Source: Protonemura montana
Taxonomy: Eukaryota; Arthropoda; Insecta; Plecoptera; Nemouridae
Assembly (NCBI GenBank): GCA_947568835.1
Contig: OX387606.1
Location: forward strand, 2,728,001 to 2,792,000
DNA length: 64,000 nucleotides
Reading direction: 5' to 3'
In this document: positions 1 through 64,000 of the stretch, one piece after another
Position numbering within the stretch: position 1 is the stretch's first letter
Layout: every line of letters begins with the position of its first letter
Notes under the pieces: generated by a model
The model's input: only the letters and a program-made list of their open reading frames with translations
Told to the model about the DNA's origin: nothing
The model's database searches: none
Program-made: the position numbers and the translations under genes

Positions 1-300
1 AACAGTATCTCTCGTACCTCACAGCCATCGTCGGTATTGGTAACTTCACACACCCAAGCATACAAAGAAAAATGAGTAACTCTCATCCCGGACTGGCATC
101 AATGGCTTGATTAGCAACTAGTTACGATTCAGAACCAAAATAAAGTGAAAATAAAATCTCTCTTACCTAACTGCCATCATTGGCTTGATAATAATGGTTA
201 CGATACAAAACCAAATGTAGGTTGGAAAAGGAAATCTCTCCTTCCTCAACGCCATCATTAGCTTGGTAACTATGGTCATGAAATATAACTAATTTGCACT
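1..300. repeat. Diverged tandem repeat, about 80-bp unit, about four copies
   Basis: Four diverged copies follow one another. Each carries a core like ATCTCTCTTACC, then CTGCCATCATTGGCTTG, then a GGTTACGAT stretch, starting near 5, 80, 158 and 232. The array lies on the 3' side of the minus-strand DUF4806 gene. Repeats just inside the end of an element are typical of EnSpm/CACTA transposons, so this may be the subterminal region of the element that carries the next two genes. That role is inferred. No terminal inverted repeat is visible, and the element may extend beyond base 1. Confidence 0.5.
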
Positions 301-637
301 TGATCATTAATACTATCTTTGTCTACCACTGGGCAGATAATTGACGATCACAATAAAGATTTTTACAGAATATATGATCATTGGAAACTGTATCTAAGAA
401 ATATACTGCAAGAACTGCATTTATAAATACAACACTCGTAAAAGACAAAAATTTACAGGACACTTAAACTTGAGCTTAACTTAAATATGAGTGATGAAAT
501 TGTGTTGGCTGGTTGTGAAAGTTCAGTTTAATCCGTAATTTGGGAGTTTTCAGGCCTGAAAATGCATCACAAATAAATTACTGTTTTTGATAACTTATAA
601 CAACACCAAGCCATACATTATATACAAATATATTTAC

Positions 638-2233
638 TTACAAAATATTAGTAGCACGCAAAAGCCGCTCCTTGGATCTAACCAACCAACATTGGATGGC
701 CCCCTCTATCTCCTTCTCGCTGGCAGTTTCGTTGAGTTTTAGTACAGCTTCTGAAATTGGAGTAATTTATAAGCGGTTTTATTATTAATCGGGCCGATCA
801 TTCTGATGAGAATCCAAATGTAATAATTGAGCAAAGACCAATGCTTTTACATTATACATACGTTTGATGACTTTAGCAAGAGTCAGCTTGCTAAAAGAAT
901 TTTTCTTTTTCTTTCCTAGCCAACTGTAACTGACAGCTACATCTGATGTAACCACACGCTCCATAATGCGAGCAACGCTGTTCTTGACAGAACATCCCCC
1001 CACTCGAGAAAGCTCGTTTATCTAAAAAAAAAAATTATTTATTACAATTAATTTGGTATGTTGTTATTGAGTTTTTTTGCTTTGAAACAGTACTACACCA
1101 CCAGTTCATTCAGATTTTTTACATACCAGGCCCAAAAAAATATCAATTTTCTCCAGTTTCTTTTCCAGGATGTCTAAACTATTCAGAGACTTGACAGGTA
1201 AAAGCAGCTCAACAAGTAGGTTTGTCCTAGCTGGTGCCTCAGTGTTGGCAGACTTGCTGCTAGCAGCCAATAGCAGATCAACGCCTGCTCGGAGCTGCTG
1301 AAGTTCGACCTTCTGCCGGGTCAGCAGACGAATTACTTCCGATTCAAAGCCTGCAAAAAAGGCATTAATAATAGTTCACAAAAAAAGAGATAGTAAACTT
1401 AAGCTGAGAAAAGGCTAATTTATTCAGCTTACATTCACGCCTGCGAGAAGGTGGAGAGTGAGGTGGCGGCCGGCTAGGTGTATCTCGATCACGTGTCGAT
1501 GGAACAGTTCTGTCTTTACCAGACTGCGAATACGCTATTCTCCGGGGCTGCGACATAGAGATCTGTTTCCGAGGCTGCGTCGAGGGAGAATGTTCCTGCG
1601 GCTGTGCTACGGGGGAGTCTTGAGGCAGTGACATAGGGGAGAGCGGTGAAAAAGGGGGGAGATCTTGCAGCTGTGCTGTCAGCGATGATGCACCTTGCAT
1701 TGTGGCTTTCTTATTTTTTTTCTTAGGTGGTGCTGGAAATTCATCATCGGAACTCATTTCACTGGAGTCACTGAAGTCTGTCGTCAGACGGGAATAGGTA
1801 GTTCCTTTTTCTGCTTTCAGCTGTGCAGTTGCCAAGTCAGCTAAAAAATGAGAGCAAAAATCACTTGTTTGTCGGCACCCTATGAATGTAACAAATTGCC
1901 ATGCACATTTAAATTTAAATGTGGACATCAACCATGGCCAAATCAACAAAATGCATATGAAATTCACAAGTGTGAATCAACAAAAATGCCATGCAACGCG
2001 ATACAACAAAATAAATCAGTTTACGTACCATACCTCCCCATAAGTTTAGCGGAATACATTGGCCAGTTCTTCTTGGGGAGGTCTTCATTCCTAATGGCTG
2101 CCAAAACTTTGGCAGTATCCACTGCTTTTGGCGGCCAGTAACATTGCTTGGTTTTCATAACAAACCATGACTGTGGTACCGCATCAACAAAAAGATTACC
2201 ATTGTCGGTTATCGACACCACGCAGAAGGCCAT
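638..2233 (-). CDS. DUF4806-domain protein, five coding exons, intact (369 aa)
   Basis: Five exons on the minus strand join with matching phases and GT-AG borders: 2029-2233, 1433-1840, 1127-1350, 862-1021 and 638-750, ending in TAA. The N-terminal exon shows the W...CYWPP...W...YGT pattern common at the start of DUF4806 proteins. Exon 2 is an acidic, Pro/Ser-rich, low-complexity linker with a PKKKNKK nuclear-localisation-like motif. Exons 3-5 hold a leucine-rich helix and the DUF4806 core, seen as GGCSVKNSVARIM, YSWLGKKKKNSFSKL and a final AIQCWLVRSKERLL. I saw no stops or frameshifts. The start ATG lies ten bases after a splice acceptor (exon edge 2243), so a non-coding exon must precede it. 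The transposase lies directly upstream on the same strand, which suggests this is the second gene of a transposon rather than a host gene. The biochemical function of DUF4806 is not established. A DNA-binding, TnpA-like role is inference. Confidence 0.85.
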
Positions 2234-2469
2234 TGTAGCAAACCTGAAACAAATATTGTGAGTTAATAAAAAGTAGTGGATCTTGGTTTTTTTTGCAAGA
2301 TGCCCAGGCTACCAAGGAGAATGTACTTGGTGCTTCTCTGCTTCACCGTCAGAGCGTGAGAGAAGGGCAAGAGAAACCTAGTCTAGGGGCACCATAATTG
2401 TGTACACTATTACTGATCATAGCTTGAATTAGCTATCCATGTGGCTGTGACATAGGGGATGCTTTTACC

Positions 2470-4613
2470 TTAGCAATGCAGAAGAGGAAATACAACATCA
2501 GTGTTGCCTAAAGTAAACCGAACTAATTTGGCGCAAATCTTACTGATTGGCCAGAATTTTCGATTCGACAGCGTGTGCACTTTGTAAATGCCTAGCTCGG
2601 ACGAGTGGATTGGCTTCTCGAAAAGATTTTCTCTGGCTTCAAACAACCTGCCAATTACAAACATTTGACCTTTTCTCGAACTCACTATGTTCTCGACAAT
2701 AATAATGTCGTCCTCATCGCTAAGAACACAATTATTAGCCTGGTCAATGCGAAGAGAGAAGTTTTTGAAGTTGGCTCGTTTGTATTGGGGATCTCCAAAA
2801 TCCTTCAGCAGAGGCCCATTGACATGTACAAACGAGAAAATTATTTTGCTTTCTGATTGACTGGCAGTAAATACGGATGATTGGTTCTTAATTTCTTCAT
2901 AACGTCGGTGGAGCTGTTGCAGTGGCTTATCACACTTTCGGACAAGTTTCTTCAGTTCCTGCATGAAATTCTCGAAAGCAAATGCACTGAAGTTATCGAG
3001 TGCACCCAGTTTTGCAGCATCCTGCGCAATGTGGAGCAAACCATGAACATTGTGCGAAACTAACGCTTTCCCGTAAAGCTTTGCAAAGCGCTCAACAAAA
3101 AAATGCAGCAGTTCGTCAGCGTACACGTTGTGAGTGGCGCACATATCTGGTGATGCCAAAATTCTCACGGCGACATGGAGTGTCAGAAAATGGAGGAATA
3201 ATTTTTTGGGCAATACTTGCAGCAACACAACCGGCCCACTGTAAAAGAGAAATTGGCGGAGCTCCGTAGCCTTCCACCGATCAATCGATTTTAAATCCCG
3301 AGGCTTTCTGGCAAATTCGACCGGAACACAGGTTTTTAACAGTAAGAGTTTCGCAGTAACTCGATTGACCTGCCCCATGGACAGCTTCGTTGGCAATTTT
3401 CCACGCATCCAAAGAAGAATAAGTTTTTTTGTCACTCCCAGGCAGATGAGGTGCATGTAGTCCAGTGGAAATTGGGACACATGTCCAAACCCTGGTATGG
3501 TTTCCAGTGGAGAAAGACCAACATGATGTTCTTCTTGGCGGTGCTGTTGGAATGACGCGTCCGTTCTCAGTTCGATATTTTTACTGTATGGAAAGCACAC
3601 TCTATTTTCGATGTAGTTTCCACGTTGGGTGCACTTGGTACAGCTGTAAAAACCCGAGTGTCCCTTGGACCCTTGGTACACGTCACAAAAGATTTAGCCG
3701 GGGCATCACATATAAACGATGTGGTCTTGAATTGCCTCACTTTGCCCTGGATTGAGATGCCATTGGATGTTAGGTTTACAGCCTCTTCTACAAATTCTCT
3801 CAAGAAATCATGTGGAGAATGTGGCTTTACATCCCCATGGTAGCACCCAATGAGAAATGGTTTGTTGGAAATTTCTCGCACCAGTCCTAAAATTGGCCAC
3901 AGTTGGCTGCCCGAAGCTTTGGCAATTGGAAGACCATCTATTCCCACAACGAGTTTGATGGTTGTGGGTATTTGTCTTTGAGCAATACTAATTTTGCCTA
4001 GCAAATATTCAATGCCATTTTTTATCCCGTGGTGCCAGTATTTACCGGGATAAACGTTTTGAACGCCGGTGGAACGGGGAGTCCCAAGTAAAATGCGTGC
4101 ATCTTTTGGAAGGTTGACATGGCATGGGTGTGAGTGTAGCACTGTTAGTAAATTGTTAACAACACTATGATGCACATTATCTTTCACTGCCCAGGAAGCC
4201 AGTAGGTCTTGGAACGACTTGTCAACTGAATCGAATCGCACATCTGGATCGCAAAACTCACTAGGCTCATACTGGTCGTTCAAAGGTCTTTCGATGGTCG
4301 AGGCTTGCTCATCAAAACTTGACTCTTCTGAAATATCAGAGCGTTGGTCTGATATCAAACTATCTACATCGGCGGCATAAATCGGGCTCTGGACAGGAGA
4401 AATCTCATGACTGGAAAAAAGCTGAGGGTCGTCACTGTCAATTTCTTCAGATGAAGATGCCTGATTAATATATTGAAGTGCTTGGCTCGTTTCCTGCGCT
4501 ACAAGCCTGTCTCTCTGTCGGTGGGATTTTAATTTTGTGCCACTCATGGTTGTCTTTGAAAGAAGAGCTGGAAGTTCAAGTGTTTCTGTAGAAACATTCT
4601 CAGTAAGAGGCAT
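2470..4613 (-). pseudogene. Tnp2/EnSpm(CACTA)-like transposase, one frameshift
   Basis: Two long minus-strand frames overlap near 3681-3700 and together cover one transposase. The first (ATG at 4613) has an acidic serine-rich N-terminus and then conserved blocks: the VVGIDGLPI segment with its Asp, WPILG, YHGDVKPHSPHDFL and FICDAPAKSFV. The second continues with GSKGHSGFYSCTKCTQRG (a CxxC pair) and LDYMHLICLGVTKKLILLW, the signature D-x-x-H-x-x-x-LG block of animal Tnp2-type (Transposase_21-related) proteins. The block order is that of the family. The reading frame shifts by one base between the FVTC and YQGSKG segments, so the copy is either inactive or contains a sequencing error. The ATG follows a splice acceptor (exon edge 4615). 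The stop TAA at 2470-2472 is followed at once by a splice-donor-like GGTAAAA. The product would cut and move the element by DDE-type chemistry in the nucleus. Confidence 0.85.
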
Positions 4614-4721
4614 CTCTAGCAATAAACCCAGAGGTAACTACAAAGTATTGCATATTAGCCGGCTAGGCCAAGGATGACTAAGCCACTACCCTAACAGAAG
4701 CATACAATATTGTAAACTCAC

Positions 4722-5150
4722 CAATAAATAAATTGTAAGCCAGGAGCTCAGACCCTTGCTCTACAATACTGCTGTTAATATTAGGTTTTCCTCTCCACAA
4801 GAAAAATTAAGCTGAGCTGAAAACAGAAAAGTGAATAGATTTACAGGCTAGGTGTCATTTATTAAAGTAGCTTACGAACCAAGTAACTAGTAAGGTCCAT
4901 GAGGCAAGGCAAGGCAAGATAACCTTACAAAGACGCTGTAAAAGTAATAGTATTATGATATCAAAATATATAATGATTAAGAATGCATCTTACCGTTGTA
5001 TCCTCAGATTCTGTTGCTTCTTGATGCAAAAATCCACAAGGCAAAATCCACATAAAGCCCGAAATCAGAATTGTACTCAGAGATCGTAGCACTGCGAGTC
5101 GAGCAATCACTGAACAGGCAAGATGGCTTCTATGTTTACATCACGTGACA
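4722..5150 (-). promoter_or_regulatory. Leader exons and probable promoter of the transposase/DUF4806 unit
   Basis: Two non-coding exons can be proposed upstream of the transposase. One ends with a donor (ACG|GTAAGA) at exon edge 4994. The other spans 4722-4816 between CTGTTTTCAG and TTATTG|GTGAGT. The third exon begins at 4615 and carries the ATG. The presumed start region, about 5100-5160, includes a TCACGTGAC palindrome (E-box type) and several CpGs. No TATA box is obvious. Splice motifs are read by eye, and the start site is inferred. Confidence 0.4.
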
Positions 5151-5159
5151 ATATTGCGC

Positions 5160-6470
5160 TCAGTGATCGGCTTTGTTCGGTCGCTTCCGACTCCCCGTAT
5201 TTTTATTTTTTGATTCGGTTTCACATTTAATTGTATTTAGATGAATTAATTAATTCGACAACCGATATGAAATCGAATCGATGATATTATATCTACGCAA
5301 TCGATCCAATATTAACCACACCACCGAGCGTGGGAAAGATACGTCATAATGTGATCTAATCGTGTGGTCTGACGTCACACGAGATGAAAATAATATGTAA
5401 ATGCTCTCAAATCACCGATATTTTGTTCTTAACGATCGAATGACACTTCGTGGCGCGATTCTGAAAGACGATCGAGATACAGCGTAAATTGTACGATGGG
5501 GTAGGTTGGTTTGATTCAGCTAATCGATTCAATCAACACTTTTAATAGTGTTGAAACGAGTCCCAGGCTGCGATGACAAGGGTACACCCACTTATGCTTG
5601 TTCAACCATAAAACATACACTCCTTTGCTCGTATAATCAATCAAATCAGGTAAACCAGAACATCAACACAACCGCGAAGACCCTGGCAAGCTTATCAGGA
5701 CACTAACTTGCCAGATTTTAACCTTTGAGAGAGATAAACGACCAGAGTAGAAGGCTAAGTGTAGCTAAAAACTACGCTTTGACTCTTACAAGAGACTCTC
5801 ACGCAAAGTCAAAGGACCATAACGACTGTTTGATATAACATTCAGATACCTATTGATCTCGTCTACATTTTATATAGACGTTTCTTTCAGCATAGCTAGA
5901 AAACTGAGCGAGTAAATGACAAAAAACTTGGATCACCCAAAATTGTTTTTTTTGCAAAGTAAGAGATTCAGCCATGGTTTCATATTGTGAGCTCGAGAAA
6001 TTTAACAAATTTGAAACGATCTTGAAACTTATTTTGTCGGAGGTTTCGTGAGTTGAAATTAACATAGATTACTCATTTTTCATCGCTGAATCGACTGATC
6101 AACACGGCATATCTATGCGTTCCAAATTGACGTAATAGTTTGTGAAATATTAGACAAAGTATGTTTGAAAAACTTACGAAGATAATATTGTGGTCCATTG
6201 CCGAATGTCCCCGGGATATCCCCACAATGACCAATTTTAACGTGTTTTCTGGCATGTCCCCGGGATATCCTCACAATGACCAAATAAAATGGGCTAGGGA
6301 TGATCCATTTCAGCATGTACCCGGGACATCCCCACAACGTACCATTTTCATAGGATGTTTTTTGAACATTGCGTACGTCCTGTGGATATCCCAGGGATAT
6401 CATGTGCTGTGTGGGTATAGATATAAGAGATGCATTTGGTGATTCTATCTCATTCGATTCTGATGTTCTA
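5160..6470. other. Non-coding stretch with short tandem repeats
   Basis: No coding region is supported here. At about 6200-6345 there are three diverged copies, 50-60 bp apart, of a motif like GTCCCCGGGATATCCCCACA followed by ATGACCAA. This may be the flank or 5' part of the Polinton that follows. No Polinton terminal repeat could be recognised. Confidence 0.4.
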
Positions 6471-6513
6471 AGCGTTGTACTACATTTCCGACGTCGTCGT
6501 AACTAGATTTAAA

Positions 6514-7011
6514 ATGTGTAAAAGCAGTAACTATCATGATCGATACATTGATTATTTCCAAAATCAATGTGGATCGGGGATGAATATATATCACGGTAGC
6601 AAATTTCAGCGTGGTTGTGGACTAGCGTCATTTTTTAAAAATATGTGGCGATTAGCAGTACCGATATTTAAAAGTGGAGCTCGATCTCTTGCTCAAGAAG
6701 GACTCATGACTGGAGTAAATTTTGCAAATGATTTAATGGAAAGAAAAAATGTGAAACAATCGTTTGAAAATAGATTGAAGGAAGCTGGTTCGAATCTTAA
6801 ACGAAAAGCCGAAGATAAACTTACTCTTATGAAGGGCTCGGGTCTTAAACGATTGAAAAGCTGCCAATCACTTCAGTTGGTGCCGGGCAACCGTGGTAGG
6901 AAGGCTGTTGTTGTTAAAAAGAAGAAGAGACAATCTTCGAGTCATCAACGCAAGAAAACCACCAAGAAGATCAAGTTATCGAGAAGAGTGCGAGATATTT
7001 TTGAAAAGTGA
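6514..7011 (+). CDS. Polinton small basic core/minor virion protein
   Basis: The first ATG lies near 6514. The product is about 165 residues. It has a hydrophobic or amphipathic stretch near the N-terminal third (GCGLASFFKNMWRLAVPIFK) and a strongly basic C-terminal half rich in Lys/Arg. This layout resembles adenovirus-like minor virion or core proteins (pX/pVI type) and the equivalent small protein next to Polinton capsid genes. A membrane-active or DNA-condensing role is inferred. It abuts the capsid gene with almost no gap. Treated as part of a fossil element. Confidence 0.6.
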   Translation: MCKSSNYHDRYIDYFQNQCGSGMNIYHGSKFQRGCGLASFFKNMWRLAVPIFKSGARSLAQEGLMTGVNFANDLMERKNVKQSFENRLKEAGSNLKRKAEDKLTLMKGSGLKRLKSCQSLQLVPGNRGRKAVVVKKKKRQSSSHQRKKTTKKIKLSRRVRDIFEK

Positions 7012-7013
7012 AA

Positions 7014-8315
7014 ATGTCTGTTATACATAGCAATTCGATGGAGGCTATGAAATCTGAGCTCGATCTTTTCACAACACCTTTAACACAAGCAGCCATCGAA
7101 TATGGATACAAAGCAGCATATAAACCTATTGTGTCTTTGGAAGGAAATTCACAATTCGAGTTTGTTGTAAATAATAATGGCAATGAGTTCATTGATCTTG
7201 CATACACAGAGCTCCTTTTAACAGCAAAAATTACCAAAGCAGATGGTACTAATTTAATTGCTGATGATAAAGTTGTGACCGGACCGGTCAATAACTGGAT
7301 GCATAGTTTGTTTTCGCAAGTGGAGGTCTCATTGAATGGTAAACTGATATCATCGCCTTCACACACTTATGGTTATCGAGCATATATTGAAACTTTACTG
7401 AACTTTGGTTCATCAGCTAAAAAAACGCATTTAACTTCCAGACTGTGGTATAAAGATACTGCAGGTAAATTCAACGATTTCAAGGATAATGATGGACTTG
7501 TTAAGAGGTCAAGCTTCATAAAAGGTAGTAAAACTGTGGATCTAATGTCTAGTATCCATCATGAGCTGTTTGCATCTGATAAGCTGCTTATTAACGGTGT
7601 TGAAATGCGATTAAAATTTCATTTAAATAAAGACGCATTTCATTTAATGTCAGAAGATACTTCGGTAAAGACGCACATTCTTGATGCGACGTTGTTTGTG
7701 AGGAAAGTCAGAATCAAACCTGAGCTGCATTTGGGATACTCGCGAGCACTCGAACGATCGAATCTGAAGTATCCATTGAATCGAGTAGAAATTAAAAATA
7801 TTACAATCCCTGCGGGGGTCATATCTAGAACTATTGATAATTTATATTTAGGGACGTTACCTAAACGAGTTGCGATTGGATTTGTTTCAAATGCTGCGTT
7901 TAATGGAGATTTTGGGAAAAATCCTTTTTTCTTTGAAAATCATGATTTGAATTTTCTACAATTGTATGTAGATTCACAACAAATTCCTACCACAGCTCTT
8001 CAGCCTGATTTCAAGAATAATCTATTCATTCCTGCATATAGGACATTGTTTGAAGGGACAGGCATTAATCATCAAGACGTTGGAAATGATATATCTCGCG
8101 AGGAATACGCTCATGGATATTTTCTTACTGTTTTTGATCTTACTGCTGATCAGTCGGCGAGCTCAAATCATTGGTCTATACAGCGAAACGGGTCATTTCG
8201 AATTGAAGTTCGATTCAACGCTACCTTAACAGGTCCTGTAGATATGATTTTATATTCCGAAAATAATAGTTTAATGGAAATAACTAGAGATAGAAATGTA
8301 ATCACAGATTTTTAA
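7014..8315 (+). CDS. Polinton major capsid-like protein (F54H12.2-like family)
   Basis: The open frame has about 433 codons, starting at the ATG at 7014. It is beta-rich with few cysteines. Segments such as NNWMHSLFSQVEVSLNGKLI are typical of the invertebrate 'F54H12.2-like' proteins found in Polintons and adintoviruses. Those proteins are considered jelly-roll capsid proteins. The position between a small basic protein and an adenain-like protease fits the virion block. Which capsid role (hexon-like or penton-like) it plays cannot be fixed by eye. Hexon-like is more likely from its length. Confidence 0.65.
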   Translation: MSVIHSNSMEAMKSELDLFTTPLTQAAIEYGYKAAYKPIVSLEGNSQFEFVVNNNGNEFIDLAYTELLLTAKITKADGTNLIADDKVVTGPVNNWMHSLFSQVEVSLNGKLISSPSHTYGYRAYIETLLNFGSSAKKTHLTSRLWYKDTAGKFNDFKDNDGLVKRSSFIKGSKTVDLMSSIHHELFASDKLLINGVEMRLKFHLNKDAFHLMSEDTSVKTHILDATLFVRKVRIKPELHLGYSRALERSNLKYPLNRVEIKNITIPAGVISRTIDNLYLGTLPKRVAIGFVSNAAFNGDFGKNPFFFENHDLNFLQLYVDSQQIPTTALQPDFKNNLFIPAYRTLFEGTGINHQDVGNDISREEYAHGYFLTVFDLTADQSASSNHWSIQRNGSFRIEVRFNATLTGPVDMILYSENNSLMEITRDRNVITDF

Positions 8316-8470
8316 TATAAAAAATAAGATGATATTTAGAAAACTAGAATTATTTTTCACCCCCTCCACTACTTTACTAAGTTATTGATGACGGTGACTG
8401 CTATAATAACGATTTGGGATAGAAATAAAATCACTTTGAGTCAACGCATTGCAGAAGACGATTCAAAGTC

Positions 8471-9007
8471 ATGAATTCACTACATCTTGAAGAAGTTATG
8501 CTATGTGACAAGTTCACAAGTCCGTTATTTCGTGGAGTATTCGCTGCAAACAATCTGCCTCGAATTGTGCAACATCCGTGTGTACTAATAGCGAACACAG
8601 ATCCTAGTAACAAACCTGGCTCGCATTGGGTTGCTTTTCACATCGACGAATTCGGACGAGGTGAATTTTTTGATTCTTATGGAATCCCACCAATTGTAAA
8701 AATGCATCACGAATTTTTGAGTCGTCAGTGTACTACGTGGACATACAACGAAAAACAGCTTCAAAGTCCAACATCTGATGTCTGTGGTGAATGGGTAGCA
8801 TTATTTCTCGCGCATCGATCTCGAGATCTTAGCATGCAAGAATTCATGTATTTCTTTAATAATAGAACTTGTGATGAAAATGATCAACTCGCACGTTCAT
8901 TGTTTCAAGAAAAATTCAAAACTTGTTTTACTCCTATCCGAAAATGTATGAACAATCAAACTTGTTGTAGTCGTGAATGTAATCCACTTTATATGATGAG
9001 ATTTTAA
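8471..9007 (+). CDS. Polinton adenain-type cysteine protease (PRO)
   Basis: The 178-residue product shows the adenain arrangement in order: His in GSHWVAFHID, acidic residue in FFDSYG, Gln in KQLQSP and nucleophile Cys in SDVCGEW. Its length is within the range of the family. Such proteases cleave virion proteins during particle maturation. It lies about 155 bases downstream of the capsid gene on the same strand. The identification is good. Whether the element as a whole works is doubtful, because most other genes are absent. Confidence 0.85.
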   Translation: MNSLHLEEVMLCDKFTSPLFRGVFAANNLPRIVQHPCVLIANTDPSNKPGSHWVAFHIDEFGRGEFFDSYGIPPIVKMHHEFLSRQCTTWTYNEKQLQSPTSDVCGEWVALFLAHRSRDLSMQEFMYFFNNRTCDENDQLARSLFQEKFKTCFTPIRKCMNNQTCCSRECNPLYMMRF

Positions 9008-9521
9008 TAAATGTATGTAAATTTGGGATTCTGAGTTATTCATAAAACCTGCAAGCATCTTTTTCCTGTCTCCTTATATATTTAAAATACAATTTATTGC
9101 CTGACTGAACAAGATCAAACGTGATCGACACTTGTTAGCTGTGGAAAAAGGTGTCAGAAACAAATCTGAAATCTGCATACCTACGATAGGATAAATGGAG
9201 AAGTTTCAATATCTGTAACTGAGATAACTATCAAATTCTACCAAACGTATTCGATTCTTCAACTCACCTTGATATTTATATTTATTCAACATCAGCAATT
9301 TTCAAAAACTTATTCAATCAATACTTTATATGATATTTTCGTGAATAAAAACGGATTATGGATGTAGACATGGATCTAGTTTCTGGAATTGGTAATGTTA
9401 TAAAAGGTTTTTGTTCAATAAATACTCTCAGTGAATTCAGTTTTAAAACAAAATTTTTTCTTTTATTTGTGAATACAGTTCAGTTTTTTAAATATTTTTT
9501 TTTTCAATCCGTCAGCAAATT

Positions 9522-10123
9522 TTAAATATCGTTAAATTCTAAAATTGCAGTTGGTGGGTACACCCCAAATTTTTTGGTGCCTTTAAAGGTTATAGTGATC
9601 TGTTTAAGATTGAAAGAGGTTAAATCTGAATCGGTAATTTTATTAAATCTAGCGGGGAGAAAATATTTCAAGTTGTTAACGGTGATTTGAATTTGACGAC
9701 CGTATCTTGTTGTGATCGCCGCCCACTCGTCGATTAGAAAAGCTACATGTTCTGGGAGTTCATCTATCTTTCCGAACTCAACTGCCTTGCAGCTCCCAAG
9801 TTGGTTAAGGAAGTCCATCTGATAACAAAGAAAAATAGGAAAAACTGAATTAGTATATTTTATATTAGATGTAAATAAATTTCATTCTAGATTTGCAGAA
9901 ATACTTCTGTGACAGAAAGTATCAAATCATCAAGAAGATTTTAATAAAAATATAAGGTTATTAGAGTTTCTAATAAATATAAAAATATAATTATACTACT
10001 TACTTTCTTGCAGTTGTTTCTGTTACTCCTACTGTTGCCGTAACTATTGATCTTGCTGTTGCCTCTCTGATAACTTTGAATCGAATGATGATGTCGGTGA
10101 GAACAGAACGTCGAACAGTTCAT
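9522..10123 (-). CDS. Small two-exon gene, possible Polinton-associated or host DNA-binding-like protein
   Basis: The main exon (9522-9818) starts with an ATG directly after a good acceptor, a pyrimidine tract ending TTATCAG. It encodes about 98 residues with a beta-rich core including TRYGRQIQITVNN and FLPARFNKITDSDL. An upstream open segment (10004-10123, Asn/Ser/His-rich) starts with ATG and ends at a GTAAGT donor in matching phase 0. The core resembles small proteins that recur in invertebrate genomes near Polintons and look OB-fold-like. That resemblance is from memory and weak. The gene faces the capsid block. It could be host or element-borne. Confidence 0.5.
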
Positions 10124-10139
10124 TGTCCTAACATTTTGC

Positions 10140-11690
10140 TGATTTGCAATTATTGACCACTAAAATATTATCTAAAGTGCGTTCATTGTAATGTATAACC
10201 ATCTAAACTCTGGGCAGTAATCGTGTATAATTACACAGGCATATATTGCAAACAGATGACGTTTCTTAAGAATAAACCTACTATAGAAGTACTTGTTATT
10301 TGGTACAGTGAAATCTGATTTTGTCAAATCAGCGATTGATCGATGAATCTACCAAGCAATACGAGGGCCACGCTGGGAAAATCTGGGAAAATGTTACATC
10401 GGCATTGCAATAATATTTTTGTAGGAAGCTATAGTACAGTTCATTTAAGGTAGTACACTAGAAATGCATACATGCAGTTGAGTGTCAGATGTATGATTAT
10501 TTATGTAGAATGAACAGACTGTAGGTACTTGTCATTTAGTACAGTGACATCTGATCGTGGGAAATTAGATTAGGTTGCTGCATTTATATTTCTTAAACAT
10601 CTAAAGTACATTTATTTTAAGAAATCACGTAAGAAGTGCACCTTAACATGCACGTATACATGCATGATTATATGCAGGAGGTCATCTCAAAATGAATCGA
10701 CTATAGTTATCTTCAAATTTTATATCACCTTACACTACAAGCTAACAGTAAAAATGCGCACGCGCACATCTCAAATTTCTGCTGAATCTGCATTTTATTT
10801 CGTACCGTCCAAGACGCTAGGAATTTTCCGGGCGTCAGCAGTTTTCCCACAGAGGTCAATGACTTCCTTCTCCTTCTGATCTAGAACCGGCAATTATACC
10901 CTACTACTGTCATTGAAGTTCAAGCGCGGTAGACTTGCACCTCTGTTTCAAAGCACAACGTTCTTCCTTCGGTCTGGTACACGATCTGCTTGGTGGGCAA
11001 CCGAACTAACAGCTTCCTGATATGCTGTTATGCTGTAATGCTAATATGCTGTTATGCTAATATGCTGTTATGCATAGCAGCATATCTTATGGAAATATTT
11101 GACGTCAATACCTGTGACTTGTCAAATAAAATTTAGCTGAAAAATAATTATAGCTTAATGAATAAGCAAGAATAACAATGCATTTACTTAATTTGGGCTT
11201 CAATGTCTAAATCTTGAGGGTAAACCTTTTTCTGAAAAGTATCCCTCGATAAGATATTTTCTTAGTGACTTAAATTGCTAAAATCAACTCAAATAAATCA
11301 CATCACTCTTATCTCTCACTTACAGCGGGTGCACTGCTAGTTCATTGATAATTGCAAATCCTTCTGAATTTACTCGTGGGTCTTTCTATAAGAGGTTCCA
11401 AAGCAGACAGCTCCTACACGCAGCCCGCAGATCACTTGTACCCGGCGCCTCCACCACCACCATTAAACATCTTCACCAGCTTTTCTTCGACGGGCGCTTT
11501 TCTACTACGACCTCAGGAAAAAAATTGATTTATACGCTCTTTGCAGCCCTTCTGTTTGGGAGAATTGTAAAGTGATTGAACTTCAGAAAAGGAATGTAAA
11601 AAAACACAAAATGAACGATATCGTCTCTCCACAATTTTTATTTTTTACATTTTTTCCGTAAACGGGATATTTTATTGATTGACTCAAAGC
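10140..11690. other. Intergenic, short repeats only
   Basis: No convincing gene. A segment near 10260-10335 and one near 10500-10560 share a diverged copy of a motif like GTACTTGTTATTTGGTACAG. A TATGCTGTTATGCTAA-type microrepeat lies at about 11015-11085. The open frame at 11345-11575 has no recognisable features and is not called. Confidence 0.4.
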
Positions 11691-11699
11691 AAATTCTTG

Positions 11700-12200
11700 T
11701 AAGCAAATCGGGCACGGATGGAATTATACTTTGGGAAGGTTCAACCAAAGCAATTATACTTTTTAAACTGCAATAGAGAGCGGTTCTACTTATAGTCAAA
11801 GCAAGCACTAGTCTATTTGCTATTGTGTGGATTAAAGATTTATTTTGGCCACTTTTCAGATTATTAAGAATAATTGTGTTGCTTAATTGCATTTACATAC
11901 ACGAGGCAATCACATTTGTTGTCAATGATAGATCGCTCACCTCTCTTCACACCAGTATCGACACACACCACCATGAGACGGCGCAGAAATCAAATTATCT
12001 GCTGGAAAAACCAACACTGAACTTATTCAAAAAGGGAAATGTCTATGCTGGGTCGAAACTGTACAACGCTCTGCCAAAGCAACTATACAATAAAGATGAC
12101 AGAAGCTTTAAGTTAAAACTGAAAATCTGTTTAATTGATGAAGCATGTTATAATGTGAACGAGATTCTGACAGGCAGATCTGTTTATACATACATACAAA
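11700..12200 (+). mobile_element. LINE 3' end: C-terminal part of a reverse transcriptase, degraded
   Basis: Reading plus-strand frames from about 11700 gives GIILW, then RAVLLI, then LFRLLRIIVLLNCIYIHEA, and from about 12000 FKKGNVYAGSKLYNALP with a final LKICLIDEACYNVNEIL. This is the typical C-terminal tail after the polymerase domain of CR1/jockey-like non-LTR retrotransposons. At least one in-frame stop interrupts the upstream part. The rest of the element is absent, as expected for a 5'-truncated LINE copy. Confidence 0.75.
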
Positions 12201-12209
12201 CATAGTTTG

Positions 12210-13136
12210 GTGAAGTGGTTCAGAGCCGTGGGAAGATGTTGTAGTCAGTGTCACACTTGCTCTGATGGAATTCACTTGTGGTCCTAAAAGGGGTTAATAA
12301 GTCGACGTTTCGTTTGCGTTGGCGCCGACATCTTCAGGAATGTGTCGAGGCGTCAGGTGTTCGCCGCTTTTCTTAGGGAAGTTTCTTTCCTGTCCAAAGG
12401 TAATCAGGTATCAGATGGTCCTTAAAAGCTACGTCAATCCTTTGGACAGGTAATGCAACATATATAATAAAGATATAATGTATACTATATACATAATATA
12501 AAATTATTATTATTACAATTAATTTATAATAATGAATACTTTTAATTGATATAATATGAAAGAATGCCTTTGTGTAAGTGTTTGTACATTAAATAGGTAC
12601 ATAAATTGCTTTTATTACAATTGTACACCTTGACATTCCTTTTAGTGTTGTTGGAAATTAAACACTTTATTAATTATAATTTTTGTTAATCAGAGAAAAC
12701 CAGCAAAGTGTAGAGGAGAGCAAATTTGGCAAGAGTTTCAGGTACCAGATTCCACATTTCTTTTCGTGTTTACCCCACTTACTTGTGAAAATATATATTT
12801 TTTCAGCCAACGCATTGACAGCCAACGTCTTGTGAGGTGCACATATTGCACGCAGGCTTCTAGCCATGTGCGTCGAGCCATCTGTTTAATATATCTACTA
12901 GGTATCAATAAGGGTGACAAGTATTTTGGCATCGGTTTCATAATGCGTACAATCTTCGAGGCACGCGCGTCTGTTTAATATCTGATAGTTTTGTAAGGGT
13001 GACAAGTGTTCTGGCATTGGTTGAAAGGCGACTGGGTAGCCACATGCTTCGCAGGAATTTGTCGACGTTCGCAGTGAGGTCCAGTCCCCATTATCCTTTC
13101 CAAAGTGCCTCTCCCAATTAGTTATAGTTCTTTAAA
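12210..13136. other. Intergenic, with a repeat that has a Penelope-like signature
   Basis: At 12295-12345 the minus strand reads CCTGAAGATGTCGG... GCAAACGAAACGTCGAC. This layout (CTGAAGA ... CGAAAC) is common at the ends of Penelope-like elements. A diverged pair 'AAGGGTGACAAGTRTTYTGGCAT' lies at about 12910 and 13000. No gene is supported. Confidence 0.35.
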
Positions 13137-13149
13137 TGTACAATAGAAT

Positions 13150-13625
13150 AAATTCGAGCAAATGATTGGCCGAGGAAGTCACGAGGTGTAATCTGGAGAG
13201 GGAGCGTGAGGAACGCCAGAAGAAGAGCAAGGAAGAAGCTGGAGACGGACCGAGGCCGGGGAAGTGACCAGACGTGCTAGGGAGAAGGCCCGAGACCCGG
13301 AACGTGACGAGTGGTGTCGAGAGATACAGACCGAGACCGGTAACGTGAGAAGGCTTATCAGAGGAGACGAGACCAGTACACCGGGACCAGTACACCAAGT
13401 CAGCGGAGGTACGACGACTGGAGTGGCGACGCTGTCTCGAGCTACGAATCCTGAGCCACGACGTCGCCTGATACCACGACGTCGCCCGAGTTGAGACGCG
13501 AACCCGAGCCACGACGCCTGAGTCGCGATCCTCATTAATCACACGACGCCTGTTCGACGAGTCAACGCGAACGTCGTCGCCTGATCGACGGAGAAACACG
13601 GCTACATCGGCGATCAAATTCAAGT
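13150..13625. other. GC- and CpG-rich block, open on both strands
   Basis: This block contrasts sharply with the AT-rich surroundings and is full of CGACG / ACGTCG motifs. Open frames exist on both strands (for example 13132-13623 minus) but are Arg/Ser-rich, as expected from composition alone. It could be a CpG-island-like promoter or an exon. No domain is recognised. The same block recurs at 30715-31190 in unit 2. Confidence 0.4.
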
Positions 13626-13978
13626 AATCTTTATAATTTTAATCTGGCCAATGACAGCTAGCTAGGGACTTAGGGATTTTTTTATCTTATCACTCTTATA
13701 GTAAATTGTTAGTTTGTAATTAGGATTATTTTCATATTACCTTTCATGTATCAGAGGTGTCGTGCATTGAGAGTAAAAAATTGTTATTTCTTAAGAGTGT
13801 TTTATATTAGGCGAACTTTGTATCCCGCACCCTACCCCTTCGTAGGACGACATTGCGTGCGTCGGCATACACTTGCGAGCATCGAGACGTTTAGAGGTAT
13901 TTACAGAATTATTACCTTACAGTCTATGATAGCACGCTGGCTTTTTTGGCTTCTCCGACTTTTCCATCACTGGAAAGC

Positions 13979-14335
13979 ATTGTATTGTATTGTATTTTAT
14001 TTGATCAGAAAGATACATTAAAATGCGTGGATCACGTCAGTTATACTTATAAAATAAACTAATGAATAACAAAATAAGTAAATAAATAAATATATACATA
14101 TACATATTTTCACGAGCGTAAACAGGTAGGTTAGGTACGTTAAGGTCATAGGTGAATAAAATCATCAGTGCTGTAAAACATTTTTTCAAGAAGATACAAT
14201 TTTAAGAGAGTTTTAAAATTCCCTACGGTTTTGGCTGCTTTGATTTCTGCAGGCAGCGCGTTGAACATTCGACGGCCAGTTTGGATAACGTTGGAAGTTG
14301 TAGTTTTTAGGCGGCAAAACTCATAAAAATTTTCT
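13979..14335 (-). mobile_element. LINE 3' end on the minus strand (unit 1)
   Basis: The minus strand encodes TGRRMFNALPAEIKAAKT, then VGNFKTLLKLYLLEKMFY and a stop. This is the usual C-terminal end of a CR1/L2-like reverse transcriptase. A short 3' UTR follows and ends in AATAAAATACAATACAATAC, a typical short-repeat LINE tail. It is strongly 5'-truncated. The duplicate lies at 31544-31900. Confidence 0.75.
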
Positions 14336-14620
14336 ATACGTAGATATTAAATTTATTTCATTACATCAGATTTAGCATCGAATCTATTAAACTAGATTTC
14401 TTCAACTCATTTGACGTTTCTGCCAAACAAAATATAACGCCATCTAGATGGTGACTTCGCCGAAGCTAGTAATCCAATCTAGGTGGCTTTTCTTTGGTCA
14501 AACAAAGAAGGCCGCTCGTCATTCGTGAAGTCGCGTTTACAAGCATTGTTTCCCGAATTTGACAAAAGTCAAGTATTGTCGGCAATAATTCAAGTCGGTG
14601 CTTTCCACAACAAATAAACG

Positions 14621-14675
14621 ATGATGTATCCAGGGAAACTTAATCCGGTAAGATACGTTCACCGGAGAAAGTCGT
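14621..14675 (+). CDS. Candidate first coding exon upstream of the 449-codon frame (unit 1)
   Basis: An ATG at 14621 opens 18 codons with a basic content (KLNPVRYVHRRKS) and ends at a strong donor, TCGT|GTAAGT. A second donor (CCG|GTAAGA) lies at 14648. Joining in phase to the acceptor after GATATGCAG (14771) would continue in a different frame from the 449-codon frame. Joining after CCAG (about 14760) would enter the 449-codon frame. The sequence alone does not decide. The duplicate lies at 32186-32240. Confidence 0.35.
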
Positions 14676-14706
14676 GTAAGTTTTTGCTCTTCAAAAAAAT
14701 TACATA

Positions 14707-16056
14707 ATGCTTTCAAATCACAAGAAAACAGAGACGTTGGGAGTTGCCCGTGGACCAGCCCAGCTGATATGCAGTGGCGGAATGGGAAATGCATCCCTGG
14801 GTCCACCGTGCCACGGATCCCAGGAAAGTCAAGATTGGCACGCGAACCGACCATCTAGTTCGCACCAAGATCATCACCAAACCAAGGACAAGAAGCTGGA
14901 GGCCCGAAGAAACCGCCCCCGCTCCTCCAAGACCCTTCAAGAGCACCGTGAAATTCTCATAGAACACCTCAAATACAACCGCAATCCTTTATTCTGCTAC
15001 AGTGTGTTTCTAAAGTCAACTCACATTCCAACGCAACTGACAGGTAAGAAATACCAGGATGAGGCAAAACGTGTATTTCCTTCCTTGAGAACGTGGCCTA
15101 CCGTTGGGATCAACGGGCAGGCTGAGTTTCCAGCCAATAAGATCAATCGGCCCAAGCCAACCCCCAAGACCAAACGCCTGTTTCAACCAAAACTAGCCGC
15201 CATTGAAAAGGCGTATGGAAAAATGAAACCAACCCTCCTCGCTATGGAAAAAACATCGGAGAAATCCATTCCTCTCGCCGTGCAAAAACCAGCGGAGAAA
15301 CCCGTCAGTCGCTCTAGGCAAGAACCATCGGGAGAGATATGCGAGGAATTGATCCGAATCCCATTAGCGACTCATAGATCCATGTTGCTCGAATACACCT
15401 TGAAACAGTCCCGTCTTCATCCAGAGGACTATTGTAGCGTTCTGCTCATGTCCGAATTCCGTAAACTGCGTGAAGATGGTAGATATTGGAGAAGGAAGGA
15501 GCGATCGCGGGAAAGTGTCGACGTGTCAGACAATTTACATGACTTGTCCGAAGCGCTGTACTATCACAAGATCGATTGGCGTCTGGAAGTGTGGAAAATC
15601 CGTTACAGGCCATTGGCTGTGAGAAAAGCATTCAAACCCAGATTCCGACCCGTGCTTTCGTCGATTGCTCAAGGGAGCGATGAGGACGAGGCGACCTGCG
15701 ACGAGGGCCGTGATGCGCCCGTGCAAGGAAGCCCACAAGAAATCCTTGCGGAAGACGGTTGCGTGGAGGAAAACACACCCGAAAACTTGTTTCCGACTGT
15801 CACAATCGTCCAGTGTGGCTCTCTGAGCGGCAGTGACTCCGAAGAAGAGGTGGACGAAGGCCGGGAAGAGCACCCAATCGTTGGTGGTGTTAGGGAGGCA
15901 ACTGTCCACAAGAGCTGCACGCCAAGGCGGGGAAACATCGATATGGACGCGATTCACATTCTGGAGGCGGCGCCAATATGCCCCGAGAAAATGTCCAGAT
16001 GGAAAAGGTTCAAGAGGATGTTCACTTGCTGCCTTCCTGCTCGCAAGAAACGTTAG
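14707..16056 (+). CDS. Unrecognised 449-codon open frame (unit 1)
   Basis: This is the longest unique open frame in the duplication. I do not recognise a family. Visible features: a His/Gln/Lys/Arg-rich N-terminus, two similar Lys/Pro-rich segments around residues 180-215 (KPTLLAMEKTSEK, IPLAVQKPAEKPVS), a charged helical middle (LRLREDGRYWRRKERSRE type), an acidic stretch near residues 335-400 with SGSDSEEEVDEG, and a basic C-terminus with two adjacent cysteines (WKRFKRMFTCCLPARKKR). That tail looks like a palmitoylated membrane anchor. Codon use with C/G in third positions from about 15120 on supports coding. The first 250 bases are ambiguous because another frame (14774-14962) is equally codon-like. 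A GTAAGA donor lies at 15047, so the true gene may be spliced. The unit 2 copy encodes the same protein. Confidence 0.55.
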   Translation: MLSNHKKTETLGVARGPAQLICSGGMGNASLGPPCHGSQESQDWHANRPSSSHQDHHQTKDKKLEARRNRPRSSKTLQEHREILIEHLKYNRNPLFCYSVFLKSTHIPTQLTGKKYQDEAKRVFPSLRTWPTVGINGQAEFPANKINRPKPTPKTKRLFQPKLAAIEKAYGKMKPTLLAMEKTSEKSIPLAVQKPAEKPVSRSRQEPSGEICEELIRIPLATHRSMLLEYTLKQSRLHPEDYCSVLLMSEFRKLREDGRYWRRKERSRESVDVSDNLHDLSEALYYHKIDWRLEVWKIRYRPLAVRKAFKPRFRPVLSSIAQGSDEDEATCDEGRDAPVQGSPQEILAEDGCVEENTPENLFPTVTIVQCGSLSGSDSEEEVDEGREEHPIVGGVREATVHKSCTPRRGNIDMDAIHILEAAPICPEKMSRWKRFKRMFTCCLPARKKR

Positions 16057-16059
16057 AAT

Positions 16060-17030
16060 ACAAGTTGAAGGAGGAGGAACAGATGCACCATCTCAGGGAC
16101 CAGGTGTGAGCGAAGACAGCTCAAGATGTCCGTAACAAGTAGGCTTTACCATCATCACATCTCATCTCAATTCATCATTCTATTCAAGTAAACAAGAAAT
16201 TGTGGTTCTTGAAGGAGAAACGAATGCCCTCCATCTCAGGAACCCGGTTTCATGTAAGATTGCTTAACATGTCTGAACAACTAGACTTTATTTCATCTCA
16301 TCTCATTTCATCTCATCTCATCTCATCAATAAATTGAAGCAACCATGAGTCGTTGTTCTTGGAGGAGGTACGAATGCCCTCCATTCCAGGAACTCGATTT
16401 CATTTAAGATTGCTAAACATGTCTGAACAACTAGACTTCATCATAATATCATTTCATCTAATCTCATTTCATCTCATCAAGAAATTGAAGCAACCATGAG
16501 TCGTGGTTCTTGGAGGAGGTACGAATGCCCTCAATTCCAGGAACCCGGTTTCATGTAAAATTGCTTAACATGTCTCACCAACTAGACTTCATCTCATCTC
16601 ATCTCATATCATCCCATCTCATCTCATCAAGAAATTGAAGCAACTATGAGTCGTGGTTCTTGAAGGAGGTACGAATGCCCTCCATTCCAGGAACTCGGTT
16701 TCATGTAAGATTGCTAAACATGTCTTAACAACTAGACTTCATATCATCTCATCTCATATCATCCCATCTCATCTCATCAAGAAATTGAAGCAACCAGGAG
16801 TCGTGGTTCTTGAAGGAGGTACGAATGCCATTCATTCCAGGAACCCGGTTTTTATGTAAAATTGCTTAACATGTCTTAACAACTAGACCTCATCATCATA
16901 TCATCTGATCTCATCTCATTTCATCAAGAAATTGAAGCAACCAGGAGTTGTGGTTCTTAGAGGAGGTACGAATGCCCTCCATCTCAGGAACCCGGTTCCA
17001 GGTAAGAAAGCTTCAGGAGTCCAGAATAAC
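16060..17030 (+). repeat. Exon-like tandem repeat, about 120-155 bp, about seven copies (unit 1)
   Basis: Each unit has a CATCTCATCTCATC tract, an AAGAAATTGAAGCAACCATGAG segment, then TTCTTGAAGGAGGTACGAATGCCCTCCATTCCAGGAACCCGG-type sequence and a donor-like ATGTAAG or CAGGTAAGAAAG. The element resembles the segment just past the 449-codon frame, where another frame reads EYKLKEEEQMHHLRDQ followed by CAG|GTGTGAGC. The array thus looks like serial copies of a short exon with its polypyrimidine tract and donor. Stops differ among the units. The duplicate lies at 33625-34595. Confidence 0.6.
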
Positions 17031-17089
17031 GGGACCCATCGCACCTCATCACGAAGAATCATTATCGTCTTCATCAACACCAACCGTCA

Positions 17090-17395
17090 GACCGGTGTTT
17101 GATTACCCGAGTGGGTACAAAATTTTTCCCCTCCGTGGCTAGCACCTTATCGTGGTGAAGGGGTTTGCGTGATCCGATTACCTGGGAGGCCATGCCGGTG
17201 GGGAGGTTACACTCCCCGTCAAGGTCTCCTATACCGGACCGGCTCCCGGTGAGGGTCCAGATTAAGACTAGCCCATCCCGTCGCTTTGACAGGACACGTA
17301 CCTTGGACTAGGGAGTATCCAAGCGATCTATATTTGTAAAGATGCCAGTTAAAACGGCATTTCGTCACAATCATCTCATCTCATCATGAAACTCA
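17090..17395 (+). other. Structured GC-rich fragment like a non-LTR retrotransposon leader (unit 1)
   Basis: This segment holds several strong hairpins in a row: CACCTTATCGTGGTG, GGGGAGGTTACACTCCCC, ACCGGCTCCCGGT inside a GGACC...GGGTCC pairing, and ATGCCAGTTAAAACGGCAT. The order and phrases (CCTTATCGTGGTGAAGGGG, GGTGAGGGTCCAGA) recall a leader sequence that recurs next to non-LTR retrotransposons in many animals. That match is from memory. The duplicate lies at 34655-34960. In unit 2 two bases near 34828 differ, in the single-stranded part. Confidence 0.4.
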
Positions 17396-17825
17396 AGTAA
17401 CTAGAGTTCGTGAATCTTGATGGAGAAACAAGTTCACTCCATCTCAGGGACCCGTCTTCAGGGAAGATTGTTGCTGATATCTTAACAACGACAGTTTACC
17501 ACTTTCATGAATCGATCAACGAGTGGAAAGTGTGGCAAATTTTACTGCCGCGATGGAATATCAAATTAGAAAAACACAACAGTTGACAAGAATTTTTCAA
17601 AAAGGTAGAAGCTATTCGTACAGAAATATTTTGATCTTTTTTAGTTTACGCTTTCTTTGAAAGTTTCTACCAACAATCTTTGACATGAGTAGACTCAGCG
17701 TAACTGCGCTAGGTTCTGTACCCTTCTAGAAAGTGTATGCTAGGTTTTAACCTTAAAAACCTTACACACTTTTACTGGTCAGTCTCACAAAGCAAAATTA
17801 AATTCTTAAAAACATTTTCACTTAG

Positions 17826-17976
17826 AGCGCTGAACGCAGTGGAAGTCTTCACGTTCTTGGAGCACAGTGGCTTAGCGGCCAAGGAATACCAGTGGCGCAC
17901 TCTGGACAAGGACCAGGACGGAAAGCTGGACACAACTGAAATCAACGACGATCTTGGTCTGGGGCATCAAGGTTGA
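17826..17976 (+). CDS. EF-hand terminal exon (unit 1)
   Basis: After the acceptor ATTTTCACTTAG the frame encodes about 50 residues with one canonical EF-hand loop, DKDQDGKLDTTE (positions 1, 3, 5, 9 and 12 acidic, Gly at 6), and a stop. Such a loop binds Ca2+. The incoming phase is 2. The preceding exon is not identified. It could belong to the 449-codon gene or to the LKEEEQMHHLRDQ exon. The open reading upstream of the acceptor has intron-like composition. Confidence 0.6.
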
Positions 17977-18011
17977 CTGAGTTTAAGTATTATTAAAATT
18001 TGTTTATTTGT

Positions 18012-18250
18012 GATGTTTAACGACGCATTATTTTGAAATCCAAACATGCGGCACTGGTTTAATGGCGTCGGTAAATGAGTGGATGATGATGAGGATGATG
18101 ATGAACCTAATCTAGCTTAGAAGGGAGGAGAGGAAAACCGGTGCCAGCACGTAGCCTACTCATGTCGAAGAGCACCAAGGGGACCACCGACCAAACGTCC
18201 CTTCCGACCGACGGTACAACGCGAACAACAGGATTCCAAACATCGCAAAC
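18012..18250 (-). mobile_element. SINE body fragment (5S-headed family) in unit 1
   Basis: This fragment shares with 57733-58101 and 50104-50276 the tail motif GTTTAACGACGC and the central CTTCCGA.CGACGGTACAACG block. It carries the AGCACCAAGGGGACCACCG motif but lacks the 5S-like head. Read on the minus strand, the order is body then tail. It is duplicated at 35577-35815. Confidence 0.6.
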
Positions 18251-18299
18251 ATCCCGGCCGGCCGAGGTAACAGACTACGCGACTATGTCCCGATTCCGA

Positions 18300-18355
18300 T
18301 GGCGACGAGAACCGCGGGCGAGTCTCGGCGTCGAAGTCTCGGCGTCGAAGTAGAG
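18300..18355. repeat. 14-bp microrepeat GTCTCGGCGTCGAA, variable between units
   Basis: Two copies lie in unit 1 and four in unit 2 (35888-35948). The added 28 bp accounts for the shift of offset from 17565 to 17593. The inserted copies carry a GACGTC variant. Confidence 0.8.
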
Positions 18356-18480
18356 TCAATCTCGGCGGGGCCTGAAACATACCAAAATGCACTCGAATCA
18401 ACAACCAGCTTCAGTTTCAATTTGATTGTGGAATTAAAAATTGATGCAATTGCTCGCAATTGGTAGGGTAGTTTATTGTT

Positions 18481-18760
18481 AGGAACATAAATTAGTGGCT
18501 AGTCGGGGACTCGAACCCAGTCCGTCTAGTCTTGGTGTTGCTCAAACATCCAAATGAGCTACATGATAAGATCTTTTCAGGAGGATTTTAATGCGTCGAA
18601 TACGAATGACAGGTAAATGACCAAGAGGCCATGCATGGTCACAGTCACCCTGATTCTATCCACATCCATTCAACCTCGGTGACTCATAAGTGACTTTGGA
18701 TGCGTTTGATCAGATGTGAAATCTGGTTTAAACTGCAAACGCTTGCAATGGGCAAAGTAT
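18481..18760 (-). mobile_element. tRNA-derived SINE, minus strand (unit 1)
   Basis: The minus strand reads TGTAGCTCATTTGGATG...GAGC (A box) and then GGGTTCGAGTCCCCG (B box). Nearby, at 18720-18775, is the family's tail GCAAACGCTTGCAATG and the AACACTAATAACC motif. Related copies lie at 25400-25620 and 56170-56350. Duplicate at 36074-36353. It is not a tRNA gene, because the acceptor and anticodon stems do not pair. Confidence 0.6.
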
Positions 18761-18819
18761 TTTTTTATTTAGAACACTAATAACCCCTAAGAAATAGATG
18801 ACTAAACGTGGACTGCTGA

Positions 18820-18900
18820 TGTTAACATGTAAACATCATTTTAACATGTTAAAATATTAGCATACATGTTAACATGTTGTTAACATGAACATGTTGATAG
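18820..18900. repeat. Cluster of AACATGTT palindromes
   Basis: About five TTAACATGT / AACATGTTAA blocks lie within 80 bp, in both orientations, giving nested palindromes. Duplicate at 36413-36493. They could form hairpins or be binding sites. No function can be read. Confidence 0.5.
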
Positions 18901-20825
18901 AAATTGCGAAATTTGGTAAAAAACGTGTGCAATTGGGTTATATTTGTTCAAAATTAAAATCTAAGCACTATTGTGACACTTTAAGGGCGATTTGAAAACG
19001 TTTTTTTGATGAAATATTGATAATTGTGTTTGCATCGTGGCTGGCGAGGCGATTTAAAGCCATGTCTGACAGCTCGATTTTTATTTGATTCGAAACTTGC
19101 CTTTAAATGACCTGCAGCATCTCGGTAACACTGTTCATGCATGCCCATGGAAGTTGTTGAAGAATTGAGCGCAAACGCTGTTATTTAAGTTTGTTTTACG
19201 TGAAATATAAATAATTTTGCAAAAAGTTTGACAGATGCAATCATTTGTTTGGTTTTTTAACCACAGCAAGGTGAACGAATTCTTGAACTTATCTTTGCGG
19301 CAGTGCATTCAGGATATTTAAACGTCAACGGGATTAGAACGTCAAATTCTTTAAGAAATCGGTCAAACATTGCTGGAAATAATCTTAAATGATACAAGAC
19401 TTCAGAGCACGAACCAACGCGACATTTCTACGCTGATTTAATGGGATTTTCATTATGAATTTTATTTAAAACTGGGTGGAAAGGAAAGATTTTGACAGTT
19501 CTCAAACAATGTAAACAACCTAATTACCGGAAAAACTTACATTTTGTCAATTTTAAATGCATATCCGTTCTTTAAATATGTTTTTAGTAAGATCTGGTGG
19601 AGATGTAAAAGGTATTTCCCAAGTTTCACTCTCTAAGAAATATTTCAAGAAATCATGCACGAAAATCTTTTGACAGCCAACGTCGTTTGTTTTCGAAATT
19701 GTCATCGTGGTCACTTTGGAATTCACAGAGTTTCCACAATGCAGTGACCCCGAGTGACAGAAGCGGCAAATTTGAAATAAAATTAATGGGGGTACTGTAT
19801 GGTATTGCATGGTAGGCTTTACATTTAAACCAAAATGCCCACTCCTTCAAAACTAACAGTTGCCGTTAGGCAGCGGGTCATGCTAGTTAACCTTATATAA
19901 AAGCCTTAAATCTGCGATGTTCAACCTTTTAGTTTGTATCTGGCTGCTGGCTTCTGGCTGCTGGCTGGGGTAACATTTTTCTGTACATGTAGATGGAAAT
20001 TGCGACTTTTGGTTAAAAACGTATGCAATTGGGTTATAATTGTTTAAAATTAAAACCTCAACACTATTGTGACACTTTGAGGGAGATTTGAAAACGTGTT
20101 TTTGGTGAAATATTGATAATTATGTTTGAAATTTCCTGCCTAGGAAAATTGTAGCCATGTCTCACAGTTCGATTTTTATTTGATTTAAAACTTGCCTTTT
20201 ACTCACCCGCAGCAGCTCGGTAATACTCTTCATGCATGCCTATGAAAGTTATTGAAGAAATTGAGCCCAAACGCTGTTATTTACGTTCGTTTTACGTGAA
20301 ATAGAAATAATTTTGCAAAAAGAGTGACAGATGCATTCATTTGTTTGGTTTTTTGACCACTGCAGGGTGAACGAATTCTTAAACTTATCTTTGTGGCAGT
20401 GCATTCAGGATATTCAAACGTCAATGTCAATGTCAACGTCAATGTCAAATTCTTTTCAAAATCTCTAGAACTGAAGGGAAATAAATGACAGAACTGAAAT
20501 ATTGTTGGTGTCTTGGCTAGCAAGATTGGCTAGCCCAGATTCTAAAAGGTATTTCACAAGTTTCACTCTCTAAGAAATATTTTAAGAAATCATGCACGAA
20601 AATCTTTTGACAGCCAACGTCGTTTGTTTTCGAAATTGGCATCGTGGTCACTTTGGAATTCACAGAGTTTCCACAAGGCAGTGACCCCGAGTGACATAAG
20701 CGGCAAATTTCAAACAAAATAAACGGGGGTACTTTTGGTTGTGGTCCCATTAGAGGCTTTACATTTGAAACCAAAATGCCCACTTTCTCAAAATATAAAG
20801 CGGCCGTAGGCAGTGGGTACTGCTA
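18897..20825. repeat. Internal direct duplication, about 0.9 kb, diverged
   Basis: Segment 18897-19870 (starting ATAGAAATTGCGAAATTTGG and ending in a CAGCGGGTCATGCTAGTT motif) recurs at 19990-20825 with about one difference per ten bases and several indels. It is far older than the 17-kb duplication that contains it. Short minus-strand open frames in both halves share the phrase KTNDVGCQKIFVHDFLKYF. They are probably part of a transposon remnant. Duplicate at 36490-38418. Confidence 0.75.
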
Positions 20826-20829
20826 GTTA

Positions 20830-22770
20830 GTAGATAATTGCGTATCTAGCATTACACACATTTAAATTACAATTTTAACACTAAACACTATGTGTTCGAA
20901 ATTTTTTTTTGCAAATTCACTGGATGCTTGAAAATTCTAAATTTTTGCATGGCTTCTAAAGTCGATGCAAAAGAATTGTCACCTTTTTTGGCAATTTGTC
21001 ACTCAAAATCAGTTTAATTTAAATAATCTCTAAAAAATGAATTCAGTAAATATATATATATTTGTTTTTGAAATCTGTATTCCATGCTAAGGGTTCTTGT
21101 AATGAAAAGTTAGCCTATAGGTGGATTGGATAAAAGTCAGAAATAATATTTCCGTTTGAAATTGGTGGTGGAATCTTTTCTAGACTGGGGTTGAATAATA
21201 GGCGTTGTATTTAGACAATTTCTCAGCAATTAAGCATTAAATCGATATGTTATTCATACCTTTATTACTGTAGCAACACCACGCTCATTTTGATGCTATT
21301 TGAAGTACGTTTTTTGTTGGAAAGTGCAGAAATAATAACAAGCCACGGGCTTGTACGTGGTGGAGATTTTAGTATTTAAAATATTCAAGAAAGTGTGGCC
21401 TTGCACATGGATTGCGTATTTGAATCATATTTGCTAAAACTGTAGGTACTCTGTAATTAAAGACACTTTAAATTTAAAATACCTGTTATTATAAAATTAA
21501 AATTTTTAATAATTTTTATTTAATTTAATTTTTAATTTATAAATTTATTACCTATAAATTATTGATGATTTGCATAAATGCCGCAAGTATAATTGATCGC
21601 TTGAAATCAACTGCGTGATCTTGTCTAGGCTGGGGATGGAGAAAAGTCGTCGTATTTTGACAAATTTCTCGCCTTTCAAGCATTTAATCGGTATGTTTTT
21701 TGGTATTTTGAATAAGATTCAACCATAAAAGCTTTGCCGAAATTAGTGCAAATTGGCTAAAATTGTCATGGACACTTTCAACGTCTCAAAGTGTTCCACC
21801 CACGCGTTTATAAAAAATAATCGCAATCAAAATTGAATTTACTGGTGGGAATTGGCGTTGAAATTTGGGGTAGATTTCTACCCATTTTAACACAATTAAA
21901 AACAATAATTTTATTTGAAATTAGAGAAGAACTATGTTTGAAAACCTGAGATTCGTCTTGGAAGTGTAATAAAAAATTGCGAATAACTCAACTTTATTAC
22001 TTCTTGGGAAACCGAACACAACAAAAGTTTTTCCCGAGTTTCCCACAAATTTCCAGCAGAATAATTTTTTTGAGTATTTCTTTAGCAGCTCAGCAACACG
22101 TAAGAAAAAAGCATTACAAAAATATTTGCTCTTATGTTGATTTTTACGTTCCTTACGAGTTGATTTAAATATTTAATTCTTTTTTTTCAGCACGGACACT
22201 TTAAATAATTGAAATATCGTTAGCGAACGCATTTTTTCGGCTGTTAAAAATTAAATAACAAAATAAAGGCCCGTTAATTATTTAAAGTGCCATTAAAAAC
22301 CTACACTCAAGCAGCGTCTATTCGCATCATCCATGTCATTTAAGTCAGAAGCTCAGAGTTTAAGTTTAACATTTTGCTATTGGGCTTACAAGTTAAGTCA
22401 GAGTCAAATTACTGGTGATAAATATCCTGACATTGGGCTTTTAGGTTAAGTTAAAAGTCCCAGCGCTAAGGGTTAAACGTTCTGCTATAGGTTTTACATG
22501 CAGTCAATCAACCAGTGTAGAAATTATTGTAAATAAAGTACTGACATGTGTTTTTATATTTAATCAATTATTTTGATTGAGTAATTTCTTCAGAAATATG
22601 AAAGGAAGCCGTGGATGGAAAGAGATAAGTGAAAAGATAGAAATGGATGAAAGCAAGTTTGGATGTCGAAGAGAGCATGAAGATAAGGTGGTTATTAAAA
22701 ATATGAAGAACGACACCGAAAAATACTCTAAGTTAAATAGAACTGGTAGAGAATGGAAAGAAATGAAAAT
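20830..22770. other. AT-rich non-coding stretch with a dispersed repeat at 21815-22175
   Basis: No gene is supported. The part at about 21815-22175 matches 52010-52330 at a diverged level (shared phrases such as CCAGCAGAATAATTTT / CCCGCAGAATAATTTT and CAGCAACACGTRA), and recurs at 39408-39768 in unit 2. It is a dispersed repeat of unknown class. Confidence 0.5.
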
Positions 22771-22774
22771 AAGT

Positions 22775-24709
22775 GTGAAAGTTGCACTGGGGCAGAGTCA
22801 CATGCCCAGTCAAACACGTGAAAGTTGCACTGGGGCAGAGTCACATACCTAGTCGAACACGTGAAAGTTGCACTGGGGCAGAGTCACATGCCCAGTCGAA
22901 CACGTGAAAGTTGCACTGGGGCAGAGTCACATGCGCAGTCGAACACGTGAAAGTTGCACTGGAACAGAGTCACATGCCCAGTTGAACACGTGAAAGTTGC
23001 ACTGGGGCAGAGTCACAAGCCCAGTCAAACACGCGAAAGTTGCACTGGGGCAGAGTCACATACCTAGTCGAACACGTGAAAGTTGCACTGGGGCAGAGTC
23101 ACATGCCCAGTCGAACACGTGAAAGTTGCACTGGGGCAGAGTCACATGCGCAGTCGAACACGTGAAAATTGCACTGGGACAGAGTCACATGCCCAGTTGA
23201 ACACGTGAAAGTTGCACTGGGACTGAGTCATATGCCCAGTCGAACACGTGAAAGTTGCACTGGGGCAGAGTCACATGCGCAGTCGAACACGTGAAAGTTG
23301 CACTGGGACAGAGTCACATGCCCAGTCGAACACGTGAAAGTTGCACTGGGACAGAGTCACATGCCCAGTCGAACACGTGAAAGTTGCACTGGGGCAGAGT
23401 CACATGCCCAGTCCAACACGTAAAAGTTGCACTGGGACAGAGTCACAAGCCCAGTTGAACACGTGAAAGTTGCACTGGGACTGAGTCATATGCCCAGTCG
23501 AACACGTGAAAGTTGCACTGGGGCAGAGTCACATGCCCAGTCGAACACGTGAAAGTTGCAATGGGACAGAGTCACATGCGCAGTCGAACACGTGAAAGTT
23601 GCACTGGGGCAGAGTCACATGCCCAGTCGAACACGTGAAAGTTGCACTGGGGCAGAGTCACATGCCTAGTCAAACACGTGAAAGTTGCACTGGGGCAGAG
23701 TCACATGCCCAGTCAAACACGTGAAAGTTGCACTGGGGCAGAGTCACATGCCCAGTCGAACACGTGAAAGTTGCACTGGGGCAGAGTAACATGCCCAGTC
23801 GGACACGTGAAAGTTGCACTGGGGCAGATTCACATGCTCAGTCGAACACGTGAAAGTTTCACTGGGGCAGAGTCACATACCCAGTCAAACACTTGAAAGT
23901 TGCACTGGGGCAGAGTCACATGCCCAGTCGAACACGTGAAAGTTGCACTGGGGCAGAGTCACATGCCCAGTCGAACACGTGAAAGTTGCACTGGAGCAGA
24001 GTCACATGCCCAGTCAAACACGTGAAAGTTGCACTGGGGCAGAGTCACATGCCTAGTCAAACACGTGAAAGTTGCACTGGGGCAGAGTCACATACCTAGT
24101 CGAACACGTGAAAGTTGCACTGGGGCAGAGTAACATGCCCAGTCGAACACGTGAAAGTTGCACTGGGGCAGAGTCACATGCCCAGTCGAACACGTGAAAG
24201 TTGCACTGGAGCAGAGTCACATGCCCAGTCAAACACGTGAAAGTTGCACTGGGGCAGAGTCACATGCCTAGTCAAACACGTGAAAGTTGCACTGGGGCAG
24301 AGTCACATACCTAGTCGAACACGTGAAAGTTGCACTGGGGCAGAGTAACATGCCCAGTCGAACACGTGAAAGTTGCACTGGGACAGAGTCACATGCCCAG
24401 TCGAACACGTGAAAGTTGCACTGGGACAGAGTCACATGCCCAGTCGAACACGTGAAAGTTGTACTGGAGCAGAGTCACATGCCCAGTCGAACACGTGAAA
24501 GTTGCACTGGAGCAGAGTCACATGCCCAGTCGAACACGTGAAAGTTGCACTGGGGCAGAGTCACATGCCCAGTCGAACACGTGAAAGTTGCACTGGAACA
24601 GAGTCACATGCCCAGTCGAACACTTGAAAGTTGCACTGGGGCAGATTCACATGCCCAGTCGAACACGTGAAAGCTGCACTGGGGCAGAGTCACATGCCCA
24701 GTCGAACAC
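22775..24709. repeat. 43-bp hairpin satellite, about 45 units (unit 1)
   Basis: Consensus: GTGAAAGTTGC, ACTGGGGCA, GAGTCACA, TGCCCAGT, CGAACAC. ACTGGG(G)CA pairs with TGCCCAGT across an 8-base loop, and the unit border gives CACGTG. Variants include AACAGAGTCAC and TACCTAGT types, arranged in partly repeated higher-order blocks. No long open frame runs through it, because 43 is not a multiple of three. Confidence 0.95.
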
Positions 24710-24719
24710 GCATATCGCT

Positions 24720-26000
24720 CCAAGAACTCACACGGGGCGCACCGAGGCAGTCAGTCAAACAAGTCATAAATAAATAAGTGTGAAGTCAGAGAATTGTATT
24801 CTTTGCTCACAATTCAGACGACAGGAATGTTATATTTATAAAGTTGAGTGTATGCACCGTTAAGCAGCAAGCTTTTTTTTTTTTACCTGCAGCCAGTTTT
24901 CAGTCACCTATATTTATATTTCCACTCGTGACATGATGAATTATTTAATTCTTGTCAGGTGTCAGAATCAGACAATAAGGCTATCAAGTTGTCTTGACAT
25001 CTCACGTGATATTAAAACAGGTAGCAATCGACTGACACTGGTTAGAAACTTTCAATAAAAAAGCATTAGTTGGTAAATTTTACAATTTATATTACCTATG
25101 TAATTCACAGTCTTGTTCATGGTTATTGCAATTAACATATTGTCAATGCGTTTTAAGAGCTTTCATCTGATAGGGACAGTTTTTATGTTGACATAATAAA
25201 AAGAAACGGATGATGACCTTATATTTGGTTTGGTCGGTGTGTACGTGTGTGTGTGTGTTTGTGACAGGGTTGTGAGGATGGGAGGGGGGTGGGGGGGGGG
25301 TATGATTCTTTGAAGAATGCTTTCATAAGAATTTCGACTTTAATGCCTAAACATTCTCTTGTAAGGCCCATCGGAATTGAGTAATTTTTTTTAAGAAATG
25401 GTTTTGTTGGAATTTTATTATTAGGAACACTTCAAAAATTCAGAAATTGATTTCAAAAATTGATGTCCTAACGGGAAAACAGGCAGCTCAATTGGTTAGA
25501 GCAACACCCGCGACAGGTGGATATTGGGGTTTGAGTCTTCGTTTGGGCATAAAAATAGTAGAGTTTCTCATAGTAAATTAAGCCGCGCATTGCAAGCGTT
25601 TGCAATTTAATACACATATGATAGGTATTTGTTATGCATTTTTCTTTATTTTAAGCACACTTCATTCGTTTATGATAAGCCTGGTTATGATCTGATGGGG
25701 CCTATCAGGTGGCCAGATGCAGGGGCGACGTTAGGATCCGCTACACGCACTCGAAGACGCCACCCGCAGGGCAAACTTGGCACCTCCACGACATATATTT
25801 ATTGCAAGGTAAGTCAGTTGAAATTGCAATAAGTTCAGCTTTGAACTTTCAAAATATAAAGTTTTAGGGGGGGGGGGCGAAAGCGGCTTTGCACTGGTAA
25901 AATCTCACAAGTTAATACAATTTTGAAAACAATGATTTGTCATACATTTATTAAGCACAAAGATTCCAGTTGTGTTAGTTTTATCGCGATCAGACAAAAA
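24720..26000. other. Non-coding stretch between satellites
   Basis: Apart from the SINE there is a GT-rich microsatellite and G-rich tract at 25230-25305 and a poly-G tract at 25866-25877. Both differ in length between the units. A donor-like CAAG|GTAAGTC at 25807 follows an open frame at 25629-25832, but no domain is recognised. Unit 2 equivalent 41880-43165. Confidence 0.4.
25400..25620 (+). mobile_element. tRNA-derived SINE, plus strand (unit 1)
   Basis: A box CAGCTCAATTGGTTAGAGCA and B box GGGGTTTGAGTCTTCG lie 25 bases apart. The body follows and ends with GCGCATTGCAAGCGTTTGCAA. The B box departs from the tRNA consensus. Duplicate at 42561-42781. The members at 18481 and 56170 are in reverse orientation. 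Confidence 0.65.
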
Positions 26001-26009
26001 GTGTCAACG

Positions 26010-27560
26010 AAACCGAGTCACTCAGACGTGCTGTCAGTAGATCCACCTAACATCGGAGTGGGGAGACCCATGAATCGCTCAGACGCACTGTCAGTAGATC
26101 CTCCTAACAGCGGAGTGGGGAGACCCATGAATCGCTCAGACGCGCTGTCGGTAGATCCTCATAACATCGGAGTGGGGAGACCCATGAATCGCTCAGACGC
26201 GCTGTCGGTAGATCCTCCTAACAGCGGAGTGGGGAGACCCATGAATCGCTCAGACGCGCTGTCAGTAGATCCTCCTAACAGCGGAGTGGGGATACCCATG
26301 AATTGCTCAGACGCGCTGTCAGTAGATCCTCCTAACAGCGGAGTGAGGAGACCCATGAATCGCTCAGACGCGCTGTCAGTAGATCCTCCTAACAGCGGAG
26401 TGGGGAGACGCATGAATCGCTCAGACGCGATGTCAGTAGATTCTCCTAACAGCGGAGTGGGGAGACCCATGAATCGCTCAGACGCGCTGTCGGTAGATCC
26501 TCCTAACATTGGAGTGGGGAGACCCATGAATCGCTCAGACGCGCTGTCGGTAGATCCTCCTAACAGCGGAGTGGGGAGACCCATGAATCGCTCAGACGCG
26601 CTGTCAGTAGATCCTCCTAACAGCGGAGTGGGGAGGCCCATGAATCGCTCAGACGCGATGTCAGTAGATTCTCCTAACAGCGGAGTGGGGAGACCCATGA
26701 ATCGCTCAGACGCGCTGTCAGTAGATCCAACTTACAGAGGAGTGGGGAGACCCATGAATCGCTCAGACGCGCTGTCAGTAGATCCATCTAACAGCGGAGT
26801 GGGGAGACCCATGAATCGCTCAGACGCGCTGTCGGTAGATCCTCCTAACAGCGGAGTGGGGAGACCCATGAATCGCTCAGACGCGCTGTCAGTAGATCCA
26901 CCTAACAGCGGAGTGGGGAGACCCATGAATCGCTCAGATGTGCTGTCAGTAGATCCTCCTAACAGCGGAGTGGGGAGACCCATGAATCGCTCAGACGCGC
27001 TGTCAGTAGATCCTTCTAACAACGGAGTGGGGAGACCCATGAATCGCTCAGACGCGCTGTAAGTAGATTCTCCTAACAGCGGAGTGGAGAGACCCATGAA
27101 TTGCTCAGACGCGCTGTCAGTAGATCCTCCTAACAGCGGAGTGGGGAGACCCATGAATCGCTCAGACGCGCTGTCAGTAGATCCTCCTAACAGCGGAGTG
27201 GGGAGACCCATGAATCGCTCAGACGCGCTGTCAGTAGATCCTCCTAACAGCGGAGTGGGGAGACCCATGAATCGCTCAGACGCGCTGTCAGTAGATCCAC
27301 CTAACAGCGGAGTGGGGAGACCCATGAATCGCTCAGACGCGTTGTCAGTAGATCCTCCTAACAGTGGAGTGGGGAGACCCATGAATCGCTCAGACGCGCT
27401 GTCAGTAGATCCACCTAACAGCGGAGTGGGGAGACCCATGAATCGCTCAGACGCGTTGTCAGTAGATCCTCCTAACAGTGGAGTGGGGAGACCCATGAAT
27501 CGCTCAGACGCGCTGTCAGTAGATCCACCTAACAGCGCAGTGGGAAGACCCATGATTCGA
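26010..27560. repeat. 57-bp minisatellite, open on both strands, about 27 units (unit 1)
   Basis: The unit is 57 bp (19 codons). The plus strand reads MNRSDALSVDPPNSGVGRP and the minus strand MGLPTPLLGGSTDSASERF, both without stops. In unit 1 the plus frame is closed by one TAA at about 27060. The minus frame runs on into unique sequence to about 28027. Units differ mainly at synonymous-looking positions (CCTCCT/CCACCT, TCAGTA/TCGGTA). Confidence 0.95.
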
Positions 27561-28300
27561 CTTAACTTGTTATTTGTATAAAAACAGCCAATCAGAATAT
27601 GGTTTTTGTTTGTTAATGGTCTGTTAAATTCCATCAAGGACCGAGATTTTTTAAACATGAAGAATATAGAAGCATACGGAAAAGTCTTACTTACTTTGGA
27701 TAGAAAAAAATCCAGCATAAATTTTGTCTCAATAATACAATCCTTCCAGTTCTTTTGAAAACTCATTAAAAAATGCTGACCACAGACAAGTTTTGTTTGA
27801 ATTCCAGTTTTGAACCGAAGAAAACTTTCTGTGTTTTGTCTTGAATTCTGACTTTGTGAACGACAGTAGCGTGTGTCCAGTTTTCTCTGTATTTTAGTGG
27901 GACGCTCTTTGCATTTAGATTGCTTATTTTGTAACGTGAATATGTGTAGGATGAAAATACAATGGTAAGCTGTTGTTTCTGGTGACAAAAGTATAAAAGA
28001 ATCTCTCTTGTGCTTCGCGCTTGGCAAAATATTTTCCAGAAAGGCATAAAAGGTAATATTTTAACTGAATTTGCTAAGTTTTTCATAGAGCATATCTGTG
28101 GATGCAAAATACATTTTAAGCGCGAACCAACACAATATACATTTTACATTCATGTTTTTGACGATATACTATGTATGGTAAAGAAGAAATAAGAAGTTCA
28201 ATTTAATGCATTATTTAATTATACATTATTTCAAAATATTTCAATTCAATGCAGTAACTGATGGAAGTCAGGTCTTACTAAAAAAATATATAAAACAAAA
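27560..28300. other. Flank of the 57-bp minisatellite
   Basis: The minus strand is open to 28027 in the frame of the minisatellite (basic, Lys/Ser/Gln-rich, unrecognised), and another frame is open at 27766-28107. No splice or start signals support either. Unit 2 equivalent 44722-45460. Confidence 0.35.
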
Positions 28301-28307
28301 ATTTTGC

Positions 28308-29040
28308 TTGAGATCGCCTGACAGAGCTTCTCCTGCTATCTTATGTTACCACGGGTATATCATGGCCTAGCATAGGAGGTTCAATGGTAGATTCAACGTT
28401 TGGTAGCCATGGAGATGCTGAGATCGCCTGACAGAGCTTCTCCTGCTATCTTATGTGACCACGGGTATATCATGACCTAGCATAGGAGGTTCAATGGTAG
28501 ATTCAACGTTTGGTAGCCATGAAGATGCTGAGATCGCCTGACAGAGATTCTAAAATCTGATCTCTTTTGTGATTACGGGTATAAAACGCAACTTAAACGG
28601 TGAAGCTAAGCCCCATTGTAAAAATATTTCTATTTCACTTCACGTGGTCAAGTGCTGCCAACACAAATGCCATTTCCTTTGCGTGCTTGCAGCTCAACAG
28701 GTGGCCTCGTTGCGGTAGGTTATTGTAAACAGTGTGACGCGAAGGGATTTCAAAAGATACAAATGATGTTTTTAAAAGCTGCCGCTAGATTTATAACTTA
28801 TGAAACGCTTAACTTCGAACTACTGTGAAGGTTCAATGGTAGATTCAACGTTTGGTAGCCATGGAGATGCTGAGATCACCTGACAGAGCTTCTCAATTCT
28901 GCTCTCTTATGTTACCACGGGTATATCATGGCCTAGCATAGGAGGTTCAATGGTTGATTCAATGTTAGGTAGCCATGAAGATGCTGAGATTGCCTGACAG
29001 AGCTCCTCAATTCTGCTATCTTATATTACCACGAGTTTAA
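28308..29040. repeat. About 111-bp tandem repeat, about five copies, interrupted (unit 1)
   Basis: The unit contains GAGATCGCCTGACAGAGCTTC, TATCTTATGTTACCACGGG, CCTAGCATAGGAGG and GGTAGCCATGGAGATGCT. Two near-identical copies start at 28311 and 28422. A diverged stretch follows, and two more copies lie at about 28830-29035. CCTAGCATAGG is a palindrome. Duplicate at 45470-46203. Confidence 0.8.
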
Positions 29041-29460
29041 TCTCTTCACAGCATTGATGTCCCAACTAGAGCCACTTTAATTTTTTATTAGGATTAAAAT
29101 CCCCGAAACAAACTCGCAAAGAAAACGTTGGTAATTGGAGAGATTTGTGTGGAAATTACCACTGAGGAATACAAAATTAAATTTCAATTTAGGAAATAAG
29201 GTTTAAACGAATCAGCTGAGACAAAAGTATTAACGTTGCAGAAAATAGTTAGTGGCAGATGAAATTGCAATGTTTCTAATGTTTCAAAGATCGTGGGGAA
29301 TTAGAGGTTATTTGGTGCAATTAAAGCCTCGAGTGGATCTGTTTGCAAAACCGTGATCCAGTCACGGCGTATAAGAGGCAAGACAGATGCTTCTGTCAAG
29401 TTTCATTCAACGTGGTTAAGAGCTATCGACTAAAAAATACACATTTTGCAAGAAAATTCT

Positions 29461-29480
29461 GTCGGTCTGATCAGACCGAC
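29461..29480. repeat. Perfect 20-bp palindrome
   Basis: GTCGGTCTGATCAGACCGAC is its own reverse complement. It lies just upstream of the 5S-derived SINE array. It is conserved in unit 2 at 46623-46642. Confidence 0.8.
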
Positions 29481-29497
29481 AAATGATTCCTCCACAA

Positions 29498-29950
29498 ATC
29501 CATGCTGTCGAGAGGTTGAGAGCAAGGCGAGTGCAGTTGCTGTACTAACTTTCATCCCTCCAACCTCTCTCCCGAACAGAACTGGTCATGTGTATGATGG
29601 TCACCCATCCAATACCTGACCCAGTGCAGTGTTGCTTAACTTTCATCCCTCCAACCTCTCTCCCGAACAGAACTGGTCATGTGTATGATGGTCACCCATC
29701 CAATACCTGACCCAGTGCAGTGTTGCTTAACTTGCATCCCTCTAACCTCTCTCCCGAACAGAACTGGTCATGTGTATGATGGTCACCCATCCAATACCTG
29801 ACTCAGCGCAGTGTTGCTTAACTTCGGTGATCTAACGAAAACTAATGTTTCCAACACGCTAAACCGTTTAGTGGTCACCCATCCAATACCTGACTCAGCG
29901 CAGTGTTGCTTAACTTCGGTGATCTAACGAGAACCGGTGTTTACAACACG
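29498..29950 (-). mobile_element. 5S-rRNA-derived SINE with multiplied head (unit 1)
   Basis: Read on the minus strand, the segment has 5S-like sequence, including GAAGTTAAGCAACACTG and TATTGGATGGGTGACCATC, which match the internal control region of 5S rRNA. The 91-bp head is repeated about three times, followed by two shorter copies with a GATCTAACGAGAACCGG part. The body side (CATGCTGTCGAGAGG) is shared with 57733-58101. Duplicate at 46660-47112. It is not a 5S gene, because the outer stem does not pair. Confidence 0.75.
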
Positions 29951-30700
29951 CCAAATTATTCGGCACAGGCGTTCTTTTGTGCGACTTACAAGCAAATTCC
30001 GAGAAAAATACACAAAAGCACCAACAACAAAAGATTGTGCCGTACCTTCATATATTTTAAGACACCTTTTTCCCTTGAAAACAAAAATACTCTTTTCAAA
30101 ATGGCCTTTATGTCTGAGGACAAAAGCCAACGGAAGGATGACAATATTCGTTTCCTCTGAAGGCTTTTATTAGAAGAAATCTCCAAGAACACGCAGCGCA
30201 TATCGCCGTCGTGACTATCCGAAGTACTAATACACAAAATGACGACTGCCATTTTATTATACTCGATGAAACGCTGTATTAAAAGAATTCTGGATCATTT
30301 GTTAGAGTTTGGAAAGCTTATGCTATGAGCTTCCTAGTTAGAAGCGTTTTTGAAGATTTGATACGGTTCTAATGGTGATACAGATATATAACGCTCTCGT
30401 TGGGTGGGGGTGTGGATGGTCGGGAATGCCGGATGTATTGTCAATGAAAAGTCTTTGTTGATAAATAAAAAAATATGAAATTAAAACGTGCATACATATG
30501 AATCTTTTTGGGGGTGGAAGGCATGAAGAAAGATTCGAGATAGATTAGAGGAGGTAAAGTTTAAAGGTAAAGAAGAATATGATTTAAATTAATAAGAAAA
30601 CAAAATAGGAAAGAAATGGATTGGGATAGTAGAAAGAGGTGTTGAAGAGTGGAACGGATTGTTAGTATGGATTAAAAAGGGTTGAAGAATGTGAAAAGTT
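29950..30700. other. Right end of unit 1, no gene seen
   Basis: Short open frames occur on both strands (29903-30252) but overlap one another and the SINE, and none shows a family signature. A purine-rich AGGAGG / GAAGAAT stretch leads to the duplication junction. Unit 2 equivalent 47112-47865. Confidence 0.35.
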
Positions 30701-32271
30701 AAATACAATAGAATAAATTCGAGCAAATGATTGGCCGAGGAAGTCACGAGGTGTAATCTGGAGAGGGAGCGTGAGGAACGCGAGAAGAAGAGCAAGGAAG
30801 AAGCTGGAGACGGACCGAGGCCGGGGAAGTGACAAGACGTGCTAGGGAGAAGGCCCGAGACCCGGAACGTGACGAGTGGTGTCGAGAGATACAGACCGAG
30901 ACCGGTAACGTGAGAAGGCTTATCAGAGGAGACGAGACCAGTACACCGGGACCAGTACACCAAGTCAGCGGAGGTACGACGACTGGAGTGGCGACGCTGT
31001 CTCGAGCTACGAATCCTGAGCCACGACGTCGCCTGATACCACGACGTCGCCCGAGTTGAGACGCGAACCCGAGCCACGACGCCTGAGTCGCGATCCTCAT
31101 TAATCACACGACGCCTGTTCGACGAGTCAACGCGAACGTCGTCGCCTGATCGACGGAGAAACACGGCTACATCGGCGATCAAATTCAAGTAATCTTTATA
31201 ATTTTAATCTGGCCAATGACAGCTAGCTAGGGACTTAGGGATTTTTTTATCTTATCACTCTTATAGTAAATTGTTAGTTTGTAATTAGGATTATTTTCAT
31301 ATTACCTTTCATGTATCAGAGGTGTCGTGCATTGAGAGTAAAAAATTGTTATTTCTTAAGAGTGTTTTATATTAGGCGAACTTTGTATCCCGCACCCTAC
31401 CCCTTCGTAGGACGACATTGCGTGCGTCGGCATACACTTGCGAGCATCGAGACGTTTAGAGGTATTTACAGAATTATTACCTTACAGTCTATGATAGCAC
31501 GCTGGCTTTTTTGGCTTCTCCGACTTTTCCATCACTGGAAAGCATTGTATTGTATTGTATTTTATTTGATCAGAAAGATACATTAAAATGCGTGGATCAC
31601 GTCAGTTATACTTATAAAATAAACTAATGAATAACAAAATAAGTAAATAAATAAATATATACATATACATATTTTCACGAGCGTAAACAGGTAGGTTAGG
31701 TACGTTAAGGTCATAGGTGAATAAAATCATCAGTGCTGTAAAACATTTTTTCAAGAAGATACAATTTTAAGAGAGTTTTAAAATTCCCTACGGTTTTGGC
31801 TGCTTTGATTTCTGCAGGCAGCGCGTTGAACATTCGACGGCCAGTTTGGATAACGTTGGAAGTTGTAGTTTTTAGGCGGCAAAACTCATAAAAATTTTCT
31901 ATACGTAGATATTAAATTTATTTCATTACATCAGATTTAGCATCGAATCTATTAAACTAGATTTCTTCAACTCATTTGACGTTTCTGCCAAACAAAATAT
32001 AACGCCATCTAGATGGTGACTTCGCCGAAGCTAGTAATCCAATCTAGGTGGCTTTTCTTTGGTCAAACAAAGAAGGCCGCTCGTCATTCGTGAAGTCGCG
32101 TTTACAAGCATTGTTTCCCGAATTTGACAAAAGTCAAGTATTGTCGGCAATAATTCAAGTCGGTGCTTTCCACAACAAATAAACGATGATGTATCCAGGG
32201 AAACTTAATCCGGTAAGATACGTTCACCGGAGAAAGTCGTGTAAGTTTTTGCTCTTCAAAAAAATTACATA

Positions 32272-33621
32272 ATGCTTTCAAATCACAAGAAAACAGAGAC
32301 GTTGGGAGTTGCCCGTGGACCAGCCCAGCTGATATGCAGTGGCGGAATGGGAAATGCATCCCTGGGTCCACCGTGCCACGGATCCCAGGAAAGTCAAGAT
32401 TGGCACGCGAACCGACCATCTAGTTCGCACCAAGATCATCACCAAACCAAGGACAAGAAGCTGGAGGCCCGAAGAAACCGCCCCCGCTCCTCCAAGACCC
32501 TTCAAGAGCACCGTGAAATTCTCATAGAACACCTCAAATACAACCGCAATCCTTTATTCTGCTACAGTGTGTTTCTAAAGTCAACTCACATTCCAACGCA
32601 ACTGACAGGTAAGAAATACCAGGATGAGGCAAAACGTGTATTTCCTTCCTTGAGAACGTGGCCTACCGTTGGGATCAACGGGCAGGCTGAGTTTCCAGCC
32701 AATAAGATCAATCGGCCCAAGCCAACCCCCAAGACCAAACGCCTGTTTCAACCAAAACTAGCCGCCATTGAAAAGGCGTATGGAAAAATGAAACCAACCC
32801 TCCTCGCTATGGAAAAAACATCGGAGAAATCCATTCCTCTCGCCGTGCAAAAACCAGCGGAGAAACCCGTCAGTCGCTCTAGGCAAGAACCATCGGGAGA
32901 GATATGCGAGGAATTGATCCGAATCCCATTAGCGACTCATAGATCCATGTTGCTCGAATACACCTTGAAACAGTCCCGTCTTCATCCAGAGGACTATTGT
33001 AGCGTTCTGCTCATGTCCGAATTCCGTAAACTGCGTGAAGATGGTAGATATTGGAGAAGGAAGGAGCGATCGCGGGAAAGTGTCGACGTGTCAGACAATT
33101 TACATGACTTGTCCGAAGCGCTGTACTATCACAAGATCGATTGGCGTCTGGAAGTGTGGAAAATCCGTTACAGGCCATTGGCTGTGAGAAAAGCATTCAA
33201 ACCCAGATTCCGACCCGTGCTTTCGTCGATTGCTCAAGGGAGCGATGAGGACGAGGCGACCTGCGACGAGGGCCGTGATGCGCCCGTGCAAGGAAGCCCA
33301 CAAGAAATCCTTGCGGAAGACGGTTGCGTGGAGGAAAACACACCCGAAAACTTGTTTCCGACTGTCACAATCGTCCAGTGTGGCTCTCTGAGCGGCAGTG
33401 ACTCCGAAGAAGAGGTGGACGAAGGCCGGGAAGAGCACCCAATCGTTGGTGGTGTTAGGGAGGCAACTGTCCACAAGAGCTGCACGCCGAGGCGGGGAAA
33501 CATCGATATGGACGCGATTCACATTCTGGAGGCGGCGCCAATATGCCCCGAGAAAATGTCCAGATGGAAAAGGTTCAAGAGGATGTTCACTTGCTGCCTT
33601 CCTGCTCGCAAGAAACGTTAG
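32272..33621 (+). CDS. Unrecognised 449-codon open frame (unit 2 copy)
   Basis: Copy of the frame at 14707-16056, at offset 17565. I noticed only a synonymous change (CCA to CCG near 33489) between the two copies. The same upstream exon candidate (32186-32240) and downstream exon-like repeats are present. If both units are real, this is a two-copy gene. If the duplication is an assembly artefact, it is the second allele. Confidence 0.55.
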   Translation: MLSNHKKTETLGVARGPAQLICSGGMGNASLGPPCHGSQESQDWHANRPSSSHQDHHQTKDKKLEARRNRPRSSKTLQEHREILIEHLKYNRNPLFCYSVFLKSTHIPTQLTGKKYQDEAKRVFPSLRTWPTVGINGQAEFPANKINRPKPTPKTKRLFQPKLAAIEKAYGKMKPTLLAMEKTSEKSIPLAVQKPAEKPVSRSRQEPSGEICEELIRIPLATHRSMLLEYTLKQSRLHPEDYCSVLLMSEFRKLREDGRYWRRKERSRESVDVSDNLHDLSEALYYHKIDWRLEVWKIRYRPLAVRKAFKPRFRPVLSSIAQGSDEDEATCDEGRDAPVQGSPQEILAEDGCVEENTPENLFPTVTIVQCGSLSGSDSEEEVDEGREEHPIVGGVREATVHKSCTPRRGNIDMDAIHILEAAPICPEKMSRWKRFKRMFTCCLPARKKR

Positions 33622-35390
33622 AATACAAGTTGAAGGAGGAGGAACAGATGCACCATCTCAGGGACCAGGTGTGAGCGAAGACAGCTCAAGATGTCCGTAA
33701 CAAGTAGGCTTTACCATCATCACATCTCATCTCAATTCATCATTCTATTCAAGTAAACAAGAAATTGTGGTTCTTGAAGGAGAAACGAATGCCCTCCATC
33801 TCAGGAACCCGGTTTCATGTAAGATTGCTTAACATGTCTGAACAACTAGACTTTATTTCATCTCGTCTCATTTCATCTCATCTCATCTCATCAATAAATT
33901 GAAGCAACCATGAGTCGTTGTTCTTGGAGGAGGTACGAATGCCCTCCATTCCAGGAACTCGATTTCATTTAAGATTGCTAAACATGTCTGAACAACTAGA
34001 CTTCATCATAATATCATTTCATCTAATCTCATTTCATCTCATCAAGAAATTGAAGCAACCATGAGTCGTGGTTCTTGGAGGAGGTACGAATGCCCTCAAT
34101 TCCAGGAACCCGGTTTCATGTAAAATTGCTTAACATGTCTCACCAACTAGACTTCATCTCATCTCATCTCATATCATCCCATCTCATCTCATCAAGAAAT
34201 TGAAGCAACTATGAGTCGTGGTTCTTGAAGGAGGTACGAATGCCCTCCATTCCAGGAACTCGGTTTCATGTAAGATTGCTAAACATGTCTTAACAACTAG
34301 ACTTCATATCATCTCATCTCATATCATCCCATCTCATCTCATCAAGAAATTGAAGCAACCAGGAGTCGTGGTTCTTGAAGGAGGTACGAATGCCATTCAT
34401 TCCAGGAACCCGGTTTTTATGTAAAATTGCTTAACATGTCTTAACAACTAGACCTCATCATCATATCATCTGATCTCATCTCATTTCATCAAGAAATTGA
34501 AGCAACCAGGAGTTGTGGTTCTTAGAGGAGGTACGAATGCCCTCCATCTCAGGAACCCGGTTCCAGGTAAGAAAGCTTCAGGAGTCCAGAATAACGGGAC
34601 CCATCGCACCTCATCACGAAGAATCATTATCGTCTTCATCAACACCAACCGTCAGACCGGTGTTTGATTACCCGAGTGGGTACAAAATTTTTCCCCTCCG
34701 TGGCTAGCACCTTATCGTGGTGAAGGGGTTTGCGTGATCCGATTACCTGGGAGGCCATGCCGGTGGGGAGGTTACACTCCCCGTCAAGGTCTCCTATACC
34801 GGACCGGCTCCCGGTGAGGGTCCAGACCAAGACTAGCCCATCCCGTCGCTTTGACAGGACACGTACCTTGGACTAGGGAGTATCCAAGCGATCTATATTT
34901 GTAAAGATACCAGTTAAAACGGCATTTCGTCACAATCATCTCATCTCATCATGAAACTCAAGTAACTAGAGTTCGTGAATCTTGATGGAGAAACAAGTTC
35001 ACTCCATCTCAGGGACCCGTCTTCAGGGAAGATTGTTGCTGATATCTTATCAACGACAGTTTACCACTTTCATGAATCGATCAACGAGTGGAAAGTGTGG
35101 CAAATTTTACTGCCGCGATGGAATATCAAATTAGAAAAACACAACAGTTGACAAGAATTTTTCAAAAAGGTTGAAGCTATTCGTACAGAAATATTTTGAT
35201 CTTTTTTAGTTTACGCTTTCTTTGAAAGTTTCTACCAACAATCTTTGACATGAGTAGACTCAGCGTAACTGCGCTAGGTTCTGTACCCTTCTAGAAAGTG
35301 TATGCTAGGTTTTAACCTTAAAAACCTTACACACTTTTACTGGTCAGTCTCACAAAGCAAAATTAAATTCTTAAAAACATTTTCACTTAG

Positions 35391-35541
35391 AGCGCTGAAC
35401 GCAGTGGAAGTCTTCACGTTCTTGGAGTACAGTGGCGTAGCGGCCAAGGAATACCAGTGGCGCACTCTGGACAAGGACCAGGACGGAAAGCTGGACACAA
35501 CTGAAATCAACGACGATCTTGGTCTGGGGCATCAAGGTTGA
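35391..35541 (+). CDS. EF-hand terminal exon (unit 2 copy)
   Basis: Same exon as at 17826-17976. Two amino-acid changes lie just before the loop (HSGL in unit 1, YSGV in unit 2), while the Ca2+-binding loop is identical. Two replacements in 150 bases stand out against the near identity of the rest of the unit. Confidence 0.6.
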
Positions 35542-38500
35542 CTGAGTTTAAGTATTATTAAAATTTGTTTATTTGTGATGTTTAACGACGCATTATTTTG
35601 AAATCCAAACATGCGGCACTGGTTTAATGGCGTCGGTAAATGAGTGGATGATGATGAGGATGATGATGAACCTAATCTAGCTTAGAAGGGAGGAGAGGAA
35701 AACCGGTGCCAGCACGTAGCCTACTCATGTCGAAGAGCACCAAGGGGACCACCGACCAAACGTCCCTTCCGACCGACGGTACAACGCGAACAACAGGATT
35801 CCAAACATCGCAAACATCCCGGCCGGCCGAGGTAACAGACTACGCGACTATGTCCCGATTCCGATGGCGACGAGAACCGCGGGCGAGTCTCGGCGTCGAA
35901 GTCTCGACGTCGAAGTCTCGACGTCGAAGTCTCGGCGTCGAAGTAGAGTCAATCTCGGCGGGGCCTGAAACATACCAAAATGCACTCGAATCAACAACCA
36001 GCTTCAGTTTCAATTTGATTGTGGAATTAAAAATTGATGCAATTGCTCGCAATTGGTAGGGTAGTTTATTGTTAGGAACATAAATTAGTGGCTAGTCGGG
36101 GACTCGAACCCAGTCCGTCTAGTCTTGGTGTTGCTCAAACATCCAAATGAGCTACATGATAAGATCTTTTCAGGAGGATTTTAATGCGTCGAATACGAAT
36201 GACAGGTAAATGACCAAGAGGCCATGCATGGTCACAGTCACCCTGATTCTATCCACATCCATTCAACCTCGGTGACTCATAAGTGACTTTGGATGCGTTT
36301 GATCAGATGTGAAATCTGGTTTAAACTGCAAACGCTTGCAATGGGCAAAGTATTTTTTTATTTAGAACACTAATAACCCCTAAGAAATAGATGACTAAAC
36401 GTGGACTGCTGATGTTAACATGTAAACATCATTTTAACATGTTAAAATATTAGCATACATGTTAACATGTTGTTAACATGAACATGTTGATAGAAATTGC
36501 GAAATTTGGTAAAAAACGTGTGCAATTGGGTTATATTTGTTCAAAATTAAAATCTAAGCACTATTGTGACACTTTAAGGGCGATTTGAAAACGTTTTTTT
36601 GATGAAATATTGATAATTGTGTTTGCATCGTGGCTGGCGAGGCGATTTAAAGCCATGTCTGACAGCTCGATTTTTATTTGATTCGAAACTTGCCTTTAAA
36701 TGACCTGCAGCATCTCGGTAACACTGTTCATGCATGCCCATGGAAGTTGTTGAAGAATTGAGCGCAAACGCTGTTATTTAAGTTTGTTTTACGTGAAATA
36801 TAAATAATTTTGCAAAAAGTTTGACAGATGCAATCATTTGTTTGGTTTTTTAACCACAGCAAGGTGAACGAATTCTTGAACTTATCTTTGCGGCAGTGCA
36901 TTCAGGATATTTAAACGTCAACGGGATTAGAACGTCAAATTCTTTAAGAAATCGGTCAAACATTGCTGGAAATAATCTTAAATGATACAAGACTTCAGAG
37001 CACGAACCAACGCGACATTTCTACGCTGATTTAATGGGATTTTCATTATGAATTTTATTTAAAACTGGGTGGAAAGGAAAGATTTTGACAGTTCTCAAAC
37101 AATGTAAACAACCTAATTACCGGAAAAACTTACATTTTGTCAATTTTAAATGCATATCCGTTCTTTAAATATGTTTTTAGTAAGATCTGGTGGAGATGTA
37201 AAAGGTATTTCCCAAGTTTCACTCTCTAAGAAATATTTCAAGAAATCATGCACGAAAATCTTTTGACAGCCAACGTCGTTTGTTTTCGAAATTGTCATCG
37301 TGGTCACTTTGGAATTCACAGAGTTTCCACAATGCAGTGACCCCGAGTGACAGAAGCGGCAAATTTGAAATAAAATTAATGGGGGTACTGTATGGTATTG
37401 CATGGTAGGCTTTACATTTAAACCAAAATGCCCACTCCTTCAAAACTAACAGTTGCCGTTAGGCAGCGGGTCATGCTAGTTAACCTTATATAAAAGCCTT
37501 AAATCTGCGATGTTCAACCTTTTAGTTTGTATCTGGCTGCTGGCTTCTGGCTGCTGGCTGGGGTAACATTTTTCTGTACATGTAGATGGAAATTGCGACT
37601 TTTGGTTAAAAACGTATGCAATTGGGTTATAATTGTTTAAAATTAAAACCTCAACACTATTGTGACACTTTGAGGGAGATTTGAAAACGTGTTTTTGGTG
37701 AAATATTGATAATTATGTTTGAAATTTCCTGCCTAGGAAAATTGTAGCCATGTCTCACAGTTCGATTTTTATTTGATTTAAAACTTGCCTTTTACTCACC
37801 CGCAGCAGCTCGGTAATACTCTTCATGCATGCCTATGAAAGTTATTGAAGAAATTGAGCCCAAACGCTGTTATTTACGTTCGTTTTACGTGAAATAGAAA
37901 TAATTTTGCAAAAAGAGTGACAGATGCATTCATTTGTTTGGTTTTTTGACCACTGCAGGGTGAACGAATTCTTAAACTTATCTTTGTGGCAGTGCATTCA
38001 GGATATTCAAACGTCAATGTCAATGTCAACGTCAATGTCAAATTCTTTTCAAAATCTCTAGAACTGAAGGGAAATAAATGACAGAACTGAAATATTGTTG
38101 GTGTCTTGGCTAGCAAGATTGGCTAGCCCAGATTCTAAAAGGTATTTCACAAGTTTCACTCTCTAAGAAATATTTTAAGAAATCATGCACGAAAATCTTT
38201 TGACAGCCAACGTCGTTTGTTTTCGAAATTGGCATCGTGGTCACTTTGGAATTCACAGAGTTTCCACAAGGCAGTGACCCCGAGTGACATAAGCGGCAAA
38301 TTTCAAACAAAATAAACGGGGGTACTTTTGGTTGTGGTCCCATTAGAGGCTTTACATTTGAAACCAAAATGCCCACTTTCTCAAAATATAAAGCGGCCGT
38401 AGGCAGTGGGTACTGCTAGTTAGTAGATAATTGCGTATCTAGCATTACACACATTTAAATTACAATTTTAACACTAAACACTATGTGTTCGAAATTTTTT

Positions 38501-40367
38501 TTTGCAAATTCACTGGATGCTTGAAAATTCTAAATTTTTGCATGGCTTCTAAAGTCGATGCAAAAGAATTGTCACCTTTTTTGGCAATTTGTCACTCAAA
38601 ATCAGTTTAATTTAAATAATCTCTAAAAAATGAATTCAGTAAATATATATATATTTGTTTTTGAAATCTGTATTCCATGCTAAGGGTTCTTGTAATGAAA
38701 AGTTAGCCTATAGGTGGATTGGATAAAAGTCAGAAATAATATTTCCGTTTGAAATTGGTGGTGGAATCTTTTCTAGACTGGGGTTGAATAATAGGCGTTG
38801 TATTTAGACAATTTCTCAGCAATTAAGCATTAAATCGATATGTTATTCATACCTTTATTACTGTAGAAACACCACGCTCATTTTGATGCTATTTGAAGTA
38901 CGTTTTTTGTTGGAAAGTGCAGAAATAATAACAAGCCACGGGCTTGTACGTGGTGGAGATTTTAGTATTTAAAATATTCAAGAAAGTGTGGCCTTGCACA
39001 TGGATTGCGTATTTGAATCATATTTGCTAAAACTGTAGGTACTCTGTAATTAAAGACACTTTAAATTTAAAATACCTGTTATTATAAAATTAAAATTTTT
39101 AATAATTTTTATTTAATTTAATTTTTAATTTATAAATTTATTACCTATAAATTATTGATGATTTGCATAAATGCCGCAAGTATAATTGATCGCTTGAAAT
39201 CAACTGCGTGATCTTGTCTAGGCTGGGGATGGAGAAAAGTCGTCGTATTTTGACAAATTTCTCGCCTTTCAAGCATTTAATCGGTATGTTTTTTGGTATT
39301 TTGAATAAGATTCAACCATAAAAGCTTTGCCGAAATTAGTGCAAATTGGCTAAAATTGTCATGGACACTTTCAACGTCTCAAAGTGTTCCACCCACGCGT
39401 TTATAAAAAATAATCGCAATCAAAATTGAATTTACTGGTGGGAATTGGCGTTGAAATTTGGGGTAGATTTCTACCCATTTTAACACAATTAAAAACAATA
39501 ATTTTATTTGAAATTAGAGAAGAACTATGTTTGAAAACCTGAGATTCGTCTTGGAAGTGTAATAAAAAATTGCGAATAACTCAACTTTATTACTTCTTGG
39601 GAAACCGAACACAACAAAAGTTTTTCCCGAGTTTCCCACAAATTTCCAGCAGAATAATTTTTTTGAGTATTTCTTTAGCAGCTCAGCAACACGTAAGAAA
39701 AAAGCATTACAAAAATATTTGCTCTTATGTTGATTTTTACGTTCCTTACGAGTTGATTTAAATATTTAATTCTTTTTTTTCAGCACGGACACTTTAAATA
39801 ATTGAAATATCGTTAGCGAACGCATTTTTTCGGCTGTTAAAAATTAAATAACAAAATAAAGGCCCGTTAATTATTTAAAGTGCCATTAAAAACCTACACT
39901 CAAGCAGCGTCTATTCGCATCATCCATGTCATTTAAGTCAGAAGCTCAGAGTTTAAGTTTAACATTTTGCTATTGGGCTTACAAGTTAAGTCAGAGTCAA
40001 ATTACTGGTGATAAATATCCTGACATTGGGCTTTTAGGTTAAGTTAAAAGTCCCAGCGCTAAGGGTTAAACGTTCTGCTATAGGTTTTACATGCAGTCAA
40101 TCAACCAGTGTAGAAATAATTGTAAATAAAGTACTGACATGTGTTTTTATATTTAATCAATTATTTTGATTGAGTAATTTCTTCAGAAATATGAAAGGAA
40201 GCCGTGGATGGAAAGAGATAAGTGAAAAGATAGAAATGGATGAAAGCAAGTTTGGATGTCGAAGAGAGCATGAAGATAAGGTGGTTATTAAAAATATGAA
40301 GAACGACACCGAAAAATACTCTAAGTTAAATAGAACTGGTAGAGAATGGAAAGAAATGAAAATAAGT

Positions 40368-41872
40368 GTGAAAGTTGCACTGGGGCAGAGTCACATGCCC
40401 AGTCAAACACGTGAAAGTTGCACTGGGGCAGAGTCACATACCTAGTCGAACACGTGAAAGTTGCACTGGGGCAGAGTCACATGCCCAGTCGAACACGTGA
40501 AAGTTGCACTGGGGCAGAGTCACATGCGCAGTCGAACACGTGAAAGTTGCACTGGAACAGAGTCACATGCCCAGTTGAACACGTGAAAGTTGCACTGGGG
40601 CAGAGTCACAAGCCCAGTCAAACACGCGAAAGTTGCACTGGGGCAGAGTCACATACCTAGTCGAACACGTGAAAGTTGCACTGGGGCAGAGTCACATGCC
40701 CAGTCGAACACGTGAAAGTTGCACTGGGGCAGAGTCACATGCGCAGTCGAACACGTGAAAATTGCACTGGGACAGAGTCACATGCCCAGTTGAACACGTG
40801 AAAGTTGCACTGGGACTGAGTCATATGCCCAGTCGAACACGTGAAAGTTGCACTGGGGCAGAGTCACATGCGCAGTCGAACACGTGAAAGTTGCACTGGG
40901 ACAGAGTCACATGCCCAGTCGAACACGTGAAAGTTGCACTGGGACAGAGTCACATGCCCAGTCGAACACGTGAAAGTTGCACTGGGGCAGAGTCACATGC
41001 CCAGTCCAACACGTAAAAGTTGCACTGGGACAGAGTCACAAGCCCAGTTGAACACGTGAAAGTTGCACTGGGACTGAGTCATATGCCCAGTCGAACACGT
41101 GAAAGTTGCACTGGGGCAGAGTCACATGCCCAGTCGAACACGTGAAAGTTGCAATGGGACAGAGTCACATGCGCAGTCGAACACGTGAAAGTTGCACTGG
41201 GGCAGAGTCACATGCCCAGTCGAACACGTGAAAGTTGCACTGGGGCAGAGTCACATGCCTAGTCAAACACGTGAAAGTTGCACTGGGGCAGAGTCACATG
41301 CCCAGTCAAACACGTGAAAGTTGCACTGGGGCAGAGTCACATGCCCAGTCGAACACGTGAAAGTTGCACTGGGGCAGAGTAACATGCCCAGTCGGACACG
41401 TGAAAGTTGCACTGGGGCAGATTCACATGCTCAGTCGAACACGTGAAAGTTTCACTGGGGCAGAGTCACATGCCCAGTCGAACACGTGAAAGTTGCACTG
41501 GGACAGAGTCACATGCCCAGTCGAACACGTGAAAGTTGCACTGGGGCAGAGTCACATGCCCAGTCAAACACTTGAAAGTTGCACTGGGGCAGAGTCACAT
41601 GCCCAGTCGAACACGTGAAAGTTGCACTGGGGCAGAGTCACATGCCCAGTCGAACACGTGAAAGTTGCACTGGAGCAGAGTCACATGCCCAGTCAAACAC
41701 GTGAAAGTTGCACTGGGGCAGAGTCACATGCCTAGTCAAACACGTGAAAGTTGCACTGGGGCAGAGTCACATACCTAGTCGAACACGTGAAAGTTGCACT
41801 GGGGCAGAGTAACATGCCCAGTCGAACACGTGAAAGTTGCACTGGGGCAGAGTCACATGCCCAGTCGAACAC
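40368..41872. repeat. 43-bp hairpin satellite, about 35 units (unit 2)
   Basis: The same array as at 22775-24709 but shorter by exactly ten units (430 bp). The flanking sequence is unchanged, and the unit order matches at both ends. The loss or gain therefore took place inside the array. Confidence 0.95.
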
Positions 41873-43171
41873 GCATATCGCTCCAAGAACTCACACGGGG
41901 CGCACCGAGGCAGTCAGTCAAACAAGTCATAAATAAATAAGTGTGAAGTCAGAGAATTGTATTCTTTGCTCACAATTCAGACGACAGGAATGTTATATTT
42001 ATAAAGTTGAGTGTATGCACCGTTAAGCAGCAAGCTTTTTTTTTATACCTGCAGCCAGTTTTCAGTCACCTATATTTATATTTCCACTCGTGACATGATG
42101 AATTATTTAATTCTTGTCAGGTGTCAGAATCAGACAATAAGGCTATCAAGTTGTCTTGACATCTCACGTGATATTTAAACAGGTAGCAATCGACTGACAC
42201 TGGTTAGAAACTTTCAATAAAAAAGCATTAGTTGGTAAATTTTACAATTTATATTACCTATGTAATTCACAGTCTTGTTCATGGTTATTGCAATTAACAT
42301 ATTGTCAATGCGTTTTAAGAGCTTTCATCTGATAGGGACAGTTTTTATGTTGACATAATAAAAAGAAACGGATGATGACCTTATATTTGGTTTGGTCGGT
42401 GTGTACGTGTGTGTGTGTGTTTGTGACGGGGTTGTGAGGATGGGAGGGGGGGGGGGGGGGGTATGATTCTTTGAAGAATGCTTTCATAAGAATTTCGACT
42501 TTAATGCCTAAACATTCTCTTGTAAGGCCCATCGGAATTGAGTAATTTTTTTTAAGAAATGGTTTTGTTGGAATTTTATTATTAGGAACACTTCAAAAAT
42601 TCAGAAATTGATTTCAAAAATTGATGTCCTAACGGGAAAACAGGCAGCTCAATTGGTTAGAGCAACACCCGCGACAGGTGGATATTGGGGTTTGAGTCTT
42701 CGTTTGGGCATAAAAATAGTAGAGTTTCTCATAGTAAATTAAGCCGCGCATTGCAAGCGTTTGCAATTTAATACACATATGATAGGTATTTGTTATGCAT
42801 TTTTCTTTATTTTAAGCACACTTCATTCGTTTATGATAAGCCTGGTTATGATCTGATGGGGCCTATCAGGTGGCCAGATGCAGGGGCGACGTTAGGATCC
42901 GCTACACGCACTCGAAGACGCCACCCGCAGGGCAAACTTGGCACCTCCACGACATATATTTATTGCAAGGTAAGTCAGTTGAAATTGCAATAAGTTCAGC
43001 TTTGAACTTTCAAAATATAAAGTTTTAGGGGGGGGGGGGCGAAAGCGGCTTTGCACTGGTAAAATCTCACAAGTTAATACAATTTTGAAAACAATGATTT
43101 GTCATACATTTATTAAGCACAAAGATTCCAGTTGTGTTAGTTTTATCGCGATCAGACAAAAAGTGTCAACG

Positions 43172-44722
43172 AAACCGAGTCACTCAGACGTGCTGTCAGT
43201 AGATCCACCTAACATCGGAGTGGGGAGACCCATGAATCGCTCAGACGCACTGTCAGTAGATCCTCCTAACAGCGGAGTGGGGAGACCCATGAATCGCTCA
43301 GACGCGCTGTCGGTAGATCCTCATAACATCGGAGTGGGGAGACCCATGAATCGCTCAGACGCGCTGTCGGTAGATCCTCCTAACAGCGGAGTGGGGAGAC
43401 CCATGAATCGCTCAGACGCGCTGTCAGTAGATCCTCCTAACAGCGGAGTGGGGATACCCATGAATTGCTCAGACGCGCTGTCAGTAGATCCTCCTAACAG
43501 CGGAGTGAGGAGACCCATGAATCGCTCAGACGCGCTGTCAGTAGATCCTCCTAACAGCGGAGTGGGGAGACGCATGAATCGCTCAGACGCGATGTCAGTA
43601 GATTCTCCTAACAGCGGAGTGGGGAGACCCATGAATCGCTCAGACGCGCTGTCGGTAGATCCTCCTAACATCGGAGTGGGGAGACCCATGAATCGCTCAG
43701 ACGCGCTGTCGGTAGATCCTCCTAACAGCGGAGTGGGGAGACCCATGAATCGCTCAGACGCGCTGTCAGTAGATCCTCCTAACAGCGGAGTGGGGAGGCC
43801 CATGAATCGCTCAGACGCGATGTCAGTAGATTCTCCTAACAGCGGAGTGGGGAGACCCATGAATCGCTCAGACGCGCTGTCAGTAGATCCAACTTACAGA
43901 GGAGTGGGGAGACCCATGAATCGCTCAGACGCGCTGTCAGTAGATCCATCTAACAGCGGAGTGGGGAGACCCATGAATCGCTCAGACGCGCTGTCGGTAG
44001 ATCCTCCTAACAGCGGAGTGGGGAGACCCATGAATCGCTCAGACGCGCTGTCAGTAGATCCACCTAACAGCGGAGTGGGGAGACCCATGAATCGCTCAGA
44101 CGCGCTGTCAGTAGATCCACCTAACAGCGGAGTGGGGAGACCCATGAATCGCTCAGACGCGCTGTCGGTAGATCCTCCTAACAGCGGAGTGGGGAGACCC
44201 ATGAATCGCTCAGATGTGCTGTCAGTAGATCCTCCTAACAGCGGAGTGGGGAGACCCATGAATCGCTCAGACGCGCTGTCAGTAGATCCTTCTAACAACG
44301 GAGTGGGGAGACCCATGAATCGCTCAGACGCGCTGTCAGTAGATTCTCCTAACAGCGGAGTGGAGAGACCCATGAATTGCTCAGACGCGCTGTCAGTAGA
44401 TCCTCCTAACAGCGGAGTGGGGAGACCCATGAATCGCTCAGACGCGCTGTCAGTAGATCCTCCTAACAGCGGAGTGGGGAGACCCATGAATCGCTCAGAC
44501 GCGCTGTCAGTAGATCCTCCTAACAGCGGAGTGGGGAGACCCATGAATCGCTCAGACGCGCTGTCAGTAGATCCACCTAACAGCGGAGTGGGGAGACCCA
44601 TGAATCGCTCAGACGCGTTGTCAGTAGATCCTCCTAACAGTGGAGTGGGGAGACCCATGAATCGCTCAGACGCGCTGTCAGTAGATCCACCTAACAGCGC
44701 AGTGGGAAGACCCATGATTCGA
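43172..44722. repeat. 57-bp minisatellite, open on both strands, about 27 units (unit 2)
   Basis: The same array as in unit 1 and of equal total length, but rearranged inside: a two-unit insertion near 44090-44200 and a two-unit loss near the right end. Here the plus frame is open throughout (about 43094-44743, first ATG at 43094, about 549 codons). No signal peptide or domain is evident. Coding status is unproven. Confidence 0.95.
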
Positions 44723-47700
44723 CTTAACTTGTTATTTGTATAAAAACAGCCAATCAGAATATGGTTTTTGTTTGTTAATGGTCTGTTAAATTCCATCAAG
44801 GACCGAGATTTTTTAAACATGAAGAATATAGAAGCATACGGAAAAGTCTTACTTACTTTGGATAGAAAAAAATCCAGCATAAATTTTGTCTCAATAATAC
44901 AATCCTTCCAGTTCTTTTGAAAACTCATTAAAAAATGCTGACCACAGACAAGTTTTGTTTGAATTCCAGTTTTGAACCGAAGAAAACTTTCTGTGTTTTG
45001 TCTTGAATTCTGACTTTGTGAACGACAGTAGCGTGTGTCCAGTTTTCTCTGTATTTTAGTGGGACGCTCTTTGCATTTAGATTGCTTATTTTGTAACGTG
45101 AATATGTGTAGGATGAAAATACAATGGTAAGCTGTTGTTTCTGGTGACAAAAGTATAAAAGAATCTCTCTTGTGCTTCGCGCTTGGCAAAATATTTTCCA
45201 GAAAGGCATAAAAGGTAATATTTTAACTGAATTTGCTAAGTTTTTCATAGAGCATATCTGTGGATGCAAAATACATTTTAAGCGCGAACCAACACAATAT
45301 ACATTTTACATTCATGTTTTTGACGATATACTATGTATGGTAAAGAAGAAATAAGAAGTTCAATTTAATGCATTATTTAATTATACATTATTTCAAAATA
45401 TTTCAATTCAATGCAGTAACTGATGGAAGTCAGGTCTTACTAAAAAAAAATATAAAACAAAAATTTTGCTTGAGATCGCCTGACAGAGCTTCTCCTGCTA
45501 TCTTATGTTACCACGGGTATATCATGGCCTAGCATAGGAGGTTCAATGGTAGATTCAACGTTTGGTAGCCATGGAGATGCTGAGATCGCCTGACAGAGCT
45601 TCTCCTGCTATCTTATGTGACCACGGGTATATCATGACCTAGCATAGGAGGTTCAATGGTAGATTCAACGTTTGGTAGCCATGAAGATGCTGAGATCGCC
45701 TGACAGAGATTCTAAAATCTGATCTCTTTTGTGATTACGGGTATAAAACGCAACTTAAACGGTGAAGCTAAGCCCCATTGTAAAAATATTTCTATTTCAC
45801 TTCACGTGGTCAAGTGCTGCCAACACAAATGCCATTTCCTTTGCGTGCTTGCAGCTCAACAGGTGGCCTCGTTGCGGTAGGTTATTGTAAACAGTGTGAC
45901 GCGAAGGGATTTCAAAAGATACAAATGATGTTTTTAAAAGCTGCCGCTAGATTTATAACTTATGAAACGCTTAACTTCGAACTACTGTGAAGGTTCAATG
46001 GTAGATTCAACGTTTGGTAGCCATGGAGATGCTGAGATCACCTGACAGAGCTTCTCAATTCTGCTCTCTTATGTTACCACGGGTATATCATGGCCTAGCA
46101 TAGGAGGTTCAATGGTTGATTCAATGTTAGGTAGCCATGAAGATGCTGAGATTGCCTGACAGAGCTCCTCAATTCTGCTATCTTATATTACCACGAGTTT
46201 AATCTCTTCACAGCATTGATGTCCCAACTAGAGCCACTTTAATTTTTTATTAGGATTAAAATCCCCGAAACAAACTCGCAAAGAAAACGTTGGTAATTGG
46301 AGAGATTTGTGTGGAAATTACCACTGAGGAATACAAAATTAAATTTCAATTTAGGAAATAAGGTTTAAACGAATCAGCTGAGACAAAAGTATTAACGTTG
46401 CAGAAAATAGTTAGTGGCAGATGAAATTGCAATGTTTCTAATGTTTCAAAGATCGTGGGGAATTAGAGGTTATTTGGTGCAATTAAAGCCTCGAGTGGAT
46501 CTGTTTGCAAAACCGTGATCCAGTCACGGCGTATAAGAGGCAAGACAGATGCTTCTGTCAAGTTTCATTCAACGTGGTTAAGAGCTATCGACTAAAAAAT
46601 ACACATTTTGCAAGAAAATTCTGTCGGTCTGATCAGACCGACAAATGATTCCTCCACAAATCCATGCTGTCGAGAGGTTGAGAGCAAGGCGAGTGCAGTT
46701 GCTGTACTAACTTTCATCCCTCCAACCTCTCTCCCGAACAGAACTGGTCATGTGTATGATGGTCACCCATCCAATACCTGACCCAGTGCAGTGTTGCTTA
46801 ACTTTCATCCCTCCAACCTCTCTCCCGAACAGAACTGGTCATGTGTATGATGGTCACCCATCCAATACCTGACCCAGTGCAGTGTTGCTTAACTTGCATC
46901 CCTCTAACCTCTCTCCCGAACAGAACTGGTCATGTGTATGATGGTCACCCATCCAATACCTGACTCAGCGCAGTGTTGCTTAACTTCGGTGATCTAACGA
47001 AAACTAATGTTTCCAACACGCTAAACCGTTTAGTGGTCACCCATCCAATACCTGACTCAGCGCAGTGTTGCTTAACTTCGGTGATCTAACGAGAACCGGT
47101 GTTTACAACACGCCAAATTATTCGGCACAGGCGTTCTTTTGTGCGACTTACAAGCAAATTCCGAGAAAAATACACAAAAGCACCAACAACAAAAGATTGT
47201 GCCGTACCTTCATATATTTTAAGACACCTTTTTCCCTTGAAAACAAAAATACTCTTTTCAAAATGGCCTTTATGTCTGAGGACAAAAGCCAACGGAAGGA
47301 TGACAATATTCGTTTCCTATGAAGGCTTTTATTAGAAGAAATCTCCAAGAACACGCAGCGCATATCGCCGTCGTGACTATCCGAAGTACTAATACACAAA
47401 ATGACGACTGCCATTTTATTATACTCGATGAAACGCTGTATTAAAAGAATTCTGGATCATTTGTTAGAGTTTGGAAAGCTTATGCTATGAGCTTCCTAGT
47501 TAGAAGCGTTTTTGAAGATTTGATACGGTTCTAATGGTGATACAGATATATAACGCTCTCGTTGGGTGGGGGTGTGGATGGTCGGGAATGCCGGATGTAT
47601 TGTCAATGAAAAGTCTTTGTTGATAAATAAAAAAATATGAAATTAAAACGTGCATACATATGAATCTTTTTGGGGGTGGAAGGCATGAAGAAAGATTCGA

Positions 47701-47992
47701 GATAGATTAGAGGAGGTAAAGTTTAAAGGTAAAGAAGAATATGATTTAAATTAATAAGAAAACAAAATAGGAAAGAAATGGATTGGGATAGTAGAAAGAG
47801 GTGTTGAAGAGTGGAACGGATTGTTAGTATGGATTAAAAAGGGTTGAAGAATGTGAAAAGTTAAAGAAAATTGATAAAGGAGGGTGTGAAAATGGAAGAA
47901 TGGAAGGGAATACTTAGACACTGTACATAATTGTATAAATCTGTATGGCCAAAAAAAACATATATATTTTTATTTTATAATATATCTTGCCT

Positions 47993-48655
47993 GTGTACGC
48001 AGTCCACCCAGTGATGTAGCGGTCAATGCACGCGGGTGTATGCAGTCCACCCAGTGATGTAGTGGTCAATGCACGCGGGTGTACGCAGTCCACCCAGTGA
48101 TGTAGTGGTCAATGCACGCGGGTGTACGCAGTCCACCCAGTGATGTAGTGGTCAATGCACGCGGGTGTACGCAGTCCACCCTATGATGTAGTGATCAATG
48201 CACGCGGGTGTACGCAGTCCACCCAGTGATGTAGTGATCAATGCACGCGGGTGTACGCAGTCCACCCAGTGATGTAGTGGTCAATGCATGCGGGTGTACG
48301 CATTCCACCCAGTGATGTAGTGGTCAAAGCACGCGGGTGTACGCAGTCCACCCAGTGATGTAGTGGTCAATGCACGCGGGTGTACGCAGTCCACCCTATG
48401 ATGTAGTGATCAATGCACGCGGGTGTACGCAGTTCACCCAGTGATGTAGTGGTCAATGCACGCGGGTGTACGCAGTACACCCCGTGATGTAGTGGTCAAT
48501 GCACGCGGGTGTACGCAGTCCACCCAGTGATGTAGTGATCAATGCACGCGGGTGTACGCAGTCCACCCAGTGTTGTAGTGGTCAATGCACGCGGGTGTAC
48601 GCAGTCCACTCAGTGATGTAGTGGTCAATGCACACGGAATTACGCAGTCTACCCA
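47993..48655. repeat. Second 43-bp satellite with a tRNA A-box-like core, about 15 units
   Basis: Consensus: GTGTACGCAGTCCACCCAGT then GATGTAGTGGTCAATGCACGCGG. It is unrelated in sequence to the other 43-bp satellite but has the same period. GATGTAGTGGTCAATGC resembles the 5' arm and A box of tRNAs such as Val/Glu. The array lies 130 bp to the right of the duplication and is single-copy. Confidence 0.9.
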
Positions 48656-48659
48656 TATT

Positions 48660-49600
48660 TACAGTCTGGCCACTTTTAAAACATAGGGCACGCTCGGAAA
48701 CTTGATTTTTATGATATTTAGCCAATTTTACAAATTTAGCAACTTCTTGGTGAAATTTGTGAAAAGAGATTACAGAACTTCAAGAAAATGGGCGGAAATA
48801 AGTCATAAATTTAAAGTTTTTGTATATATTACAATCATACAATATCGCTTTAAGTTTTTATAAAATTTCTTGATTCTAACTTGCTTCCCCAAAACCTGGT
48901 TTTCAGGCTATCCCCGACTAGCCACCCTCTCTTCGGCACTATAGCACCTTGCTTTGGCAAAACTAAATTACTATATTTCCAAATAAGAACTCATCGCCAA
49001 GGAAACTCTCTTATGGTGCTCGTTTATGCATGATGTCACATAGATAATTTCGTTTAGAATGCGATAGAATTTAGAATACATATGACGCATTTAAAGACTG
49101 TAATGGTTTCGAAGAATTGTAGCTCTTATATTGTTTGCTGCTGAGAGTTTTGAATTCTGTCAAGACAATGATAAGTAACATTTTTTACTTGTAAGTTGCT
49201 CTTTGAAATATGTGTGAAAAAATGCATTTTAATTCAGATATGTGTGGATTGATGTAAGTCATTCTAGAACGTGTCAATCTCGTCTCAAAACCTAATGCAA
49301 ACGTTCTGGCAGTTAAAAGTAATTATTTCTCTTTTAAACAACTTGTTTACTATCAAAAATGTTTCAAAACTAGTGCCACAGGACCCTTTGTCAAAACAGT
49401 GCGTCGTTCAACACCTCTAATTAATCAATCAAAACAGGGCATCGCCAAATCCCACCAATTAAACTCAAAAAGCAATGTAATGGTGAAAAATTATATCCCA
49501 AAACAACTATAAAGTCATCTTCCGAATAAGTAGCTGTCTCTTTGAACAGCGCAAGACAGATCGATTTCCTGCCTCCATTCCCCACTCACCCACCTGCACC
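48660..49600. other. Intergenic, nothing recognised
   Basis: AT-rich DNA with no coherent open frame or repeat visible by eye. Confidence 0.4.
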
Positions 49601-49734
49601 TAGGTGCAACAATCACGGTGCACATGCAGTTGCATTCTGATCGTGCCCGAGGGAAAGCGTCGAACTGCAACTGTCAGTTGACATCGCGAGCTAAATCCTC
49701 TGTCATACGATTTTCTAATCGCGTTTTTAAAAAA

Positions 49735-49812
49735 ATGCTTCTCTTAATTGTAGTTGTTGTTGTAGCGTTGGTCATTATTGCCAGATATCCAAGAAACCGA
49801 AACATCTCTTAA
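49735..49812 (+). CDS. Candidate 25-residue membrane micropeptide
   Basis: An ATG at 49735 encodes MLLLIVVVVVALVIIARYPR plus five further residues and a stop. It is a single hydrophobic helix followed by a basic tail, as in small membrane peptides of the sarcolipin type. The same frame is open from 49618 (64 residues) with a basic N-terminus. The region is GC-balanced compared with its flanks. Nothing else supports expression, and the short Val-rich run could be chance. Confidence 0.25.
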   Translation: MLLLIVVVVVALVIIARYPRNRNIS

Positions 49813-50103
49813 AATGAATCCAATTTTCTTTGGTATACATTTAACTAAACAAATGTATAAAATCTCTTGTTGACTATTTTTGTTAACTACAATGTAACAA
49901 AAATAAGAAATATTTTATTTTTTGTCTCAAAATTTAAAATTTGAGTTATCGGCTTTTTTAATTTTACTTAATTTAAACCTAAAATGTTGTTAAATAAGCT
50001 CTGTGATCGTCACTTTTCTTAATATTTAACAAAGGGGGAAGACACCGCACTACGTCAGTAAAGTGAAAAGGTAAGACTGCAAATAATCCAAAATTTGTTT
50101 ATG

Positions 50104-50276
50104 GTGTTTAACGACGCACTGTTTTGACAACGGGCCCTGTGTTACTGGTATAATAGCATCGGTGATGAGTGGATAATTATGAAGTAGCCTAGAGGAGAGA
50201 AGGGAAAACCCAGTGCTGTCGAAGAGGACTAAGGGGACCACCAACTTAATTTCCCTTCCGAAGGACCGCCTAGTAA
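50104..50276 (-). mobile_element. SINE body fragment (5S-headed family)
   Basis: It shares GTTTAACGACGCACTGTTTTG, the GAAGGGAAA...CCCAGTG stretch, GTCGAAGAGGAC and CTTCCGAAGGAC with 57733-58101. The 5S head is missing, so this is a truncated copy in minus orientation. Confidence 0.65.
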
Positions 50277-50578
50277 AAAAATGTAAAACTTTGGAGAAAT
50301 ATTATCGTGATTAAAAAAGGGCATTTTCACCATTTTGCCCAACTGTTATGACTTCACCACTGATTTAGCTATACATTAGTAATATATATTTTTTTTATCA
50401 TTTACTTATTTATGTAATTTTGAAAGATGAATAGACCAAGGGACAAGGGATATCAAAGAAAGTGGAGAGAGTTTGAAGAGAGACACGTGGAGTGCGTTGG
50501 TGATTAGAGAAAGATACGAGATGAGTAAAGTGTCTCAACAATATTTTAGCGCTGGTGTATTTATGTTATGGTGTGGAA

Positions 50579-50655
50579 AAATGTGCAACCGAACCGAGAT
50601 ACGAACCCGGCAATTGGGAGGTCCTGGGTTCGTACCCCGGTTTCATCGCACATTT
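50579..50655. repeat. tRNA-like inverted repeat (foldback)
   Basis: Two 30-bp arms (50579-50608 and 50626-50655) pair through AAATGTGC/GCACATTT and ATACGAACCC/GGGTTCGTAC with a few mismatches, around a 17-base loop. The right arm carries a B-box-like GGGTTCGTACCCCGG. It looks like two tRNA 3' halves joined head to head. Confidence 0.6.
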
Positions 50656-50928
50656 CATTTTTAAGTAAAGCTTTCTTTCCATCCTTCGCTTGCTGGTTTC
50701 AGTGAAATCAGCAGAACAATCAAAACCCCTGTCAAAACCTTCACCTGTTTTGGTGAAATGGGAAAAAAATCAACTTTATTATTATCTTATTTGCATGACA
50801 TCTATTATGTTAATTATTTCGATGTTATAATGGTATTCTTAGCAATGTTAGGCTGCTTGTTGTTTTTAGGATGTGGATTTTTGTTTTGAATTAACTTGAA
50901 GCATAAAACAACGGTTTGCTTTTGCTAG

Positions 50929-52564
50929 ATGCCACGTGCTAGACAAATGTCTTGGGAGAGGAATATCATGGAGGTGATCCCAGAAGTCTTAATTACTGAA
51001 CCAGTTGAAGAAGAACGATCTTTGGATCTTGCTCAATGTCAAAACAGGAGATCATTAAATAGTGAAGGTAAGAAATTTCAAATACAATAACATTTCTATT
51101 GCAATTTCAATTTCAATTTCATTACTCCGGTTCAGTGAGAGAACATAATTTTATCGACAGAGGCGCCACCAGTCGTTTTGGGATGACATGCGGGCAAAAT
51201 GTCATTAAAAAAAGACATACAAAATTATCTCCTCTGCGGTCCGCCATTTTTTTTTGTCTCAGCTTTTGTTGTTTTCTCTTTACGCTTCAAATCTGTGGAC
51301 GTAAAACTGAGTGATTAATTGGTGTGACAAGATTTTTTATTTATTTTTCTATACATTTTTTTTATTACATTTATTTATTTATTCCCAAAAATCTACCGAC
51401 AGCACGCCTGAGCGATTCATGGGTCTCCCCACTCCGCTGTTAGGAGGATCTACTGACAGCGCGTCTGAGCGATTCATGGGTCTCCCCACTCCGCTGTTAG
51501 GAGGATCTACTGACAGCGCGTCTGAGCGATTCATGGGTCTCCCCACTCCGCTGTTAGGAGGATCTACTGACAGCGCGTCTGAGCGATTCATGGGTCTCCC
51601 CACTCCGCTGTTAGGAGGATCTGCTGACAGCGCGTCTGAGTGATTCGTGTGTCTCCCCACTCCGCTGTTAGGAGGATCTACTGACAGGGCGTCTGAGCGA
51701 TTCATGGGTCTCCCCACTCTGCTGTTAGGAGGATCTACTGACAGCGCGTCTGAGTGATTGATGGGTCTCCCCACTCCGCTGTTAGGAGGATCTACTGACA
51801 GCGCGTCTGAGCGATTCATGGGTCTCCCCACTCCGCTGTTAGGAGGATCTACTGACAGCGTGTCTGAGCGACTCGCTGTTGGTAGCTATACTGTAGATAA
51901 TATTGCGCAGCGTATTGACTTACGTGGACTTCGGTTTCATTGACACTATTGACATGATCGAGTTGAGACTAACATTTTTAAAATCATCGTGCTTAAAGCT
52001 ATATAATAACAAATTATCGCGAACAAAACTTTATTTACTAGTGATTATTCGGCGTTGAAACACGGGCGGAGTCTGATACTCATTTAAACACCATTAAAAA
52101 CAACGGTTTAATTTCGAGTTAGATAGATATTACTCAGCTCTATTACTTTATAAACCGGAAATGACAACAAATAATTTGTTTTTCTGAGTTTTTCACCAAT
52201 TTCCCGCAGAATAATTTTGTAAGTATTTTATTAGTGACCCAGCAACACGTGAAAATAAAGCCATGCAAACAGATTTTTTTTTTTAATGTCGATTTTCACA
52301 TTCCATATGAACCCTTCTTAATATAATTGTTTTCAAATCCTTTCTCCAGGTTTCTCAGCGAATCACCTCCAAGTACCATACCCACTTAGTTCAGCTACAT
52401 CGATGTCGTCCCTCAACGACGGCGAATGCATCCTTAATCTTTCCTCACGTGACGCATACGGTCTTACCTTCGGCGTGTTTGGAATAGTCACCTTCGTCTT
52501 CACGATGCTAGTTTTGTTTTACCTTGTGCAATCCATTTTCCTGAGCGTTCAGAGTCTGTTTTAA
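50929..52564 (+). CDS. Small single-pass membrane protein, two exons (117 aa)
   Basis: Exon 50929-51067 starts with ATG directly after the acceptor TTTTGCTAG and ends AAG|GTAAGA in phase 1. Exon 52350-52564 follows the acceptor TTTCTCCAG in matching phase and ends in TAA. The product has an acidic N-terminal half (EVLITEPVEEERSLD), a polar middle with one N-glycosylation-type site (NLS at 76), one membrane helix at about residues 84-106 (FGVFGIVTFVFTMLVLFYLV) and a short C-terminal tail. No family is recognised. The acceptor right before the ATG implies an upstream exon. The 1.28-kb intron holds the reversed 57-bp minisatellite and a dispersed repeat. Confidence 0.6.
51395..51875. repeat. 57-bp minisatellite, reversed copy, about eight units, inside an intron
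   Basis: The same 57-bp unit as at 26010 and 43172, but the plus strand here reads MGLPTPLLGGSTDSASERF. The opposite strand is open for 150 codons. The units are very homogeneous, so spread or recent exchange with the arrays in the duplication is likely. It lies outside the 17-kb duplication. Confidence 0.95.
52010..52330. repeat. Diverged copy of the dispersed repeat at 21815-22175
   Basis: Shared phrases in the same order: TTTACTRGTG, GGCGTTGAAA, CAGAATAATTTT, AGCAACACGTRA, TGTYGATTTT. It ends just before the second exon of the membrane-protein gene. Confidence 0.55.
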
Positions 52565-52680
52565 AAGCTACCAAACGACGAGAAAGATATGTTTGGGACG
52601 GTCACTGGTGGTCCTGAAAATAAGACGAGCTAGATGTTACTTGGGACTTTTTATACATTTGGATTTTTAGTCAAAGTGCA

Positions 52681-52955
52681 AATGTAAAGCTTTCACGGAA
52701 ACTAGCCGGCAACACGTGGTAACGGTGGTGACCACCCGATGGCGCTTTCGGCCGTCCATTTTCACAATACTCTACAATTAAATGATTATTATCTAAAATA
52801 TCGATACATGTTTATCAAACGTTGAGGTTAGCATTAGTAAAGATGAATTGATTGTAAACCGGTCTCAAATGCGGGTAATCTGCAAAATATAACAAAATTA
52901 ATTTTCTTAACATTTAAAACGACGGTGTCGCCATCTAGCAGCATCCTCAATTATT
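52681..52955. repeat. Dispersed repeat, copy at 60608-60850
   Basis: Begins AGCCGGCAACACGTGGTAAC and GGTGGTGACCACCCGATGGCG, later CGATACATGTTTATC and GTTGAGGTTAGCATTA. The same order of blocks with about 15% differences recurs at 60608-60850. Class unknown. It lies just past the membrane-protein gene. Confidence 0.75.
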
Positions 52956-53502
52956 GTCGCGGTTAAATTGTTGATCTTTTGGTATATTTTGTGGAGACAG
53001 TTTTACGTTAGCGTTCGGAATCTGACTTAACCTAGTCAACCAACGAAGATACTTATAATCTACTTTTAGATCCAAAATAAACCACAGAAGAAAAGGTATA
53101 AGAAGATATTTCTTTGAATCCAAATACATTATTTCAAAACCAGAGGCCGTATCCATAAAGCAGAGTTTGAGCTTAGCCAACTTTACTTTGAGGGTAAAAT
53201 TGTTATCATCATGGTAACAATCCCTGGCAATCCGGAAACACCAGCTGTGATTGGCTGATAATCTTGAAAATCCTTGAAAAGCCCTGATTTTGTGGAATAT
53301 TAAATAGTGTACGATTTTTGATAAATCTATCACATTAAACAGCAAACAACACACACTTTTTTGGCCTTTCTTGCTGGTACTGCGCTAAATTTGGATTAGA
53401 TGGATAGTTGATTTGTGTTGATTTATATAAAATAAATAATCCACTGCCAGTAAAACAATCAATTTACAATAAGCAGAACTTTATACTACGAATGATAAAA
53501 TC

Positions 53503-53550
53503 CAGTGGCGGCTCGTGACTGTTTTTCTTGTAGGGGCGGCAGTAAAATTT

Positions 53551-53581
<31 letters not shown>

Positions 53582-54271
53582 CACCAGCACCATAAGTAAT
53601 GAACACTGTAGTAGGATTTCAATATTGTAACATAAAAATTCAACATGTGATATTTAAAAACAAAAGTTATCATTGAATTCTAGCTGTCAAGTCACACATT
53701 AGATTAATTTTCATTGCACAAAAACGTACACAGTATGTGAAACTGGGTGGGACAGAAATTCAGGCTAGTAAACGGTAGTACTATTATTTTGAAACTATCG
53801 CCGTGGAAAATATGTGCGATCGTGTGTATCGTTCTGTCTCACTCGCTCTCGCTGCTAGCTCAGCCCGGAGGCTGGCCGAGGGCGGGTTTTCTGCTGCCCT
53901 CGCTGGGCTTGCGAGCGACGACAGGCGACACAGGTTCAAGGCCATTACCACGCACTCCTAGCTGAGCAGGGAGGACGGCAGCGATCACTGCCCCAAAGAG
54001 AGCAAGCGGCGGCGTTCAGGCTCTATAGGCAGCAGACATACACAGCCTACTGGATCGACTCGTTGCAGCAGGCAGCTCGTGCTGTCGGCGCGACGTCAAT
54101 GGCGCGTTTTTTCGTATTTCAAAAGTAGCAACCATTTTAAAACACACAAAACGCGTAGAACAATAATAATAGTAATAAAACTTCTAATTATAATAACAAT
54201 TATACTTTTATTCGGTCGAAAATGCTAGGGAGGGCAGCCGCCCCGCAGCCCTCCCTCACGAGCCGCCCCTG
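53503..54271 (+). mobile_element. Non-autonomous hAT element A
   Basis: The terminal repeats are CAGTGGCGGCTCGTGA and TCACGAGCCGCCCCTG, flanked by the 8-bp target duplication ATAAAATC (53495-53502 and 54272-54279). The 8-bp duplication and CAG ends indicate the hAT superfamily. It is 769 bp long, has no transposase, carries a poly-C run at about 53552-53577 and has an inner GGGAGGGC...GCCCTCCC hairpin near the right end. Confidence 0.9.
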
Positions 54272-54316
54272 ATAAAATCACTCTTCTAATCGGTGAGGAA
54301 AATCTTCAGGTATATG

Positions 54317-55099
54317 CAGGGGCGGCTCGTGAGGGAGGGCTGCGGGGCGGCTGCCCTCCCTAGCATTTTCGACAGAATAAAAGTATAATTGTTATTATTA
54401 TTATAATTAGAAGTGTTATTACTATTATTATTATTGTTCTACGCTTGTTCTGTGTTTTAAAATGGGTGCTACTTTCGAAATACGAAAAAACGCGCTATTT
54501 AAGTCGCGCCGACAGCACGAGCTGCCTGCTGCAACGAGACGATCCAGTAGGCAGTGTATGTCTGCTGCCTATAGAGCCTGAACGCCACCTCTTGCTCTCT
54601 TTGGGGCAGCGAGCGCTGCCGTCCTCCCTGCTCAGCTAGGAGTGCGTGGAAATGGCCTTGAACGTGGGTCGCCTGTCGTCGCTCGCAAGCCCAGCGAGGG
54701 CAGCAGAAAACCCGCCCTCGGCCAGCCTCGGCCAGCCGCCGGGCTGAGCTAGCAGCGAGAGCGAGTGAGACAGAACGATGCATACGATCGCACATATTTT
54801 CCACGGCAATTAATAGTTTCAAAATAATAGTACTACCGTTTACTAGCCTGAATTTCTGTCCCACCTAGTTTCACATACTGCGTACGTTTTTGACCAATGA
54901 AAATTAATCTAATGTGTGACTTGACAGCTAGAATTCAATGATAACTTTTTTTTAAATATCACATGTTGGATTTTAATGTTACAATATTGAAATCTTACTA
55001 AAGTGTTCATTACTTATGGTGCTGGTGGTGAGGAGGGGGGGGGGGGGGGAGAAATTTTACTGCCGCCCCTCCAAGAAAAACAGTCACGAGCCGCCACTG
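54317..55099 (-). mobile_element. Non-autonomous hAT element B, inverted relative to A
   Basis: Same family as element A, in opposite orientation, with its own 8-bp target duplication GGTATATG (54309-54316 and 55100-55107). 783 bp. The two were separate insertions 45 bp apart, since each has a different duplication. Together they form a palindrome of about 1.6 kb. Confidence 0.9.
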
Positions 55100-55353
55100 G
55101 GTATATGTAAATCAAGTAACTAGTTTTATCAAAAAGTAGAATATATCTTGTGAAATCGGAGTGAAATCGCAAATTTTTGCAATAGGCAAAGTATTTTGTC
55201 ACTGGGAACATCAACAACTTCTCAACGTTTTGTTTTTCGGCACCGATTTTTGAAAGGTTTATCAATGTTCTAAAAAATATATAAATTTATATTATAGTTT
55301 TTAGACTCATGTCTACTTTATCTAACCTTAGCACTAGTTCTGACAAAACAAAC

Positions 55354-55523
55354 CGTTTTGAATGCTTTAAGTAAAGGACAACAAAAATTCCCAACGTTTC
55401 GTAACTTGTACCTGTTACTTTATCAAGACTCAAGAGTGAACGCATCCCTTGATAAAGTAACAGGTACAAGTTACAAAACGTCGGGAAATTTAGTTGTTCT
55501 TCACTTAGCATTCAAACCCCAGT
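55354..55523. repeat. Long inverted repeat with GTAAC...GTTAC and AAACGTC motifs
   Basis: Arms of about 70 bp pair (CAACGTTTCGTAACTTGTAC with GTACAAGTTACAAAACGTCG, and ATGCTTTAAGTAAAGG with the matching right side) around a loop of about 20 bases. Flanks from 55295 (TTTTTAGACTCATGTCTACT) are shared with 56935-57170, so this is a repeat family. Confidence 0.7.
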
Positions 55524-56169
55524 TTTAATAGTTTTTGTCAAACAATTATATATTTTCTCCCACAAAGTAACCATGTGACTGATTTACTATTTTATTATTA
55601 GAAGCATCACCACCCTCTCAAAAATTGATGTCAAAAATTGCTACCAAACCTGTTTACGTATTTAAAATCAGAGTGTAACTATGTTAATTAATGTTAAATG
55701 TTGTACTATATATGTATATGTGAAAAACAATTAATGTTGTACCATTTTTGGTGATTAGTAAACATTACCATTAATCACAAGTTCATGAACGGGTAAACAG
55801 GGTTGTATTAACCCATATCAGTAAGATTTATTAATAAATAAACACAATTGTGTTTAAAGGTAATATTAAATAACAAATTAAGAAAATCTGAATTTTTTTT
55901 AACCAATAGATATCGACCAATTTTTATTTAGGAACAAATTTGTAGTGTGCTATTTTTCAAAATTTTAGTGATTTTTCTGTTTTATTAACACCAGTTATAT
56001 CTTTAAGAACAAATTATCTATACATAAACAACACATGTATATTTTATTCTATATATATTAATTTTTACATTGTATATTTGCCAAAAGATACGTCACCTTG
56101 GTTGAATTTGGCCCGCACTGAAATACAAGTATTGCATGATAAAGAATGTCGTTTCCGAAAAATAGACTT

Positions 56170-56350
56170 AAGATAATGTGAAATCTTATTTAAATTGCAA
56201 ACGCTTGCAATGCGCTGGCTATTTTATTATTATGAACACTAATAACCGTCTCAAAAATTGATGTTAAAACGGGGACTCGAACCCCGATCTCCACCTATCG
56301 CGAGTGTTGAAGGTGTCACCCGTTTGGGCATCAATTTGTTAGTGGGTAGT
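56170..56350 (-). mobile_element. tRNA-derived SINE, minus strand
   Basis: The B box GGGGTTCGAGTCCCCG is perfect on the minus strand. The tail AATTGCAAACGCTTGCAATGCGC and the AACACTAATAACC motif match the copies at 18481 and 25400. The A box is degraded. Confidence 0.65.
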
Positions 56351-56934
56351 TCTAGTGTTCCTAATAAAACAAAACAAAAAATATTTATAGTAAAAAAATA
56401 CATGGTTACAGTTTAAATGTACATATATTATATAAGCTATTAAATAGCTAGTATTTACTTGAATGTGAATTGTGAAAATGTTATCAAATACCTTTGATGT
56501 GTTATACAAAATGCTGAAGAGAAATTTTGCACAATTAATATGGTTATTATAAATGTCCATGCAAAAATAAATATGCCGGTTAACGAAAAATCTTCATGGT
56601 CAAAGCCATTTCCAAATTGCCAATTCCATCTTGACCTCTAGTAAGCTTTTTCAGAACTATATATGTACTAACCACCGGCATGTAATCGGTTTTCATGGAA
56701 AATAAATAAGAATTATTATTATTATTTCTGAAGAACATACGGAACGAAAATTATTTTGTCAAATTGTCAAACTGTACTGTAATTGTAAAGTTTTACTGTA
56801 AGAAACTGATATGAAATAATTACGTAAACAACCAAAATTGACAAAATTAAGCCAAAAATGTTTGAATAAAAAGAGAAAGAAAACACAAATAACTTTGCAG
56901 TTACTTAATTTTGATGTATTTCACATGATGGTTT

Positions 56935-57170
56935 TTAGACTCATGTCTACTTGATTTATCCTTAGCACTAGTATTAACAAAAAATATTCGAAATAGGTTT
57001 TGAATGCTAAGTAAAGGAATGCAATGCTAAGTAAGTTATTGGAAAATTGTCAGGACTGCTCTTACCCTTGAAGAAGTAACTAGTACATGTTACGAAACGT
57101 CAGGAAATTTAGTTGTCCTTTACTTAGCATTCAAAACCCAGTTCAAATAGTTTTTGTTAAATTTATTTCA
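56935..57170. repeat. Foldback repeat, second copy of the 55295 family
   Basis: Begins TTTTTAGACTCATGTCTACT as at 55295. The arms TTTTGAATGCTAAGTAAAGG and CCTTTACTTAGCATTCAAAA pair perfectly. The inner part reads GAAGAAGTAAC, TAGTACAT, GTTACGAAACGTC, which folds as a GTAAC/GTTAC stem. Confidence 0.7.
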
Positions 57171-57179
57171 CATCTTTGC

Positions 57180-57730
57180 AAATTTTGGTAAGAAAAATAC
57201 CGAACTTCAGCTTGCTGGCTCGAATTACAAAATTCGAGTAAAATAAACAAAAAATAAAGAAACTCCTGTGATCCTTCCTCTCAAAGTTGTATAAAATTTG
57301 ACTCGGCCGTCAATGAAATAAAACAAACACCAAAAATCCACACAAAAATTAACAAAAACAGCATTGATACAAATAGATTTCATAATAATAGTATTTAACT
57401 TTAAGCCATTAAAGTTTTAGTCTAGTGCATTAAGTTTCAACTTTCAAGGACATTTGAAAATGATCATATGTAAAATGATAAAAAAAAATATATCAAAATT
57501 CCTCTGTTTAACAGTTTTAAAGATGAATTCACAAATATAGAAACCAGTTTCTTTTAGTTGTAATAAATACTATCAATTTGAAACATGAAAATGTGTGTAA
57601 AACTTATGATCAAAAATATCATACAGTTAACGATAAGACTTTAATTTCATCCAAAGCATAAAGTCCCATACCATCCAGGCGAGCAAAGCAACAGGTTTTT
57701 TTCAGATAACATTTATTCAATTGTTTTACA
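57180..57730. other. AT-rich non-coding stretch
   Basis: I see no open frame or repeat of note. Confidence 0.4.
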
Positions 57731-57732
57731 CA

Positions 57733-58101
57733 TTGCTTGAGTTGTTTAACGACGCACTGTTTTGACAACGGTACCGGTATAATGGAATAAGTAAACAATG
57801 ATGAAAATGATGATATATCTAATCTGGTCTAAAAGAAAGAAGGGGAAACCCGGTGCCGGCACGTAGCCTACTCCTGTCGAAGAGCACCAAGCGGACCACC
57901 GGCTTAACGTCTCTTCCGAAGGACGGTACAACGCGAACAACAGGATTCCTGTACGAATCCATGCTGTCGAGAGGTTGATAAGCAAGGTAGGTGACGTTGC
58001 TGTACTTAATATCATCCCTTCAACCTCTCTCCCGAACAGAACTGGTAATGTGTATGATGGTCACCCATCCAATACCTGACTCAGCGCAGTGTTGCTTAAC
58101 T
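57733..58101 (-). mobile_element. 5S-derived SINE, near full length, minus strand
   Basis: On the minus strand: 5S-like head (AAGTTAAGCAACACTGCGCT, TATTGGATGGGTGACCATC), a linker GTTCGGGAGAGAGG, a central block GTCCTTCGGAAGAGACGTTA / AGCCGGTGGTCC, and a tail ending GTGCGTCGTTAAAC. The central block resembles the conserved middle domains that several animal SINE superfamilies share. About 369 bp. No clear target duplication. Confidence 0.7.
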
Positions 58102-58590
58102 TAAAATAACCTTGTCTTTCTTTCTAGTTTCTAAGACCGTAACTGTATTTACCAAGAATTTTTAGTCTGTATTATTAATTCCCCATCTACAATGTTACCT
58201 TTCATGCTATGTATTCTAGATCTCTTTGTTTTAAGCCAAAGAATTTCCACATAATGAAAGCCAGTGAAAATTAATTAACAGCAATATTTCTAATGCAAGT
58301 GATAAAACGATACCGTTGCTTTATATTTCCCACAAGGAAAACATGTTGCTTCTTTTCAATTATCTTTTTTAAACCTATTTCCCATGAAATTGATACATTC
58401 GAGATAAACATCCCTTTATGGTGACGAAAAAAACGATAAAATTAATGTGGTTTTCTGGCAACATTTAATAGTCAAACTTAAGAAAATTGTTGACAAGAAA
58501 ACCCGGTGTTGTCCTAGATTTCAATTTTCATGTAATAAATAACTCGAGTATTTTGTTTGAAATATTCTGCATCTTAAGGCTGTTGTATCG
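58100..58590. other. AT-rich non-coding stretch
   Basis: No gene seen. The end, ATATTCTGCATCTTAAGGCTG, is the leading flank of the 26-bp satellite and is itself repeated at 59298. Confidence 0.4.
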
Positions 58591-58595
58591 GGTGC

Positions 58596-59785
58596 TTACT
58601 CAGGTCTATTGCAGTGGGAGCTTACTCAGGTCTATTGGAGTGGGAGCTTACTCAGGTCTATTGCAGTGGGAGCTTACTCAGGTCTATTAGAGTGGGAGCT
58701 TACTCAGGTCTATTGGAGTGGGTGCTTACTCAGGTCTACTGGAGTGGGAGCTTACTCAGGTCTACTGGAGTGGGAGCTTACTCAGGTCTTTTGGAGTGGG
58801 TGCTTACTCAGGTTTATTGGAGTGGGAGCTTACCCAGGTCTATTGGAGTGGGAGCTTACTCAGGTCTATTGGAGTGGGAGCTTACTTAGGTCTATTGGAG
58901 TGGGTGCTTACTCAGGTCTACTGGAGTGGGAGCTTACTCAGGTCTACTGGAGTGGGAGCTTACTCAGGTCTTTTGGAGTGGGTGCTTACTCAGGTTTATT
59001 GGAGTGGGAGCTTACCCAGGTCTATTGGAGTGGGAGCTTACTCAGGTCTATTGGAGTGGGTGCTTACTCAGGTTTATTAGAGTGGGAGCTTACCTAGGTC
59101 TATTGGAGTGGGAGCTTACTCAGGTCTATTGAAGTGGGAGCTTACTCAGGTCTTTAGGAGTGGGAGCTTGCTCAGGTCCATTGAAGTGGGAGCTTACTCA
59201 GGTCTTTAGGAGTGGGAGCTTACTCAGATCTTTTGGAGTAAGAGCATACTCAAGTCTTTTGAAATATTCTATTTACATTCTATTTCTATCTCTTCAAATA
59301 TTCTGCATCTTAAGGCTGTTGTATCGGATGCTTATTCAGGTCTATTGGAGTGGGAGCTTACTCAGGTCTATTGGAGTGGGAGCTTACTCAGGTCTATTGG
59401 TGTGGGAGCTTACTCAGGTCTATTGGAGTGGGAGCTTACTCAGGTCTATTGGAGTGGGAGCTTACTCAGGTCTATTGGAGTGGGAGCTTACTCAGGTCTA
59501 TTGGAGTGGGAGCTTACTCAGGTCTATTGGTGTGGGAGCTTACTCAGGTCTTTTGGAGTGGGAGCTTACTCAGGTCTATTGGAGTGGGAGCTTACTCAGG
59601 TCAATTGGAGCTGGAGCTTACTCAGGTCTATTGTAGTGGGAGCTTACTCAGGTCTATTGGAGTGGGAGCTTACTCAGGTCTATTGGAGTGGGAGCTTACT
59701 CAGGTCTATTGGAGTGGGTGCTTAATTAGGTCTATTGGAGTGGGAGCTTACTAAGGGCTATTGGAGTGGGAGCTTACTCAGGTCT
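58596..59785. repeat. 26-bp satellite in two blocks, about 44 units
   Basis: Unit: GGAGTGGGAGC, TTACTCAGGTCTATT. Blocks 58596-59250 and 59330-59785 are separated by a copy of the leading flank, so flank plus array has been duplicated. In the left block a 182-bp, seven-unit higher-order repeat occurs twice in a row (about 58719 and 58901). All three plus frames are open because the unit lacks stops in every phase. These frames are not genes. Confidence 0.9.
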
Positions 59786-59789
59786 ATAT

Positions 59790-60600
59790 CTAGGTTTACT
59801 GGATACAACTAATCGGTCAAACCACTTGTTCGCCGCGACGAAACAAAAACTATGCGACTCATCACACCATTGGCAACATATCGACGCTTTTCAAAACCAA
59901 AAATATTATTTCGTTTTATAGTTACACGCGTTGTAAAAGAGCCTGTTCAAGGCGTTTTTTCGGTGCTTTTCAGGAAAAAAAAACTGAGTTTTCGTAGCAG
60001 CTGTGGATTCAAAATTTGTTAAAAATCTATTACCATTACCAAACTGCCCAAAAAACCTAACAAAAGTCACCCATTTTCAATAACCTCCATTGTTAGCTGT
60101 TTCCAGTTTTTTTTACTAATTTTTAAAACAGATTTTCCGGAAAATGTGCTCTTCAAAAGATGTTGTTAGTTGACAAGCTAGTTTAAACAAACCCCAAATA
60201 AAGAATTGAAAATATGTTTTTGTTCCCTAGATATCCCAGAAAAATAAAATGGACATGTGATTCAGGGAAAATCCCATTTGATTATTGATTTTTTAGCCGT
60301 AGCGTTGGGGCTAGAAATTTGAAATTTTATCAGGTAAAATGTTAAAATTTTGAACAACGCTACTTGTTTTAAATCACTGATCCTTGCGACCACTCTCGAC
60401 AAACTGATAAGACTGGAGCACAAAACAATCTGTCAACTAAATGTATCAGCTTACATAGAAAGTCATTGCTTTACGTATGGTTTTTTATCGGCGGTTTGTG
60501 ACAAACGGATATGTTTGGATCGCACTTCTACAACTTGGTCAACGTCCTATTTCTTAAAACTACTTAACCATCATTAAGTTAATAGGTAATGTTAAACTTT
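59790..60600. other. Non-coding stretch
   Basis: An open frame at 60350-60577 has no recognisable features and no start context. Nothing else is seen. Confidence 0.35.
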
Positions 60601-60607
60601 TTACTGA

Positions 60608-60850
60608 GCAAACGAGCCGGCAAAACTTGGTAACGGTGGTGACCACACGATGGCGCTTGCGGCTGTCCTAAAAAAACGCGTACAATTAAAAAATTACTCT
60701 TCAAATTATCAATACATGTTTATCGATCGTTGAGGTTAGCATTAATAAAGATTAATATAATATAAACCAGTCTTAAATGCGATTAATCTGCGAGAATCAA
60801 ACAAATTTAATTTCTTAGCACTCGAAACGACGGTGACTCCATCGGTGACT
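60608..60850. repeat. Dispersed repeat, partner of 52681-52955
   Basis: Shares GTAACGGTGGTGACCAC, CGATGGCGCTT, ATACATGTTTATC and GTTGAGGTTAGCATTA in order. It ends where the LINE fragment begins. Confidence 0.75.
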
Positions 60851-61599
60851 CATATGTAACCAGGAATTATTCAAAACTTTGTAATCCAAAACATAGATTA
60901 AATTTTTTTAAAGACAGCGTATTTTCTCTTGGTATTAAACTTTTAACAACCTTCCTGACCATAGTTGGGGAAGGATCTTTTAAAAAGATCGCGATCGTGC
61001 GATCGCGATCCTTTTTTAGTGATCTTCGAACTGATCGCGATCTTTTATGTGTAACGCGATCTTTTAATTTGATCGCGATCGAATTTTTTACGATCTTTCA
61101 AAAGATCATTTTAAAAGATCGTTTTAAAAGATCAAGATCGTTTGCACTGTCGTTCCTTTTTTTATGTTTATTGTTGGACAACACTTGGCAATTGAAATTT
61201 GAGCACGATCGATTTATTTCCATAATCATTTCTTGCTGGGTTATTGGACAAAAATGGACGCTGGAAACCTATTAGCCACAACTCTCTCATCCGTTCCATG
61301 TAAATCGAGCTTTAGCTGGATAGTGGCGATTGACTCATTCGAAATGAGCTGTGTGTGCGTTCAGGGGCGGATCTAAGACTCAAAAGGCTGTCAGCAAATC
61401 TTTCCAATGGGCCCTTGTTGGTAGGAGAGGGGGAGGGGGGGGGGGGATTTTATGCCAAAAAATCCTAAACGGCAATACATCCTATCAAGCATAAAATTCG
61501 TCGTAAATGTTCTATTTTGCCTACAATTTCTCATTCGGTAACTAGAAAAAATCCACCCTATACCCAGTAGTTGTCTTTGTTCCATACTGTCGCGTTGCT

Positions 61600-61650
61600 T
61601 TGTCGGCGCTGACCGACAAAGTGTAACGGCGCTGACCGACAAAGGGTAGA
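61600..61650. repeat. Direct repeat GGCGCTGACCGACAAAG, two copies
   Basis: Two copies about 22 bp apart lie inside the hAT element. Confidence 0.6.
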
Positions 61651-61966
61651 AGCGCGATAAGCGAGTCGATGGTACTCCGAGCTCTATGGATATTCAAGAG
61701 AACCTACGAATACGCTGCTAGCCAAGCTATCGACCTAACGTTACAAATTACAGTTCGCAGGTTGAGCTTTCTGCTGAAATTTCATAACATTTCTCTATCA
61801 CCGATGTCAACCATAGATAATATTTCTCACATTTTTCGTATATAAGGTGTTCTTAACTTACTTTTAATTTCATCAAATGAGGCACGGTTGTACCACTGAA
61901 AATTTCCACCCACTCGTTGCTCCCGCTTGGTCGAAGCAAGCCGTGTTCAATTTTTTTTTTAATTAA

Positions 61967-62197
61967 ATGAGTTCGATTGATTCGGGTGACGGAGACGAAG
62001 TGGTCAATCACGATTTCGCGGCCACGGAGACTAATGCTCTGCCGCGGGGAAATTTGAAGAAATTCTTTATTCTCCACGAGGGAAATGTTCCCGATCTCGG
62101 GGTGGTTTTCAAAGTAAAGTGTTTATTGTGGATGCCGGTGCATAAGGAAATTGCAGCTAACAGCACCAGCTCTTCAAATTTGAAAAGGTACATGAAG
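61967..62197 (+). pseudogene. BED-type zinc-finger exon of a hAT transposase
   Basis: From the ATG at 61967 the exon runs to a donor ATGAAG|GTAAGA. The C-terminal part shows the BED finger pattern FKVKCLLWMPVHKE ... SSSNLKRYMK. The second Cys of CLLC is Trp and the first His of the H-pair is Tyr, so zinc binding is lost. BED fingers bind the subterminal repeats of hAT elements. The downstream exons are missing. Confidence 0.7.
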
Positions 62198-63189
62198 GTA
62201 AGAGTGAATGACCAGAGCATTTTAACAATACATCCTAGACTTTTTCTGATAAACGGTAGGTAACGATATAAACATTCTGAAATCTTAGTGGGACCCAATC
62301 GGTGTTTTCAACGTACCTTCTAGTTCCCCGAGGTTTGAAATAGTTTGACACTTACAGCATTCGCGACTAAACGTAGCAAACACCATTGCACGCCGATATG
62401 CGTGCACCATCTCGCTTTTGAGACCTTACATGCTCAAAAAATCTCCATCAATGTGTACCTCGACGATTGATATACACGTAACGATATTCAAAAGCGAGTT
62501 AACCTACGATAAATATCGAAATTAAATTTCATACGACAGTGGCTCCACTTAACGTGATGTTCCGATAATCTGCATTTTTGTCGGTAAGGCATTTGGCGGC
62601 CATCTTTCACGCAGAGACTGTAACATTGACGTTGTTTCTCTACCTAGAACCTACACTCTACGGTGCAACGTTATTAGTTTTATTGATCACATGAATTTTT
62701 TTCGAAAACGATCTTTTAAACGATCTTGATCTTTTATAAAAACGAATTTGAATTTGATCGTAAAAAAAAACGATCGCGAACTTCGATCTTCGATCGCGAT
62801 CGTTTTTTGACGACGATCTTGATCTTTTTAAAAGATCGATTTCAAAACGATCTTCCCCAACTATGTTCCTGACAATGTTGCTACAATTGCTGATGTTTCA
62901 AAGTTTAGACGCACTATTAAAAAATTGTTATTATACAAAGGTTTTTACAATATTGACGAATTTTATAAACTAGACATGAATGATTGGATAAAGATGTGAC
63001 TGCTGTTACTGAAGTATTTCACATGACTATCTTATTATTTTAGTATTACACAGTGTCTTTGTTTTTTGCAATTTTTTTGTAATTTGTAATCATAATGTAT
63101 TTTTAATTTTGACGAGTCCACATACTTTTACTCTTCGAATGTAAGCCCTGTGATTATGGACAAATAAAGAAACAATACAATACATCTAG

Positions 63190-63655
63190 TAGCATCTTCC
63201 ATTTTGTTTCATTGTAAAGCAGTCATTTGGCGCCCATTTCGCAAAGAAAGTTTACCATAACCATGTTCAGATGAATGATAATTGATAAGATAACACTCAT
63301 GAGGTTTTGGTAGAACTATACCACTATATTGTGGTAAAACGAAGTCGACTTGATGCATAAACACTAAATGACTGGTACTATGACCGCAAATAATGCTCGG
63401 CTACACAATTACCTTCAAAGCGGTCACTTCAAAATGAGCCGCATGGATGAGCACTCGGTGGACAGGTAATTTTGAAGGATCTTTTATTGGGTAACGAGAG
63501 ATTTCCAGGAAACATTCAAAATGTAACGTCAAGTATGTCGCGGTTACGCTAACGAGCTGTTTATCATCGCATTCTTTTGAGTTATGCAGTTACAGAATAA
63601 TGAGCGGATTGCTTAATTTTCATAGCATTAACTATTGGTAATTGGGAATGCAGTG
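63190..63655. other. Intergenic, nothing recognised
   Basis: No open frame or clear repeat. Confidence 0.4.
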
Positions 63656-63659
63656 TATT

Positions 63660-63898
63660 TTAATGTAAAACTAATATATTTATGTAAACTTTTTTTTTTT
63701 CTTTTGTCTCGGTTCTGACTGATTTGTCGCCTATTGGTAGATTACGACTCAAGAAGAGGTTCACCCAACGTTGAAGGTAGTTGATGGTAAGCCCGGCGCC
63801 ACTGGTCGTTTGGGTGGCGGTGAATGACTGTTTGATGATCAAACTAGCCTGACCTAGCAGAGAGCCAAGAGTGAAACCGGTGTAAAAAAACAAGGCCT
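63660..63898 (-). CDS. Probable last exon of a membrane-protein gene (runs off the window)
   Basis: On the minus strand an acceptor GGCCTTTCAG (exon edge 63898) opens 78 codons ending in TAA. The incoming phase leaves two bases. The product starts with a hydrophobic helix (FFYTGFTLGSLLGQASLII) with Gly spacing, continues with a polar and amphipathic part (TINYLQRWVNLFLSR) and ends in a Lys-rich tail. Codons are GC-rich in third positions, unlike the flanks. It looks like the C-terminal membrane helix of a transporter. No family is named. An ATTAAA signal overlaps the stop. Confidence 0.45.
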
Positions 63899-64000
63899 CT
63901 GAAAGGCCGTGCTGGTTAGTAGGTTAGTTCTTTTAAACTAAAATATATACAATGGAAATGACTTAATTTTATACTTAATTTACTTTACTTAGTTTATACT

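Follow-up and report, generated by a model that had tools for sequence, protein, structure and literature searches.

The known systems closest to the transposon described here are the TRC elements of the CACTA superfamily, SmTRC1 among them (Schistosoma, Tribolium, Aedes). The available text on SmTRC1 describes alternatively spliced mRNAs, one of which carries the end of the transposase in tandem with a second ORF (PMC1636069). In the plant elements covered by the available part of another report, namely maize En/Spm (tnpA/tnpD), Tam1 and soybean Tgmt*, intron 1 of the second-protein gene contains the transposase ORF (PMC2613891), the same layout that is proposed below. The DUF4806 domain has been reported as a subtype of the BEN DNA-binding domains (PMC11075544, citing Pan 2023).

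The window (the whole stretch of 64,000 nucleotides of Protonemura montana DNA that was analysed) carries near its start a transposase ORF and a DUF4806 gene, both on the reverse strand. We consider it probable, from the sequence comparisons below, that they belong to an animal CACTA-like (TRC-like) transposon in which a single transcription unit would supply two proteins, the DUF4806 protein being TnpA-like.

The element and its two genes

A sequence-only reading of the window had placed a two-gene transposon at 638-5150. Both genes are there, and the true element is larger: it begins 822 bp ahead of the window and extends to window position 6415. Comparison of multiple copies, together with the termini, sets the whole element at C4:2727179-2734415 (7,237 bp). 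Its limits and insertion site are as follows.

1..6415, (-): transposon body within the window, from multi-copy boundaries and termini; 822 bp of the 3' end precede window base 1
6404..6415, (-): terminal inverted repeat at the gene-5' end, CCCACACAGCAC; partner CCCATACAGCAC from L001 8179, before the window
6416..6417, no strand: target-site duplication TA, with the matching TA at L001 8177-8178
6418..9007, (+): host DNA flanking the insertion, with Polinton-like genes split by the element (ORF reading, Pfam search)

All six copies that have both ends show the CCC...GGG inverted termini (CCCACACAGCAC...GCTGTATGGG) and a 2-bp target duplication (TA in four, AA and CA in the others), and the fam2 5' end, set at the point where two copies diverge, also opens with CCC. 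Only three substituted positions were found among the six full copies, and L008 no longer has exon 1 or the core of the transposase. The element is a young animal DNA transposon, and it is inserted within a Polinton-like element, with the integrase and ATPase ORFs of the latter on the opposite flank of the insertion, in L001. On the near flank, an ORF of 178 aa at 8471-9007 (+) gave a sub-cut-off match to Peptidase_C5, and one of 433 aa at 7014-8315 (+), without a Pfam match, is presumably the capsid of this host element.

The coding features of the window copy are these:

2470..4613, (-): transposase ORF, 711 aa from the ATG at 4613 where open; the ATG is 2 nt past an acceptor
3669..3676, (-): 8-bp insertion breaking the transposase frame, place approximate; window copy and L003 only
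2029..2243, (-): DUF4806 exon 1, coding from 2233; conserved P-x-S-W...C-x-W-P domain
1433..1840, (-): DUF4806 exon 2, spliced gene model
1127..1350, (-): DUF4806 exon 3, where the PF16064 match begins
862..1021, (-): DUF4806 exon 4, core of the PF16064 match
638..750, (-): DUF4806 exon 5 and stop, spliced gene model

The earlier observation that the DUF4806 gene is intact while the transposase is frameshifted agrees with these results: the five coding exons, joined across GT-AG introns, give an open frame of 369 aa, and the 8-bp insertion near 3676, which besides the window copy is present in the C4:2.81 Mb copy alone, shifts the frame of the transposase. In the four other full copies a transposase frame of 719 aa is open (4/6 overall), and the DUF4806 ORF is open in 6/6.

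The DUF4806 assignment comes from spliced products. The exact spliced window protein scored 27.8 bits against PF16064 (Pfam cut-off 25) and the joined fam2 exons 32.4 bits, while single exons of L012 (20.5 bits) and L029 (21.5 bits) stayed below the cut-off, a piece of L014 and a single fam2 exon gave no match, and a direct search of the genome, where the domain is split over exons, gave none either. A sequence search of the PDB with a two-sequence profile returned no solved BEN structure and a single chance-level match (E 2.1). Folded alone, the exon-1 domain reached a pLDDT of 49.7, which is low confidence, and the fold is left out of the argument.

The transposase carries all three of its D, D, E motifs (GIDGLPI, ICDAPA and AFENFM). 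Among the loci of its group, referred to here as clade A, the first D is kept at 13/13 and the second at 14/14 of those that have the region, and the E at 16/17, L018 having G instead; these are presumably the catalytic residues. At E up to 1, Transposase_21 (PF02992) matched neither the L005 transposase (711 aa, open) nor L010, L012 or the window pieces, so we term the element TRC-like rather than a proven member of TRC/CACTA. PF02992 matches were confined to a more distant group, clade B (5/10 loci). DUF4218, a domain linked with plant CACTA elements, scored 20.9 bits in L012, below its cut-off of 27. No relative of the transposase was found in the viral contigs searched.

Pairing across the genome

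The exon-1 domain lies downstream of the transposase, on the same strand, at 16 of the 17 clade-A loci found in the genome, as judged with a profile of four sequences chosen by eye, which themselves match by construction. The sequence-only reading had called for a genome-wide search and left room for DUF4806 genes never being found beside such transposases; the search revealed the opposite. The pairing extends over 6/7 families, with transposases down to 32% identical, and is found at 0/10 loci of clade B, although the internal supports of the tree for clade A (0.143-0.701) do not establish that it is monophyletic or that clade B is its sister. At L013, a match to exon 1 was sought on the transposase strand and none was found. 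Seen from the other side, 16 of the 18 exon-1 matches in the genome are located downstream of a clade-A transposase; those without a known one are at C13:3560319 (L009, adjoining another ORF) and at C12:12343202.

These counts bear on the idea that a host DUF4806 gene was captured and is carried as a passenger. Such a gene might be expected from the counting of DUF4806 among ordinary genes in other reports, and from the L009 copy, which is without a transposase match. A passenger would nevertheless have to show the same position and strand in 6/7 families in spite of the divergence of their transposases, and an ORF kept open in every full copy. The cross-family pairing disfavours a separate passenger gene, and we consider one very improbable.

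Splice sites, candidate leader exons and terminal repeats

The features on which a shared transcription unit would depend are the following.

4994..5140, (-): candidate first leader exon, donor ACG|GTAAGA after 4994; the start at 5140 is arbitrary
4722..4816, (-): candidate second leader exon, 95 nt, ATG-free, donor TTG|GTGAGT after 4722
2244..2469, (-): candidate 226-nt intron from transposase stop to DUF4806 exon 1, for a two-ORF mRNA form
6156..6415, no strand: subterminal repeat region with 6 RYATCCC sites

The splice geometry noticed earlier could be retraced. The transposase stop (2470-2472) is followed immediately by G|GTAAAA, with the donor after 2469, and the DUF4806 ATG (2231-2233) stands ten bases past the acceptor before 2243. 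The donor after 4994 and the acceptors before 4816 and 4615 are likewise in place, and the donor after 4722 had been overlooked. A crude home-made matrix served to score the splice sites, and the window-copy acceptors before 4615 and 2243, which fell below the listing threshold of its acceptor score, were read by eye. The ATG of exon 1 is offset from the acceptor by 10 nt in fam1 and by 0 nt in fam2.

Two kinds of evidence from other families suggest that one pre-mRNA could serve both proteins, as the sequence-only reading had supposed. In L016 and L029, which represent one diverged family, exon 1 begins inside the transposase ORF, its acceptor in L016 being 11 nt before the stop. In addition, L012, L014 and L016 each have, immediately upstream of the transposase, a start-codon exon that is phase-matched to exon 1; this makes 3/3 of the families with an ATG-less exon 1 and the 5' part of the transposase present, against a background of 122/806 donors (15.1%), with the reservation that these exons had been spotted before the selection rule was worded and that the L014 copy is degraded and shows no clear ATG for its transposase. 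For the window family, a phase-2 ATG frame was sought at the donors 4994 and 4722 and was not found. Taken together, the overlap and the phase-matched exons make it appear that the DUF4806 gene holds the transposase ORF within its first intron, as in maize tnpA/tnpD. The two genes of one transposon might instead have separate promoters, with the start and leader of the DUF4806 gene between or near the genes, and the distances from transposase stop to acceptor (226, 256 and 370 nt for the window family, L012 and fam2, respectively) would leave room for a compact promoter. We regard this arrangement as unlikely, given an exon 1 that begins within the transposase ORF in one family and the phase-matched first coding exons upstream of the transposase in three loci.

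The ends of the element share a repeat. On copy L005, the last 260 bp of the opposite end (before the window) contain 6 RYATCCC sites and the ~6.7 kb between the ends contain 3, the motif having been picked on the data that it describes. The best shared 8-mer count was 6 for the ends versus 1-2 in 20 shuffles and 1-4 in 18 interior block pairs. The repeats at window positions 1-300, proposed earlier as TnpA-type sites, were set aside: they had been read by eye and are on the 3' side only, whereas RYATCCC occurs at both ends.

We infer splice-site use in RNA, DNA binding and a TnpA-like role in the following form. A leader spliced past the transposase ORF would yield the mRNA for the DUF4806 protein; without that splice, the message would encode the transposase, alone or with the DUF4806 ORF after it. 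The DUF4806 protein would most likely bind the subterminal RYATCCC repeats and either help the transposase to assemble on the ends or regulate them, in the manner of TnpA in Spm. The DUF4806 protein might alternatively be a regulator or chromatin factor of the element, acting in anti-silencing or self-repression and not as an end-binding helper of transposition. This seems to us rather doubtful, in view of the repeats at both ends and of the Spm precedent, in which, according to the available part of the report, both proteins are needed (PMC2613891). The Spm TnpA does both jobs, and the regulatory and the end-binding readings are thus compatible.

Implications and comparison with known systems

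The layout predicts exact splice junctions and makes the two-protein mechanism of Spm testable in an animal element that has intact, near-identical copies. A broader proposal, that an entire animal clade of CACTA-like transposons uses DUF4806 proteins with the P-x-SW...C-x-WPP domain as its TnpA-type second proteins and produces them by splicing that skips the transposase ORF, is one that we hold to be evenly balanced. If it is true, many DUF4806 genes of other animals, for example the expanded Hydra set, would be transposon genes or their descendants. The element could also help to explain, in part, this domain of unknown function, for which expanded counts are given in Hydra and a beetle. 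Counts of DUF4806 genes should be viewed with caution, as they may reflect transposons.

Among animal elements, Spongebob_HMa / EnSpm-4N1_HM of Hydra has the TIR CCCAGCCAACATTGAC and a 2-bp duplication (PMC4298943), and fam2 here opens with CCCAGACAACAC; it differs in that its transposase is broken and that the available text describes no second protein. The likeness to maize En/Spm extends to bilateral subterminal repeats, which both systems possess (PMC2613891, in the part available), while the ends here are CCC rather than CACTA and are accompanied by a 2-bp duplication, and the second protein belongs to a different family (DUF4806) and is unrelated to TnpA. With SmTRC1 and the TRC elements, as far as the available text describes them, the element shares the CCC terminal core and the 2-bp target duplication, as well as alternatively spliced transcripts, which are described for SmTRC1 and are predicted here from splice-site geometry (PMC1636069); the absence of a Transposase_21 match to the window transposase at E up to 1 sets it apart from TRC/CACTA. 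The second proteins of SmTRC1 are described in the same text as not detectably conserved (PMC1636069), whereas the element described here has a second protein that is kept across families and carries DUF4806, and a conserved second protein of this kind is what is new here for a CACTA-like animal element.

The element, its copies and its insertion site

All of the features named in the sequence-only reading of the window were found where it had placed them, together with a donor after 4722 that was absent from its list. Splice sites were ranked with a crude home-made score, by which the acceptors at 4615 and 2243 fall under the listing threshold. The DUF4806 protein of the window (369 aa) has an open frame of five exons with GT-AG introns, and its spliced product scores 27.8 bits against DUF4806 (PF16064; cut-off 25).

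Features of the window copy and its surroundings (window positions; slash, splice point)
6415: element end, CCCACACAGCAC
after 4722, minus strand: donor ending a candidate 95-nt leader exon without an ATG
4613 to 2470-2472, minus strand: transposase reading frame, ATG to stop, followed directly by donor-like G/GTAAAA
from 2243, minus strand: exon 1 (first coding exon of the DUF4806 gene, with a conserved domain), its acceptor 226 nt beyond G/GTAAAA and its ATG ten bases into the exon
822 bp ahead of base 1: element end, ...GCTGTATGGG
L001 (DNA reaching before base 1) 743-8216 and window 6418-9007: long open frames of a Polinton-like element

The borders of the element, set by comparing copies within the same 258-Mb genome, give lengths of 7,237 bp for the window copy and 7,229 bp for copies without an 8-bp insertion. 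A 2-bp target duplication flanks all six copies having both ends (TA four times, AA, CA); L004 lacks one end, and L008, a deletion derivative, has lost both the transposase core and exon 1. The 5' and 3' end probes matched 8 places each in the genome, which indicates a small family, and the presence of only three substituted columns among the six copies with both genes points to recent activity. The DUF4806 frame is open in all six (residue 314 is L or P), and L004-L007 also keep an open frame for the transposase. The earlier statement that DUF4806 is intact and the transposase frameshifted holds for the window copy (L002), where the 8-bp insertion, common to L003, breaks the transposase frame in both. 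These two copies lie ~75 kb apart; since they have the insertion in common, yet differ in their flanks and carry their own target duplications, these sequences suggest that a copy whose transposase gene was already broken moved in trans. By eye, the insertion (window ~3669-3676; also L003) looks like a tandem duplication, of the kind that slippage leaves, or the excision of an element with 8-bp target duplications.

The window copy interrupts a 243-aa ORF of a Polinton-like element, and from the sequence we take the surrounding DNA for a Polinton. Beside the insertion are an integrase ORF (rve 3.1e-13, Chromo 1.7e-6), an ATPase ORF (Pox_A32 4.6e-5 among other matches) and a protease-like ORF (Peptidase_C5 0.002, under the family cut-off); one ORF of the element is presumably capsid-like. 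A 1187-aa ORF resembles, by eye only, a B-type polymerase. In window 25932-27766, short tandem repeats of coding-like character (unit SDALSVDPPNSGVGRPMNR) form a long array.

Pairing of the transposase with the exon-1 domain

Transposase searches of the genome gave at least 27 loci, all taken as 10-kb pieces; L008 and L009 are two extra loci without a transposase match. In the transposase tree, L020-L028 and L030 group as the more distant clade B (support 0.992), and the remaining loci constitute clade A, the group of the window element, with weak internal branching (supports 0.143-0.701 near clade B); L019 was assigned by DNA identity to L010/L011, and L029 by identity to L016, rather than by the tree. 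PF02992 was matched in clade B only, in 5 of 10 loci, and the clade-A proteins tested (L005, L010, L012) did not match it. In L023 the clade-B transposase ORF (2648-5689) has DAVHLG/DAVHEG repeated many times in a row on its N-terminal side.

The genome-wide search for DUF4806-type genes beside such transposases, which had been proposed from the window, found them paired: an exon-1 profile of four sequences (window, L010, L012, L017) placed the domain 3' of the transposase, and in its orientation, in 16 of the 17 clade-A loci found (L002-L007, L010-L012, L014-L019, L029). With this profile L013 had no such domain downstream on its strand, and clade B had it in 0 of 10 loci within the few kb fetched around each. 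Over 9.9 kb L014 and L015, ~31 kb apart on C16, show 100% identity and are therefore not independent; either a recent segmental duplication or an error of assembly would account for this. Counted by family, the pairing is 6 of 7. Conversely, 16 of 18 exon-1 places found in the genome (matches to exon 2 excluded) lie downstream of a clade-A transposase, those without a known one upstream being C13:3560319 (L009) and C12:12343202. At L009 4700-5560 (C13:3560 kb) there is a DUF4806 gene copy with ~97% DNA identity to the window family. A different ORF, finishing at a donor-like site, stands ahead of this copy, which may be the product of an exon fusion to another gene.

A profile of the window family and a second family, fam2, found the DUF4806 domain after exon 1 in both, in L029 (1.4e-6) and in L012 (0.015); a wider profile matched L014/L015 weakly (0.0064). 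The Pfam DUF4806 model gave 32.4 bits for the joined fam2 exons. Exons of L012 and L029 taken singly reached 20.5 and 21.5 bits, below the cut-off, and the piece from L014 had no Pfam match.

Evidence for a proposed single transcript, and the terminal repeats

The exon-1 acceptor of L016 and L029 (CATCTTTCAG/AAAC) falls within the transposase ORF, with exon 1 in another frame, and in L016 it sits 11 nt ahead of the transposase stop. Exon 1 carries its own ATG in the window family (10 nt past the acceptor) and fam2 (0 nt). Exon 1 of L012, L014 and L016 lacks an initial start codon, and its first base completes a codon split by the intron. In these loci the last donor (score at least 5.5) ahead of the transposase start closes an exon in which a frame opened by an ATG ends with two bases over, and splicing the two together keeps the frame open (MKPAQTPL-R-NYAIVALVEE, MTATAGIK-R-AKRFAVVEF and MFGAVI-K-NFALVEF, respectively). 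The check covered these three loci; in L017 the transposase match begins only at residue 357, too late for it. Such a frame lies within 40 nt of 122 of 806 donors of like strength (15.1%; 16 of 29 loci), so that the chance of three of three is ~0.003, a figure for which the selection rule was phrased after the pattern was noticed and which includes a degraded L014 without a clear transposase ATG. The transposase ATG of L016 is 6 nt past the donor, and unspliced RNA would present a short upstream frame, then the transposase.

From the acceptor inside the transposase frame, the in-phase joins and the exon-1 ATGs, the transposase appears to lie in the first intron of the DUF4806 gene. The geometry of that acceptor and of the upstream exons lends support to the earlier proposal of one pre-mRNA for both proteins. 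Comparison of the loci gives good support to the structure as a whole, a transposon with two nested genes and probable alternative splicing.

Counted on L005, the motif RYATCCC, drawn from the same ends, has 15 sites: 6 in the first 260 bp, 6 in the last 260 bp and 3 between. The best shared 8-mer count was 6 at the two ends, versus 1-4 in 18 interior block pairs and 1-2 in 20 shuffles. The repeats first noted at window 1-300 are, by eye, on one side of the element only. In the noncoding 3' portion of the element, a ~27-bp repeat (GCCATCATTGGCTTGGTAAC-like) is present several times, in diverged form, at window 1-300 and L001 8560-9000. By analogy with maize En/Spm, a TnpA-like binding role for the DUF4806 protein is plausible.

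Comparison with known elements

DUF4806 is described, in the portions of the sources available, as expanded in Hydra, where it is tabulated next to transposase domains, as enriched in a beetle, and as a BEN subtype in zebrafish (PMC11075544). Literature passages on the domain, with subscription literature and Repbase outside the search, gave no link between DUF4806 and a transposon, and the matches listed gave no tie of the BEN domain, PF16064 or IPR032071 to a transposase or to CACTA/EnSpm. Within the CACTA superfamily, the TRC elements of animals are marked by termini with CCC and by 2-bp duplications. According to the accessible text, transcripts of SmTRC1 undergo alternative splicing, one mRNA combines the end of the transposase with a tandem second ORF, and the other SmTRC1 proteins are described as not detectably conserved (PMC1636069). 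Spongebob_HMa of Hydra, as far as its available description goes, has ends of the same kind as the window element (PMC4298943). In maize, the large ORF of tnpD is reported, in the part of the source available, to lie inside intron 1 of tnpA (PMC2613891), and the predicted position of the transposase here, within intron 1 of the gene for the second protein, would be alike.
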